Assembly (NCBI GenBank): GCA_029548565.1 | Contig: JAKPNF010000146.1 | Span: 1 to 42,093 of the forward strand | Direction of reading: 5' to 3' | DNA length: 42,093 nucleotides | Source: Verrucomicrobiota bacterium | Lineage (GTDB): Bacteria > Verrucomicrobiota > Verrucomicrobiia > Opitutales > JAKPNF01 | In this document: positions 1 through 42,093 of the stretch, one piece after another | Position numbering within the stretch: the first letter of the stretch is position 1 | How the letters are laid out: every line of letters starts with the position of its first letter | Translations under genes and position numbers: made by a program | Notes under the pieces: model-generated | The model's database searches: none | What the model was told of the DNA's origin: nothing | The model's input: only the letters and a program-made list of their open reading frames with translations

Positions 1-812
1 CAAAGGGCAAAGCCTACACCGAGTCGACGCTGTACAACGGCGAGTACTTCACGCAGAAAATCCGGTGGACGGGGCTCAAGGCCCCGGACCCGACAACACT
101 CATCTCCTGGAGCGTGAATTATTCGCAAGAGGCCAAAAAACTGCTGGAAAAAGAGGGCCCTAAATACCAGTACGGAGAGGGCTGCCTTTCCGACGGCGTG
201 GTGGGCTCCTGGTTGTCCAGGGTGGCCGGCCTGGACGAGTCGCTCGACCCGGCAAAGGTAAAAAGCCACCTTGTGGCCGTGCACAAGTACAACCTCAGGC
301 ACAATCTACAAAACCATTCCAACCCGCAGCGCCCGTCCTTCGCGTTTGGCAACGAAGGCGGCTTGCTGCTGTGCAGTTGGCCCAACGGCGGCAAATTATC
401 CCTGCCGTTCATCTACAGCGACGAGGTATGGACAGGCATCGAATACCAGGTAGCCTCCCATTTGATGATGACGGGCGAAGTGCAAAAAGGCTTGGAAATC
501 GTGCGCACTTGCCGCAACCGCTACAACGGCAGCGTGCGCAACCCGTTCAACGAATATGAGTGCGGGCACTGGTACGCCCGCGCGCTGGCCAGTTACGCCT
601 TGCTGCAGGGGCTCACCGGAGTGAGGTATGACGCGGTTGAAAAGACCCTGTACATTGACTCTCGGGTGGGCGATCTCACCAGCTTTCTGAGCACACAAAC
701 GGGTTTCGGAACAGTCAGTTTAAAAAACGGAAAACCGGAATTGGACGTAACAAACGGAACCATCGATGTAAAAAAATACGTCGTCTCGGGCAAGGAATAC
801 ACGGGGTTGTAA
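1..812 (+). CDS. GH116-like (GBA2-type) glucosylceramidase, 5'-truncated at window edge
   Basis: Frame is open from base 3 (KGKAYTESTLYNGEYFTQKI...) through the track ORF 114..812, whose first codon is GTG inside the gene. Motifs: GEGCLSDGVVGSWLSRVAGL, PNGGKLSLPFIYSDEVWTGIEYQVASHLM, GHWYARALASYALLQGLTG. Confidence 0.75.
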   Translation, partial: KGKAYTESTLYNGEYFTQKIRWTGLKAPDPTTLISWSVNYSQEAKKLLEKEGPKYQYGEGCLSDGVVGSWLSRVAGLDESLDPAKVKSHLVAVHKYNLRHNLQNHSNPQRPSFAFGNEGGLLLCSWPNGGKLSLPFIYSDEVWTGIEYQVASHLMMTGEVQKGLEIVRTCRNRYNGSVRNPFNEYECGHWYARALASYALLQGLTGVRYDAVEKTLYIDSRVGDLTSFLSTQTGFGTVSLKNGKPELDVTNGTIDVKKYVVSGKEYTGL

Positions 813-814
813 GC

Positions 815-979
815 TAGGGTGTGTTTGCAAATTAGGGATTTTGAATGCGCAGTCTGGTTTGGAGGCATTTTTTGGGGCTTCGAGCCGAGTCGATATAAAT
901 ATCGGCGAGGCGAGGACACCGAAAAAGGACCCTAATCCAGGCTGCGCAGGCGAAATTCATAATTTGAAAACACACCCTA
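815..979. mobile_element. MITE-like element copy 1 (165 bp)
   Basis: TAGGGTGTGTTTGCAAATTAGGGATTTTGAATGCGCAG ... CTGCGCAGGCGAAATTCATAATTTGAAAACACACCCTA; imperfect TIRs of about 43 bp; central palindrome CGATATAAATATCG at 891-904; related to 8495-8742 and 28898-29062. Confidence 0.85.
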
Positions 980-983
980 ATAA

Positions 984-3900
984 TCAGGGCAGCTTGACCA
1001 CCGCAGCGTCGGTGTAACCGGCGACGCACTTGGAAACCGCCTGCAGGGGCAATCCCCACAGCGCAGACACCGCCTTTGCGTAGGCGTTTAATTGCGCGCC
1101 GTAGAGTGCTTGGGCGTCGCGCGTGGAGCTTTTGAAATCGAAGATAACGGCGCTTTTGACGGTGCCGTTTTCATCGCGACACAGGTGCAGGCGGTCGATG
1201 ATGCCCTGCACGCGCGTGCCATCGACCAGCACGTCAAAAGGCAGCTCGCGCAAAATTGTTTCGTGCGCGCGCGCTTGAAAAATTTCCGCGAACGGTTTTT
1301 TTGCGAACGCCGCGCTTAAAATTTCGCGCACGCGCGCAGCTTGCGGCGTGTCGCCCAAAAGTTTTTCCGACAGCGCGGGCGCGGCGGCGCTTTCGATCGT
1401 CTCGATGCGCGAGAGCGCCGTGTGCACCGCGTTGCCCAATTCAAGCGCGGGGCTTTCACTGTCGGCCAACAGGCCGCCTTCTTGCGAGGGGGCGGCAGCC
1501 ACTTCCATTTCCCGTTCGAGAAAGGCCGGATTTTTTATCATCCTGAGCGCAGTTTGCGAATTGGCGACGGCGGTGCTGTCGTCAGCCATTTCTCCCAGCC
1601 AGTCGTCCTGCCCACAGGTGATGCTTGAAATGTTTATTTTCGGCAGCTCGCTCAAAAAATCATCCGTCAATTCCAAGTTACCCGTGTGTTCACGCACCCC
1701 TTCAAGCGCGACGAAGGCGTCCTCAATCAGGGCGCCGACGCGCGCGCGATTGGAGTGTGCCTGCTCGTCGGCGGCATCGACAAGCAGGTAGAGCGCCTGG
1801 CGCGGGCGCGTGAGCGCCACGTACAGGCGGCACAGCGCGTCAAACCCGCTCTCGTTTTGCAGGCGCTCGTGATTGTTCCACAGCGTCGCGTCCATCTCGC
1901 AAAAGAGCTTGGGCGGCAGATAGAGCGCCATGTGGCCGTCGCGCGCGTTTTCAACACGGCAAAGCCCCTGCGGGCTTTGCGGCGTGTTGTCGCACAAATC
2001 CGGCAGGACAACCATGTCGAACTCCAGCCCCTTGGCCTTGTGGATGGTCATCACCTGCACGGCCCCCTGCCCCGCGCCCAGGCGCACGCGCATTGTAGTT
2101 AAAAATTCAATACACTCGCGCAGCGACCCGCCGCGCCGGTCAAACTCGCGGCAGGCCTCCTGCAGGCGTTCGAGGTTGTCCGCCCAGAAGCGATTGCCCG
2201 GGCCGTCTTTCAAAAGCCCCCGCACAAAATCGGCGTACGCCCGCGCGAAAGAGGCCGTCCCGTTTTGGGAAATGTCCGCGAGGGTTTCGCGCACAAACGT
2301 TTCGTCCATCCCGCGTGCGAAGCCCCCGAATAGCGGCGTCATTTTAAGCGCCTCGAGCGCGGCGGCGTCGGCCGGATGCGCCAGGCAGCGCAGCAATTGC
2401 AAAAAGGCCGGCACCTCCATGCCGCCGCCGGACAGCGGCAACTCCAGCTCCGCGTCGACCGGCATCTCGATACCCTCTTGTTGCGCGCGACGGTTCAGGT
2501 AGGCGGCCAGCTCGCGGGCAGTGGCGTTGCGCCCGACCAAAATCGCGCACGATTTCCCGCGCTGCACGGGTCGCGTCTCGTTCAAAATCGAGAAAACCGC
2601 CTCGTAAAGCGCGCGCTTGTTGAGGCGGTTGATCTCCCTGCGCTCGGGCGCCTGCCCCGCAAAATCGGCGCTTGCGAGTTTTTCGATCTTGTCGAGCCGC
2701 ACAAAGGACGGCAGCGCCGCGTTGGGCGCGGCGACGCTGTGCGGGGTGAACAGTTTTTTGCAAAAATCATCCGCCGCCCATTGCCCGAAAATCTCGCCCG
2801 TCAAATCCGTGTCCCGGCCAAACAGCGCGTTGACCAGCCCTATTATTTTCGGCCCGGAACGCCAGGAGGTGTTCAGCGCCTCGCCCTCTACAATACGCCC
2901 GTGCGCCTGTTCAAACACCTCGTCGAACAAAAGCCGGTCGCCGCCGCGCCACGAGTAGATGGACTGCTTGGGATCGCCCACATAAAAGAAAGTACGCTGG
3001 CCACTGTCGTCCTGTAGCGCCTCGTCCACGAGGTTTTTAAAGACATCCCACTGGCGGCGCGAGGTGTCCTGAAACTCGTCAAACAGCCAGTGCGTGTAAT
3101 GGGCGTCGAGGCGCTGCTGGCACAGCAGCCAGTCCAACTGCGCCTCGGGATCGGTCAGCAAGAGCAAGACATCCGCAAAGCCGATCAGCCCGCGCGCGCG
3201 CAAAACACGCGCGCATTCGCGCTCGTAATCCAGCGCAATCTCGCGCAGCGCACGGGCGGCCTCGCACGCACGGTGCAGGCGCAAACGCAGCGCGTTTTGC
3301 ATGAGAAAAGTAAGCGCCTCGGCCAAGTCCGCGCCCAGCGCGTGCTTTTTTTTCCGGAACAAAAATTCGAAGCCTTCCCGTATAATTCCGTGTTCGCGAA
3401 AATGGCCGACGAGCTGCTTTAAGACGGTGGGATAAGCGCCCGGGCTTTCTTCCGGCGCCTCCAAAATCCCGATCGCCCCGTCGAGCATGGGCGCGTAACC
3501 GTAACGCTCGCCAAGCGCGCGCGTGTGCGCGGCCAGAGCCAGGTGCGCGTCCTTGTCCCACTTGAATGTTTTCAGCCCGCCGCCAAAGAATGAAAAATCA
3601 CCCCACGGCATTTCGGGCTGGCTTAGCAAAAAGTCGCGCGCGCCGTCGGCCAATTCGGTGATGCGCTCGTCCACCGATTTTTCGTCGCGCCCAAAGCTCG
3701 CCTTTTTCACCGCCTCGGAAAATTCCTCAAAGACCGCCTCGTCGTCCGCCTTGGACTGCACCACGTTTTCCAGCGCGCCGCGCCGCGCCGCCTTCGCCTG
3801 GGCGTCGTCGAGCACCTCAAACGAACCAAAGACACCCGTTTGCGACATGAACACGCCCAAAAACTGCGTGCAAAAAGAGTCGATCGTCCCCAGATTCATG

Positions 3901-4232
3901 CGCCCAAGCTCGCGCGCGCACGTTTGCAGCATTTTTAAAAAGTCCGCCCGCGCGAAATCGCCCGCACAGCCCAATTCGCGCAAAGTGGCGGCCAGCTCGG
4001 CCGCCTTTTTGTCGTCGGTCGCCGCCTGTGCAAGACGCGTGAGAATCTTGTCCAAAAATTCGCCCGCGCTTTTGCGCGTGAAAGTCAGCGCCGCGATCGC
4101 CTTGGGGTCGCCCGTGCGTGCCAACAATGCGATGAAGCGGCTTGTCAGCGCGTGCGTTTTGCCCGCGCCCGCGCAGGCGCTGCGGCGTTCCGAGCGCATG
4201 ACGGAGGGCAAGGGTTGCGCAGCGTCGTTCAT
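984..4232 (-). CDS. AddA-like UvrD/REP helicase with C-terminal PD-(D/E)XK nuclease
   Basis: Walker A-like ACAGAGKTHALTSRF; ALTFTRKSAGEF; VGDPKQSIYSWRGGD; VMTIHKAKGLEFDMVVLPDL; YVALTRPRQALYLL; C-terminal GIIDRLHL...AVIFDFKSS. Confidence 0.88.
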   Translation of the reverse strand: MNDAAQPLPSVMRSERRSACAGAGKTHALTSRFIALLARTGDPKAIAALTFTRKSAGEFLDKILTRLAQAATDDKKAAELAATLRELGCAGDFARADFLKMLQTCARELGRMNLGTIDSFCTQFLGVFMSQTGVFGSFEVLDDAQAKAARRGALENVVQSKADDEAVFEEFSEAVKKASFGRDEKSVDERITELADGARDFLLSQPEMPWGDFSFFGGGLKTFKWDKDAHLALAAHTRALGERYGYAPMLDGAIGILEAPEESPGAYPTVLKQLVGHFREHGIIREGFEFLFRKKKHALGADLAEALTFLMQNALRLRLHRACEAARALREIALDYERECARVLRARGLIGFADVLLLLTDPEAQLDWLLCQQRLDAHYTHWLFDEFQDTSRRQWDVFKNLVDEALQDDSGQRTFFYVGDPKQSIYSWRGGDRLLFDEVFEQAHGRIVEGEALNTSWRSGPKIIGLVNALFGRDTDLTGEIFGQWAADDFCKKLFTPHSVAAPNAALPSFVRLDKIEKLASADFAGQAPERREINRLNKRALYEAVFSILNETRPVQRGKSCAILVGRNATARELAAYLNRRAQQEGIEMPVDAELELPLSGGGMEVPAFLQLLRCLAHPADAAALEALKMTPLFGGFARGMDETFVRETLADISQNGTASFARAYADFVRGLLKDGPGNRFWADNLERLQEACREFDRRGGSLRECIEFLTTMRVRLGAGQGAVQVMTIHKAKGLEFDMVVLPDLCDNTPQSPQGLCRVENARDGHMALYLPPKLFCEMDATLWNNHERLQNESGFDALCRLYVALTRPRQALYLLVDAADEQAHSNRARVGALIEDAFVALEGVREHTGNLELTDDFLSELPKINISSITCGQDDWLGEMADDSTAVANSQTALRMIKNPAFLEREMEVAAAPSQEGGLLADSESPALELGNAVHTALSRIETIESAAAPALSEKLLGDTPQAARVREILSAAFAKKPFAEIFQARAHETILRELPFDVLVDGTRVQGIIDRLHLCRDENGTVKSAVIFDFKSSTRDAQALYGAQLNAYAKAVSALWGLPLQAVSKCVAGYTDAAVVKLP

Positions 4233-7075
4233 GCGGAAAACTCCACAAGATTCAGGCGGGCGAGCTGCTCCTCGTCCAGACCAAAAACGGGTTCGTAATC
4301 GTCGTAGGGCGGCTTGCCCGCGGGCGCGAAATTCCCGGCCTCGATTTGCGTGAGCACATCGCGCGCGCGCTCAAGGGCGCTGCCGAGATAATGCGTTATC
4401 GTCTCCCACGGCTCGATGACGCTTTTGGCCGCCTCGCGGGGCGTCAGAAAATAAGCCGCCGACAGCAAATCCTTATCAACAGGACACTCCCGCGCGTACG
4501 CGCACACATACAGGGGAAGCTGCAAATCCGTCCAGCGCAGCAGCTCGGGCGGCGTGCCGTCTTCTTTCGAACGAAACGCAAAATGGCCGTGACGGCGCAT
4601 GGCCTCGTTCGTGTCTATGGAGTCAAAGGTTTTGTAATCGATGAGCATCCGGCGCCCGTCGCGCTCGTCGACGCGGTCGATTTTCCCGCGCAGCGTCCAG
4701 CCGCCCAATTGCAATTCGCACGGAAGTTCGACATCCGTAATCCGCCAACCCTGCGCGCGCCAATCGGCCTGCACCCGCGCGGCGGCGGCAAGGCGCTGTT
4801 CGATCCCGCGCGATTGCAAGCGCACAAAGGCGTTGGGTTTTTCGCCAAAATTTTCACGCAAGAGCCGTTGAAATTCCGCTGTCAAAAAAACAGCGATTTT
4901 TTCAACGTCCGTGCTATCCTTGGGGCCGTCCGTAAAAAACGCCTGCCATGCGCCGTGGTACAAGGTGCCCAGCATGGCGGCGTCCAATTCCGCCTTTTGC
5001 GCCTCGAATATCCGCGCCTTGAGCACGTGCTTCAGATAAAACTGCCACGGCGAATTGAGATAATCCTTCAACGCCGTGACGCTCAGCGTCTTTTTCTCCA
5101 AGCCGACGCGCCGCGCTTTCAATTTCCAGGGCGCGGCAAAACTCGGGCGGCGGCCTTCCTTCGCGGCGGTTCCAAAAAGCAGTTTTATGCGCGCGGGCAA
5201 TGCGTCGATCGCCGTTTGCATCAGCAAGCGCGAGGGTTTTAACGGGTCTTCTTTAAGCGAGCGCTGCGGGCACAGCAAATGGCAGGCGCTGCCCTGCCCC
5301 GAGCGCGAGCGGCGCAGCGCCTCGAGCATATGGGCGTCGCGCGCGTGGCGCAATTTGGCCGTGCGCAGTCCCAGGTGCTCGCGCAGGGAATCGTTCAAAA
5401 ACGCGCCGCCGCCCAAGGCCATCGGCAGCGTGCCCTCGTTCATGTCGGCCAGAACCACGTGCGGGGCGCGCGACCAAAAAACACCCATCCAGTTCTCCAG
5501 CACAAGCGCGTGCGCGTCGCGCGGGCGCGCGGGAGCCGCCTTTAGGGTTTGTATCAAATATTTAACTACAGGCACTATCTCCATCCGCTGCCGCGTGCGC
5601 GCGATTTCCCGCAGCGTTTGCCGCGCCAGCTCGCAGGCGCGGCGTTCCTGCTCGGCAAACGCGCCCGTGCGCTCAAATGCCCCGCACCATTGCTCAAGCA
5701 AGTGCTCCAGCGCCTTGAGCGTATCGCCCGTTTGCAACTCTCCCAGTATCCGCCGCGCCCATTGCAGCGCCTCGATGGCCTTTTGTTCGCTTTCGCCCAC
5801 GCGGCCGCGTTCGAGCAAGGCGCACGCCTCGGACACATTTGCGGGCAGCAAATCTTTTTGGGCGTGGTCGAGCGCCTTTTGCAATTCGCGCAACGGTAAA
5901 TCAAAGCGCTGCTCGACAAACGTAAAGACACATGGCTCGTTTAAAAAATCGCGCACATTTAAAAAAGTGCCTTGCCGCAAACAAAGTTCCAAGCGCCGCA
6001 ACAGCGAGCAAATAGCCGTCAAGGCGAGCGTGCAGCCCTCGGCCGCTCGCGCTTCAAGAGCGGCATCGCGGTGCAAGGCGTCCTGCAACAGCGGCGCGCT
6101 TTGTTCCTGCTCGCAAGCGATGGCCAGCGCGCCGCGTGCCGCCCGGCCGTACCCAGCCGCCAGCTCGCTGATGCGGCGCGCTTGCGCGCGCACATCGGCA
6201 CACACGCTGATATCCGCCGCGTCCAGCTCCAATTCCCTCTCGCAAAATTTCTGCGTGGGCACGCCCCACTCATCAAAGAGGCGCTTCTGAGAATCATCGG
6301 CAAACACCAGCGTTGTCAGGCGCGCGGGTTCGCCCGCGCAGGTGTTGGCCAGCGCGCTTAAAAAAACACTCTGCACACGCGAAAGTTCCGCATGGCCGAC
6401 CAGAACAATTTCTTTCCATGGGTGCGCGGGCGGATTGCGCGCGGCCAGCATGAGCGCCTGGGCGCGCGACGGCTGCCCGAACGCGCGGCAACGCTCGTGA
6501 AACAAATCCTCCAACGCGCCCAAATCTGTCCAAAGCGGATCGGAAAAACCGGACGCCTCCAGCGCCTGCGCCGCCGTGCGGATCGTGTGGAAATTTTCCG
6601 TCAACGCGCCTTGCAGGGCCTCGATCTGGCCGACAAAATCGGAGATTTCCGCGGGCTCGGGCTTGCGGCGGGCAAAAAGTTCCGGGAAATCTTCTTTCCG
6701 CGCATCCGCGAGCGTTTGCACCCATGCGCACCACTGCGCGGGATGCGAGAGCGCCGGCGCGCCCGCGAGCGCCCAGTCGAAAAGCTCCTCAAAGGTTTTA
6801 AATTGCAGCGACAGCGCCCCCGCCGCGCCGCCTTGCGCCAGTTTTTGCAAAAACGCCGCGCGCACATTCTCGCCCGCGCGGTGTGCGGGCACGACAAAAA
6901 GCGTGTCCAAAAAATCGGCGGGCGGGTGTTTTATTTTTTCGCCAAACGCCTGCGCCATCCAGCCTGCCACACAGTCGGGCAATGGCACCTGCGGCGTGAT
7001 GAACACACGTCGGGGCGCGGGGGACTGGGCGGGTTCTTGCGTCATTGCGTTGGCACTAAAATGTGACTGCGCCAT
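4229..7075 (-). CDS. AddB-like PD-(D/E)XK nuclease / inactivated-helicase protein
   Basis: 4-bp overlap with the downstream helicase; C-terminal LRGKIDRVDERDGRRMLIDYKTFDS nuclease motif; LSVTALKDYLNSPWQFYLKHVL. Confidence 0.8.
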   Translation of the reverse strand: MAQSHFSANAMTQEPAQSPAPRRVFITPQVPLPDCVAGWMAQAFGEKIKHPPADFLDTLFVVPAHRAGENVRAAFLQKLAQGGAAGALSLQFKTFEELFDWALAGAPALSHPAQWCAWVQTLADARKEDFPELFARRKPEPAEISDFVGQIEALQGALTENFHTIRTAAQALEASGFSDPLWTDLGALEDLFHERCRAFGQPSRAQALMLAARNPPAHPWKEIVLVGHAELSRVQSVFLSALANTCAGEPARLTTLVFADDSQKRLFDEWGVPTQKFCERELELDAADISVCADVRAQARRISELAAGYGRAARGALAIACEQEQSAPLLQDALHRDAALEARAAEGCTLALTAICSLLRRLELCLRQGTFLNVRDFLNEPCVFTFVEQRFDLPLRELQKALDHAQKDLLPANVSEACALLERGRVGESEQKAIEALQWARRILGELQTGDTLKALEHLLEQWCGAFERTGAFAEQERRACELARQTLREIARTRQRMEIVPVVKYLIQTLKAAPARPRDAHALVLENWMGVFWSRAPHVVLADMNEGTLPMALGGGAFLNDSLREHLGLRTAKLRHARDAHMLEALRRSRSGQGSACHLLCPQRSLKEDPLKPSRLLMQTAIDALPARIKLLFGTAAKEGRRPSFAAPWKLKARRVGLEKKTLSVTALKDYLNSPWQFYLKHVLKARIFEAQKAELDAAMLGTLYHGAWQAFFTDGPKDSTDVEKIAVFLTAEFQRLLRENFGEKPNAFVRLQSRGIEQRLAAAARVQADWRAQGWRITDVELPCELQLGGWTLRGKIDRVDERDGRRMLIDYKTFDSIDTNEAMRRHGHFAFRSKEDGTPPELLRWTDLQLPLYVCAYARECPVDKDLLSAAYFLTPREAAKSVIEPWETITHYLGSALERARDVLTQIEAGNFAPAGKPPYDDYEPVFGLDEEQLARLNLVEFSA

Positions 7076-7225
7076 CTTAAAATCTTTTTACCTAAAAGTA
7101 AAAGGAATCCCGAAAACAGGAGCACCCTGGCGCACCATCCTGCGCAAGGCAATTGCGGGTTTTCCTTTTCGCCATAGCTGTGCTAGATTGTAGGTTCGCG
7201 GCGCCTCCCGCGTCTTCTTTACGCC

Positions 7226-8497
7226 ATGCATCCTTATATCGAAAAACTCAACGAGTGGCTTGTGGAAAAAAACCTGATCGGCCAGCCCGATTCGATAGTC
7301 GGCAACCTCGTCGTGTTCGCGGCGATTGTCGCGCTGGCGCTGTTCATCCACTTTGTGTTCAAGGGGCTTATTTTAAAGGCGTTCACCCGGCTGGCCGCCC
7401 GCACAAAAACGCGCTTTGACGACATGATCGTCGAGCACAAGCTGCTCGACCGGCTTATCAGCATTATCCCGGCCATCCTGCTGGCCGTGCTGCTGCCGCT
7501 GGCGTTTCCGGAAAAAGATTTCCCGACCCTGCTGCCGCTATTGAGGAAACTGTGCGCCGTCTACGTGCTGTTTGTGGGCATCCGCTTCTTCTATGCGCTG
7601 ATGGACCTGCTGCACGTGGTGTTCTTGCAAAAGAACACCGGCAAACACAAGCCGTTCAAAAGTTTCATTCAGGTGGTGAAGGTCGTGCTGTTTGTACTGG
7701 GGCTTTTGCTGACCGTCAGCATCATGACGGGGGAGCGGCTCAACAGCCTGTTGCTGGGCCTGGGCGCCTCGACCTTGATTCTGACAATGGTCTTTCAGGA
7801 CATGATACGCGGGCTGGTGGCCGGCGTGCAGCTTTCCATTAACGACATGCTGCATATCGGCGACTGGATCACCCTGCCCAAATACGGCGCGGACGGCGAC
7901 GTGATCGACGTGTCGCTGACGGTCGTCAAGGTGCGCAACTTCGACAACACCGTTACCACCATCCCGCCTTACGTGCTGATCTCGGAGTCCTTCCAAAACT
8001 GGCGCGCGATGTCGGACTCCGGCGGGCGACGCATCAAGCGCTCGATCAACATCGATATGCACAGCGTGCATTTTTGCTCGGAGGAAATGCTTAAAAAATT
8101 CCGCAAAATCGCCCTGCTAAAGGATTATATTGACAAAAAGGAGCAGGAACTGCGCGATTACAACGAGCGCCACGACTTGGACGCCTCGGTTTGGGTCAAC
8201 GGACGGCGCCAGACAAACCTGGGCGTTTTTCGCGCCTACATTGAGCGGTACTTAAAACAACACCCCAGCGTCAATCACAACCAGACCTGCATGGTGCGCC
8301 AGTTGCAACCGACCGAAAAGGGCATCCCCATCGAGCTTTACTTTTTCAGCGCCGACGTGCGCTGGATCCCGTATGAAGACTTCCAGTCGGACGTGTTTGA
8401 CCACATCATCGCCATCGTCCCGGAATTCGGCCTGACCGTCTACCAGAACATCTCCGGCGAAGACATCCGCGGGGCGCTTGCGCGCATCAAGGATTAG
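7226..8497 (+). CDS. MscS-family mechanosensitive channel (YbdG-like)
   Basis: LLLGLGASTLILTMVFQDMIRGLVAGVQLSINDMLHIGDWITLPKYGADGDVIDVSLTVVKVRNFDNTVTTIPPYVLISESFQNW. Confidence 0.9.
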   Translation: MHPYIEKLNEWLVEKNLIGQPDSIVGNLVVFAAIVALALFIHFVFKGLILKAFTRLAARTKTRFDDMIVEHKLLDRLISIIPAILLAVLLPLAFPEKDFPTLLPLLRKLCAVYVLFVGIRFFYALMDLLHVVFLQKNTGKHKPFKSFIQVVKVVLFVLGLLLTVSIMTGERLNSLLLGLGASTLILTMVFQDMIRGLVAGVQLSINDMLHIGDWITLPKYGADGDVIDVSLTVVKVRNFDNTVTTIPPYVLISESFQNWRAMSDSGGRRIKRSINIDMHSVHFCSEEMLKKFRKIALLKDYIDKKEQELRDYNERHDLDASVWVNGRRQTNLGVFRAYIERYLKQHPSVNHNQTCMVRQLQPTEKGIPIELYFFSADVRWIPYEDFQSDVFDHIIAIVPEFGLTVYQNISGEDIRGALARIKD

Positions 8498-8742
8498 GGT
8501 GTGTCTTCAAATTAGGGATTTTGAATGTGCGGTCTGGTTTTGAGGCATTTTTTGGGGCTCCGAGCCGAGGCGATGGGATCATCGTCGAGGCGAGGACACC
8601 AAAAAAGAACCATAAAGCGAGCTATTTATAAGCGAGTGGCATGGGCGGGTGCGCAGCACCCAATACGAAGCATTGTTGGCGTTCAGCCAACACCCAAATC
8701 CAAACTGCGCAGGCGGAATTCATAATTTGAAGACACCCCCTA
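8495..8742. mobile_element. MITE-like element copy 2 (248 bp; 83-bp internal insertion)
   Basis: Same ends (TAGGGTGTGTCTTCAAATTAGG...AATTTGAAGACACCCCCTA) and core as copy 1; central stem CGATGGGATCATCG at 8571-8584; extra 8612-8694. Confidence 0.85.
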
Positions 8743-9375
8743 GGCAGGTCTCTTTTTCTCGGGCGTGGCGCGCGCCTTGCGCTCGTCGTCCATCGCCACG
8801 AATTCGGGAACCGCCTGCACGCCCTCGCTGCGCAGGACTTTTTTGATCGTCCGCAAAACGATTTTCAAGTCGCTCCAAAAAGTGATGTGGCTGACGTACA
8901 GGATGTCGATTTTAAATTTCTGATCCCAAGAGAGATCGTTGCGCCCGCTAACCTGCGTGAGTCCCGTGATCCCCGGACGTACCTTGTGCCGTTTTTTTTC
9001 CTCCTCGGTATAATACGGCAAATACTGCGGCAACAGCGGGCGGGGGCCGACAAACGACATGTCTCCCTTCAGCACATTGAACAGTTGGGGCAGCTCGTCG
9101 AGGCTTAGCTTGCGCAGCAAAATGCCCAGCGGCGGCAGGCGCTCTTTGTCGCTGAGCAAGTTCCCCGTCGCGTCGCGCGCGTCGGTCATGGTGCGGAACT
9201 TGTACAGCGTGAAAATCTTCTCGTCTTTGCCCGGGCGCTCGTGCGCGAAAATGACGGGGCTGCCCAGTTTCACGCGCACCAATAGCCAAACCACCAACAG
9301 CAGCGGCCAGATCGCCATCAACAGCGCGAGGCTGCCCAAAAAATCAATCGGTCGTTTGAAAAAGCACAGATACAT
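8740..9375 (-). CDS. Bacterial sugar transferase (polyprenyl-phosphate phosphosugar transferase)
   Basis: KRPIDFLGSLALL, FAHERPGKDEKIFTLYKFRTM, RKLSLDELPQLFNVLKGDMSFVGPRPLLPQYLPYY, VRPGITGLTQVSGRNDLSW. Start placed at MYLCFFKRPID; track ORF begins at 9423. Confidence 0.9.
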   Translation of the reverse strand: MYLCFFKRPIDFLGSLALLMAIWPLLLVVWLLVRVKLGSPVIFAHERPGKDEKIFTLYKFRTMTDARDATGNLLSDKERLPPLGILLRKLSLDELPQLFNVLKGDMSFVGPRPLLPQYLPYYTEEEKKRHKVRPGITGLTQVSGRNDLSWDQKFKIDILYVSHITFWSDLKIVLRTIKKVLRSEGVQAVPEFVAMDDERKARATPEKKRPA

Positions 9376-9450
9376 GTGTCGGACAATTTTAAAAATTATC
9401 CTTAAAACACACGCCTCATTCAAACGAAAAGGCGCATGAGCGCGGCGGCA

Positions 9451-9759
9451 TCAGGCGGCTTGGCGTTTGCCCGGCAGCGCGCACATGATCAGTACGACCA
9501 GCAGGCCGATACCGGTCAGCAGCAACAGCAGCCACCACGGGCTGAATCCCGCATCGCGCAGGCGCCGCGCGGCCACGGCCAGACCCGGCAACAACACCGC
9601 CAGTGCGTAGATCATGTCCACTATCGGGATAATTCCCAACACAAGGCCGACCACAAAGTTGACGGCGAAAAAGAGCCAGTACTCCTGCCGCGAGGCCGTT
9701 CCTTCAAAAACGGCGTACTTTTTCAAAACGCCCACATAATTGTCGATCAGAATTTTCAT
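9451..9759 (-). CDS. DUF805-family small membrane protein
   Basis: MKILIDNYVGVLKKYAVFEGTASRQEYWLFFAVNFVVGLVLGIIP...; typical DUF805 pattern. Start inferred; track ORF begins at 9840. Confidence 0.8.
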   Translation of the reverse strand: MKILIDNYVGVLKKYAVFEGTASRQEYWLFFAVNFVVGLVLGIIPIVDMIYALAVLLPGLAVAARRLRDAGFSPWWLLLLLTGIGLLVVLIMCALPGKRQAA

Positions 9760-9774
9760 GATATAAGGATTAGT

Positions 9775-9810
9775 TTTCAAGAGCACACGCCACGGCGCGT
9801 GCTCTTGAAA
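9775..9810. repeat. 17-bp near-perfect inverted repeat (hairpin) between GH32 gene and DUF805 gene
   Basis: TTTCAAGAGCACACGCC-ac-GGCGCGTGCTCTTGAAA; one mismatch. Confidence 0.8.
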
Positions 9811-9859
9811 TATACACCCATTGCCCGTTTTGGCAAACAAGGCGGCCGGAACAATAATT

Positions 9860-12049
9860 TTATCGCGCTTGCACCCCGTAAGCGCTTGCGCCGTCCCAGA
9901 TCGACTTCAACTCATAAACCTGGCCATCCAAAACGCTCGCTTTTCCGCCCTCGGCGCGCAGTTCAATCTCAGGGGCGCCCTTGGGCGCGTCCACCGACCC
10001 GGTGCTGATGAAAACAGCGCCCGCGTTGGCGAACACTTCCTGCAGGCAAATATCCGCGAGCACTTGCAGCTTGATGGTTCCGTCGACGGGATTTAGCGGC
10101 GCTTCATAAGGCCCGGCTTTCAACGTCTTGTTTTTCACATCGTAAACTGTCTCCCGACCGGAGATTTTTAAAATTATTTTTTGCGCGTCGCCCAATTTGA
10201 TCACGGCATTGACATCCAACAAATGTGTGCCGGGGTTGAGCTTTAGCGGCTTGCCCGGAGAAACCGATTGTTTCGGCAATGAATGCGTTTTTGTGCGCAG
10301 CAAGGCCAGTTCTTCGACCGGTTCGGCACACAGGCGGATTTCGGAATCGACCGTGCGCAGGCTCATCTGCGTGGGGATGCTGGCCTTCATGTTAAAGGGC
10401 ATGTCCTTGGCGGCGAACTTCGACCAGCCGATCTGCACGACGCGGCCGTTGGGCACGTTGTTGAACGCCTGCGCCGCGTAGTAATGGCCGTAGAACACTT
10501 TTTTGCGGTCCCAACTGTCGGGCGTGAAGACCTCGCTGTCGAAATCGCCCACGAGGTACTCCGCATTGCCGCCGAAGATGACCCACTTGTAATTGCGCGC
10601 ATTCCCGTCAACTGGCAGGCGGTACAGTTCGGCGCATTCGTAAAAATTCGGGAGCACGCAGGTGCGTTTCCACTGCTTCAAGTCGGGCGAGGTAAAGATC
10701 ACCAACGACTTGACCTTGTCCACGAGGCTGTAGACGACGATCACCCAGTGCCCCTGTTTTTTCCCATTGGGTTGGTACCAAAAAATCTTGGGGTCGCGCC
10801 CGTCGCCTTCGGGGTGAATCCAGACAGGATTGCCTTCGTATTTTTTGAAAGTGAACCCGTTGTCGTGGCTGTAAAAAAGCGCCTCGCCGCCCGCGCCCGC
10901 ACTGCGGGGCCCGGCATCTGTGAATGCCGCCACGATCGCGGGTTTATCTTTCGTTCCAAAGCCCGTCGTGTTCTGCTCGTCAATGGCCGCGCTGCCCGAA
11001 AAAACCGCCCCGCCCGCCTGCGTCCAAGGGCGCAGAGCGATGCGCTGCTCGCGCCAATGCATGAGGTCTTCCGAGATCGCGTGCCCCCAGTGCATATTGG
11101 CGTGCGACCAGCCGTAGGGGTTGTGCTGGAAGTACAGGTGCCAAAATTTCCCGTCGTAAAACAGGCCGTTGATGTCGTTCATCCAGCCGCGCGCGGGGCT
11201 GAAGTGGTACTGCGGGCGGCGGGACTCGCGGTAAAGGTCTTGCGCCCCCTCAAGACGGTCGGCCGAAAAGATTTTTTCCAACCCGGCAGGCCCCATGCCA
11301 AGCTCGTCGATTTCCACACGCAGAGTTTGCCCCTTGAATTCGTCGACTTCCATCGCAACCCAAAAGTCGGGCTCTCCCGAGCTGTCCATCTGGATGTCGC
11401 TGATGCGCACGGGTGCTCCTTCGTGCGAAACCACCATGCGCCCCTTTCTGTTTTTGCCGCTGGTGGGGATGTTCAAATAGCGCCCCTCAATCTTAATCTC
11501 GCGCACCAACTCATCGGGCTCGCGCACGCTTGGGGAATCGCTTAGGTAAAAATGGTCGGCGTCAATGTGCCCCCAGCCGCCGCTGCTCTCGTCCAGGATC
11601 TCGACCTGGATGCGCTTGCCCTGATAGGCCTGCAAGTCAAACTGCGCGTTTTTAAAGACCTCGGCGTTGCGCCCCGTAATCGAGTCAACAAGCTTTCCCT
11701 CAACCAGCAGATTCACGCAGGCCTTTTCAGGCTGATTGCCGCCCGCGATCATGAAGCACAGGTAGCGGCGCTCGGCCTTGAACTCGGGCGAAAGCAGCCG
11801 CCCTGTCAGCCGGTCGTTGTTTTTGTGGGCGCTGGTGACGAAAAAGTTTCCCTGCGTGCCGTCGTTTTTGTGCACAAAAGGTTTCACCGTGGCCGGAGCC
11901 TCGCCAAAGGCCTCGCCCTCGGCCGTCCAGTTTTGATAGCTGCCGTCCTCGAAATCGGCCACCACAATATCGGGCCGGCCGGCAAAGGCGTTCACACACA
12001 AAAGCAAAAGCGCACCCGCGCACAGAAGGGAGTTTTTGAAGAAGGGCAT
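9860..12049 (-). CDS. Secreted GH32 levanase/fructanase-like protein with N-terminal accessory domain
   Basis: YHFSPARGWMNDINGLFYDGKFWHLYFQHNPYGW, VFSGSAAID, GDGRDPKIFW, NFYECAELYRLP; N-terminal signal peptide. Confidence 0.9.
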   Translation of the reverse strand: MPFFKNSLLCAGALLLLCVNAFAGRPDIVVADFEDGSYQNWTAEGEAFGEAPATVKPFVHKNDGTQGNFFVTSAHKNNDRLTGRLLSPEFKAERRYLCFMIAGGNQPEKACVNLLVEGKLVDSITGRNAEVFKNAQFDLQAYQGKRIQVEILDESSGGWGHIDADHFYLSDSPSVREPDELVREIKIEGRYLNIPTSGKNRKGRMVVSHEGAPVRISDIQMDSSGEPDFWVAMEVDEFKGQTLRVEIDELGMGPAGLEKIFSADRLEGAQDLYRESRRPQYHFSPARGWMNDINGLFYDGKFWHLYFQHNPYGWSHANMHWGHAISEDLMHWREQRIALRPWTQAGGAVFSGSAAIDEQNTTGFGTKDKPAIVAAFTDAGPRSAGAGGEALFYSHDNGFTFKKYEGNPVWIHPEGDGRDPKIFWYQPNGKKQGHWVIVVYSLVDKVKSLVIFTSPDLKQWKRTCVLPNFYECAELYRLPVDGNARNYKWVIFGGNAEYLVGDFDSEVFTPDSWDRKKVFYGHYYAAQAFNNVPNGRVVQIGWSKFAAKDMPFNMKASIPTQMSLRTVDSEIRLCAEPVEELALLRTKTHSLPKQSVSPGKPLKLNPGTHLLDVNAVIKLGDAQKIILKISGRETVYDVKNKTLKAGPYEAPLNPVDGTIKLQVLADICLQEVFANAGAVFISTGSVDAPKGAPEIELRAEGGKASVLDGQVYELKSIWDGASAYGVQAR

Positions 12050-12178
12050 CCTCTATGAGTAGGCAAGCCGCCCTGCCTTGTCAAGAATGCCCGTTGCAGA
12101 GATTTTTCAAGCCGTTCTTGTTTTTTGCCCAAATTTTATCGGCACAGACACCGCGGGGCTTTATATTTTAAGCTATCC

Positions 12179-12787
12179 ATGGATGAAAAAACGGTCAGCA
12201 TTTTTGTTTTCAACACGGCCTGCGTGCTCTTGCTGGGTTGGGGGCTTTCCAAGTTCCAGCGCCGCATGCTCGCGCGGCGCCTGCCCGATGATGTGCAAAA
12301 ACTGCGGCCCGGGCGCTGGATACTTTTCATGTCGATGCTGTCTTTTTGGATGGGGCTGCTGTTTTTGATGACCTATATTTTCTCAAAATCCGGACTACGT
12401 CCAGTGGCGGACAAGGACCAATGGGTAATGGCGGTCGCCACGCTGCTGTTTTTCCTGTTCGCCGCCAAGGTGGTGCAGGCGTATTTTTGCCTGCTGGGAA
12501 TTTCCCCCAAAGGCTTGGCGTGGTGGACGCCCGGGCGCGGCAAGCAAGAGGCCCTGCGCGCGCGCTGGAGCGAGATCAAGCGCGTGCGCGCTGGGGCGCT
12601 GAGCGGCCGCTTCCACATTCTGACAAAAGGCGGCGCGAGCTTTTCCAATTATTTTTACGGGCAAGAAACCGGCGCTTTACTGGACGCCTTTGACCAGCAC
12701 CTGCCCAAGTCGGCGCTGGGCGCGAAAACAAAAAGCGTGTTTGAAAAGCTGCGCGCGCGCATCGTGCGTTACGCGCCCAAGAAATAA
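12179..12787 (+). CDS. Hypothetical membrane protein
   Basis: MDEKTVSIFVFNTACVLLLGWGLSK..., two hydrophobic segments; family not recognised. Track ORF begins upstream at 12125. Confidence 0.6.
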   Translation: MDEKTVSIFVFNTACVLLLGWGLSKFQRRMLARRLPDDVQKLRPGRWILFMSMLSFWMGLLFLMTYIFSKSGLRPVADKDQWVMAVATLLFFLFAAKVVQAYFCLLGISPKGLAWWTPGRGKQEALRARWSEIKRVRAGALSGRFHILTKGGASFSNYFYGQETGALLDAFDQHLPKSALGAKTKSVFEKLRARIVRYAPKK

Positions 12788-12953
12788 AGGGAAACTCTCT
12801 CGAAGATTTTCTGCCTGTCGTCTCACGCCTTTGCGCGCTGGCATTTGGGGCGGGAAATTTGTCAAATATTTATGATTGATTCTTTTCATAAAATCAACGA
12901 TCATTCTTTTATTCTTTTCTACAAAAACGCACAGCGCCAACTATCAACCCCCC

Positions 12954-14942
12954 ATGAAAAAACAACTCCTGCTTGCCCTGTCCGCCCTGATGTTTGCGCC
13001 CGTGCTGCACGGCGCGGCCGACGCCCTCGCCGAAGCTCCGCCTCCTCCGCCCGCGCTGGTCGAGATTTTTGCCGACACGCAAAACCCCGTGTGCGAGGTG
13101 CCCGACAAGCTCTTTGGCATTTTCATCGAGGACGTCAACGGCGCGGCCGACGGCGGGCTGTATGCCGAGCTTATTAAAAACCGCTCCTTCGAATTTCGGC
13201 ACTCTCTTTCAGACTGGGGAACCCACGGCGATGTCGCGGTGCGCAGCGACGATCCCGCCTTCAAAAACAACCCGCGCTATGTGCGCATGAAGGCGTTTCG
13301 CGCCGGGCCGCGCAAGCGCATGGTCGGCTCTTTTCTGGAGAACAAGGGCTTTTGGGGCGGCATGGGCATCCGCAAGGGCGAGACGTACCGCGTGAGCTTT
13401 TACGCGCGCGCGCCCAAGCCGTTAAAAATCGGCCTGTACCTCATGTCCGCCGGCAACGAGGTCATCGCCAAGCCGAAGGTCGCGGTGACGGTCGACAGCA
13501 ACCAGTGGAAACGCTACGAGACGCAAATGACCGCCTCGCGCATGGAACCCAATGGCCGTTTTATTTTCGAACTGGCCGACGAGGGAACGGTCGATGTCGA
13601 CCACATCTCGATGTTCCCCAAGACCACCTGGCAGGGGCGCGAAAACGGTCTGCGCCCCGATCTGATGCACGCGTTGTATGACCTCAAGCCAAAACATTTC
13701 CGCTTCCCCGGCGGCTGCATCGTCGAGGGCTTCTTTCTAAAAGACCGTTACCGCTGGAAAAATTCCGTCGGCGCGGTCGAGGAGCGCATACCCGTGCAAA
13801 GCATGTGGGGCATGTCGCCCGAAAAATTCGTGCCCGGCTACGTGCAGTCGCTGGGCTTGGGTTTTTATGAGTATTTTTTAATGGCCGAAGACCTCGGCGC
13901 CGAACCCATGCCCATCCTCAACTGCGGCTTGGCCTGCCAAGCTCGCTCGTGCGAAGTCGAGCCGCTGGACAAAATGCAGCCCTACCTGCAAGACGCGCTG
14001 GATCTCATCGAATTTGCCAACGGCCCGACGGACACAAAATGGGGCGCCCTGCGCGCGCAGATGGGCCACCCGGAGCCGTTTAACATGAAGATCATCGGCA
14101 TCGGCAATGAGCAGCGCGGGGAAGTTTATCAGGAACGCCTAAAACTGTTTGTCGACCTGTTGCGCGAAAGACATCCCGACATAGAAATCGTGGCCTGCTC
14201 AGGCGACGACGCGCGCTTCGACGCGCTCAACGCCGACATCAAGCGCATGAAGCTGCAGTACCGCGACGAGCACTACTACAACACCTCCAAATGGTTTTTT
14301 GAAAACGCCGGAAAGTTCGACAGCTACGAGCGCGGCGGGCCGAAAGTTTACCTCGGCGAATATGCCGTTTGTTACAGCGGGCTGGAACGCAAAAACGCCT
14401 TCAACTCCGCGCTGGCGGAAGCCGCCTTCATGACGGGCATAGAACGCAACTGCGACGTGGTCGCCATGGCCTGCTACGCCCCGCTGCTGGCCAACCCGGC
14501 AGCGCACGTGTGGTCACCGGACTTGATCTTCTTCAACGCCTTCGACCGCCTGCTCACTTGCAGCTACTACGTCCAAAAAATGTTCTCCCTCAACGTGGGC
14601 GACCAGTTGATCAAACTTTCCAGCCCGCAGACCGACCTCAAAGGCGGCTCACGCCTCTACGCCAGCGCGATGCAAACGCAAGAGGAAATCATCATCAAGC
14701 TGGTCAACGCCAATCCCCAGCCCGTGAGCGTTTCCTTCGCCTTCCCCAAAACGGAAAACGTGCAACGCGATGTGACAATAGAAACCCTGCGCTCCGACAA
14801 CGTGCGTGCGGAAAACACATTTGACGATCCCCTAAAAATCGTCCCGCAAACACAAAAAATCCGCCTGGCGGCGGACGGAAAAAACAAGCTCGCCCTCGAA
14901 GGCAATTCCGTGAACGTGCTAAAGTTCAAGCGCGCGAAATAA
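12954..14942 (+). CDS. Secreted GH51-like alpha-L-arabinofuranosidase
   Basis: LFGIFIEDVNGAADGGLYAELIKNRSFEF, KHFRFPGGCIVEG, IIGIGNEQRGE, KVYLGEYAV; signal peptide MKKQLLLALSALMFAPVLHGAADA. Confidence 0.88.
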   Translation: MKKQLLLALSALMFAPVLHGAADALAEAPPPPPALVEIFADTQNPVCEVPDKLFGIFIEDVNGAADGGLYAELIKNRSFEFRHSLSDWGTHGDVAVRSDDPAFKNNPRYVRMKAFRAGPRKRMVGSFLENKGFWGGMGIRKGETYRVSFYARAPKPLKIGLYLMSAGNEVIAKPKVAVTVDSNQWKRYETQMTASRMEPNGRFIFELADEGTVDVDHISMFPKTTWQGRENGLRPDLMHALYDLKPKHFRFPGGCIVEGFFLKDRYRWKNSVGAVEERIPVQSMWGMSPEKFVPGYVQSLGLGFYEYFLMAEDLGAEPMPILNCGLACQARSCEVEPLDKMQPYLQDALDLIEFANGPTDTKWGALRAQMGHPEPFNMKIIGIGNEQRGEVYQERLKLFVDLLRERHPDIEIVACSGDDARFDALNADIKRMKLQYRDEHYYNTSKWFFENAGKFDSYERGGPKVYLGEYAVCYSGLERKNAFNSALAEAAFMTGIERNCDVVAMACYAPLLANPAAHVWSPDLIFFNAFDRLLTCSYYVQKMFSLNVGDQLIKLSSPQTDLKGGSRLYASAMQTQEEIIIKLVNANPQPVSVSFAFPKTENVQRDVTIETLRSDNVRAENTFDDPLKIVPQTQKIRLAADGKNKLALEGNSVNVLKFKRAK

Positions 14943-14990
14943 GTCGGTATTCTTCCTCAATGCAGGAGCCATCCCCTCATCCCGGCTTGC

Positions 14991-15012
14991 GGATGCGGGC
15001 GCATCCTTTTTT
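14991..15012 (+). terminator. Intrinsic terminator downstream of GH51 gene
   Basis: GGATGC-gggc-GCATCC followed by TTTTTT. Confidence 0.75.
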
Positions 15013-15080
15013 ATCTCGATTCTTTTGTGTGCCTCTTTTAGCGTTATAACTGTATTTTAACCTCAACCCAAAACGCCTTC

Positions 15081-16775
15081 ATGAAAAAAATAATTCCCCT
15101 TCTACTGGCACTGTCTGTGCCTGTGCTCATCGCCGCCGACGGCAAGTCCAAGCCCGAATTTAAAATCATTTATAATAACGACACGACGAATATTTTGAGC
15201 TCCGTCAGCCCCTTTAACCCCGACGGCAGGGGCGATCTGGAAAAAATGATCATCGCTTCCGTCGATGAGACAGCCGAGTGCGGCGGGGTGGACGTGCTTA
15301 TGATGGCTTCCGGCATGGGTTGGGATCCCTGGTGGAAAAGCAAAGCCCTCCCCATGAAAAAGCACACCGCCTGGCAGATGAAACGCAAGGGGCGCAAACC
15401 CAGCGCCTGGCAGCAGTATGTGCTGGACGGCAAAGACCTCGTGGACACTTTTTCCAAGCAGGCGCACAAGCGCAAGCAGGTTGTTTTCGCCACGTTTCGC
15501 ATGAACGACGGGCACCACTATTTTGGCGCCGCCCGCATCGAAGACCCCGACAAGCGCGCGGCGGCGATGGCCATCACGCAATTCTTTGACGAGAACCCAC
15601 AGTTTCGCCTGGGTCCCGAGGCCGACCCGGACGCGCGCACCCAGTACGCGCTGGACTTCGCCCACCCCGAGGTGCGCCAGTACCGCATGCAGTTCATCAA
15701 GGAGCTCGCCCAAAAAGACATCGACGGCATCGAGCTGGATTTCATGCGCTTTTGGATCATCTTTCACCCCTTCCGCACCACAAGCCAAGAGCGCGCCGAC
15801 ATCATCACAAACTTTGTGAAGGAAGTGCGCGCCGAATTCGACAAGCACGCCAAATCCGGCCAACGCCGCTACATCTGCGTGCGCATCCCCGCCTACCGCG
15901 ACGTGATGGACAAAATGGGCGTCGACCCCGTGCGCCTGGCCACGGAAGCCGGCGTGGACATGTTCAACGTCAGCGGTCACTATTGGTCCAACCTGCAAAA
16001 CGAGGCCGCGCAGATTAAAAAATCCCTGCCGGACAACGTCGCCGTTTACACCGAGCAGCACTTCACCAACGCCAAACAAAATTACAAGGTGCCCATGGGC
16101 TCCGAGGACGGCCAAGGCGTGTTGTATGAAAACAGCGGCAATGTCCCGGCTAACGCGAAGATCTCGTGGGTGTTCCGCCGCACGACCGACCAGGCACTCA
16201 TCACGGCCGCCCACATGGCCTACGCGCGCGGCGTGGACGGCTTGAGCTTCTTCAACTTCCAGTACTACCGCAGCACGCGCAACCCGACCGACGTTTTTGG
16301 CAAAAACCACGAGCCGCCGTACTACATCTTCAAATACCTGCGCGATCCGGCCTACGTGTCCAAACAAGACCAGTACTACTTCATCGGCCTGACGCACAAC
16401 GAACCGGCGCGTGACAACCGCCCCTTCCAAAACGTCTTCGTGACCGAGGTACCGCAGACCCAGTGGCTCGACATGGCCCCGCCCGTGGGCGGCTGGAAGA
16501 CCGACGGGCGCCTGCGCATCCAGAGCATCAACGACCTGAGCGACACCGACTGGTGCGTATGCATCAACGGCACAAAGCTCGCGCCCAACGCCGACGTCTC
16601 CGAGCCGTACAACAACCCTTACGACACCGCTATCGGCCAAGCCAAAAATTACAAGGCCTTCACGGTGCCCGCCGCGCTGATCAAAGACGGCATGAACGAG
16701 ATAACCATCGTCCTCAAAAAAGGCCCGCCCACGCCATTGTTCTATTTGGACTTGGCGTTAAAAGCGCAAAAGTAA
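15081..16775 (+). CDS. Secreted TIM-barrel glycoside-hydrolase-like protein of unassigned family
   Basis: Signal peptide MKKIIPLLLALSVPVLIAADG; barrel-strand-like QKDIDGIELDFMRFW; RGVDGLSFFNFQYY; C-terminal beta-rich segment. Confidence 0.65.
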   Translation: MKKIIPLLLALSVPVLIAADGKSKPEFKIIYNNDTTNILSSVSPFNPDGRGDLEKMIIASVDETAECGGVDVLMMASGMGWDPWWKSKALPMKKHTAWQMKRKGRKPSAWQQYVLDGKDLVDTFSKQAHKRKQVVFATFRMNDGHHYFGAARIEDPDKRAAAMAITQFFDENPQFRLGPEADPDARTQYALDFAHPEVRQYRMQFIKELAQKDIDGIELDFMRFWIIFHPFRTTSQERADIITNFVKEVRAEFDKHAKSGQRRYICVRIPAYRDVMDKMGVDPVRLATEAGVDMFNVSGHYWSNLQNEAAQIKKSLPDNVAVYTEQHFTNAKQNYKVPMGSEDGQGVLYENSGNVPANAKISWVFRRTTDQALITAAHMAYARGVDGLSFFNFQYYRSTRNPTDVFGKNHEPPYYIFKYLRDPAYVSKQDQYYFIGLTHNEPARDNRPFQNVFVTEVPQTQWLDMAPPVGGWKTDGRLRIQSINDLSDTDWCVCINGTKLAPNADVSEPYNNPYDTAIGQAKNYKAFTVPAALIKDGMNEITIVLKKGPPTPLFYLDLALKAQK

Positions 16776-16781
16776 GGCTAT

Positions 16782-16818
16782 GCAGGGGAAACTTTTCTGA
16801 AGAAAAGCTTTCCCCTGC
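16782..16818 (+). repeat. H1-type hairpin (two-hairpin repeat family, copy a)
   Basis: GCAGGGGAAACTTTTCT-ga-AGAAAAGCTTTCCCCTGC, then ACCCCTTCAAAAGACTTTTTATATA linker. Confidence 0.8.
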
Positions 16819-16843
16819 ACCCCTTCAAAAGACTTTTTATATA

Positions 16844-16891
16844 GGGCACGAAAACGGGTATTCCAGTTTTGGAATACCCGTTTTCGTGCCC
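16844..16891. repeat. Perfect 22-bp stem, 4-nt loop hairpin
   Basis: GGGCACGAAAACGGGTATTCCA-gttt-TGGAATACCCGTTTTCGTGCCC. Confidence 0.95.
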
Positions 16892-17003
16892 CAAAGTTCT
16901 TTTAAAGTAATTCAATGAATCTCTCCGCTGCGTACAAGCCCCCGCGCTATTTAAATGCCGCCTTGAAGTGAATCGCCTTTCCTTTTAGGATCACATTTTC
17001 ATC

Positions 17004-18524
17004 ATGTCCAACACCAAAACCGCTATCACCCCCACCCGCGCGCAGGATTACCCGGAATGGTACCAGCAAGTCATCCGCGCCGCCGACATGGCCGAGAACA
17101 GCCCCGTGCGCGGCTGCATGGTCATCAAACCTTGGGGTTACACGCTGTGGGAAAATATCCAACGCTCGATGGACAAGCTGTTCAAGGACACGGGGCACGT
17201 CAACGCGTATTTCCCGCTGTTTATCCCGATGAGCTTTTTGGAAAAAGAGGCCGCGCACGTCGACGGCTTCGCCAAGGAATGCGCCGTTGTCACCCACTCG
17301 CGCCTGCAGGCCAATGAAGACGGCAAGCTCGTGCCCGCCTCCCCGCTGGAAGAACCGCTCATCGTGCGCCCGACCTCGGAAACCATCATCGGCGAGATGT
17401 ACGCCAAGTGGGTGCAAAGTTACCGCGACTTGCCCATCCTCATCAACCAATGGGCCAACGTCGTTCGTTGGGAAATGCGCACGCGGTTGTTTTTGCGCAC
17501 GGCGGAATTTTTATGGCAGGAAGGCCACACCGCCCACGCCACCAAAGAAGAAGCGATCGAGGAAACCAACAAGATGCTCGATGTCTACGCCGACTTTGCC
17601 GAAAACTGGATGGCCATGCCCGTGATCAAGGGCGTGAAAACCGAGGGCGAACGCTTCCCGGGCGCCGTCGACACCCTGTGCATAGAGGCGCTCATGCAAG
17701 ACCGCAAGGCGCTGCAGGCAGGCACCTCACACTTCCTCGGCCAGAATTTTTCAAAGGCCAGCAACATCGAATTCCTCGACGTCGACGGTCAGAAAAAGCA
17801 CGCCTGGACAACATCCTGGGGCACCTCCACCCGCTTGATCGGCGCGCTCATCATGACGCACTCCGACGACGACGGCCTCGTCCTGCCCCCGCGTCTGGCG
17901 CCCACCCACGTCGTCATCCTGCCCGTCCTGCACAAGGAGGAAACACGCCAGCAGGTTTTGGAGTACTGCCAAAAACTGCTCGCCGACCTGCGCGCCACTG
18001 CGTGGGACGGCCGCACGATCGAGGCCGAGATCGACACCCGCGACATTCGCGGTGGTGAAAAACTCTGGAGCTGGGTCAAAAAAGGCGTGCCGCTCATCGT
18101 GGAAGTTGGCCCGCGCGACATGGCCAACGATTCCGTCTTCCTCGGTCGGCGCGACGTGCAAGGCCTCGGCAAAAAAGGCGTCCCGCGCGCGGAATTTTTG
18201 CAAAACGTCGGCAACTTGCTAAACGAGATCCAACAAAATCTTTTCAACCGCGCCAAAGCCTTCCGCGACGAGCACACCCACTCTTTCACCGACAAGGAAT
18301 CTTTCTACGCCTTTTTCACCCCCAAAAACAAGAACGAACCTGAAATCCACGGCGGCCTGGCCTACGCCTACTACGACGGCTCCCCCGAAATAGAAAAGCA
18401 GCTCAAAGACGAGCTGAAAGTGACAGTACGCTGCCTGCCGCTAGACTCCCTAAACGAGCGCGGCACCTGCATCTTCACCGGCAAATCCGACGCCGTAAAA
18501 GCCGTCTTCGCCAAGGCGTATTAA
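17004..18524 (+). CDS. proS: Prolyl-tRNA synthetase, type 3 (archaeal/eukaryote-like)
   Basis: DYPEWYQQVIRAADMAENSPVRGCMVIKPWGYTLWENIQ, RPTSETIIGEMYAKWVQSYRDLPILINQWANVVRWEMRTRLFLRTAEFLWQEGHTAH. Confidence 0.95.
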   Translation: MSNTKTAITPTRAQDYPEWYQQVIRAADMAENSPVRGCMVIKPWGYTLWENIQRSMDKLFKDTGHVNAYFPLFIPMSFLEKEAAHVDGFAKECAVVTHSRLQANEDGKLVPASPLEEPLIVRPTSETIIGEMYAKWVQSYRDLPILINQWANVVRWEMRTRLFLRTAEFLWQEGHTAHATKEEAIEETNKMLDVYADFAENWMAMPVIKGVKTEGERFPGAVDTLCIEALMQDRKALQAGTSHFLGQNFSKASNIEFLDVDGQKKHAWTTSWGTSTRLIGALIMTHSDDDGLVLPPRLAPTHVVILPVLHKEETRQQVLEYCQKLLADLRATAWDGRTIEAEIDTRDIRGGEKLWSWVKKGVPLIVEVGPRDMANDSVFLGRRDVQGLGKKGVPRAEFLQNVGNLLNEIQQNLFNRAKAFRDEHTHSFTDKESFYAFFTPKNKNEPEIHGGLAYAYYDGSPEIEKQLKDELKVTVRCLPLDSLNERGTCIFTGKSDAVKAVFAKAY

Positions 18525-18527
18525 ACG

Positions 18528-18557
18528 CAGGGGGACTTTTTTCAAAAAGTCCCCTGC
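18528..18557. terminator. H1-type hairpin between convergent proS and xseA
   Basis: GCAGGGGGACTTTTTT-CAAAAAGTCCCCTGC; T and A runs allow terminator-like function on both strands. Confidence 0.7.
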
Positions 18558-18560
18558 CAT

Positions 18561-19823
18561 TTAATTCGGCACGTCCAGTTGGGCGTTGCCGTCGTGGAAG
18601 CGGGCGTGGATGCGCTTGCCTTTGGGGAGTTGTTTTTTGCGGGAGATGACGCCGCCGTGTTCGTTGGCCAGCAGGACGAAGCCGCGTTTGAGGGAACCTT
18701 CTATGCCGACGGCTTGCAGGCGTTTTTCGAGGCCGTCGAGCGTGGCGCGGTAGGTGGCGAATTTTTGGGTGGGATCTTGTTGTGCGAAACGCAGCGCGGC
18801 CTCGTGCAATGCCGTGCGGGCGTGCGCGTTTTTTTCGCGCCATGTGCCGAGCAGGCGGCCAGAAAGTTCATCGAGGCGCAGCAGGGAGTTCTCGATGAAG
18901 TTTCCGGGGTGCAGTTTGTCGAGGCGGTGGCTTAAAAATTCCAGTTCGTTGGAAAGGTCTTCAAAAATATCGTCTTGCTTGCGGAAAAGTTCGTTGGCAG
19001 TTTCTTCGAGTTCGTCGAGCAGCAGGCGGTAGTTGGCCACGATGAGACTGGCGGCGGCACTGGGAGTTTCGGCGCGGTGGTCGGCGGCGAAATCGGCGAG
19101 GGTGAAATCGGTCTGGTGGCCGACGGCGGAGATGACGGGGGTATCGCACGCGGCAATCGCGCGGACAGTTTGCTCCTCGTTAAACGCCCACAAGTCTTCC
19201 AATGAACCGCCGCCACGCCCAACTACCAGCAGGTCAAACAGCCCGCTTTTGTCGGCGTGGACGATTTGTTTTGCGATCGTGTCGGCGGCACCGGCGCCTT
19301 GCACCTGCGCGGGTAATAAAACGAGCGTGCCTTTCCATTGGCCGTTTTTAAGGAGGCTCCAAAAATCGCGCAAGACCGCGCCGGTGGGCGAAGTCACGAA
19401 ACCGACCGTGCGGGGAAAGCGTGGAATTTCTTTTTTTCTATCCTCGTCGAAAAGCCCCTCCTGCGAGAGCTTTTCCTTGAGCCGTTCAAAGGCCTGCTGC
19501 AGGGGGCCGATGCCGTCTTCCAACACCGCCTGAGCGATGAGCTGGTAGCTGCCGCGCGGTTCGTACACGTCGATACGGCCGAAGGCCAAGACTCGCATCC
19601 CGTCGCGCAATTGCATTTTCAACTTGGCGGCCGCCCCGCGAAACACGACGGCGGAAAGCTGCGCGTTTTCGTCCTTGAGTGAAAAATACACATGCCCGCT
19701 GGATTGCATGCGCAGGCCGGAAATCTCCCCGCGCACCCACACCTGGGCGAAATGGGACTCGAACAGGCCCTTTATCTCGCGGGTCAGTTCGCTCACTTCA
19801 AAAATGTCCTGCGGGGCGCGCAT
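18561..19823 (-). CDS. xseA: Exodeoxyribonuclease VII large subunit
   Basis: VSELTREIKGLFESHFAQVWVRGEISGLRMQSSGHVYFSLKDENAQLSAVVFRG, VVGRGGGSLEDLWAFNEE, PVISAVGHQTDFTLADFAADHRAETPSAAA. Start set at MRAPQDIF. Confidence 0.95.
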   Translation of the reverse strand: MRAPQDIFEVSELTREIKGLFESHFAQVWVRGEISGLRMQSSGHVYFSLKDENAQLSAVVFRGAAAKLKMQLRDGMRVLAFGRIDVYEPRGSYQLIAQAVLEDGIGPLQQAFERLKEKLSQEGLFDEDRKKEIPRFPRTVGFVTSPTGAVLRDFWSLLKNGQWKGTLVLLPAQVQGAGAADTIAKQIVHADKSGLFDLLVVGRGGGSLEDLWAFNEEQTVRAIAACDTPVISAVGHQTDFTLADFAADHRAETPSAAASLIVANYRLLLDELEETANELFRKQDDIFEDLSNELEFLSHRLDKLHPGNFIENSLLRLDELSGRLLGTWREKNAHARTALHEAALRFAQQDPTQKFATYRATLDGLEKRLQAVGIEGSLKRGFVLLANEHGGVISRKKQLPKGKRIHARFHDGNAQLDVPN

Positions 19824-19941
19824 ATCCTTAACTGTGCGCCTTTTCGGGCGTGCGGGCGAGCGCTTTTTATGGGGGAAAATAGTTGGCCTGCCCAAAAAAT
19901 CGGATTGACCCATGGCGCAAAAGCCCAAGAATAGGCGCTTT

Positions 19942-20661
19942 ATGAAACACACCAAAATTGCACTCATGCTTGCGGCCGCCGCGGGCATTGCCATGCCCCT
20001 TTTCGGGGACGAACCCACCGACGCCCAACTGCTCGAAGCGCTGGGCTGGATGCAGGGTCACCAGACGCAGCACTCGATGCAGCAGATGGTCGACGAGGGA
20101 TTTCTCTCGGCCGAGGAACTGGCCATCGTCAAGGAAAACTTCGTGAAGGGCCTTAACGACAAGGACGAATCCGGCCACGACAAAATGGAAGCGCTCATGC
20201 CCAAGCTGCAGGAATTTTTCCAAAAGCGCCAGGAAGCGGTCTCGAAAAAGGCCGAGGCCCAGGCCGCCAGCTTCTTTGAAGAACTGGACAAGAAGGAAGG
20301 CATCCAGCAGACCGCCAGCGGCCTGCGCTACGAGATCATCGAAAAAGGCTCCGACCAAAAACCCGCGGCCACCGACACCGTCAAGGTGCACTACGAGGGC
20401 AAACTGGTCGACGGCAAAGTCTTTGACTCGAGCATCGAGCGCGGCGAGCCGATCGAATTCCCGCTCAGCGGCGTGATCGCCGGCTGGACGGAAGGCCTGC
20501 AGCTCATCGGCAAAGGCGGCAAGGTGAAACTCTACATCCCCGGCCACCTGGCCTACGGCGAGCGCGGCATGCCGCCCGTCATCCCGCCCAACGCGACGCT
20601 GATCTTCGACGTCGAGCTGCTCGACATCCCGCCCGCCGCTGCCGCGCCGGCCGAGAAATAA
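19942..20661 (+). CDS. FKBP-type peptidyl-prolyl cis-trans isomerase (Mip/FkpA-like), secreted
   Basis: [66 protein letters not shown]...[31 protein letters not shown]. Confidence 0.95.
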
Positions 20662-20690
20662 GACGACGGAGCTTTTATAATTCAAAGAAA

Positions 20691-20719
20691 ACGGCGCCCC
20701 GACTCGGGCGCCGTTTTTC
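20691..20719 (+). terminator. Intrinsic terminator downstream of FKBP gene
   Basis: ACGGCGCCC-cgactc-GGGCGCCGT followed by TTTT. Confidence 0.85.
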
Positions 20720-20797
20720 TGTATGGCAAACAAACGCGCGCGTGCGCTATAATTGATAAACAGACGCTTTTCGTTTTCCCAAACCGCCCATATAAAA

Positions 20798-21007
20798 ATG
20801 CCGCTGTACGAATACAACTGCCCGCGCTGCAAAAAGCAATTCGAACTGCTCATCCGCGGCCGCGAAAAACCGAAATGCCCGCATTGCGGCAGCGCCAAAC
20901 TCGAGAAACTATTTTCAACTTTCGGCGCAAAGACGGACGCGACCGCCCCTTGCGGCCAGAAAAAATCCTCCGTGCAGCATTGCTGCGGCGGGCAGTGCTG
21001 CCACTAA
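20798..21007 (+). CDS. FmdB-like zinc-ribbon protein
   Basis: MPLYEYNCPRCKKQFELLIRGREKPKCPHCGSAKLEKLFSTFG; C-terminal Cys/His tail. Confidence 0.88.
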   Translation: MPLYEYNCPRCKKQFELLIRGREKPKCPHCGSAKLEKLFSTFGAKTDATAPCGQKKSSVQHCCGGQCCH

Positions 21008-21011
21008 AAAG

Positions 21012-21878
21012 ATGCGCACGATTTTTCACGCGACTGTTTTAATTTTCCTAACCTGCGTGTGCGCGTGGGGCTACAACCCGCTGTCCCCGGAGAAGGAGGC
21101 CGAGCTGCGCGAACGCGCGGACGCGACGCCGCTGGAAAACCGCTTGGCCGACATCGTCAAACGCCAGCAGACGCTGCTGGAGAAAGAAGACGCCCTCTCC
21201 GAAAGCGAGATCGAACGCACCATCGCCGAGCTTTCCGGCGCCTACACCCAGCTGCTGCGCGACCATCCCGACAACCTGCTGCTGCTGCTGCACTACGGAA
21301 AATTTTTGCGCATGGTCGGCGAGGACAAGGGAGCCGTGACCGTCTTCGAACGCGTGCGCAAGCTCGACGACTCGGTGGCCGTCGCCTACCAGCAACTGGC
21401 CAACATCCACGCCGAAAACGGCCGCTATCACGAGGCTTGGCCGCTGCTGCAAACCTGCCTGAAGCTCGCGCCGGACGTGGCGCTGTACCACTACCAGATG
21501 GGCGAATTTTTAAACGTGTTTGGTGAGTACCTTGTCAGCGCGAACCTTTTAAAGGCCGACGAGCTTTCCCCGCGCCTGCAGGCCGAATTCAAGCGCGCGC
21601 TGGAGCTTGACCCCACTTCGGCAAGGCTGGCCGAACGCTACGCGCAGTCTTTTTACCAAGTACCCGAGCCGGACTGGAAAGAGGCGCTTGGCGCCTGGCA
21701 AAAAGCGCTCGCGCTGACAAGCGACCCGATCGCCGCCGTGCCGCTGCGCTTGCATGTGGCGCGCTGCTATCTGGAGCTGGGCGAATTTGAAAAGGCGCGC
21801 GCGCTGCTCAAGTCGCCCGCCCCGCCCGCCCTCGAGCCAATACGCGCCGAGCTTTCAAAGCGGCTGCCAAAAGAATAA
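21012..21878 (+). CDS. TPR-repeat protein, exported
   Basis: Signal-like N-terminus; DNLLLLLHYGKFLRMVGEDKGAVTVFERVRKLDDSVAVAYQQLANIHAENGRYHEAWPLLQTCLKLAPDVALYHYQMG. Confidence 0.75.
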   Translation: MRTIFHATVLIFLTCVCAWGYNPLSPEKEAELRERADATPLENRLADIVKRQQTLLEKEDALSESEIERTIAELSGAYTQLLRDHPDNLLLLLHYGKFLRMVGEDKGAVTVFERVRKLDDSVAVAYQQLANIHAENGRYHEAWPLLQTCLKLAPDVALYHYQMGEFLNVFGEYLVSANLLKADELSPRLQAEFKRALELDPTSARLAERYAQSFYQVPEPDWKEALGAWQKALALTSDPIAAVPLRLHVARCYLELGEFEKARALLKSPAPPALEPIRAELSKRLPKE

Positions 21879-21887
21879 TTTTTTTCG

Positions 21888-22538
21888 ATGATCGACCAGG
21901 AACTCGCCATAAAACTGTTCATGTTTCTCGTGCTGGTGTGCAGCCTCTCGCTGCACGAGTGGGGGCACGCCTTCGCCGCCGACAAACTCGGCGACCCGCT
22001 GCCGCGCCTGCAAGGCCGCGTGACGCTCAATCCCTTGGCGCACATCGACCCGATCGGCACCATCGCGATTCCGCTGCTGATGATTTTGCTCAGCCCGGGC
22101 TTCGCGATCATCGGCTGGGCAAAGCCCGTGCAAGTCTCGCTGCCCAACCCCAAAACGCGCATGCGCGACGATCTTGTGTCCACCGCCGCTGGCCCCGCGA
22201 TGAACCTGCTGCTGGCCATAGTGCTGGCAATCGCGCTGGCCTTCGCCACGCGCTACGGCAGCGATTTGCACCAGCAGGCGGTTTTCATGGCGCTGTATGT
22301 CAATTTGCTGCTGCTGGTTTTCAACCTGCTGCCCATACCGCCTCTGGACGGCTCGCACTTTTTGCCTTATGCGGGCATGAGCCGCGAAACCTACGCGCGC
22401 ATCGCGCGTTTTTCGCTCATCATCCTAATCATCCTGATCAACATCCCCGTCTTTTGGACACTGATGCGCACGATCATTGAATGGCTGATGGTGCCGCTGC
22501 TTTTTTTGACGGATGGCGTGCTGAATCTGCTGAGCTGA
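21888..22538 (+). CDS. Site-2 protease family (M50) membrane protein
   Basis: SLHEWGHAFAADKLGDPLPRLQGRVTLNPLAHIDPIGTI, NLLPIPPLDGSHF. Confidence 0.92.
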   Translation: MIDQELAIKLFMFLVLVCSLSLHEWGHAFAADKLGDPLPRLQGRVTLNPLAHIDPIGTIAIPLLMILLSPGFAIIGWAKPVQVSLPNPKTRMRDDLVSTAAGPAMNLLLAIVLAIALAFATRYGSDLHQQAVFMALYVNLLLLVFNLLPIPPLDGSHFLPYAGMSRETYARIARFSLIILIILINIPVFWTLMRTIIEWLMVPLLFLTDGVLNLLS

Positions 22539-22553
22539 CAGCCTTGCCCTGTA

Positions 22554-23234
22554 CTATTTTCCAAATCCGCCCTTGCGCAAAAACAGGGTCTGGTCGGTGC
22601 GGGCGGCGTGGGCGGCATTGTGGGTTACCAAAATCAGCGCGGCTGCCTCCTGGCGGGTGAGTTCCAACAGCAAGGTCATGACGCCTTCGCCGGTCGTCTC
22701 GTCGAGGTTTCCGGTGGGCTCGTCGGCCAATAAAATTTTTGGGCGGTTCATGAGGGCGCGGGCCACGGCCACGCGCTGGCATTCGCCGCCGGACAATTGC
22801 GCACTGACGTGCTTCATGCGATCTTTTAAGCCCACGCGCTCGAGCAGCTCTTTGGCGCGTTGGCTATCCTGCGCGCGCACTTGGCCTACTATGCGGCGGG
22901 CCATCAGCACATTTTCCAGCGCGGAGAGTTCCGGCATGAGATAAAAGGCCTGAAAGACCATGCCCATCCAGCGCGCGCGGCGGGCGGCTTTCCAGTCCTG
23001 GGATTTTCCGTTGACGGGTTCCCCTTCCCAAAAAAGTTCGCCGCCAGTCGGGGTTTCCAGTGCGCTGAGCAGATACAGCAGCGTCGTCTTTCCGGAGCCG
23101 GATTCGCCGCGAATGCTCACGCTCGTTCCCGCGAGAATATCGAAATCGACTCCCTGCAACACGGGAATTTCCCTGCCGGCGGCCGTGTAGGTTTTTGCCA
23201 AGGCGCGGGCGCTGATGATGGGGTGTTCACTCAT
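22554..23234 (-). CDS. lolD: LolD-like ABC transporter ATP-binding protein
   Basis: GESGSGKTTLLYLLSALETPTGGELFW, LSGGECQRVAVARALMNRPKILLADEPTGNLDE. Start at MSEHPIISAR. Confidence 0.88.
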   Translation of the reverse strand: MSEHPIISARALAKTYTAAGREIPVLQGVDFDILAGTSVSIRGESGSGKTTLLYLLSALETPTGGELFWEGEPVNGKSQDWKAARRARWMGMVFQAFYLMPELSALENVLMARRIVGQVRAQDSQRAKELLERVGLKDRMKHVSAQLSGGECQRVAVARALMNRPKILLADEPTGNLDETTGEGVMTLLLELTRQEAAALILVTHNAAHAARTDQTLFLRKGGFGK

Positions 23235-24459
23235 GGCGCAGGGTCTCCGAGGGCCGGATGCGGGCCGCCCGCCACGCGGGCAACAGCCCGGCGAGCGTCG
23301 CCGCGACGATCGCAAAGAGAATGATTTTCACGAAGTCCGCCACCACATAGTCGGCGGGGAAACTCAGAAACTGGTAATACTTCGCCATCGTGACAGGATC
23401 CATCACCAGCCCGACAATTTCATTGCGGAATTTCAAAATGACCAGCGCCAGCACGCAGCCGAGCAGCGAGCCCGCGATCCCAATCAAAAATCCCTGCCAG
23501 CAAAAAACAACCGCCGACTGCCAGGAACGCGCGCCGAGCGCGCCGAGCAGCCCGATCTCGCGTGTCTTGCGCACGACGGACGTGTGCAGCGAGATCATGA
23601 TGGAAAAGGCGGCCACCACCAAAATCAGCAGCATCACGAAAACCATCACGGTTTTTTCGAGCAAGATGATGCTTAAAAATTCGCGGTTGCCGTCCATCCA
23701 GCTCATCGCGGTTTGGGGCGGGCGCAATAGCTCCATGTTAAAACGCTCCGCTTCACGCTCGGCGGCGCCCATGTCGCTGTCGGCGTGTTTTAAGCGCACC
23801 GCCAATTTGTGCGCGCCCTTGTCCAGCCCGTAAAGTTCCTGCATCAACCGCAGCGTGACAACGGCGGTGTTTTCATCCACGGCCGACCAGCCCGTTTCAA
23901 AAAGTCCCGCCACTTTCAACGTGCGCGGCAGCAGCACCTCGTCGCGCTTGAGGTGGTCGAGCATCAGCGGCGTGAACAAGTCGACCTCCTCGCCGAGCGT
24001 CGTGCCAATCGCGCGGGCCAGGCCGGTGCTCAGCAAAATCGAGTCGTCGTCCAGCTCCTCAAGGCTGCCCATGAAAACATATTTCGAAAGCGGGATCACT
24101 TCCTGCCCCGCCGCCTCGCCGACGCCGAGTACTCCGGGAAAACTCGGGCGGTTGCCGTATTGCAGCATGACGACGCCGCGGGCGATCGGCGCGACGCCGG
24201 ACACTTCGCCATCTTGCGCGATTTTTTCGGCCAGCGCGTAGGGTTCCTCCATGATGCCGCCGTCGGAAATCTGCAAGTGCCCGTTTACCTCGACGAGCTT
24301 GTCGCGGATTTCCTTGCCAAAGCCGTTCATCACGCTGGACACGCACAACAGCACCGCCACGCCCAGCGCCACGCCCAACACGCTCATCGCGGCGAAAAAC
24401 GAGACGATCTTCCCCGTCGGGAAGAGCTGCTTTAACGCCAGATAGAGCGACCAGGGCAT
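23227..24459 (-). CDS. LolC/LolE-like ABC transporter permease
   Basis: FFAAMSVLGVALGVAVLLCVSSVMNGFGKEIRDKL, VRKTREIGLLGALGARSWQSAVVFCWQGFLIGIAGSLLG; overlaps lolD start. Confidence 0.88.
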   Translation of the reverse strand: MPWSLYLALKQLFPTGKIVSFFAAMSVLGVALGVAVLLCVSSVMNGFGKEIRDKLVEVNGHLQISDGGIMEEPYALAEKIAQDGEVSGVAPIARGVVMLQYGNRPSFPGVLGVGEAAGQEVIPLSKYVFMGSLEELDDDSILLSTGLARAIGTTLGEEVDLFTPLMLDHLKRDEVLLPRTLKVAGLFETGWSAVDENTAVVTLRLMQELYGLDKGAHKLAVRLKHADSDMGAAEREAERFNMELLRPPQTAMSWMDGNREFLSIILLEKTVMVFVMLLILVVAAFSIMISLHTSVVRKTREIGLLGALGARSWQSAVVFCWQGFLIGIAGSLLGCVLALVILKFRNEIVGLVMDPVTMAKYYQFLSFPADYVVADFVKIILFAIVAATLAGLLPAWRAARIRPSETLRHE

Positions 24460-24462
24460 TTT

Positions 24463-26025
24463 TTATTCTTTTGTGCTTTCTTGCTGCGGCGTTCCTTCAC
24501 GTTCGCCGGCAAGCGGGCGCATAGCGGGGAACAAAATCACATCGCGGATGCTGGCCGCCCCCGTGAGCAAAATCGCCAGGCGGTCGATGCCCACGCCCAT
24601 ACCACCAGCAGGCGGCATACCGTGTTCGAGCGCCGTCAAAAAGTCCTCGTCCAGATTTTGCTTTTCGTCACCCACCTGGCACTCGAGCATTTTGCGCTGC
24701 GTGAGCGGGTCGTTCTGCTCCGAGTACGCGGGCGCGATCTCCTGGCCGTTGATGCACAGTTCAAACACATCGAGCGTGCCCGAGCCGTCGGGCGTGAGCT
24801 TGGCCAAGGGGCACAGCTCGCTGGGGATATGCGTGACAAACGTCGGCTGGATGAGGCTCGGCTCGACGATTTTTTCATACACGTCTTGCGTGACGGCAAA
24901 GTCATCCAGCGCGGGATTCACCTCGATGCCGAGCTTCTCGCAAGCAGCGAGCTTTTCCTGTTTTGAGCGCGAGAACCAATCCTTGTCGTCGGTGGCCTCT
25001 ATGACCAGGTCGCGGTAAGACACTTCGCGCCATTTTCCGCCCAGCTCGATCTCGCCGCCGTCGGCGCGCGGGATGCGGGTGTTGCCGCCGAGCACCGTCT
25101 TGCACAGGTGCTGCACCATGTCGTACATCAGCGTCATCATGCCGCGGTAGTCGCTGTACGCCTGGTAGACTTCCAGCATCGTGAACTCCGGGTTGTGGCG
25201 GCGCGAGAGCCCCTCGTTGCGAAAGACGCGCCCAAGCTCGAACACACGGTCAAACCCGCCCACGAGCATGCGTTTCAAATGAAGCTCGGGCGCTATGCGC
25301 ATGTAAAAATCGCAGCTCAGCGCGTTGAAGTGCGTGACAAAGGGGCGCGCCGCCGCGCCGCCTGCCATGTTTTGCAAAACGGGCAATTCCACTTCCGTGA
25401 AATCGCGCGACCACAAAAAGCTGCGGATCTCCCGCACGATCGCGCTGCGCTTGAAAAAGCGCTCGCGCGAGTCAGGGTTGACGATCAAATCGAGGTAGCG
25501 CTGGCGGTAGATCGCGTCGGCGTCCTTGAGGCCGTGCCACTTTTCCGGCAAGGGGCGCAGCGCTTTTGAAAGCAGGTCAAAGGCGTGCACGCGCACGGTC
25601 ACCTCGCCCGTCTTGCTCTTAAAGAGCGTGCCGTTGACGCCAATGATGTCGCCCACGTCGAGTTTTTTGAAGGCGTTGTAAGCCTCCTCACCCACGATGT
25701 CGCGCTTGAAATAAAGCTGGATAACGCCGTCGCGGTCGAGAATTTTCACGAAGCTCGCCTTGCCCATCACGCGAAAGACCGTCAGGCGCCCGGCCAGTGA
25801 GACAAAGGGGCCTTCGACGCCCTCCGGCAGATGACCGTCGACCTCTTGCGGGGCGAGTTCTTTTTCATACAGCGCCTTGACCTGCGCGCTGGTGTGCGTC
25901 TGCGGCCAATTGGCGGCGTAGGGGTCTTTGCCCGCCTTGCGCATCTCCTCGAGCTTTTGCAAACGAACCGCGTAAAGGTCGTTCGTGTTGTCGGCTTGGG
26001 AAGGCTGTGTGTGGTGCTCGCTCAT
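24463..26025 (-). CDS. lysS: Lysyl-tRNA synthetase (class II)
   Basis: YRQRYLDLIVNPDSRERFFKRSAIVREIRSFL, RVFELGRVFRNEGLSRRHNPEFTMLEVYQAYSDY, MPPAGGMGVGIDRLAILLTGAASIRDVILFP. Confidence 0.96.
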   Translation of the reverse strand: MSEHHTQPSQADNTNDLYAVRLQKLEEMRKAGKDPYAANWPQTHTSAQVKALYEKELAPQEVDGHLPEGVEGPFVSLAGRLTVFRVMGKASFVKILDRDGVIQLYFKRDIVGEEAYNAFKKLDVGDIIGVNGTLFKSKTGEVTVRVHAFDLLSKALRPLPEKWHGLKDADAIYRQRYLDLIVNPDSRERFFKRSAIVREIRSFLWSRDFTEVELPVLQNMAGGAAARPFVTHFNALSCDFYMRIAPELHLKRMLVGGFDRVFELGRVFRNEGLSRRHNPEFTMLEVYQAYSDYRGMMTLMYDMVQHLCKTVLGGNTRIPRADGGEIELGGKWREVSYRDLVIEATDDKDWFSRSKQEKLAACEKLGIEVNPALDDFAVTQDVYEKIVEPSLIQPTFVTHIPSELCPLAKLTPDGSGTLDVFELCINGQEIAPAYSEQNDPLTQRKMLECQVGDEKQNLDEDFLTALEHGMPPAGGMGVGIDRLAILLTGAASIRDVILFPAMRPLAGEREGTPQQESTKE

Positions 26026-26136
26026 GGCAATTTTTCAATTTTGCCAAAATTTGCGCGCGGAGTGAACACATAAATAGGCGATTGCAAGGTTGCCAACGGC
26101 CGTGGAGGCGGTACACTCAAGAAAACCGCACTTGTT

Positions 26137-27867
26137 ATGCCAAAGACTCTTACCCGCCTGGCCGCCGAACTCGGCATGAGCACGGCCGCTTTCCAGCATT
26201 TTTTGAAACAGCGCGGCGATCTGCGCTGCGTCGACGAGGAGGCCACCTTCACCGACGCCGAGGCCAGGCGCCTGCGCGACGCCCTGTGCGTGGAAAACAC
26301 CGACGAGCCAAACGCCGGGCTCACCGGCATGAGCGTGTCGCGCTTCAAGGCCTTCGGCACCCCGCAGCATGTGCGCTTGGCGCCGATCACGCTGGTGTTC
26401 GGGCAAAACAGCGTGGGCAAGTCGTCCTTTTTGCACGCGCTTTTGTGGGCGCACCATGTGGCGATGACGGGGGAGCTGGACGTCGTCAACCCGACCTTGA
26501 CGGGCAACTCCGTGCACTTGGGCGGGTTTGACAACGTCGTTTTCCGCCACCAGCACGGCGGGAGTTTCACGCTGGGCTTTGACGTGCAGACCCCGCGGCT
26601 CAACACGTTTTTCGATGAATCCGTGCGCTTTCGCGCGAGCGTTTCCTTTTTAAAACCCAAGGCCACCGACGACGACCTGACGCCCGCCCCGCATCCTGAA
26701 CATTACTGGCTGGATGTGGACGAACAGCCCCTGCTCAAGGCGCATTACGCGGGCAAGGAGGGCTTCGCGGTGCAGTCGCTGAATTTGGAACACCCGCTGT
26801 TCGCGCGGCTTTTCAAACGCATGGCGAGCCTGTCGACCAAGAAGGCGCCGCCCTCGGGCGCCGACGCCGCAAAACTGCGCACGTACGCCCAGGCATTGGC
26901 CACGCGCATGCGTTTTCAAGGCGGACGGCTGCTGCCCAAGCGCATGGCGCTGACAAACGGCGTGCCCGCGCGCCGCAAGACAAGCGCCTCCGGCACACTT
27001 GAAAAATACAAACAGATTCTCGAAGCCGTGCTGCCGCAGTTTATCGATTCGTTGGTGTCCACCGCCGCCGACCGCGTGAACGACTACCTGCGCACGCTCA
27101 ATTACCTCGGCCCCTTGCGCGCGTATCCCGACCGCGGCTTCTCGCTCGAAGACCGCAGCGACCCGAACTGGCGCGCGGGCGGCGGGCACGCCTGGGAGAT
27201 GTTGCGCGACGAGGGCTCTTTGCGCCGCGAGGTGAACGAGTTTTTGGGGACCGAGCACTTGCAAACGGGCTACGAATTTCGCCTGAACCGCTTTGTCAAA
27301 ACACGCGAGGCCGCCAAGCGCCTCGCGCAAAAAAAAGCGCGCGATGCCGACGAGCAGAAGCTCCAAAAACTCATCGAAGATCCCGCCTTGCCCCACGTCA
27401 ACCAGCTCGCATTGTACGACCTGCGCAACGAGATGCAAGTCAGCCACCGCGACGTGGGCGTGGGGCTAAGCCAGGTTGTCCCCGTGCTCCTGCTGTCGGC
27501 CGCCAGCGATTTTAAAACCATCATCGTCGAGCAGCCCGAGCTGCACATTCACCCCGCCCTGCAGGCGGATCTGGCGGACATTTTTATCAAATCGGCCCTG
27601 CTGCGCGGCAACCGTTTCATTTTGGAAACCCACAGCGAAAACCTCATGCTGCGCCTGCTCAAGCGCATCCGCCAGAGTTTTCAAAACGATCCCGAGTATC
27701 CCGCAGATTGGCCGAAGCTCTCCCCCGAGATGATCTCGGTCGTCTACGCCAAGGCGGGCAAAAACGGCACTGATCTCATTCCCATTCAACTTACTCAGGA
27801 CGGCGATTTTGAGAACCGCTGGCCCGACGGATTTTTCACCGAGCGCGCGCGCGAACTGTTTTCCTGA
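26137..27867 (+). CDS. AAA/ABC-type ATPase with DUF3696-like C-terminus and N-terminal IF2_N-like segment
   Basis: Walker A GQNSVGKSS; signature-like GVGLSQVVPVL; Walker B TIIVEQPELHIHPALQ; FILETHSENLMLRLLKRI; C-terminal DGDFENRWPDGFFTERARELFS. Confidence 0.85.
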   Translation: MPKTLTRLAAELGMSTAAFQHFLKQRGDLRCVDEEATFTDAEARRLRDALCVENTDEPNAGLTGMSVSRFKAFGTPQHVRLAPITLVFGQNSVGKSSFLHALLWAHHVAMTGELDVVNPTLTGNSVHLGGFDNVVFRHQHGGSFTLGFDVQTPRLNTFFDESVRFRASVSFLKPKATDDDLTPAPHPEHYWLDVDEQPLLKAHYAGKEGFAVQSLNLEHPLFARLFKRMASLSTKKAPPSGADAAKLRTYAQALATRMRFQGGRLLPKRMALTNGVPARRKTSASGTLEKYKQILEAVLPQFIDSLVSTAADRVNDYLRTLNYLGPLRAYPDRGFSLEDRSDPNWRAGGGHAWEMLRDEGSLRREVNEFLGTEHLQTGYEFRLNRFVKTREAAKRLAQKKARDADEQKLQKLIEDPALPHVNQLALYDLRNEMQVSHRDVGVGLSQVVPVLLLSAASDFKTIIVEQPELHIHPALQADLADIFIKSALLRGNRFILETHSENLMLRLLKRIRQSFQNDPEYPADWPKLSPEMISVVYAKAGKNGTDLIPIQLTQDGDFENRWPDGFFTERARELFS

Positions 27868-27870
27868 GAC

Positions 27871-28794
27871 ATGTGGAACGAATACGCAGTTGACCCCGAG
27901 TGCCTCATTCCCTCGCGCGACCGCTTCGCGCGGCTGTTTTTCGACTTCAGCTTCGAGCAGGGGCGCCTCATCGCATCCTATCCCGACAACTGGCGCGCGC
28001 GCCTGTACGACAAAATCGAAAGCTCCCCCCTGCGCGATGGCGAAAAAGCCTGGATGCTCGAGCACCTCTCGCGCTCCAAGCAGCGCATGATGCCGCCGGA
28101 CAAGCGCGCGTTTTTCGAGGAGATCCCCTATTTGCAAAATGCGCTGCAATGCCAGGAAAGCGGCCGGCCTTTCCACGCCATCGTCTCCGAGGAAAACCCC
28201 GCAAACGCCCCGCGTGTGTGCCTGGCCACAGAAATTTCCGACGCCGAACCCCTCTGGCGCAGCGACGCCACCATCACCGTCGGGCGCGACGCCGCCGAGC
28301 TTATCCGCCCCGTCGAGCGCCTGCTCAACCACGCCAAGCTCGTCATGCTCATAGACCCCTATTTCGCCACCGCAGACGGCACCCCGCGCGGCCGCTTCCT
28401 GCGTCCCCTTGAGCGCCTGCTCGACGTCCTCGCCGCCCAAAAACGCTTCCCCGATCGCCTCGAATACCACAGCAACGCCGCCAACATCCGCACCTCCCTA
28501 AGCAAATTCAAACAACGCATGCGCGAAGGCCTCGCCCCCCTGCTGCGCCCCGGGCAATTCATCGATTTCGTCGGCTGGAAACCCCGCAAAAGCGACCGCC
28601 GCCAAGCCTTCCACGACCGCTACATCGTCACCGACCTGGCCGGCGCCGGGTACACCTACGGCCTCGACGACGGCCCCGAAGGCGAAACCACCGGCGTCCA
28701 ACGCCTCTCCTCCCAAGACCACACCCGCGTGCTCGACGACTTCTCCCTGCGCTCCCAAACCTACGACCTCATCCTACGCTTCCGCGTAGGATGA
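27871..28794 (+). CDS. PLD-like protein (single HxR-x4-D motif), co-directional with ATPase
   Basis: KLVMLIDPYFATADG then QAFHDRYIVTDLAGAGYTYG; starts 3 bp after the ATPase stop codon. Confidence 0.6.
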   Translation: MWNEYAVDPECLIPSRDRFARLFFDFSFEQGRLIASYPDNWRARLYDKIESSPLRDGEKAWMLEHLSRSKQRMMPPDKRAFFEEIPYLQNALQCQESGRPFHAIVSEENPANAPRVCLATEISDAEPLWRSDATITVGRDAAELIRPVERLLNHAKLVMLIDPYFATADGTPRGRFLRPLERLLDVLAAQKRFPDRLEYHSNAANIRTSLSKFKQRMREGLAPLLRPGQFIDFVGWKPRKSDRRQAFHDRYIVTDLAGAGYTYGLDDGPEGETTGVQRLSSQDHTRVLDDFSLRSQTYDLILRFRVG

Positions 28795-28838
28795 GGAGGA
28801 AGGAGAAAAAAAGGGAGAGTAGAAGGAATTAAAAAAAT

Positions 28839-28897
28839 GCGGGGAAAACTTTTTTAAAATAAAAAAAGTCTTCCCCGCACCCCTTTCAAAAAAATTT
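28839..28897 (+). repeat. Two-hairpin repeat copy b, H1 plus linker (H2 displaced to 29063-29082 by MITE copy 3)
   Basis: GCGGGGAAAACTTTTTT-aaaat-AAAAAAAGTCTTCCCCGC + ACCCCTTTCAAAAAAATTTT. Confidence 0.8.
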
Positions 28898-29062
28898 TAG
28901 GGTGTGTTTTCGAATTAGGGATTTTGAATGCGCGGGCTGGCTTGGAGGCATTTTTTGGGGCTTCGAGCCGAGGCGATATTTATATCGTCGAGGCGAGGAC
29001 ACCAAAAAAGGACCCAAGTCCAGACTGTGCAGGCGAAATTCATAATTCGAAAATGCACCCTA
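28898..29062. mobile_element. MITE-like element copy 3 (165 bp)
   Basis: TAGGGTGTGTTTTCGAATTAGGGATTTTGAATGCGCGGG...TGTGCAGGCGAAATTCATAATTCGAAAATGCACCCTA; central stem CGATATTTATATCG at 28974-28987. Confidence 0.88.
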
Positions 29063-29082
29063 GGACGGATGCTGGCGCATCC
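29063..29082 (+). repeat. H2 hairpin of two-hairpin repeat copy b
   Basis: GGAC-GGATGC-tggc-GCATCC, aligning with ACGAC-GGGTGC-tgc-GCACCC in the 33493 copy. Confidence 0.65.
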
Positions 29083-29105
29083 TTGTGTCGTTCGGTTCGT
29101 GGTTT

Positions 29106-29489
29106 TTAACCGACTAGGGCTTGATAAGCGGCGGCGTCCAGCAGGTCGTTTAGCTGCGCGGTGTCGAAAAGTTTTACCTTTAGCATCCAGCCGTCGGTGT
29201 AGGGGGAGGCGTTGACGGATTCGGGGGCGCCTTCGAGTGCCGCGTTGACTTCCAGTACTTCGCCGGAAACGGGGGCGTACAAGTCCGACGCAGCCTTGAC
29301 TGATTCCACGACACCAAAGGTGGAACCTTTTTCCAATGTGCTGCCCACTGCTGGCAGTTCCACAAAGGTAATATCGCCCAGCGAGCTTTGCGCATGCGCG
29401 GTGATGCCGATCAAGGCCGTGCCGTCGGCTTCAAGTTTCAGCCATTCATGCTCGGCAGTATATTTCAAATTTTCGGGTATATCAGACAT
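29106..29489 (-). CDS. gcvH: Glycine cleavage system H protein
   Basis: [82 protein letters not shown]. Confidence 0.95.
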
Positions 29490-29539
29490 AGGAAAAATCT
29501 TCGAAGATTGCGCCCACAAAGGCAAGACCCAAGCGCCGT

Positions 29540-29629
29540 TTCGGGTGCGCAGCACCCGTCGTAAAAGTTTTTTGGGAAAGGGGGCGCGGGGGAAAGCCCT
29601 TTTTTTTCAAAAAAGGGTTTTCCCCGCAT
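29540..29629 (-). repeat. Two-hairpin repeat copy c (minus orientation)
   Basis: H1 29586-29627 and H2 CGGGTGCGCAGCACCCG 29542-29558, joined by GTCGTAAAAGTTTTTTGGGAAAGGGGGC; reverse complement closely matches 33493-33575. Confidence 0.88.
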
Positions 29630-29664
29630 CCATCATCCTTCCCTAATCCAAAACATTTCCTTCC

Positions 29665-30750
29665 CTACTTATGCAAGGGCGGCTTAGATAAAACGAGCGG
29701 GATGGCTTGGCCGCGCACGAGTACGCCTAGGGGTTTGTCGAAGGCGTCGCTGTTGACCAGCGCGCTGCCGATGGGTTGGTTGGTTACGGGGGAGAGAGTG
29801 CCGGAGCAGACTTGGCCGACGGTGTTGTTTTCGTGAACGATTTCCATGCCTTGGCGGGCGATGCGGCGGTCGGTTAGTTTGAAGAAGACGAGGCGTTGTT
29901 TCGAACCTTGTTGTTTTTCTTGCTGAAGCGCGGAGCGGCCGATGAAGTCGCCTTTGTCGAGTTTGACGACCCAGCCTAGTCCGGCGGTCAAGGGGGTAAT
30001 GGCGTCGGAAATTTCGTGGCCGTAGAGCGGGTAGCCGGCCTCCAGACGCAGGGAGTCGCGCGCGCCCAGACCGACGGGCAGGAGCCCTTTGGGGGCGCCG
30101 GCGGCGATGATTTGCTCGGCGATTTTTTCGGCGGCGGCGGCAGGGATGTAGAGTTCTAGGCCGTCTTCACCGGTGTAGCCGGTGCGGCTGAAAAGGACGG
30201 GGACGCCCGCACAGGTGCCTTGGGCGAAATGAAAGCGCTTGATCGCGGACAGGTCGATGTCGGAAATTTGCTGCAGGATCTCAATGGCTAGAGGGCCTTG
30301 AACCGCGAGCTGCGCCCATTGCGTTGTCTCGTCGGTGACGGTGCAGTTTTCGCAATGTGCTTTGAGCCAGGCGACGTCTTTTTGCGCGTTGCCTGCGTTC
30401 AGGCAAATAAAAAATTCCTGCTCGGTCATGCGGTAGACGATCACGTCGTCCACGACCGTGCCGTTGTCGTAGCACATCAGGCTGTAGCGCGCGGCGCCGA
30501 TGGGCAGGTCGGCCATCTTGTTGGTCATTATTTTTTCGAGCGAAGCGAGCGCACCTGGGCCGCTGACACGCGCTTCGCCCATGTGGCTGACGTCAAAGAG
30601 CCCCGCCGCCTGGCGCGTGGCCTTGTGTTCGGCGATGATGCCCGAATACTGCACGGGCATTTCCCAGCCCGCAAACTCCACGATACGGGCGCCGTGGCGG
30701 ATGTGAAAGTCGTACAGCGGCGTGCGCCGCGATTGGGATGGTTCGGACAT
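29665..30750 (-). CDS. gcvT: Glycine cleavage system aminomethyltransferase (T protein)
   Basis: RRTPLYDFHIRHGARIVEFAGWEMPVQYSGIIAEHKATRQAAGLFDVSHMGE, SRTGYTGEDGLELYIP. Confidence 0.96.
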   Translation of the reverse strand: MSEPSQSRRTPLYDFHIRHGARIVEFAGWEMPVQYSGIIAEHKATRQAAGLFDVSHMGEARVSGPGALASLEKIMTNKMADLPIGAARYSLMCYDNGTVVDDVIVYRMTEQEFFICLNAGNAQKDVAWLKAHCENCTVTDETTQWAQLAVQGPLAIEILQQISDIDLSAIKRFHFAQGTCAGVPVLFSRTGYTGEDGLELYIPAAAAEKIAEQIIAAGAPKGLLPVGLGARDSLRLEAGYPLYGHEISDAITPLTAGLGWVVKLDKGDFIGRSALQQEKQQGSKQRLVFFKLTDRRIARQGMEIVHENNTVGQVCSGTLSPVTNQPIGSALVNSDAFDKPLGVLVRGQAIPLVLSKPPLHK

Positions 30751-30779
30751 AGGAAAACAAAAACGTGGAAATACTCTAA

Positions 30780-30808
30780 AATAAAAAACCCGCCGGAAGC
30801 GACGGGCT
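30780..30808 (-). terminator. Intrinsic terminator of PEGA lipoprotein gene (minus strand)
   Basis: On the minus strand: CCCGTCG-cttc-CGGCGGG followed by TTTTTTATTTT; one G-T pair. Confidence 0.7.
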
Positions 30809-30831
30809 TTCTGAAAAAATCTGGACTGCGC

Positions 30832-31344
30832 TTATTTCTTGTCGGGGTTGTACGCGTCGATGAGCTGCTGGCTCATGACCTTGTGCTCGGCCTGGCCGAT
30901 TTTGTCCTCTTCGAGCATCTTGTCGAGCTGGCGCATTCTGGCGGACAGATCCGCATAGGGATCGACCGAGGCGGTCGTGGGCACCAAGTCGGCGATCAGC
31001 TCGCCGTCAAGCGGATTGGGCTTGAGCTTGTTGTAGCGGCCGGTGTCGGTGTACAGACCCGTGCGCACAAAGGGCAGGTTCTGTATGGGCGAGACAAGCG
31101 CTTCCAAATCGCGGAAGCCGTCCTTCTTGAACTCCACCACATAGATGTTCTTCGTGCGCATGGTGGCGATCAGCGGGGCTTGGCCCACCTCGACGCCGTT
31201 GATGTACACGTTGGCGGCCGCCGGCTCGGACTTCAGCACTACGTCCTGCTGGACGCCTTCGCGCCAAGCGGTGCAACCGCTGGTGAAAATCACAAAACCG
31301 ACCAACGCGGCCACGACAGGAAAAGAAAATTTAGGGGCTTTCAT
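30832..31344 (-). CDS. PEGA-domain lipoprotein
   Basis: Lipobox-like FTSGC; LKSEPAAANVYINGVEVGQAPLIATMRTKNIYVVEFKKDGF. Start set at MKAPKFSF. Confidence 0.8.
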   Translation of the reverse strand: MKAPKFSFPVVAALVGFVIFTSGCTAWREGVQQDVVLKSEPAAANVYINGVEVGQAPLIATMRTKNIYVVEFKKDGFRDLEALVSPIQNLPFVRTGLYTDTGRYNKLKPNPLDGELIADLVPTTASVDPYADLSARMRQLDKMLEEDKIGQAEHKVMSQQLIDAYNPDKK

Positions 31345-31435
31345 AACGGGTTGATACCAGTTATGCCCCAAATTCCCCCTGTGCGTCAAGGCAAAATATC
31401 CATCGCCATGCAAAGATTTCAATTCCTTTACTGGC

Positions 31436-31464
31436 TTGAAGCGACGACAAGAGCCGTCTACTAT
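31436..31464 (+). promoter_or_regulatory. Putative sigma-70-type promoter upstream of CNNM gene
   Basis: TTGAAG, 17-bp spacer, TACTAT, about 120 bp upstream of ATG 31585. Confidence 0.4.
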
Positions 31465-31584
31465 AGTTTGAACACGCAAATGAGAGATTTGTTCCCTTCT
31501 TTTTTTGGAGACCGTTTATTTGTGATGCAAAACGGATCGCCCCGCCGTGCGCGCGCCACAACGGCCAGCACCCGATAATTGCCA

Positions 31585-32631
31585 ATGCACACGTTATTAA
31601 TAGCCGTCATTCTCACGTTGGGTGTCTCCTTTTTCTGTTCGGCGCTGGAAGCCATTATGTTAAGCGCCACCACCGCCGAGATCGAGGCGTTCAAACTGCG
31701 CAAACGCCGCGCGGGTGAACGCTTCGAACGCTATAAAAAAGAGATCGATGAGACCATCCCGGCCATCCTGACGCTCAATACCATCTCAAACACCTTTGGC
31801 GCATTTATTTGCGGAATTTTAGCCGCCCAGGTGTTTCCCACGCACCAGTACCTGTTTGCCGTGGGCTTAACGCTCGGTATCTTACTGTTATCCGAGATCT
31901 TACCGAAAAACATAGGCGTGCGCTACCGCCCGCAATTGCTGCCCCACGCGGAAAAAGCGCTCACGGTCGTGCGTTTTGTCATGAAGCCCTTCTCGTTTTT
32001 AAGCGGGCGCTTTGTGCGCTTGGTCGTGCGCCCCGCCCCAAAAACCGATCCGGGCGAAGCTGCAGAGAAAGAAATTGTGCTGCTGGCGCAAAAAAGCGCC
32101 GAAGAAGGCGCGCTGACCAACGAGGAGAGCGTCCTCATCAACAACGCCCTGCGCCTGGACGACGTGGAAGTCAGCCAGATCATGACTCCCCGCACGGTCG
32201 TGATGACGCTGGACAAAACCCGCACCGTCGGCGACGTGCTGGCGCAGTTCCCCACCGTGCCTTTTTCGCGTATCCCCATTTATAAGGACACGGTCGAGGG
32301 TATCGCTGGCATCGTGCGCCGGCGCGACCTGCTCAAGGCCAAGGCCAACGACGAGGACGAGCTGCCCATCGCCTCGCTGATGCAGCCGGTTGTCTTCACA
32401 CCCGAGACCGCCACCGCCGCATCCACGTTGCAGACGCTTTTAAAAAACCACCAGAAGCTCGCGGTCGTCGTCGACGAGTTCGGCTCCTTTGTCGGTGTCG
32501 TGACCATGGAGGACATTTTTGAAAGCCTCATCGGGCGCGAAATTTTTGAAAAAGACGACATGGCCGTGGACATGCGCGAACTGGCGCGCGAAAAATACTT
32601 GGCCGCGCGCAAAAAGGAGAAAAGCGCCTAG
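31585..32631 (+). CDS. CNNM/CBS-domain hemolysin-like transporter protein
   Basis: FCSALEAIMLSATTAEIEAFK, LLLSEILPKNIGVRY, VEVSQIMTPRTVVMTLD, FSRIPIYKDTVEGIAGIVRRRDLL, LAVVVDEFGSFVGVVTMEDIFE. Confidence 0.92.
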   Translation: MHTLLIAVILTLGVSFFCSALEAIMLSATTAEIEAFKLRKRRAGERFERYKKEIDETIPAILTLNTISNTFGAFICGILAAQVFPTHQYLFAVGLTLGILLLSEILPKNIGVRYRPQLLPHAEKALTVVRFVMKPFSFLSGRFVRLVVRPAPKTDPGEAAEKEIVLLAQKSAEEGALTNEESVLINNALRLDDVEVSQIMTPRTVVMTLDKTRTVGDVLAQFPTVPFSRIPIYKDTVEGIAGIVRRRDLLKAKANDEDELPIASLMQPVVFTPETATAASTLQTLLKNHQKLAVVVDEFGSFVGVVTMEDIFESLIGREIFEKDDMAVDMRELAREKYLAARKKEKSA

Positions 32632-32634
32632 CTT

Positions 32635-33486
32635 ATGTTTTCCTCTCTCGCCTACTGGGTGCACAACCTCGACCCCTTTGTGGTACGCTTCCCCGACGGC
32701 TGGCCGACCGACGGCATCCGCTGGTACGGCCTAGCCTACCTCATGGGCTTTCTCGTCGGCTGGGCGCTCCTGCATCTCTATTACAAAAAAGGCCGCTCGC
32801 CCCTAAACCTCGAAGCGCAGGCCAACCTCATGACTTACCTCATCCTCGGCGTGCTCGTCGGCGGACGGCTGGGTTATTGTCTGCTCTACGCGTTGCCCGA
32901 ATGGAGCCGCGACCCGCTGCTCATCCTGCGCGTCTGGGAAGGCGGCATGGCCAGCCATGGTGGCTTTCTAGGCGTCATCATCGCCCTCATAATCTTCGCA
33001 AAACGCAACCACCTGCCCTTCACCGCGCTGGGCGACATCGTCGTCACCCTCGTCCCCCCCGGCCTGCTCTTCGGCCGCATCGCCAATTTCATCAACGGCG
33101 AACTCTGGGGCAAACTCAGCGACGCCCCCTGGGCCGTCATCTTCCCCAAAAGCGCCCCCCCCGGCATCCCCGTAGAATTCATCGCCGCCCGCCACCCCTC
33201 CCAACTCTACGAAGCCCTCCTCGAAGGCCTCCTGCTCCTAATCCTAACCCAGTGGCTCTTCTGGCGCAAAAACCCCAGCACCCCCCACAACGGCCAACTC
33301 TCCGGCATCTTCCTGATCACTTACGCCCTCGTGCGCATCCTGTGCGAATGCTTCCGCGAACCAGACGCCACTCTCATCCTCGGCCTAAGCCGCGGCACGT
33401 TTTATTCGTTGTTTTTAATTTTATTGGGCGCGCTGTTTATTTGGAACGCGTGGCGGCACGGTAAGAAGGGAAAGAGTTTTGGATGA
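32635..33486 (+). CDS. lgt: Prolipoprotein diacylglyceryl transferase
   Basis: IRWYGLAYLMGFLVGW, VGGRLGYCL, GGMASHGGFLG, LLFGRIANFINGELWG, RHPSQLYEALLEG, LCECFREPD. Confidence 0.95.
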   Translation: MFSSLAYWVHNLDPFVVRFPDGWPTDGIRWYGLAYLMGFLVGWALLHLYYKKGRSPLNLEAQANLMTYLILGVLVGGRLGYCLLYALPEWSRDPLLILRVWEGGMASHGGFLGVIIALIIFAKRNHLPFTALGDIVVTLVPPGLLFGRIANFINGELWGKLSDAPWAVIFPKSAPPGIPVEFIAARHPSQLYEALLEGLLLLILTQWLFWRKNPSTPHNGQLSGIFLITYALVRILCECFREPDATLILGLSRGTFYSLFLILLGALFIWNAWRHGKKGKSFG

Positions 33487-33492
33487 GTGGAT

Positions 33493-33591
33493 GCGGGGAA
33501 AACCTTTTTTTGAAAAAAAAGGTCTTCCCCGCGCCCCTTTCCCAAAAAACTTTTACGACGGGTGCTGCGCACCCGAAACCACGGTGCACTG
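33493..33591 (+). repeat. Two-hairpin repeat copy d (plus orientation)
   Basis: H1 GCGGGGAAAACCTTTTTTTGAAAAAAAAGGTCTTCCCCGC 33493-33532; linker GCCCCTTTCCCAAAAAACTTTTACGA; H2 CGGGTGC-tgc-GCACCCG 33559-33575; then GGTGCACTG 33583-33591. Confidence 0.9.
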
Positions 33592-33630
33592 CTGAGGTTG
33601 CTGCACAGGAATTCGCGAGCTTATTTTAAT

Positions 33631-33740
33631 CAGTGCACCCGCACGAACTTTCAGATGCGCAGCATCTGTCACAAAAGTTTTTTCGGGAAGGGGGGCGCGG
33701 GGGGAAACCCGTTTTTTCCAAAAAACGGGTTTCCCCCCGC
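33631..33740 (-). repeat. Two-hairpin repeat copy e (minus orientation; head-to-head with copy d)
   Basis: CAGTGCACC 33631-33639; H2 CAGATGC-gca-GCATCTG 33652-33668; H1 perfect 21-bp stem GCGGGGGGAAACCCGTTTTTT-cc-AAAAAACGGGTTTCCCCCCGC 33697-33740. Confidence 0.9.
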
Positions 33741-33790
33741 ATCCTCATCATCCTTCCTCCCCGAAAAAATCTTACCCGTGCTTTTGCACC

Positions 33791-34720
33791 CTACAGGTCG
33801 GTCTTCTTAAAATATTCGATCGTTTTGGCGAGTCCTTCTTCGAGCGAAATTTTGGGTTCCCAGTTGATGATTTTTTTAGCCAGGGAGATGTCGGGGCGGC
33901 GTTGTTTGGGGTCGTCGGCGGGGAGGGGCTTGTGGGTGATTTTGGATTTTGTGCCGGTGAGTTTGATGACGAGTTGGGCGAGTTCGAGCATGGTGAATTC
34001 GCCGGGGTTGCCGATGTTGACGGGGCCGGTTGTTTGGGTCTGCTCCATCATTTTGACGAAGGCCTCAATGAGGTCGTCGACGTAGCAGAAGGAGCGGGTT
34101 TGGGAGCCGTCGCCGTAAATGGTGATGTCCTCGCCCTTGAGGGCCTGGACGATGAAGTTGGAAACGACGCGGCCGTCGTTGGCGAGCATGCGGGGGCCGT
34201 AGGTGTTGAAGATGCGCACCAGGCGGATGTCGACGCCGTTCATGCGGTGGTAGTCGAAAAAGAGGGTCTCGGCGACGCGCTTGCCCTCGTCGTAGCAGGA
34301 GCGAATGCCGATGGGGTTGACGTTGCCCCAGTAGCTTTCGGGCTGGGGGTGCACCTGCGGGTCGCCATAGACTTCGGAGGTGGATGCCTGCAAGATGCGC
34401 GCGCCGGTGCGCTTGGCCAGGCCGAGCGAATTGATGGCGCCCATGACGGATGTTTTGATGGTCTTGATTGCGTTGTGCTGGTAATGCACGGGCGAGGCCG
34501 GGCACGCCAGGTTGTAGATGCGGTCGACCTCGGCCTTGAAGGGGTCGACCACGTCGTGCCGCACAAATTCGAAACGCGGGTTGTTCAAAAACGGCAGCAG
34601 GTTGTCCTTGCGGCCGGTGAACAAATTATCCACGCAGACGACCTCGTGCCCCTGCTCCAGCAGTTTTTCGCAAAGGTGGCTGCCCAAAAATCCGGCTCCT
34701 CCGGTGACTAAAATGCGCAT
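33791..34720 (-). CDS. UDP-glucuronate decarboxylase (UDP-xylose synthase-like SDR)
   Basis: [89 protein letters not shown]. Confidence 0.93.
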
Positions 34721-34828
34721 AGCTTCTTTTAAAGGATTTTGAGCAACAAGGAAATGAAAAACGCCACGCGGCGCGGCGGCCTGCAATTTTGCTCGAAAGC
34801 GCTTCCAAAGCGTTTTATCGTTTTGGTA

Positions 34829-35578
34829 ATGCAAACAACGAGCGCCACTGTTGTCATTCCCGCGCGCCTGGCCTCCACGCGGCTGCCGCGCAAAGTCCTG
34901 CTGGATCTGGGCGGCAAACCTGTCATCCAGCATGTTTGGGAAAAGGTCTCGCAAATGAAACGCGCCCGCGCGGTCGTGATCGCGACGGACAGCGACGAGG
35001 TTGTGGCCGCCGCCAAGGCCTTCGGCGCCGACGTGCGGCTGACCTCGCCGCAGTGCCGCAACGGCACGGAACGCCTCGTTGAACTGATGCAAGGCGGGCT
35101 GGAAGGCGACTTCTTTTTAAACGTGCAGGGCGACGAACCGTTCATCGCCCCTGTCCTGCTCGACTCGCTTGTCTTGCGCCGCGAGCAAACCGCTTGCGAT
35201 TTGGTCACCGCCGTCTACGCGATCAAAGAGGCGAAGCAGTTGCAAGACCCCAACCTCGTGAAAGTCGCGCGGGCGCAGGACGGGCACGCGATTTATTTTT
35301 CGCGCTCGCCGATTCCCTACCTGCGCGGCGAACCGATCGAGTCGTGGTGCCAAAAGCGCCCGTACTGGGGGCACCTGGGCGTGTACGGCTACTCGCGCAA
35401 GGCGCTGGAAATTTATCCGACGCTGGAAATCGGCGGTGTTGAAAGCGCCGAGTCGCTCGAACAGTTACGCTTTTTGGAAAAGAACATGAGCTTTCAAACA
35501 GTCGAAACCGACTACCACGCCGTGGCCATCGACACGCCCGAGGATCTCGAGCACGCCCGCGCCCTTTTGAACAAATAA
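34829..35578 (+). CDS. kdsB: 3-deoxy-manno-octulosonate cytidylyltransferase
   Basis: [59 protein letters not shown]. Start set at MQTTSATVV. Confidence 0.93.
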
Positions 35579-35588
35579 ATTTTTCTCC

Positions 35589-36572
35589 ATGACAGATTCC
35601 GCATCCCTCGAACTGCAACAACTGGCCCGCAACGTCCTTGAGGCGGAAGCCCGCGCGATTTCCTCGGCGGCTCAACGCCTGGACAAGCGCCTTGTGGAGG
35701 CGGCCGAGCTGATCCTCCGGCACAAGGGCAAGGTGGTGGTCAGCGGCATGGGCAAGTCCGGGTTGATCGGGCAAAAAATCGCCGCGACGCTTTCGAGCAC
35801 CGGCACGCCCGCCGTTTTTCTGCACCCCGCCGAGGCGCTGCACGGCGATTTGGGTATCTACCAAAAAGGCGACCCCACTATCCTTTTAAGCAAAAGCGGC
35901 TCGACGCTGGAACTGCTGCATTTGCTGCCGCTGCTGCGCCAGTTTAAATCCCCGGTCATCGCGATTGTCGGGCAGATGGAAAGCCCGCTGGCCGAGAAGG
36001 CCGACGTCGTGCTGGACGGCACCGTGCAATGCGAGGCCGACCCGCTCAACCTCGCGCCGACCACCAGCACCACGCTCTCGCTGGCCATCGGCGACGCGCT
36101 GGCCTGCGTGCTCATGCAGGCGCGCAATTTCAAGCCCGAGGATTTCGCGCGCTTCCACCCGGGCGGACAGCTCGGGCGCAATTTATTGTTGCGTGTGGCC
36201 GACATCATGCACCGCAAGGAGGAAGTCGCCACCATTTCTCCCGAGACACCGTTGCACGAGGTCGTCATCGCCATAACCAAGTACGCCCACGGGGCGGCCT
36301 GCGTGGTGCAAGACGGAAAGCTTGTCGGCATCATCACCGACGGCGACCTGCGCCGCGCCCTGCAAAGCGGCGAGGGCATCCGCGGCATGCGCGCCGACGC
36401 GCTCATGACAAAAAACCCCATCTGCGTGCGCGCCGACATCATGCTGGCCGAGGCCCTGCACATCATGGAAGACAGGCCTTCCCAAATTTCCGTCCTGCCG
36501 GTCGTCGACGCACAGGGCAGGCTCGAGGGGCTTCTACGCCTGCACGACGCCTACCAGGGCCCGCGCACTTAA
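35589..36572 (+). CDS. kdsD: Arabinose-5-phosphate isomerase (KpsF/GutQ family)
   Basis: GKVVVSGMGKSGLIGQKIAATLSSTGTPAVFLHPAEALHGDLG, LSKSGSTLELL, FHPGGQLGRNLLLRVADIM; two CBS domains. Confidence 0.94.
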   Translation: MTDSASLELQQLARNVLEAEARAISSAAQRLDKRLVEAAELILRHKGKVVVSGMGKSGLIGQKIAATLSSTGTPAVFLHPAEALHGDLGIYQKGDPTILLSKSGSTLELLHLLPLLRQFKSPVIAIVGQMESPLAEKADVVLDGTVQCEADPLNLAPTTSTTLSLAIGDALACVLMQARNFKPEDFARFHPGGQLGRNLLLRVADIMHRKEEVATISPETPLHEVVIAITKYAHGAACVVQDGKLVGIITDGDLRRALQSGEGIRGMRADALMTKNPICVRADIMLAEALHIMEDRPSQISVLPVVDAQGRLEGLLRLHDAYQGPRT

Positions 36573-36578
36573 AACAAC

Positions 36579-38078
36579 ATGGCCGCACCCGACAGCAACC
36601 GCTTTGCCGCCGCCCATAGCCGGCGCATGCGCGGCCAAAAAAGCGCGCGCACATCGACGCGAGAAAAGATCGTGCTGTTTGTCAGCTGCGTGCTCGTCGC
36701 GCAGTTGCCGTGGATTTTCGGGGGTATCCATATCGTCGCGCAGGAAATAAACATGGCGCTGGTGCTGGCGGGATTTTTCGCGCTGTTCATGCCGCTGAAA
36801 GACCCCGACAGCCCCACCCCCTCTAAAAATTTGCACGCGCTTGTGCGCTTTCCTGTCTTCTGGCTTACGCTCGGGTTTCTGGGCTACGTCATCATCCAGT
36901 TTCTCAATCCGTACGCCTGCTACAAGGTCGGATTATTCAACGGCGTGCACATGGTGTGGCAAGCACCGCTGGAACACATAAAATGGCTACCCAGCGGATT
37001 GGATGTGCCCTACTACGACATGAGCGGTGCGCGTTACGCCCTCTACTGGGCAGCGCCGCTATTGATGATGAGCGTGCTGAAAATCGGCCTGACACGCCGG
37101 CGCAGCTGGATGATCCTCATCTGGACGAGCATCCTGACCGCCTGTTTGATGTGCGTGCTGGCGATCGCAGTACGCCTGAGCGGGTCGGACAAAATGCTGT
37201 GGCTGTACCAAAGCGGGCAATGGGCCGTTTTTCTTTTCGGCAGCTTCGTCAACAACACCCATGGCGCCACGTACTGCTATTTGAATCTCGCGTTGGCGCT
37301 GGGCGTTTTTCTGCATTGGCGCGAACAGGACATTGAAAAAAATCGCCTCTCCGGCAGACATTGGCTGTGCATTTTTCCGGTGATCGTACTGCTGGCGGGC
37401 ATCGGTTACGCGGGCTCGCGCGCCAGTTTCATCATCGCGGCCGTTTTATGCGCGATGCTCTTTGTCTTCGCCGCCATGGCCGCCATTCGACGGCGGCGTA
37501 TGGGCGCACTGAAAATCATGTTCGTCAGCCTCACGGCGGGCGTTTTAGTCTGTGCGGCGGGCGGATATGCCTCCATTGAATATCAGCTCTCCGCTTTGAA
37601 ACGTTTTGAATTACTCGATTCGCAAAGTTCTGTCGCAGGACGCCTGACCTTCATCAAGGTAGCAGCCGACGTGGTGAAGGAAAGGCCGCTATGGGGACAT
37701 GGCGGCGGGAGTTTCTTTTATTCCAGCGACAAATACACGCGCGGCAACCCCGCCTTTGTCACTACCGTGGAGCACGGAAAAACCGCCCCCTTCCAACTGG
37801 AACACGCCCACTGCGACTGGCTGGAATTCCCCGCCGACGTGGGCATAGCAGGCAGCCTGTTTTTGCTGGCCATACTGGTCTATTGGCTGGCAAATATCCT
37901 GCCACACCTGCGGACAGCCTCACCGCTGGTCTGGTACTTGTTGTTGGGATTGCTACTACTTGGCATGCAGGGGACCATTGACTTTCCCGCCGCCTGTCCG
38001 GCAGTCGTGTTCACCGCCATTTTGATGTGTGTGGGCGCCGCTGTTGTGGGCAAACGGCAAGCAAGAGCCCTTCACTGA
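36579..38078 (+). CDS. O-antigen ligase / WaaL-like polytopic membrane protein
   Basis: Many TM segments; GSRASFIIAAVLCAML; GHGGGSFFYSSDKYTRGNPAF; EHAHCDWLEFPADVGIAGSLFLLAIL. Confidence 0.8.
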   Translation: MAAPDSNRFAAAHSRRMRGQKSARTSTREKIVLFVSCVLVAQLPWIFGGIHIVAQEINMALVLAGFFALFMPLKDPDSPTPSKNLHALVRFPVFWLTLGFLGYVIIQFLNPYACYKVGLFNGVHMVWQAPLEHIKWLPSGLDVPYYDMSGARYALYWAAPLLMMSVLKIGLTRRRSWMILIWTSILTACLMCVLAIAVRLSGSDKMLWLYQSGQWAVFLFGSFVNNTHGATYCYLNLALALGVFLHWREQDIEKNRLSGRHWLCIFPVIVLLAGIGYAGSRASFIIAAVLCAMLFVFAAMAAIRRRRMGALKIMFVSLTAGVLVCAAGGYASIEYQLSALKRFELLDSQSSVAGRLTFIKVAADVVKERPLWGHGGGSFFYSSDKYTRGNPAFVTTVEHGKTAPFQLEHAHCDWLEFPADVGIAGSLFLLAILVYWLANILPHLRTASPLVWYLLLGLLLLGMQGTIDFPAACPAVVFTAILMCVGAAVVGKRQARALH

Positions 38079-38081
38079 CCG

Positions 38082-40577
38082 ATGCGCGCAGGTTTCTCAG
38101 ATGCTCTGAAGGCCGCTGTTGTGTGCGGGTTTCTATGCCTGCCGCTGGGTGCGCAAGTAGTGCTCATCGACGCACAGGGGCAACCCGCACGTGTGCAAAG
38201 CCCCGAAAGACTCACCGAACAACAACGACAGGCCGTCGATGATTTTTCGCGCGTGCTAAACCGCATGGCACAAATGGCCACACCTGCGCACAGTGAGGCT
38301 GAAGCGGGTGCCGTTGTGCTGGAATGCACAAATGAAATTCCCGAGGATATTCGAGATAACGAGCGTTTTTTTGTGCGCTCACATGACAACACACTCACAA
38401 TCAGCGCCAAGACCCCACTTGGCTTTTGCCAGGGTGTTTACTGGTTCTTGCGTACCCATGCGGGCGTGCGTTGGTACACACCGGACATTAATGGAGAATT
38501 CATTTCCAAGAAGGAAATCCCCTGGATTTTGCCTGCGATGGAGCAGTCGCCAGCGCCATCTTTTCTCAGCCGTCAAATCTACGGTTTACACGGCGCAGCA
38601 GGACAACGTTGGGCATTGCGCAACGGGATAGGCAATCCTTTCTCGATGGGGCACGCCTTGGGAAGAATAATCAATGGCGATGTCCTGAAAAAAAATCCCG
38701 CGTGGCGCGGATTTTTCGCGGGCAAGGAAAATCCGGCCACCGACGCGGCCGCACGCCAGTATCATCCCGAACTTACCGAAGAGGCGTGCGCGCGTTTTTG
38801 CGGACAGCAGGCGGCGCGTTTTTTTGAGAAAAATCCGCGGGCCTTTTCCTATTCGCTGAGCCTGGACGACCATCCGCGTTTTTCGCAGTCTCAAAAAGCG
38901 GTTGAAGCACGCGGGGCGCTGCATTTTTACCGCAGCTTGCCCGATTATTCGGACACGGTGTTCGCCTTCATGAACACGGCCGCGCACGAACTCCAAAAAA
39001 CCGGGTTTAAAAACAAATATATCGGGTGCCTTTCCTACCAATGGAACACCGACACACCGTCCTTCGCGCTTGAAAAAAACATCATCCCTTTCGTGTGCAG
39101 CGACCGCAGTTTTTGGCACGACCCAAAGTTCCGCGAAGACGAGACAGGCCTGCTTAAACGCTGGGCGAATAGCGGCACCGAGTTTTTCGGCATTTACGAC
39201 TACCTGTACGGCAATCCTTTCCTTATCCCACGCCCGCTTGAGCTGCTGCCACAGTGGCTCAAGCGCGCCCACCAAATCGGCGCACGCGCTTATTTCGCCG
39301 AGGCGATTCCCGTGCCGCAGTACGATACCCAAAAACTCTGGGTACTCATGCAACTGCTGTGGGATATCGATGCCGATGCCTCGCAACTGCAATCGCAATG
39401 GTACGCCCAGCAATACGGCGGGGCGGCCGCACCGGTGCGCGCCTTTTTTTCGCTCTGGGAAGACGCCTGGCACACGCAAAAGGAAAACATCTATTGGCTG
39501 CGCGGTTATCACGACGAGACACAGGGACTTTTGGCAACCCCCGCACAACTCGGCGAAATGGCCAACCTGCTGCGCGAGGCGCAACAGCAGGCAAACGAGC
39601 TTTCTCACAGCGCGGCCGTCGCCGCGCTCACGCAGCGTTTTCGTTTTAGCGAGGCGTTTTGCAAAATGGAACTGGCGAAAGCCAAGCTGGCGCGCGCGGC
39701 ACAGCCCACGCGTTACCACGAGGCACAGCGCCTCTACGAAAACCTCACCGCCTTTTTGGCCGCGCAGGCGCGTTTTGATATCCAGTGCGCCCGCCCTTAT
39801 GCCCTGGGCAAACGAAGCGTACAGCTAACCGTGCGCGCCGACCCAAGCGCCGAGGCCGCCCTCAAGCTCGCGCGCTGGGCGCGCGAGCGCGGGCGCGGCG
39901 CGCTTTCGCAAAAATGGCTCGCACCGCTGGCCGGGCACAGCGCGGCCTCGGCGCAGCTCAAGCAGGCATTGCAATGTGTTTACGCGCCACAAAGCCCGCA
40001 TGCAAAGCGTATTCATTTTTTAGATACAGATTGGTCCCAAACCCGGGCTGCCAACGGCGACGACGTCAACCCCTTGTGGCTGCAATACGATGGCACGCTG
40101 CCACGGGATTTTGGAGCGCTCATCCAGCGGGCGCCGGCACTCGCACTCACATACCACACGGACGAGGCGAATAATGTATATGCTCGGCTAAGCGGTGCCA
40201 AAAACTTTCATCTTTATCGCGTGGAAACACCCATTCAAGCAAACGCCTGGCGCGTGGATATGCGCGGCCAAGTGTCTGAGGGCACCATCATTTTGCTGCG
40301 CCTTTGGGCCAGGAATCCGGACGGAATCATTCACCAAATCGAAGAGCGCCTTTATCCGGGCAACTACACACAGTGGCGATCGCTGCGGACCGTCTTGCCA
40401 CAGGGAATCGCCCCGTCAAAATGCGCGTTTAGCCTCATCGTCTCCCATCAGGGCGAAGGAGACTGGATCGATATCAAACCCGCCAACCCGTTAGGGTTTG
40501 ACGCGGCAAAAACAACACCGTACAACAAGAAAAACAACCCGCTAAAATTCCTACGGCACGCCCGCGGCAAACTATAA
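38082..40577 (+). CDS. DUF4838-domain secreted protein
   Basis: LGFCQGVYWFLRTHAGVRWYTPDINGEFISKK..., central WFDYLYGNP-like segment (IYDYLYGNPFLIPRPLELLPQWLKRAHQIGARAYFAEAIP). Confidence 0.72.
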   Translation: MRAGFSDALKAAVVCGFLCLPLGAQVVLIDAQGQPARVQSPERLTEQQRQAVDDFSRVLNRMAQMATPAHSEAEAGAVVLECTNEIPEDIRDNERFFVRSHDNTLTISAKTPLGFCQGVYWFLRTHAGVRWYTPDINGEFISKKEIPWILPAMEQSPAPSFLSRQIYGLHGAAGQRWALRNGIGNPFSMGHALGRIINGDVLKKNPAWRGFFAGKENPATDAAARQYHPELTEEACARFCGQQAARFFEKNPRAFSYSLSLDDHPRFSQSQKAVEARGALHFYRSLPDYSDTVFAFMNTAAHELQKTGFKNKYIGCLSYQWNTDTPSFALEKNIIPFVCSDRSFWHDPKFREDETGLLKRWANSGTEFFGIYDYLYGNPFLIPRPLELLPQWLKRAHQIGARAYFAEAIPVPQYDTQKLWVLMQLLWDIDADASQLQSQWYAQQYGGAAAPVRAFFSLWEDAWHTQKENIYWLRGYHDETQGLLATPAQLGEMANLLREAQQQANELSHSAAVAALTQRFRFSEAFCKMELAKAKLARAAQPTRYHEAQRLYENLTAFLAAQARFDIQCARPYALGKRSVQLTVRADPSAEAALKLARWARERGRGALSQKWLAPLAGHSAASAQLKQALQCVYAPQSPHAKRIHFLDTDWSQTRAANGDDVNPLWLQYDGTLPRDFGALIQRAPALALTYHTDEANNVYARLSGAKNFHLYRVETPIQANAWRVDMRGQVSEGTIILLRLWARNPDGIIHQIEERLYPGNYTQWRSLRTVLPQGIAPSKCAFSLIVSHQGEGDWIDIKPANPLGFDAAKTTPYNKKNNPLKFLRHARGKL

Positions 40578-40613
40578 GTGTGCCAGGCTTTTCATCCAGC
40601 ATCATTCACCGAC

Positions 40614-41756
40614 ATGCCCTCGCACAAGACACTCGTTTTTTTGGAAAAACTTTCCGGACATTATTGGGAATACACCCATCACAGCTACCAGTGTGCCTTG
40701 AAAAATCCGCATAGGCGCTTTGTCTTCGTGCTGCGCGAAACCGAAAGGACGCTGTTAGACGAAAATAATTTTCCACCCGCAGCGAATATTGAGATCAAAT
40801 GCTTTCCCAAGCGAGCCGGCAACGAACGCACGGGCATTGCGGCCGCCTGGCTTCACACGCGCGAACTGGCCCGCTGGATAAAATCGGAGCGCCCCGGCAG
40901 GGTTGTCCTTTTCATGCCCATAAGCTTCATGCCGTTTTTGGCATTTATGCCGGTGCGCTGCCCGCAAATCAACGGCGTCATCTATAATATTTATTTGTAC
41001 CGCTGGAAAAATTCAGGCCTGCTTACGCGCGCGCAAGACACGCTAAAATACCTGTTATTTTCCCGCGCAAAGCGCTTTGCCCGCCTGTTTATCCTCAACG
41101 ACAGGGGCGCCGCCGCCAAACTCAACCGCATTTACAAAACAAAAAAATTCCGGTGGATTGCCGACCCGTTCGCCGGCGTGGACTGCGCGCAACCCAAAAC
41201 CCTTTGCAGCGAGTTGGGTGTTCAGCCGGGGCAAAAAGTGTTTTTGCATTTCGGCGCCATGACGCAGCGCAAAGGAACGCTGGATATTCTCGATGCGATC
41301 TTGATAAGCGCAAAGACATCGCTCAAGGATATGCACTTCATTTTTGCGGGGAAAATTCTGAATGATATCCGCGAGGCTTTCTACAAAAAAGTCGCCGCCG
41401 CGCGCACGCTGACAAACATCCACGTGTACGACCAGCGCGTGCCTTTTTCGCAACTGGCCTCGCTGCTGCAAACCTGCCACTGCATTGTCATTCCTTACAA
41501 AAACGTGCACCAAAGCAGCGGCGCGCTGGCCTACGCGGCCCAATACAAAAAGCCGCTTATCGCACCGGCCGACGGGCTGCTGGGGAAATTGATACGCCGC
41601 AACCACCTCGGCCTAACGTTGCCCGTGTGCGATGCCGAGGCGCTGCGAACGGCCTTCTCGCAGGATCTTTGCAAATATTTTGACAAAAACAAGGCGCAAA
41701 CCTACCTGCAAGATATCGATGCCGAGCGCTTTGCGCAAGCGCTGTTGGGCGATTAA
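40614..41756 (+). CDS. Glycosyltransferase (GT4-like C-terminal fold)
   Basis: KVFLHFGAMTQRKGTLDILDAIL, MHFIFAGKI, IHVYDQRVPFSQLASLLQTCHCIVIPYKNVHQSSGALAYAAQYKKPLIAPADGLLGKLI. Track ORF begins at GTG 40578. Confidence 0.78.
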   Translation: MPSHKTLVFLEKLSGHYWEYTHHSYQCALKNPHRRFVFVLRETERTLLDENNFPPAANIEIKCFPKRAGNERTGIAAAWLHTRELARWIKSERPGRVVLFMPISFMPFLAFMPVRCPQINGVIYNIYLYRWKNSGLLTRAQDTLKYLLFSRAKRFARLFILNDRGAAAKLNRIYKTKKFRWIADPFAGVDCAQPKTLCSELGVQPGQKVFLHFGAMTQRKGTLDILDAILISAKTSLKDMHFIFAGKILNDIREAFYKKVAAARTLTNIHVYDQRVPFSQLASLLQTCHCIVIPYKNVHQSSGALAYAAQYKKPLIAPADGLLGKLIRRNHLGLTLPVCDAEALRTAFSQDLCKYFDKNKAQTYLQDIDAERFAQALLGD

Positions 41757-42093
41757 TCACGGGCCACGTCCAAGCGAGCCGCGCGCAGGTGGCGGGGGTG
41801 GCGGCATGTGCGACGGTGGCGGATGATCGCCATACGGGAGGACTCCCGGCGCAGGTGGCCATGGTGCAATGGCAGGATGAAATGATGCGAAAGCATTCGG
41901 GCGGGACTGTTGGTCGGCGCGCATGCAATCGGCGCACAGTAACACCGCGGCAAACATCCCGAAAATATTTTGCTGGTATCCGTGAAAAAATTGCTGTGAA
42001 ACCTGGTAGGTTATCACACCCAGGATCCAGTAGTTCAGCATGTTTCCCCGAACAAGATACAACGCACCGCGCAACATGCCGTAAGCGGCGATC
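41757..42093 (-). CDS. Hypothetical membrane protein with proline-rich C-terminus, 5'-truncated by window end
   Basis: Frame is open to the window edge (IAAYGMLRGALYLVRG...), ending HMPPPPPPARGSLGRGP. Confidence 0.5.
   Translation of the reverse strand, partial: IAAYGMLRGALYLVRGNMLNYWILGVITYQVSQQFFHGYQQNIFGMFAAVLLCADCMRADQQSRPNAFASFHPAIAPWPPAPGVLPYGDHPPPSHMPPPPPPARGSLGRGP

Follow-up and report, generated by a model that had tools for sequence, protein, structure and literature searches.

The 165-bp repeat at positions 815–979 of the window, the whole analysed stretch of 42,093 nucleotides, belongs to a mobile family of IS5-type MITEs (family A) that is ordinary as to its kind and unusual in its interior. 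It is very probable that the element is moved in trans at YTAR sites and that its core is selected for the folding of a single strand, most likely as RNA.

Copies of Family A in the Window and Its Genome

The window corresponds to contig 15 of a 2.14-Mb genome comprising 170 contigs, and contains the following copies:

815–979, + strand: MITE copy 1 (165 bp, family A), flanked by convergent genes, of which the upstream one ends at 812 and the downstream one has its stop at 984
815–816, no strand: TA at the left end of MITE copy 1, proposed to form a 2-bp target duplication with the TA at 978–979 on the basis of paralogous empty sites elsewhere in the genome
8495–8742, + strand: MITE copy 2 (165 bp, with a precise insertion of about 83 bp that contains module B), between convergent genes
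28898–29062, + strand: MITE copy 3 (165 bp), at a TA within a family-C repeat

The coordinates, lengths (165, 248, and 165 bp), TA ends and inverted repeats of these copies all agree with those given in the initial annotation, which had also proposed that each copy could form a long hairpin and that the window encodes no transposase. Consistently, the predicted fold of 815–979 has an energy of -92.4 kcal/mol (z = -11.3), equalled by none of 200 shuffled sequences, and no transposase was detected by domain search of the main ORFs of the window. The grouping of the three copies into one family is correct as far as their relatedness is concerned; the 248-bp copy, however, is not a longer version of the repeat but a 165-bp element that contains a different, dispersed repeat.

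As anticipated, the copies in the window are not the only ones. Blastn detected further copies in the same genome, with E-values down to 7e-82, and the core covariance model recovered 18 full copies (84–103 bits, the next match scoring 24 bits). Over the matched parts, identity to copy 1 is 82–91% for most copies and 74–79% for the two most divergent ones. The copies show the features of MITEs: they are short, contain no transposase gene, carry terminal inverted repeats (TIRs), and are dispersed with exact ends at unrelated flanks. The ends of copy 2 provide the TAG stop codons of both convergent neighbors (8497 and 8740).

Solo right ends of family A, 24–37 bp long, are present at or near gene ends (L026 1015–1038, L038 2077–2113, L040 2014–2044, and L041 2027–2061); no solo left ends were seen. 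These right ends were considered as remnants of a parent element and rejected, the adjacent ORFs coding for a sigma factor, a glycosyltransferase, GH32, an exo/endonuclease and a methyltransferase, with no transposases among them. At L247 (4972–5017), TAGGCAGTGTTTTCAAA and TTTGAAGACGCTGCCTAA lie nearly back to back, an element cut down to its two ends.

No Rfam match at the gathering score was obtained in the window, and at an E-value threshold no credible family was found for the loci with A and B copies. A scan of 85,000 genomes with a pattern of the apical core gave nine matches, all attributable to chance, and family A was absent from the viral contigs, plasmids and phages searched. The gene content next to copy 1 includes, at 984–7075 on the minus strand, a UvrD-like helicase/PD-(D/E)XK protein adjoining a second PD-(D/E)XK protein, probably an AddAB-type recombination pair.

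Target Duplication

The insertion of copy 3 splits a repeat of another family, family C:

28837–28897, + strand: left part of the family-C host repeat split by copy 3
29063–29085, + strand: right part of the same family-C repeat, with the small hairpin GGATGC...GCATCC

Copy 3 and three other A copies occupy one and the same TA position within repeat C, and many C copies without an A insertion keep a single TA there, thus representing paralogous empty sites. The empty arrangement AAAAACTTT-TA-GGACGGATGC (L068, L072) compares with the filled TTT-TA[GGG...CCC]TA-GGACGG at 28898 and on contig C6, and the empty CTTT-TA-TGACGGATGC (L060, L069, L070) with the filled CTTT-TA[...]TA-TGACGG on contig C106. 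The target duplication of the copies in this genome is therefore the 2-bp TA, and the assignment of the repeat to a MITE-like, TA-bounded family holds, given the additional copies and these single-TA sites. TA flanks both sides in 9 of the 18 copies in the genome, and the remainder deviate on one or both sides. Because the four A copies in C have sequence variants in common, some of them may owe their position to the copying of C along with the A element inside it and not to independent insertion.

Family C itself has more than 40 matches in the genome and consists, in this order, of a G/A-rich hairpin, a mirror-like CCCCCTTTCCCAAAAAACTTT stretch and a small hairpin; in the window it occurs at 28837–28897, 29538–29632, 33481–33579, and 33649–33755. 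It resembles intrastrand-triplex (TM) repeats (PMC4666352).

Relatives of the Element in the Order

A plain DNA search of 370 genomes of the order matched only the genome of the window and one 36-bp stretch elsewhere, so that a covariance model was needed to detect the hairpins of relatives. The core model R2 revealed the same hairpin of about 165 bp in eight further genomes of the order, of which seven belong to family f21 and one to f14, with scores up to 67 bits. Most of the full hairpins are bounded by YTAGG...CCTAR. The terminal sequences vary by lineage, being GGGCGTGTCTTCAAATTA in genome G038 and GAGGGCGTCTAAAAAGT in G116 and G103; the TIR of the window copies resembles that of the G020 and G038 copies. 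The core persists across lineages that differ in TIRs and duplication length.

A MITE Burst and an IS5-Family Parent in G116

Genome G116 contains dozens of 161-bp MITE copies with TNA duplications. A search with the terminal 15-mer gave 55 forward and 57 reverse matches there, vs. two and two for a control pattern, and the matches mostly form pairs 161 bp apart; an identical TNA triplet is found on both sides in 14 of 21 copies examined. The same genome carries an insertion sequence (IS) of about 878 bp, a length estimated from a join, as contig C38 ends and contig C32 begins within the IS and the contig ends overlap by 63 bp. Pieces of its ORF match the IS5 family transposase NF033580, PF13340 and PF01609 (DDE_Tnp_1). 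The IS and the MITE have in common an 18-bp terminal repeat, GAGGGCGTCTAAAAAGTC, and nothing recognizable further inward.

In one copy of this IS the transposase gene is split by the MITE, with TTA at both sides, while a second, 98%-identical copy (L214) has an uninterrupted site with one TTA: the filled GGACACC-TTA[161 bp]TTA-GGGCTGG of L217 vs. the empty GGACACCTTAGGGCTGG of L214. Insertion of the MITE in G116 is directly demonstrated by this filled/empty pair. The common ends of the IS and the MITE strongly suggest that the insertion was carried out by the IS5 enzyme.

The Probable Transposase of the Window Copies

Assignment of family A to the IS5-type MITEs is well supported. The initial annotation had named either IS630/Tc1-mariner or an IS5-related group as the parent; the second of these alternatives is borne out by the parent IS of G116 and the insertion of the MITE into it, and the first is not, the DDE_3 domain being absent from the genome of the window. 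A MITE with an IS630/Tc1-mariner parent, which uses TA targets, would agree with the 2-bp TA duplication and the TA-bounded ends, but the lack of DDE_3 and the IS5-family ends and TNA duplication of the homologous elements in a relative make this origin quite improbable. Mobilization as single-stranded DNA by a Y1 transposase, in the manner of REP/RAYT hairpins, could account for a palindromic, intergenic element with conserved mismatches and single-strand folding. It is extremely improbable, since no Y1_Tnp domain was found in the genome of the window, and a length of 165 bp with TIRs and target duplications does not fit such hairpins.

The G116 IS itself cannot be the parent of the window copies, because its TIR differs from theirs and the duplication is 3 bp in G116 vs. 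2 bp in the genome of the window. An autonomous partner with common terminal repeats is present in G116 and was not found in those stretches of the window's genome that were examined: the G116 IS5 protein gave no tblastn match over about 0.8 Mb (with overlaps) of the 2.14 Mb, and no IS5 transposase was found in 40 further sampled contigs. We infer that an IS5-type transposase moved these copies as well. In the proposed mechanism, an IS5-family DDE transposase acting in trans would recognize the terminal inverted repeats (GGGTGTGTTTTCAAATTA... in the window copies), the element would be inserted at a YTAR sequence, in many cases at the stop codon of a gene or just beyond it, and subsequent repair would duplicate the TA (TNA in the G116 lineage).

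The Conserved Folded Core

The most conserved part of the element is a core of about 78 nt, located in the window as follows:

859–936, + strand: folded core of copy 1, with tandem GA motifs at 882–883/912–913 and 887–888/907–908
8539–8616, + strand: folded core of copy 2
28942–29019, + strand: folded core of copy 3

Core sequences were compared using 52 matches from nine genomes (50 sense and 2 antisense rows) fitted to the covariance model, an alignment that by its construction leans towards structure. In this model-fitted alignment, with related copies included, 21 of 23 core pairs have changes on both sides. Double-change cells number 228, vs. 81.8 ± 6.0 in shuffled alignments and 38–69 in slid controls, counts that are inflated by related copies. 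The full-length hairpin, assessed in a MAFFT alignment of the 18 copies of the window's genome that was not fitted to a model, points in the same direction, with 21 of 67 pairs and 53 cells vs. 14.6 ± 3.0, the counts again being inflated by relatedness. The core contains two tandem GA/GA motifs 3 bp apart; among the 50 sense rows, their GA elements are kept in 49, 50, 50, and 48.

Where Watson-Crick pairing is the norm, G-T cells exceed A-C cells by 38:12 and 50:8 (related copies inflate these counts too), the two being closer in the terminal arm (15:8). Such an excess is tolerable as G·U only on the given strand, which points to folding of one strand of the core, as RNA more than as DNA. Very probably, selection maintains the folding of one strand of the core, and the folded molecule is most likely RNA, within transcripts reading through the 3′ ends of genes; its RNA-level role is what we infer from the pattern of substitutions. 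In crude ORF calls, 48 of 58 copies adjoin at least one gene 3′ end (22 in convergent and 26 in tandem settings, the remaining 10 being divergent), and the orientation of copies relative to genes in tandem settings (17 sense, 9 antisense) shows no significant bias. As a best guess, the core fold would block or process read-through transcripts, and this could make insertions at gene ends tolerable.

The paired changes could alternatively be mutational, produced by template switching in a long palindrome that mends one arm from the other. Correction of long quasi-palindromes by template switching is a known process. It would, however, remove the tandem GA mismatches as well as the G-T pairs, both of which are kept across families, and we regard this origin of the covariation as improbable.

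The same data can be read with the fold in the foreground, as a structured RNA gene or 3′-end RNA element under selection to which the transposon-like ends are secondary. The covariation of the core, its nearly invariant tandem GA motifs and strand-specific G-U tolerance, its retention while TIRs and duplication length switch between lineages, and the many copies adjoining gene 3′ ends are all consistent with this. The exact ends, the target duplications, the insertion in a transposase gene and in other repeats, and the burst in G116 speak instead for transposition, and the idea of secondary ends is rather doubtful. A broader formulation, which we put forward tentatively, is that of a mobile structured RNA: a fold of about 78 nt with two tandem G·A motifs, conserved in several bacterial families, borne in turn by different IS5-type TIRs and acting in transcripts at gene 3′ ends, so that the family is defined by the core rather than by the transposon ends. 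The transposon and structured-RNA views are compatible, describing a mobile element with a functional fold.

Composite Copy 2 and Module B

The extra sequence in MITE copy 2 is a repeat of its own:

8616–8693, + strand: module B (78 bp), a dispersed repeat with four hairpins, distinct from family A and belonging to the same genome

Removal of 83 bp from 8495–8742 restores an exact 165-bp element. Module B has about 22 copies in the genome, and it is present in three A copies whose flanks are unrelated (at 8495 and on contigs C108 and C135), as would be predicted for a composite moving in one piece. The module comprises a tandem-GA helix with a YATTTATAA loop followed by three small hairpins with mostly GNA-type loops (also in L082–L101), and occupies the tip of hairpin repeats belonging to three unrelated families, A, C and D. 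Family D (L090, L091, L093, L095, L096, L099) is a repeat of about 300 nt that is predicted to form a long multi-helix fold around module B and has no credible Rfam match.

A covariance model of module B (R1), in which 7 of 21 pairs covary, has matches in five relatives within the order. Their B-like elements are located near tRNA genes (Tyr, Ser, Glu), and those following tRNA-Tyr (L103) and tRNA-Ser (L105) terminate in a copy of the tRNA 3′ end; the L105 elements form a tandem pair 175 bp apart. RtT-like elements extend over 1345–1600 of L103 and 57–500 of L105, which suggests that RtT may be a much wider, repeat-forming family. The likeness to RtT RNA (RF00391) concerns module B only: the L105 elements match it over its full length at 31.5 bits, under the gathering score of 45. 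In contrast, module B of the window's genome sits in hairpin repeats away from tRNA genes, none of which were found near its copies. Literature searches covering rtT and MITEs like these returned nothing relevant to family A.

Comparison With Known Systems

MITEs are usually viewed as internally deleted elements or as arbitrary filler between transposase binding sites. In family A the filler is the most conserved part, shows compensatory change on one strand and outlasts the replacement of one set of terminal repeats by another. Should the core act as RNA, family A would provide a natural setting in which to ask whether small transposons survive by carrying a fold that is useful or reduces harm; the parent IS and the near-identical copies of G116 make this question testable.

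The G116 copies resemble IS5-family insertion sequences (NF033580, transpos_IS5_3) and their MITEs in the common 18-bp TIRs, the TNA duplication and the presence of the parent in the same genome. Family A differs in that beyond the first 18 bp or so its interior has no sequence in common with the G116 parent, so that it is not a deletion derivative of the IS, and in that a conserved folded core is paired with different terminal repeats by lineage.

Correia/NEMIS, RUP, ERIC and Yersinia palindromic elements are intergenic repeats of about 100–170 bp forming a long hairpin; several are TA-ended, some have a defined internal insert, and their parents belong to other families. The bcr1 repeat of the Bacillus cereus group is mobile and has a conserved RNA-like fold, with hosts and a duplication length different from those of family A. 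By description, not by sequence, family A is similar to bcr1 in combining mobility with a conserved RNA-like fold. On the same descriptive basis, it is similar in size, hairpin and TA ends to the Correia/NEMIS, RUP, ERIC and Yersinia palindromic elements; a review of these elements is available (PMC2229807).

Follow-up and report, generated by a model that had tools for sequence, protein, structure and literature searches.

How did a miniature inverted-repeat transposable element (MITE) come to lie within a repeat that stands at gene ends, and what kind of repeat did it enter? The question is raised by positions 28,839 to 29,082 of the 42,093-nucleotide stretch analysed here (the window; contig C15 of a draft genome of 2.14 Mb in 170 contigs, 97% complete; C numbers denote contigs of this genome, L numbers the loci we read). 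The first-pass annotation had described this region as a third MITE copy nested in a two-hairpin repeat and had taken it as direct evidence of mobility and TA duplication. The observation is correct. Hairpin A of the repeat, GCGGGGAAAAC-T6...A7-GTCTTCCCCGC, occupies 28837-28879 on the + strand, about 43 nt after the stop codon of the + strand gene 27871-28794, and is followed by the tail CCCCTTTCAAAAAAATTTTA at 28880-28899, whose last two letters, 28898-28899, are the left TA of the target-site duplication. The MITE proper, GGGTGTG...TGCACCC, is 161 bp long (28900-29060, + strand) and its imperfect terminal inverted repeats pair over about 60 nt. It is followed by the right TA at 29061-29062 and by the far half of the interrupted repeat at 29063-29082, consisting of GGAC (29063-29066) and hairpin B, GGATGCTGGCGCATCC (29067-29082).

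Deletion of 28898-29060 leaves one TA and restores TTTTAGGACGGATGCTGGCGCATCC (...CAAAAAAATTTTAGGACGGATGCTGGCGCATCC), that is, the junction TTTTAGGAC-GGATGCTGGCGCATCC. The junction of TTTTAGGAC with a GGATGC hairpin exists uninterrupted at C2:1691, C69:5589 and C107:16137 of the same genome, while TTTTATGAC is the commoner form and is found in many further copies. The intact copy with which the first-pass annotation had made its comparison lies at 33534-33574. The genome holds at least 18 full or near-full MITE copies plus fragments, and at least 43 two-hairpin repeats, so chance is excluded. The annotation had itself named the condition that would overturn its reading, namely that the second hairpin always belongs to the flank of the MITE rather than to the repeat. 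We examined this and found that it does not hold, as GACGGATGCTGGCGCATCCT occurs 21 times exactly and 17 of these copies lie in repeats without a MITE, with only four flanking one. The interpretation is supported, and insertion of a MITE into a pre-existing repeat with TA duplication is the simplest reading, although the empty site is represented by paralogous copies and not by an orthologous locus. A search of genome contigs with the ATPase gave no relatives, and the MITE was found in none of the other 69 order-relative genomes searched, none of which is of the same family. The annotation missed that the event recurred at the same position and that the host is not a plain two-hairpin repeat.

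Five MITEs lie in the repeat, at C15, C106, C6, C51 and C49, each between the tail and hairpin B, each in the same orientation, and in every one the tail and hairpin A stay intact. At C106 the junctions are perfect for a TTTTATGAC target and at C15 and C6 for TTTTAGGAC, whereas the right TA of C51 has become TG and C49 is degenerate. In the MITE tree, C15, C106, C6 and C51 form one clade (support 86/86) and are 92-96% identical, while C49 lies elsewhere. If a composite had spread, the host hairpins of the four should be as alike as their MITEs. They are not, as their mean identity is 0.81, the same as that of random sets of four empty copies (P=0.49), and each is closest to an empty copy at 0.90-0.95. 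Independent insertions into different copies are therefore favoured. With roughly 4,400 intergenic TA estimated from the window and 60-100 repeat sites, five of 18 by chance has a P of 4e-6 to 4e-5, which is a rough estimate. The shared orientation (about 1 in 16 by chance) is unexplained.

The element has the features of a MITE, being short, with terminal inverted repeats, many dispersed copies, and TA on both sides in the window copy and in most others, the empty paralogues keeping one TA. Duplication of TA fits IS630/Tc1-mariner-like transposition, and some IS5-group elements as well. However, profile searches of the genome gave 0 matches to DDE_3 (PF13358), the partner expected of an IS630/Tc1-mariner-mobilised MITE, and 0 matches to PF13340, the partner expected of an IS5/IS427-mobilised one. 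The Y1 transposase that moves REP elements (PF01797), expected of a REP/RAYT system for the two-hairpin repeat, also gave 0 matches. The source of the MITE is unknown; an element lost or not assembled is the likely reason, and this is an inference. Bacterial MITEs with TA duplication mobilised by Tc1/mariner-like IS630 elements, such as Correia elements and RUP, are likewise short and non-coding, with long terminal inverted repeats and many copies, but the present ends, GGGTGTGTTTTC..., were not matched to a named family. Insertion of IS elements into REP sequences has been described (PMC1525189), and there too a mobile element repeatedly uses a short extragenic repeat as target. In the present case the target is the joint between a long triplex-like hairpin and a small hairpin, and the inserter is a MITE with a TA target.

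The host repeat proved to be the larger surprise. Copies in this genome lie on the sense strand after genes; in 45 of 48 the upstream gene is on the same strand, and hairpin A mostly starts 5-46 nt (median 22) after its stop codon. In the window, besides the interrupted copy, an uninterrupted repeat at 33491-33574 (+) directly follows the stop codon of lgt (32635-33486), another at 29543-29632 (-) follows that of gcvT (29665-30750, - strand), and a diverged one at 33649-33744 (-) follows that of the - strand ORF 33791-35092. The tail after hairpin A copies the 5' arm block by block, so that G(n)A(m)C(k)T(j) in the arm becomes C(n)T(m-1)C(k)A(j) in the tail; in the interrupted copy G4 A4 C1 T6 becomes C4 T3 C1 A7. 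A pattern built on this rule hit at least 113 stretches in GTDB contigs, in Clostridia (Oscillospiraceae, Ruminococcus, Defluviitaleaceae), Desulfovibrionaceae, Desulfobacterales, Desulfarculus and Desulfocarbo. One narrow pattern gave 33 copies in this genome and 159 in one goat-cecum Clostridia genome (G273), and the same pattern read backwards gave none in any of ten genomes. In a second genome, Ruminococcus RUG14840 (G280), the 57 pattern hits (L153, L174, L180 and others) often share loop and tail sequence and look like a dispersed repeat family, unlike the diverse copies in G273. The first tail block is exactly one shorter than the stem block in 41 of 43 own and 105 of 129 foreign copies, and the k block is equal in 36 of 43 and 121 of 129; the pattern allowed 0-6 extra bases there, so it does not force this. 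A further parse of the pattern hits divided the linker wrongly and is usable for its k-block agreement only. A first orientation test for foreign genomes, based on ORFs, was confounded by stop-to-stop frames and was replaced by a start-to-stop test, in which 56 of 94 loci had a same-strand gene upstream versus 15 of 94 with an opposite one, with shifted controls at 1-6.

We next asked whether the relation holds base by base. A covariance model found matches in 52 of 288 genomes of the phylum, often many per genome and above all in one family (f38), and sixty of these regions were read. Membership of the present genome in Verrucomicrobiota was inferred from gene content and was not tested. Several of the regions read have non-homopolymer stems and still match. 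For instance, L277 has the stem GGGGAGAGAGAAAAC with the tail CCCCTCTCTCTTTC (GAGAGAGAAAAC against CTCTCTCTTTC), and L318 has the stem GGGAGCGGGGAAAAC-TTCTTTT with the tail CCCTCACCCCTTTC-AAGAAAA; L321, L323 and L311 behave similarly. In several genomes of the phylum (L258, L260, L264) the tail is followed by a second palindrome-rich repeat (GGAATTGCTTTTAT...ATAAAAGCAATTCC), a different partner from hairpin B of this genome. With a scoring that leaves C unscored, true tails scored above every one of 5000 tail swaps in the own (n=31), foreign (n=109) and phylum (n=33) sets and clearly above the reversed arm. Copies within one genome are related, so these P values are not exact and overstate independence. 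The tallies are G>C, A>T, T>A and, left unscored, C>C over C>G (41 to 5 in the own set). In addition, the end of the tail is complementary to the apical loop more often than in 2000 permutations, as in CTCGG/CCGA, CAGAGG/CCTCT and GGTGCCCC/GGGC.

The register is parallel, and antiparallel and identical controls score lower, so ordinary Watson-Crick pairing of tail and stem was rejected. Read on the complementary (template) strand every common triplet is canonical: the third base is G over G:C and A (sometimes T) over A:T, antiparallel, across the purine block, and beyond the purine-pyrimidine switch it is G (or C, as C+.GC) over C:G and T over T:A, parallel (triplet rules as summarised in PMC4666352). 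This describes an alternate-strand intramolecular triplex on the template strand, capped by loop-tail pairing, with the tail as the proposed third strand. On the sense strand the first block would also work (C+.GC, T.AT), but the C over C:G and A over A:T positions would not. The position omitted at the switch fits designed alternate-strand triplexes, a correspondence that was not tested here. C+ triplets need low pH, and formation of the triple helix is inferred from covariation only, no chemical or structural measurements having been made.

Bacterial intrastrand triplex motifs (TM, defined by the program ITxF; PMC4666352, with the PIT elements cited there) share the principle that one strand folds back twice so that a third block lies on a hairpin, and they too are intergenic and occur in many copies per genome. 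They are described as having one purine strand, as showing no strand bias in E. coli and as linked with rearrangement. The present element satisfies the triplet rules by the covariation and permutation tests, but it fails the published definition of three blocks of 6-15 nt separated by loops of 1-6 nt; the first linker is about 3 nt, yet the two arms of the first block are separated by the whole C/T...A/G apical hairpin, longer than 6 nt. This was reasoned from the definition, the program itself not being run. The element further differs in that the third strand changes purine partner strand midway with one position missing, and in its strong sense orientation after stop codons. Like an intrinsic (Rho-independent) terminator it has a strong hairpin within a few dozen nt after the stop codon, but the sense tail is CCCCTTTC-A7, C-rich then A-rich and not a T tract, and a terminator scan calls hairpin A of the interrupted copy only on the opposite strand. 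H-type pseudoknots with triple helices have similar loop-tail pairing, with the connecting strand running along stem 1, whereas here the third strand is very long, with a stem-wide register and a strand switch. Rfam 15 has no match in the window at gathering score, and permissive scans of window and foreign loci gave only sub-threshold, microRNA-like chance matches. No paper was found on alternate-strand triplex elements in bacteria or on the sequence itself, in a literature search of incomplete coverage that does not exclude an earlier description, and the class is apparently undescribed.

We propose, with a probability of roughly 0.6, that a non-autonomous TA-targeting DNA transposon was mobilised in trans and inserted into the TA just 3' of an existing gene-end element, the target TA being copied. 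The sequence itself demonstrates the junctions, the TA on both sides, the empty paralogues and the five insertions at the same TA of different repeat copies, and, for the host element, the stem-tail covariation, the loop-tail complementarity, the sense orientation just after stop codons and the occurrence in several phyla. We infer from these that the insertions were independent, that a DDE transposase now lost or unrecognised was responsible, and that the tail lies as a third strand along the hairpin (a G/A block, a short C block and a T block, followed in this genome by a small second hairpin). Least certain is that the element stops or pauses RNA polymerase at gene ends; no expression data support termination. 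In this view the MITE, sitting exactly after the tail, leaves the structure whole, which would explain why such insertions survive. The MITE insertion is a clean but ordinary case of nesting, with the twist of repeated use of one site. The host repeat matters more, since the biological role of the known intrastrand triplex motifs is open, and here stem-tail compensatory changes across phyla, orientation at gene ends and very high copy number occur in groups with culturable members, so that both triplex formation and a role in transcription ending can be tested directly. A bolder reading, which remains tentative, is that a natural class of alternate-strand intramolecular DNA triplexes, in tens to more than a hundred copies per genome in Verrucomicrobiota-like bacteria, Clostridia and sulfate reducers, marks gene 3' ends and acts as a transcription boundary, that its register rule of one omitted third-strand position is kept by evolution, and that mobile elements use its edge as a landing site.

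Other explanations were weighed against this proposal. A single insertion followed by spread of hairpin A, MITE and hairpin B as a unit is unlikely but not without support, given the one clade of four MITEs, the shared orientation, the same GGATGCTGGCGCATCC variant in those four and the rarer GGAC spacer in three of them. Against it, their hairpin A parts are of four different subtypes, no more alike than random empty copies, and the fifth MITE lies elsewhere in the tree; a G after TA is also common at other MITE sites, so the GGAC excess can reflect target preference. It is possible, though we hold it tentatively, that the repeated use of one TA is mere tolerance, insertions elsewhere being lost to selection and the transposase having no preference for the repeat. 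Sites just downstream of a gene end are harmless, and the host structure stays intact in every nested copy, but about 13 other full or near-full MITE copies lie elsewhere, so other sites are tolerated too, and the roughly estimated excess at the repeat is large.

With regard to the host repeat, the tail could act on the RNA, hairpin A plus tail being an H-type pseudoknot of the mRNA 3' end, with the tail in a groove of the stem and its end paired to the loop, protecting or terminating the transcript. The sense orientation after stop codons and the Watson-Crick loop-tail complementarity agree with this, and C over G and U over A in the first block are normal RNA major-groove triples. This reading is not excluded but is doubtful, because on the sense strand the k block (C over C:G) and the A over A:U positions (ATCTT tails in L260 and L295; AACA in L276) are not standard triples, whereas the template strand gives standard triplets at all of them. 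Least likely is that there is no third strand, the tail reflecting only inheritance of a few subfamilies with low-complexity blocks in an ordinary hairpin terminator or REP-like repeat. Own copies do fall into subfamilies, homopolymer runs make chance register matches easy, and swapped tails also score fairly high. However, the same relation holds across phyla with different stems, including non-homopolymer ones (GAGAGAG/CTCTCTC, GGGAGCGGGG/CCCTCACCCC, TTCTTTT/AAGAAAA), true pairs beat all swaps in three separate sets, and the reversed pattern gives 0 hits.

The remaining MITE copies show further variation. Copy 1 of the window (815-979, +) has both TA and is not inside a two-hairpin repeat, while copy 2 (8495-8742, +) carries an extra block of about 80 nt between 8611 and 8692. 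The same block, with small hairpins (GGGTGCGCAGCACCC, GATGCGAAGCATT, TTGGCGTTCAGCCAA), is present at the same internal place in three MITE copies (C15:8495, C108:7772, C135:23836; window 8611-8692, L014 and L016), and the first of these hairpins is the reverse complement of a hairpin-B variant. At L098 (C83:13511) hairpin A of a two-hairpin repeat is split by a block of small hairpins including GGGTGCTGCGCACCC, a second kind of insertion into the repeat. Solitary MITE-end-like motifs, TAGGGTGTGTTTTCAAATTA, lie directly upstream of the start codons of an apparent sigma factor, an lpxC-fabZ-like fusion and another gene (L103, C154:4914; L101, C87:13948; L116, C37:2727), and may be relics of MITE ends or a promoter motif. 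At L108 (C92:41381) a mini version of about 42 nt, TAGGCTGTGTTTTCAAATTAGGGTTTTAAAAACACAGCCTAG, is made of little more than two MITE ends.
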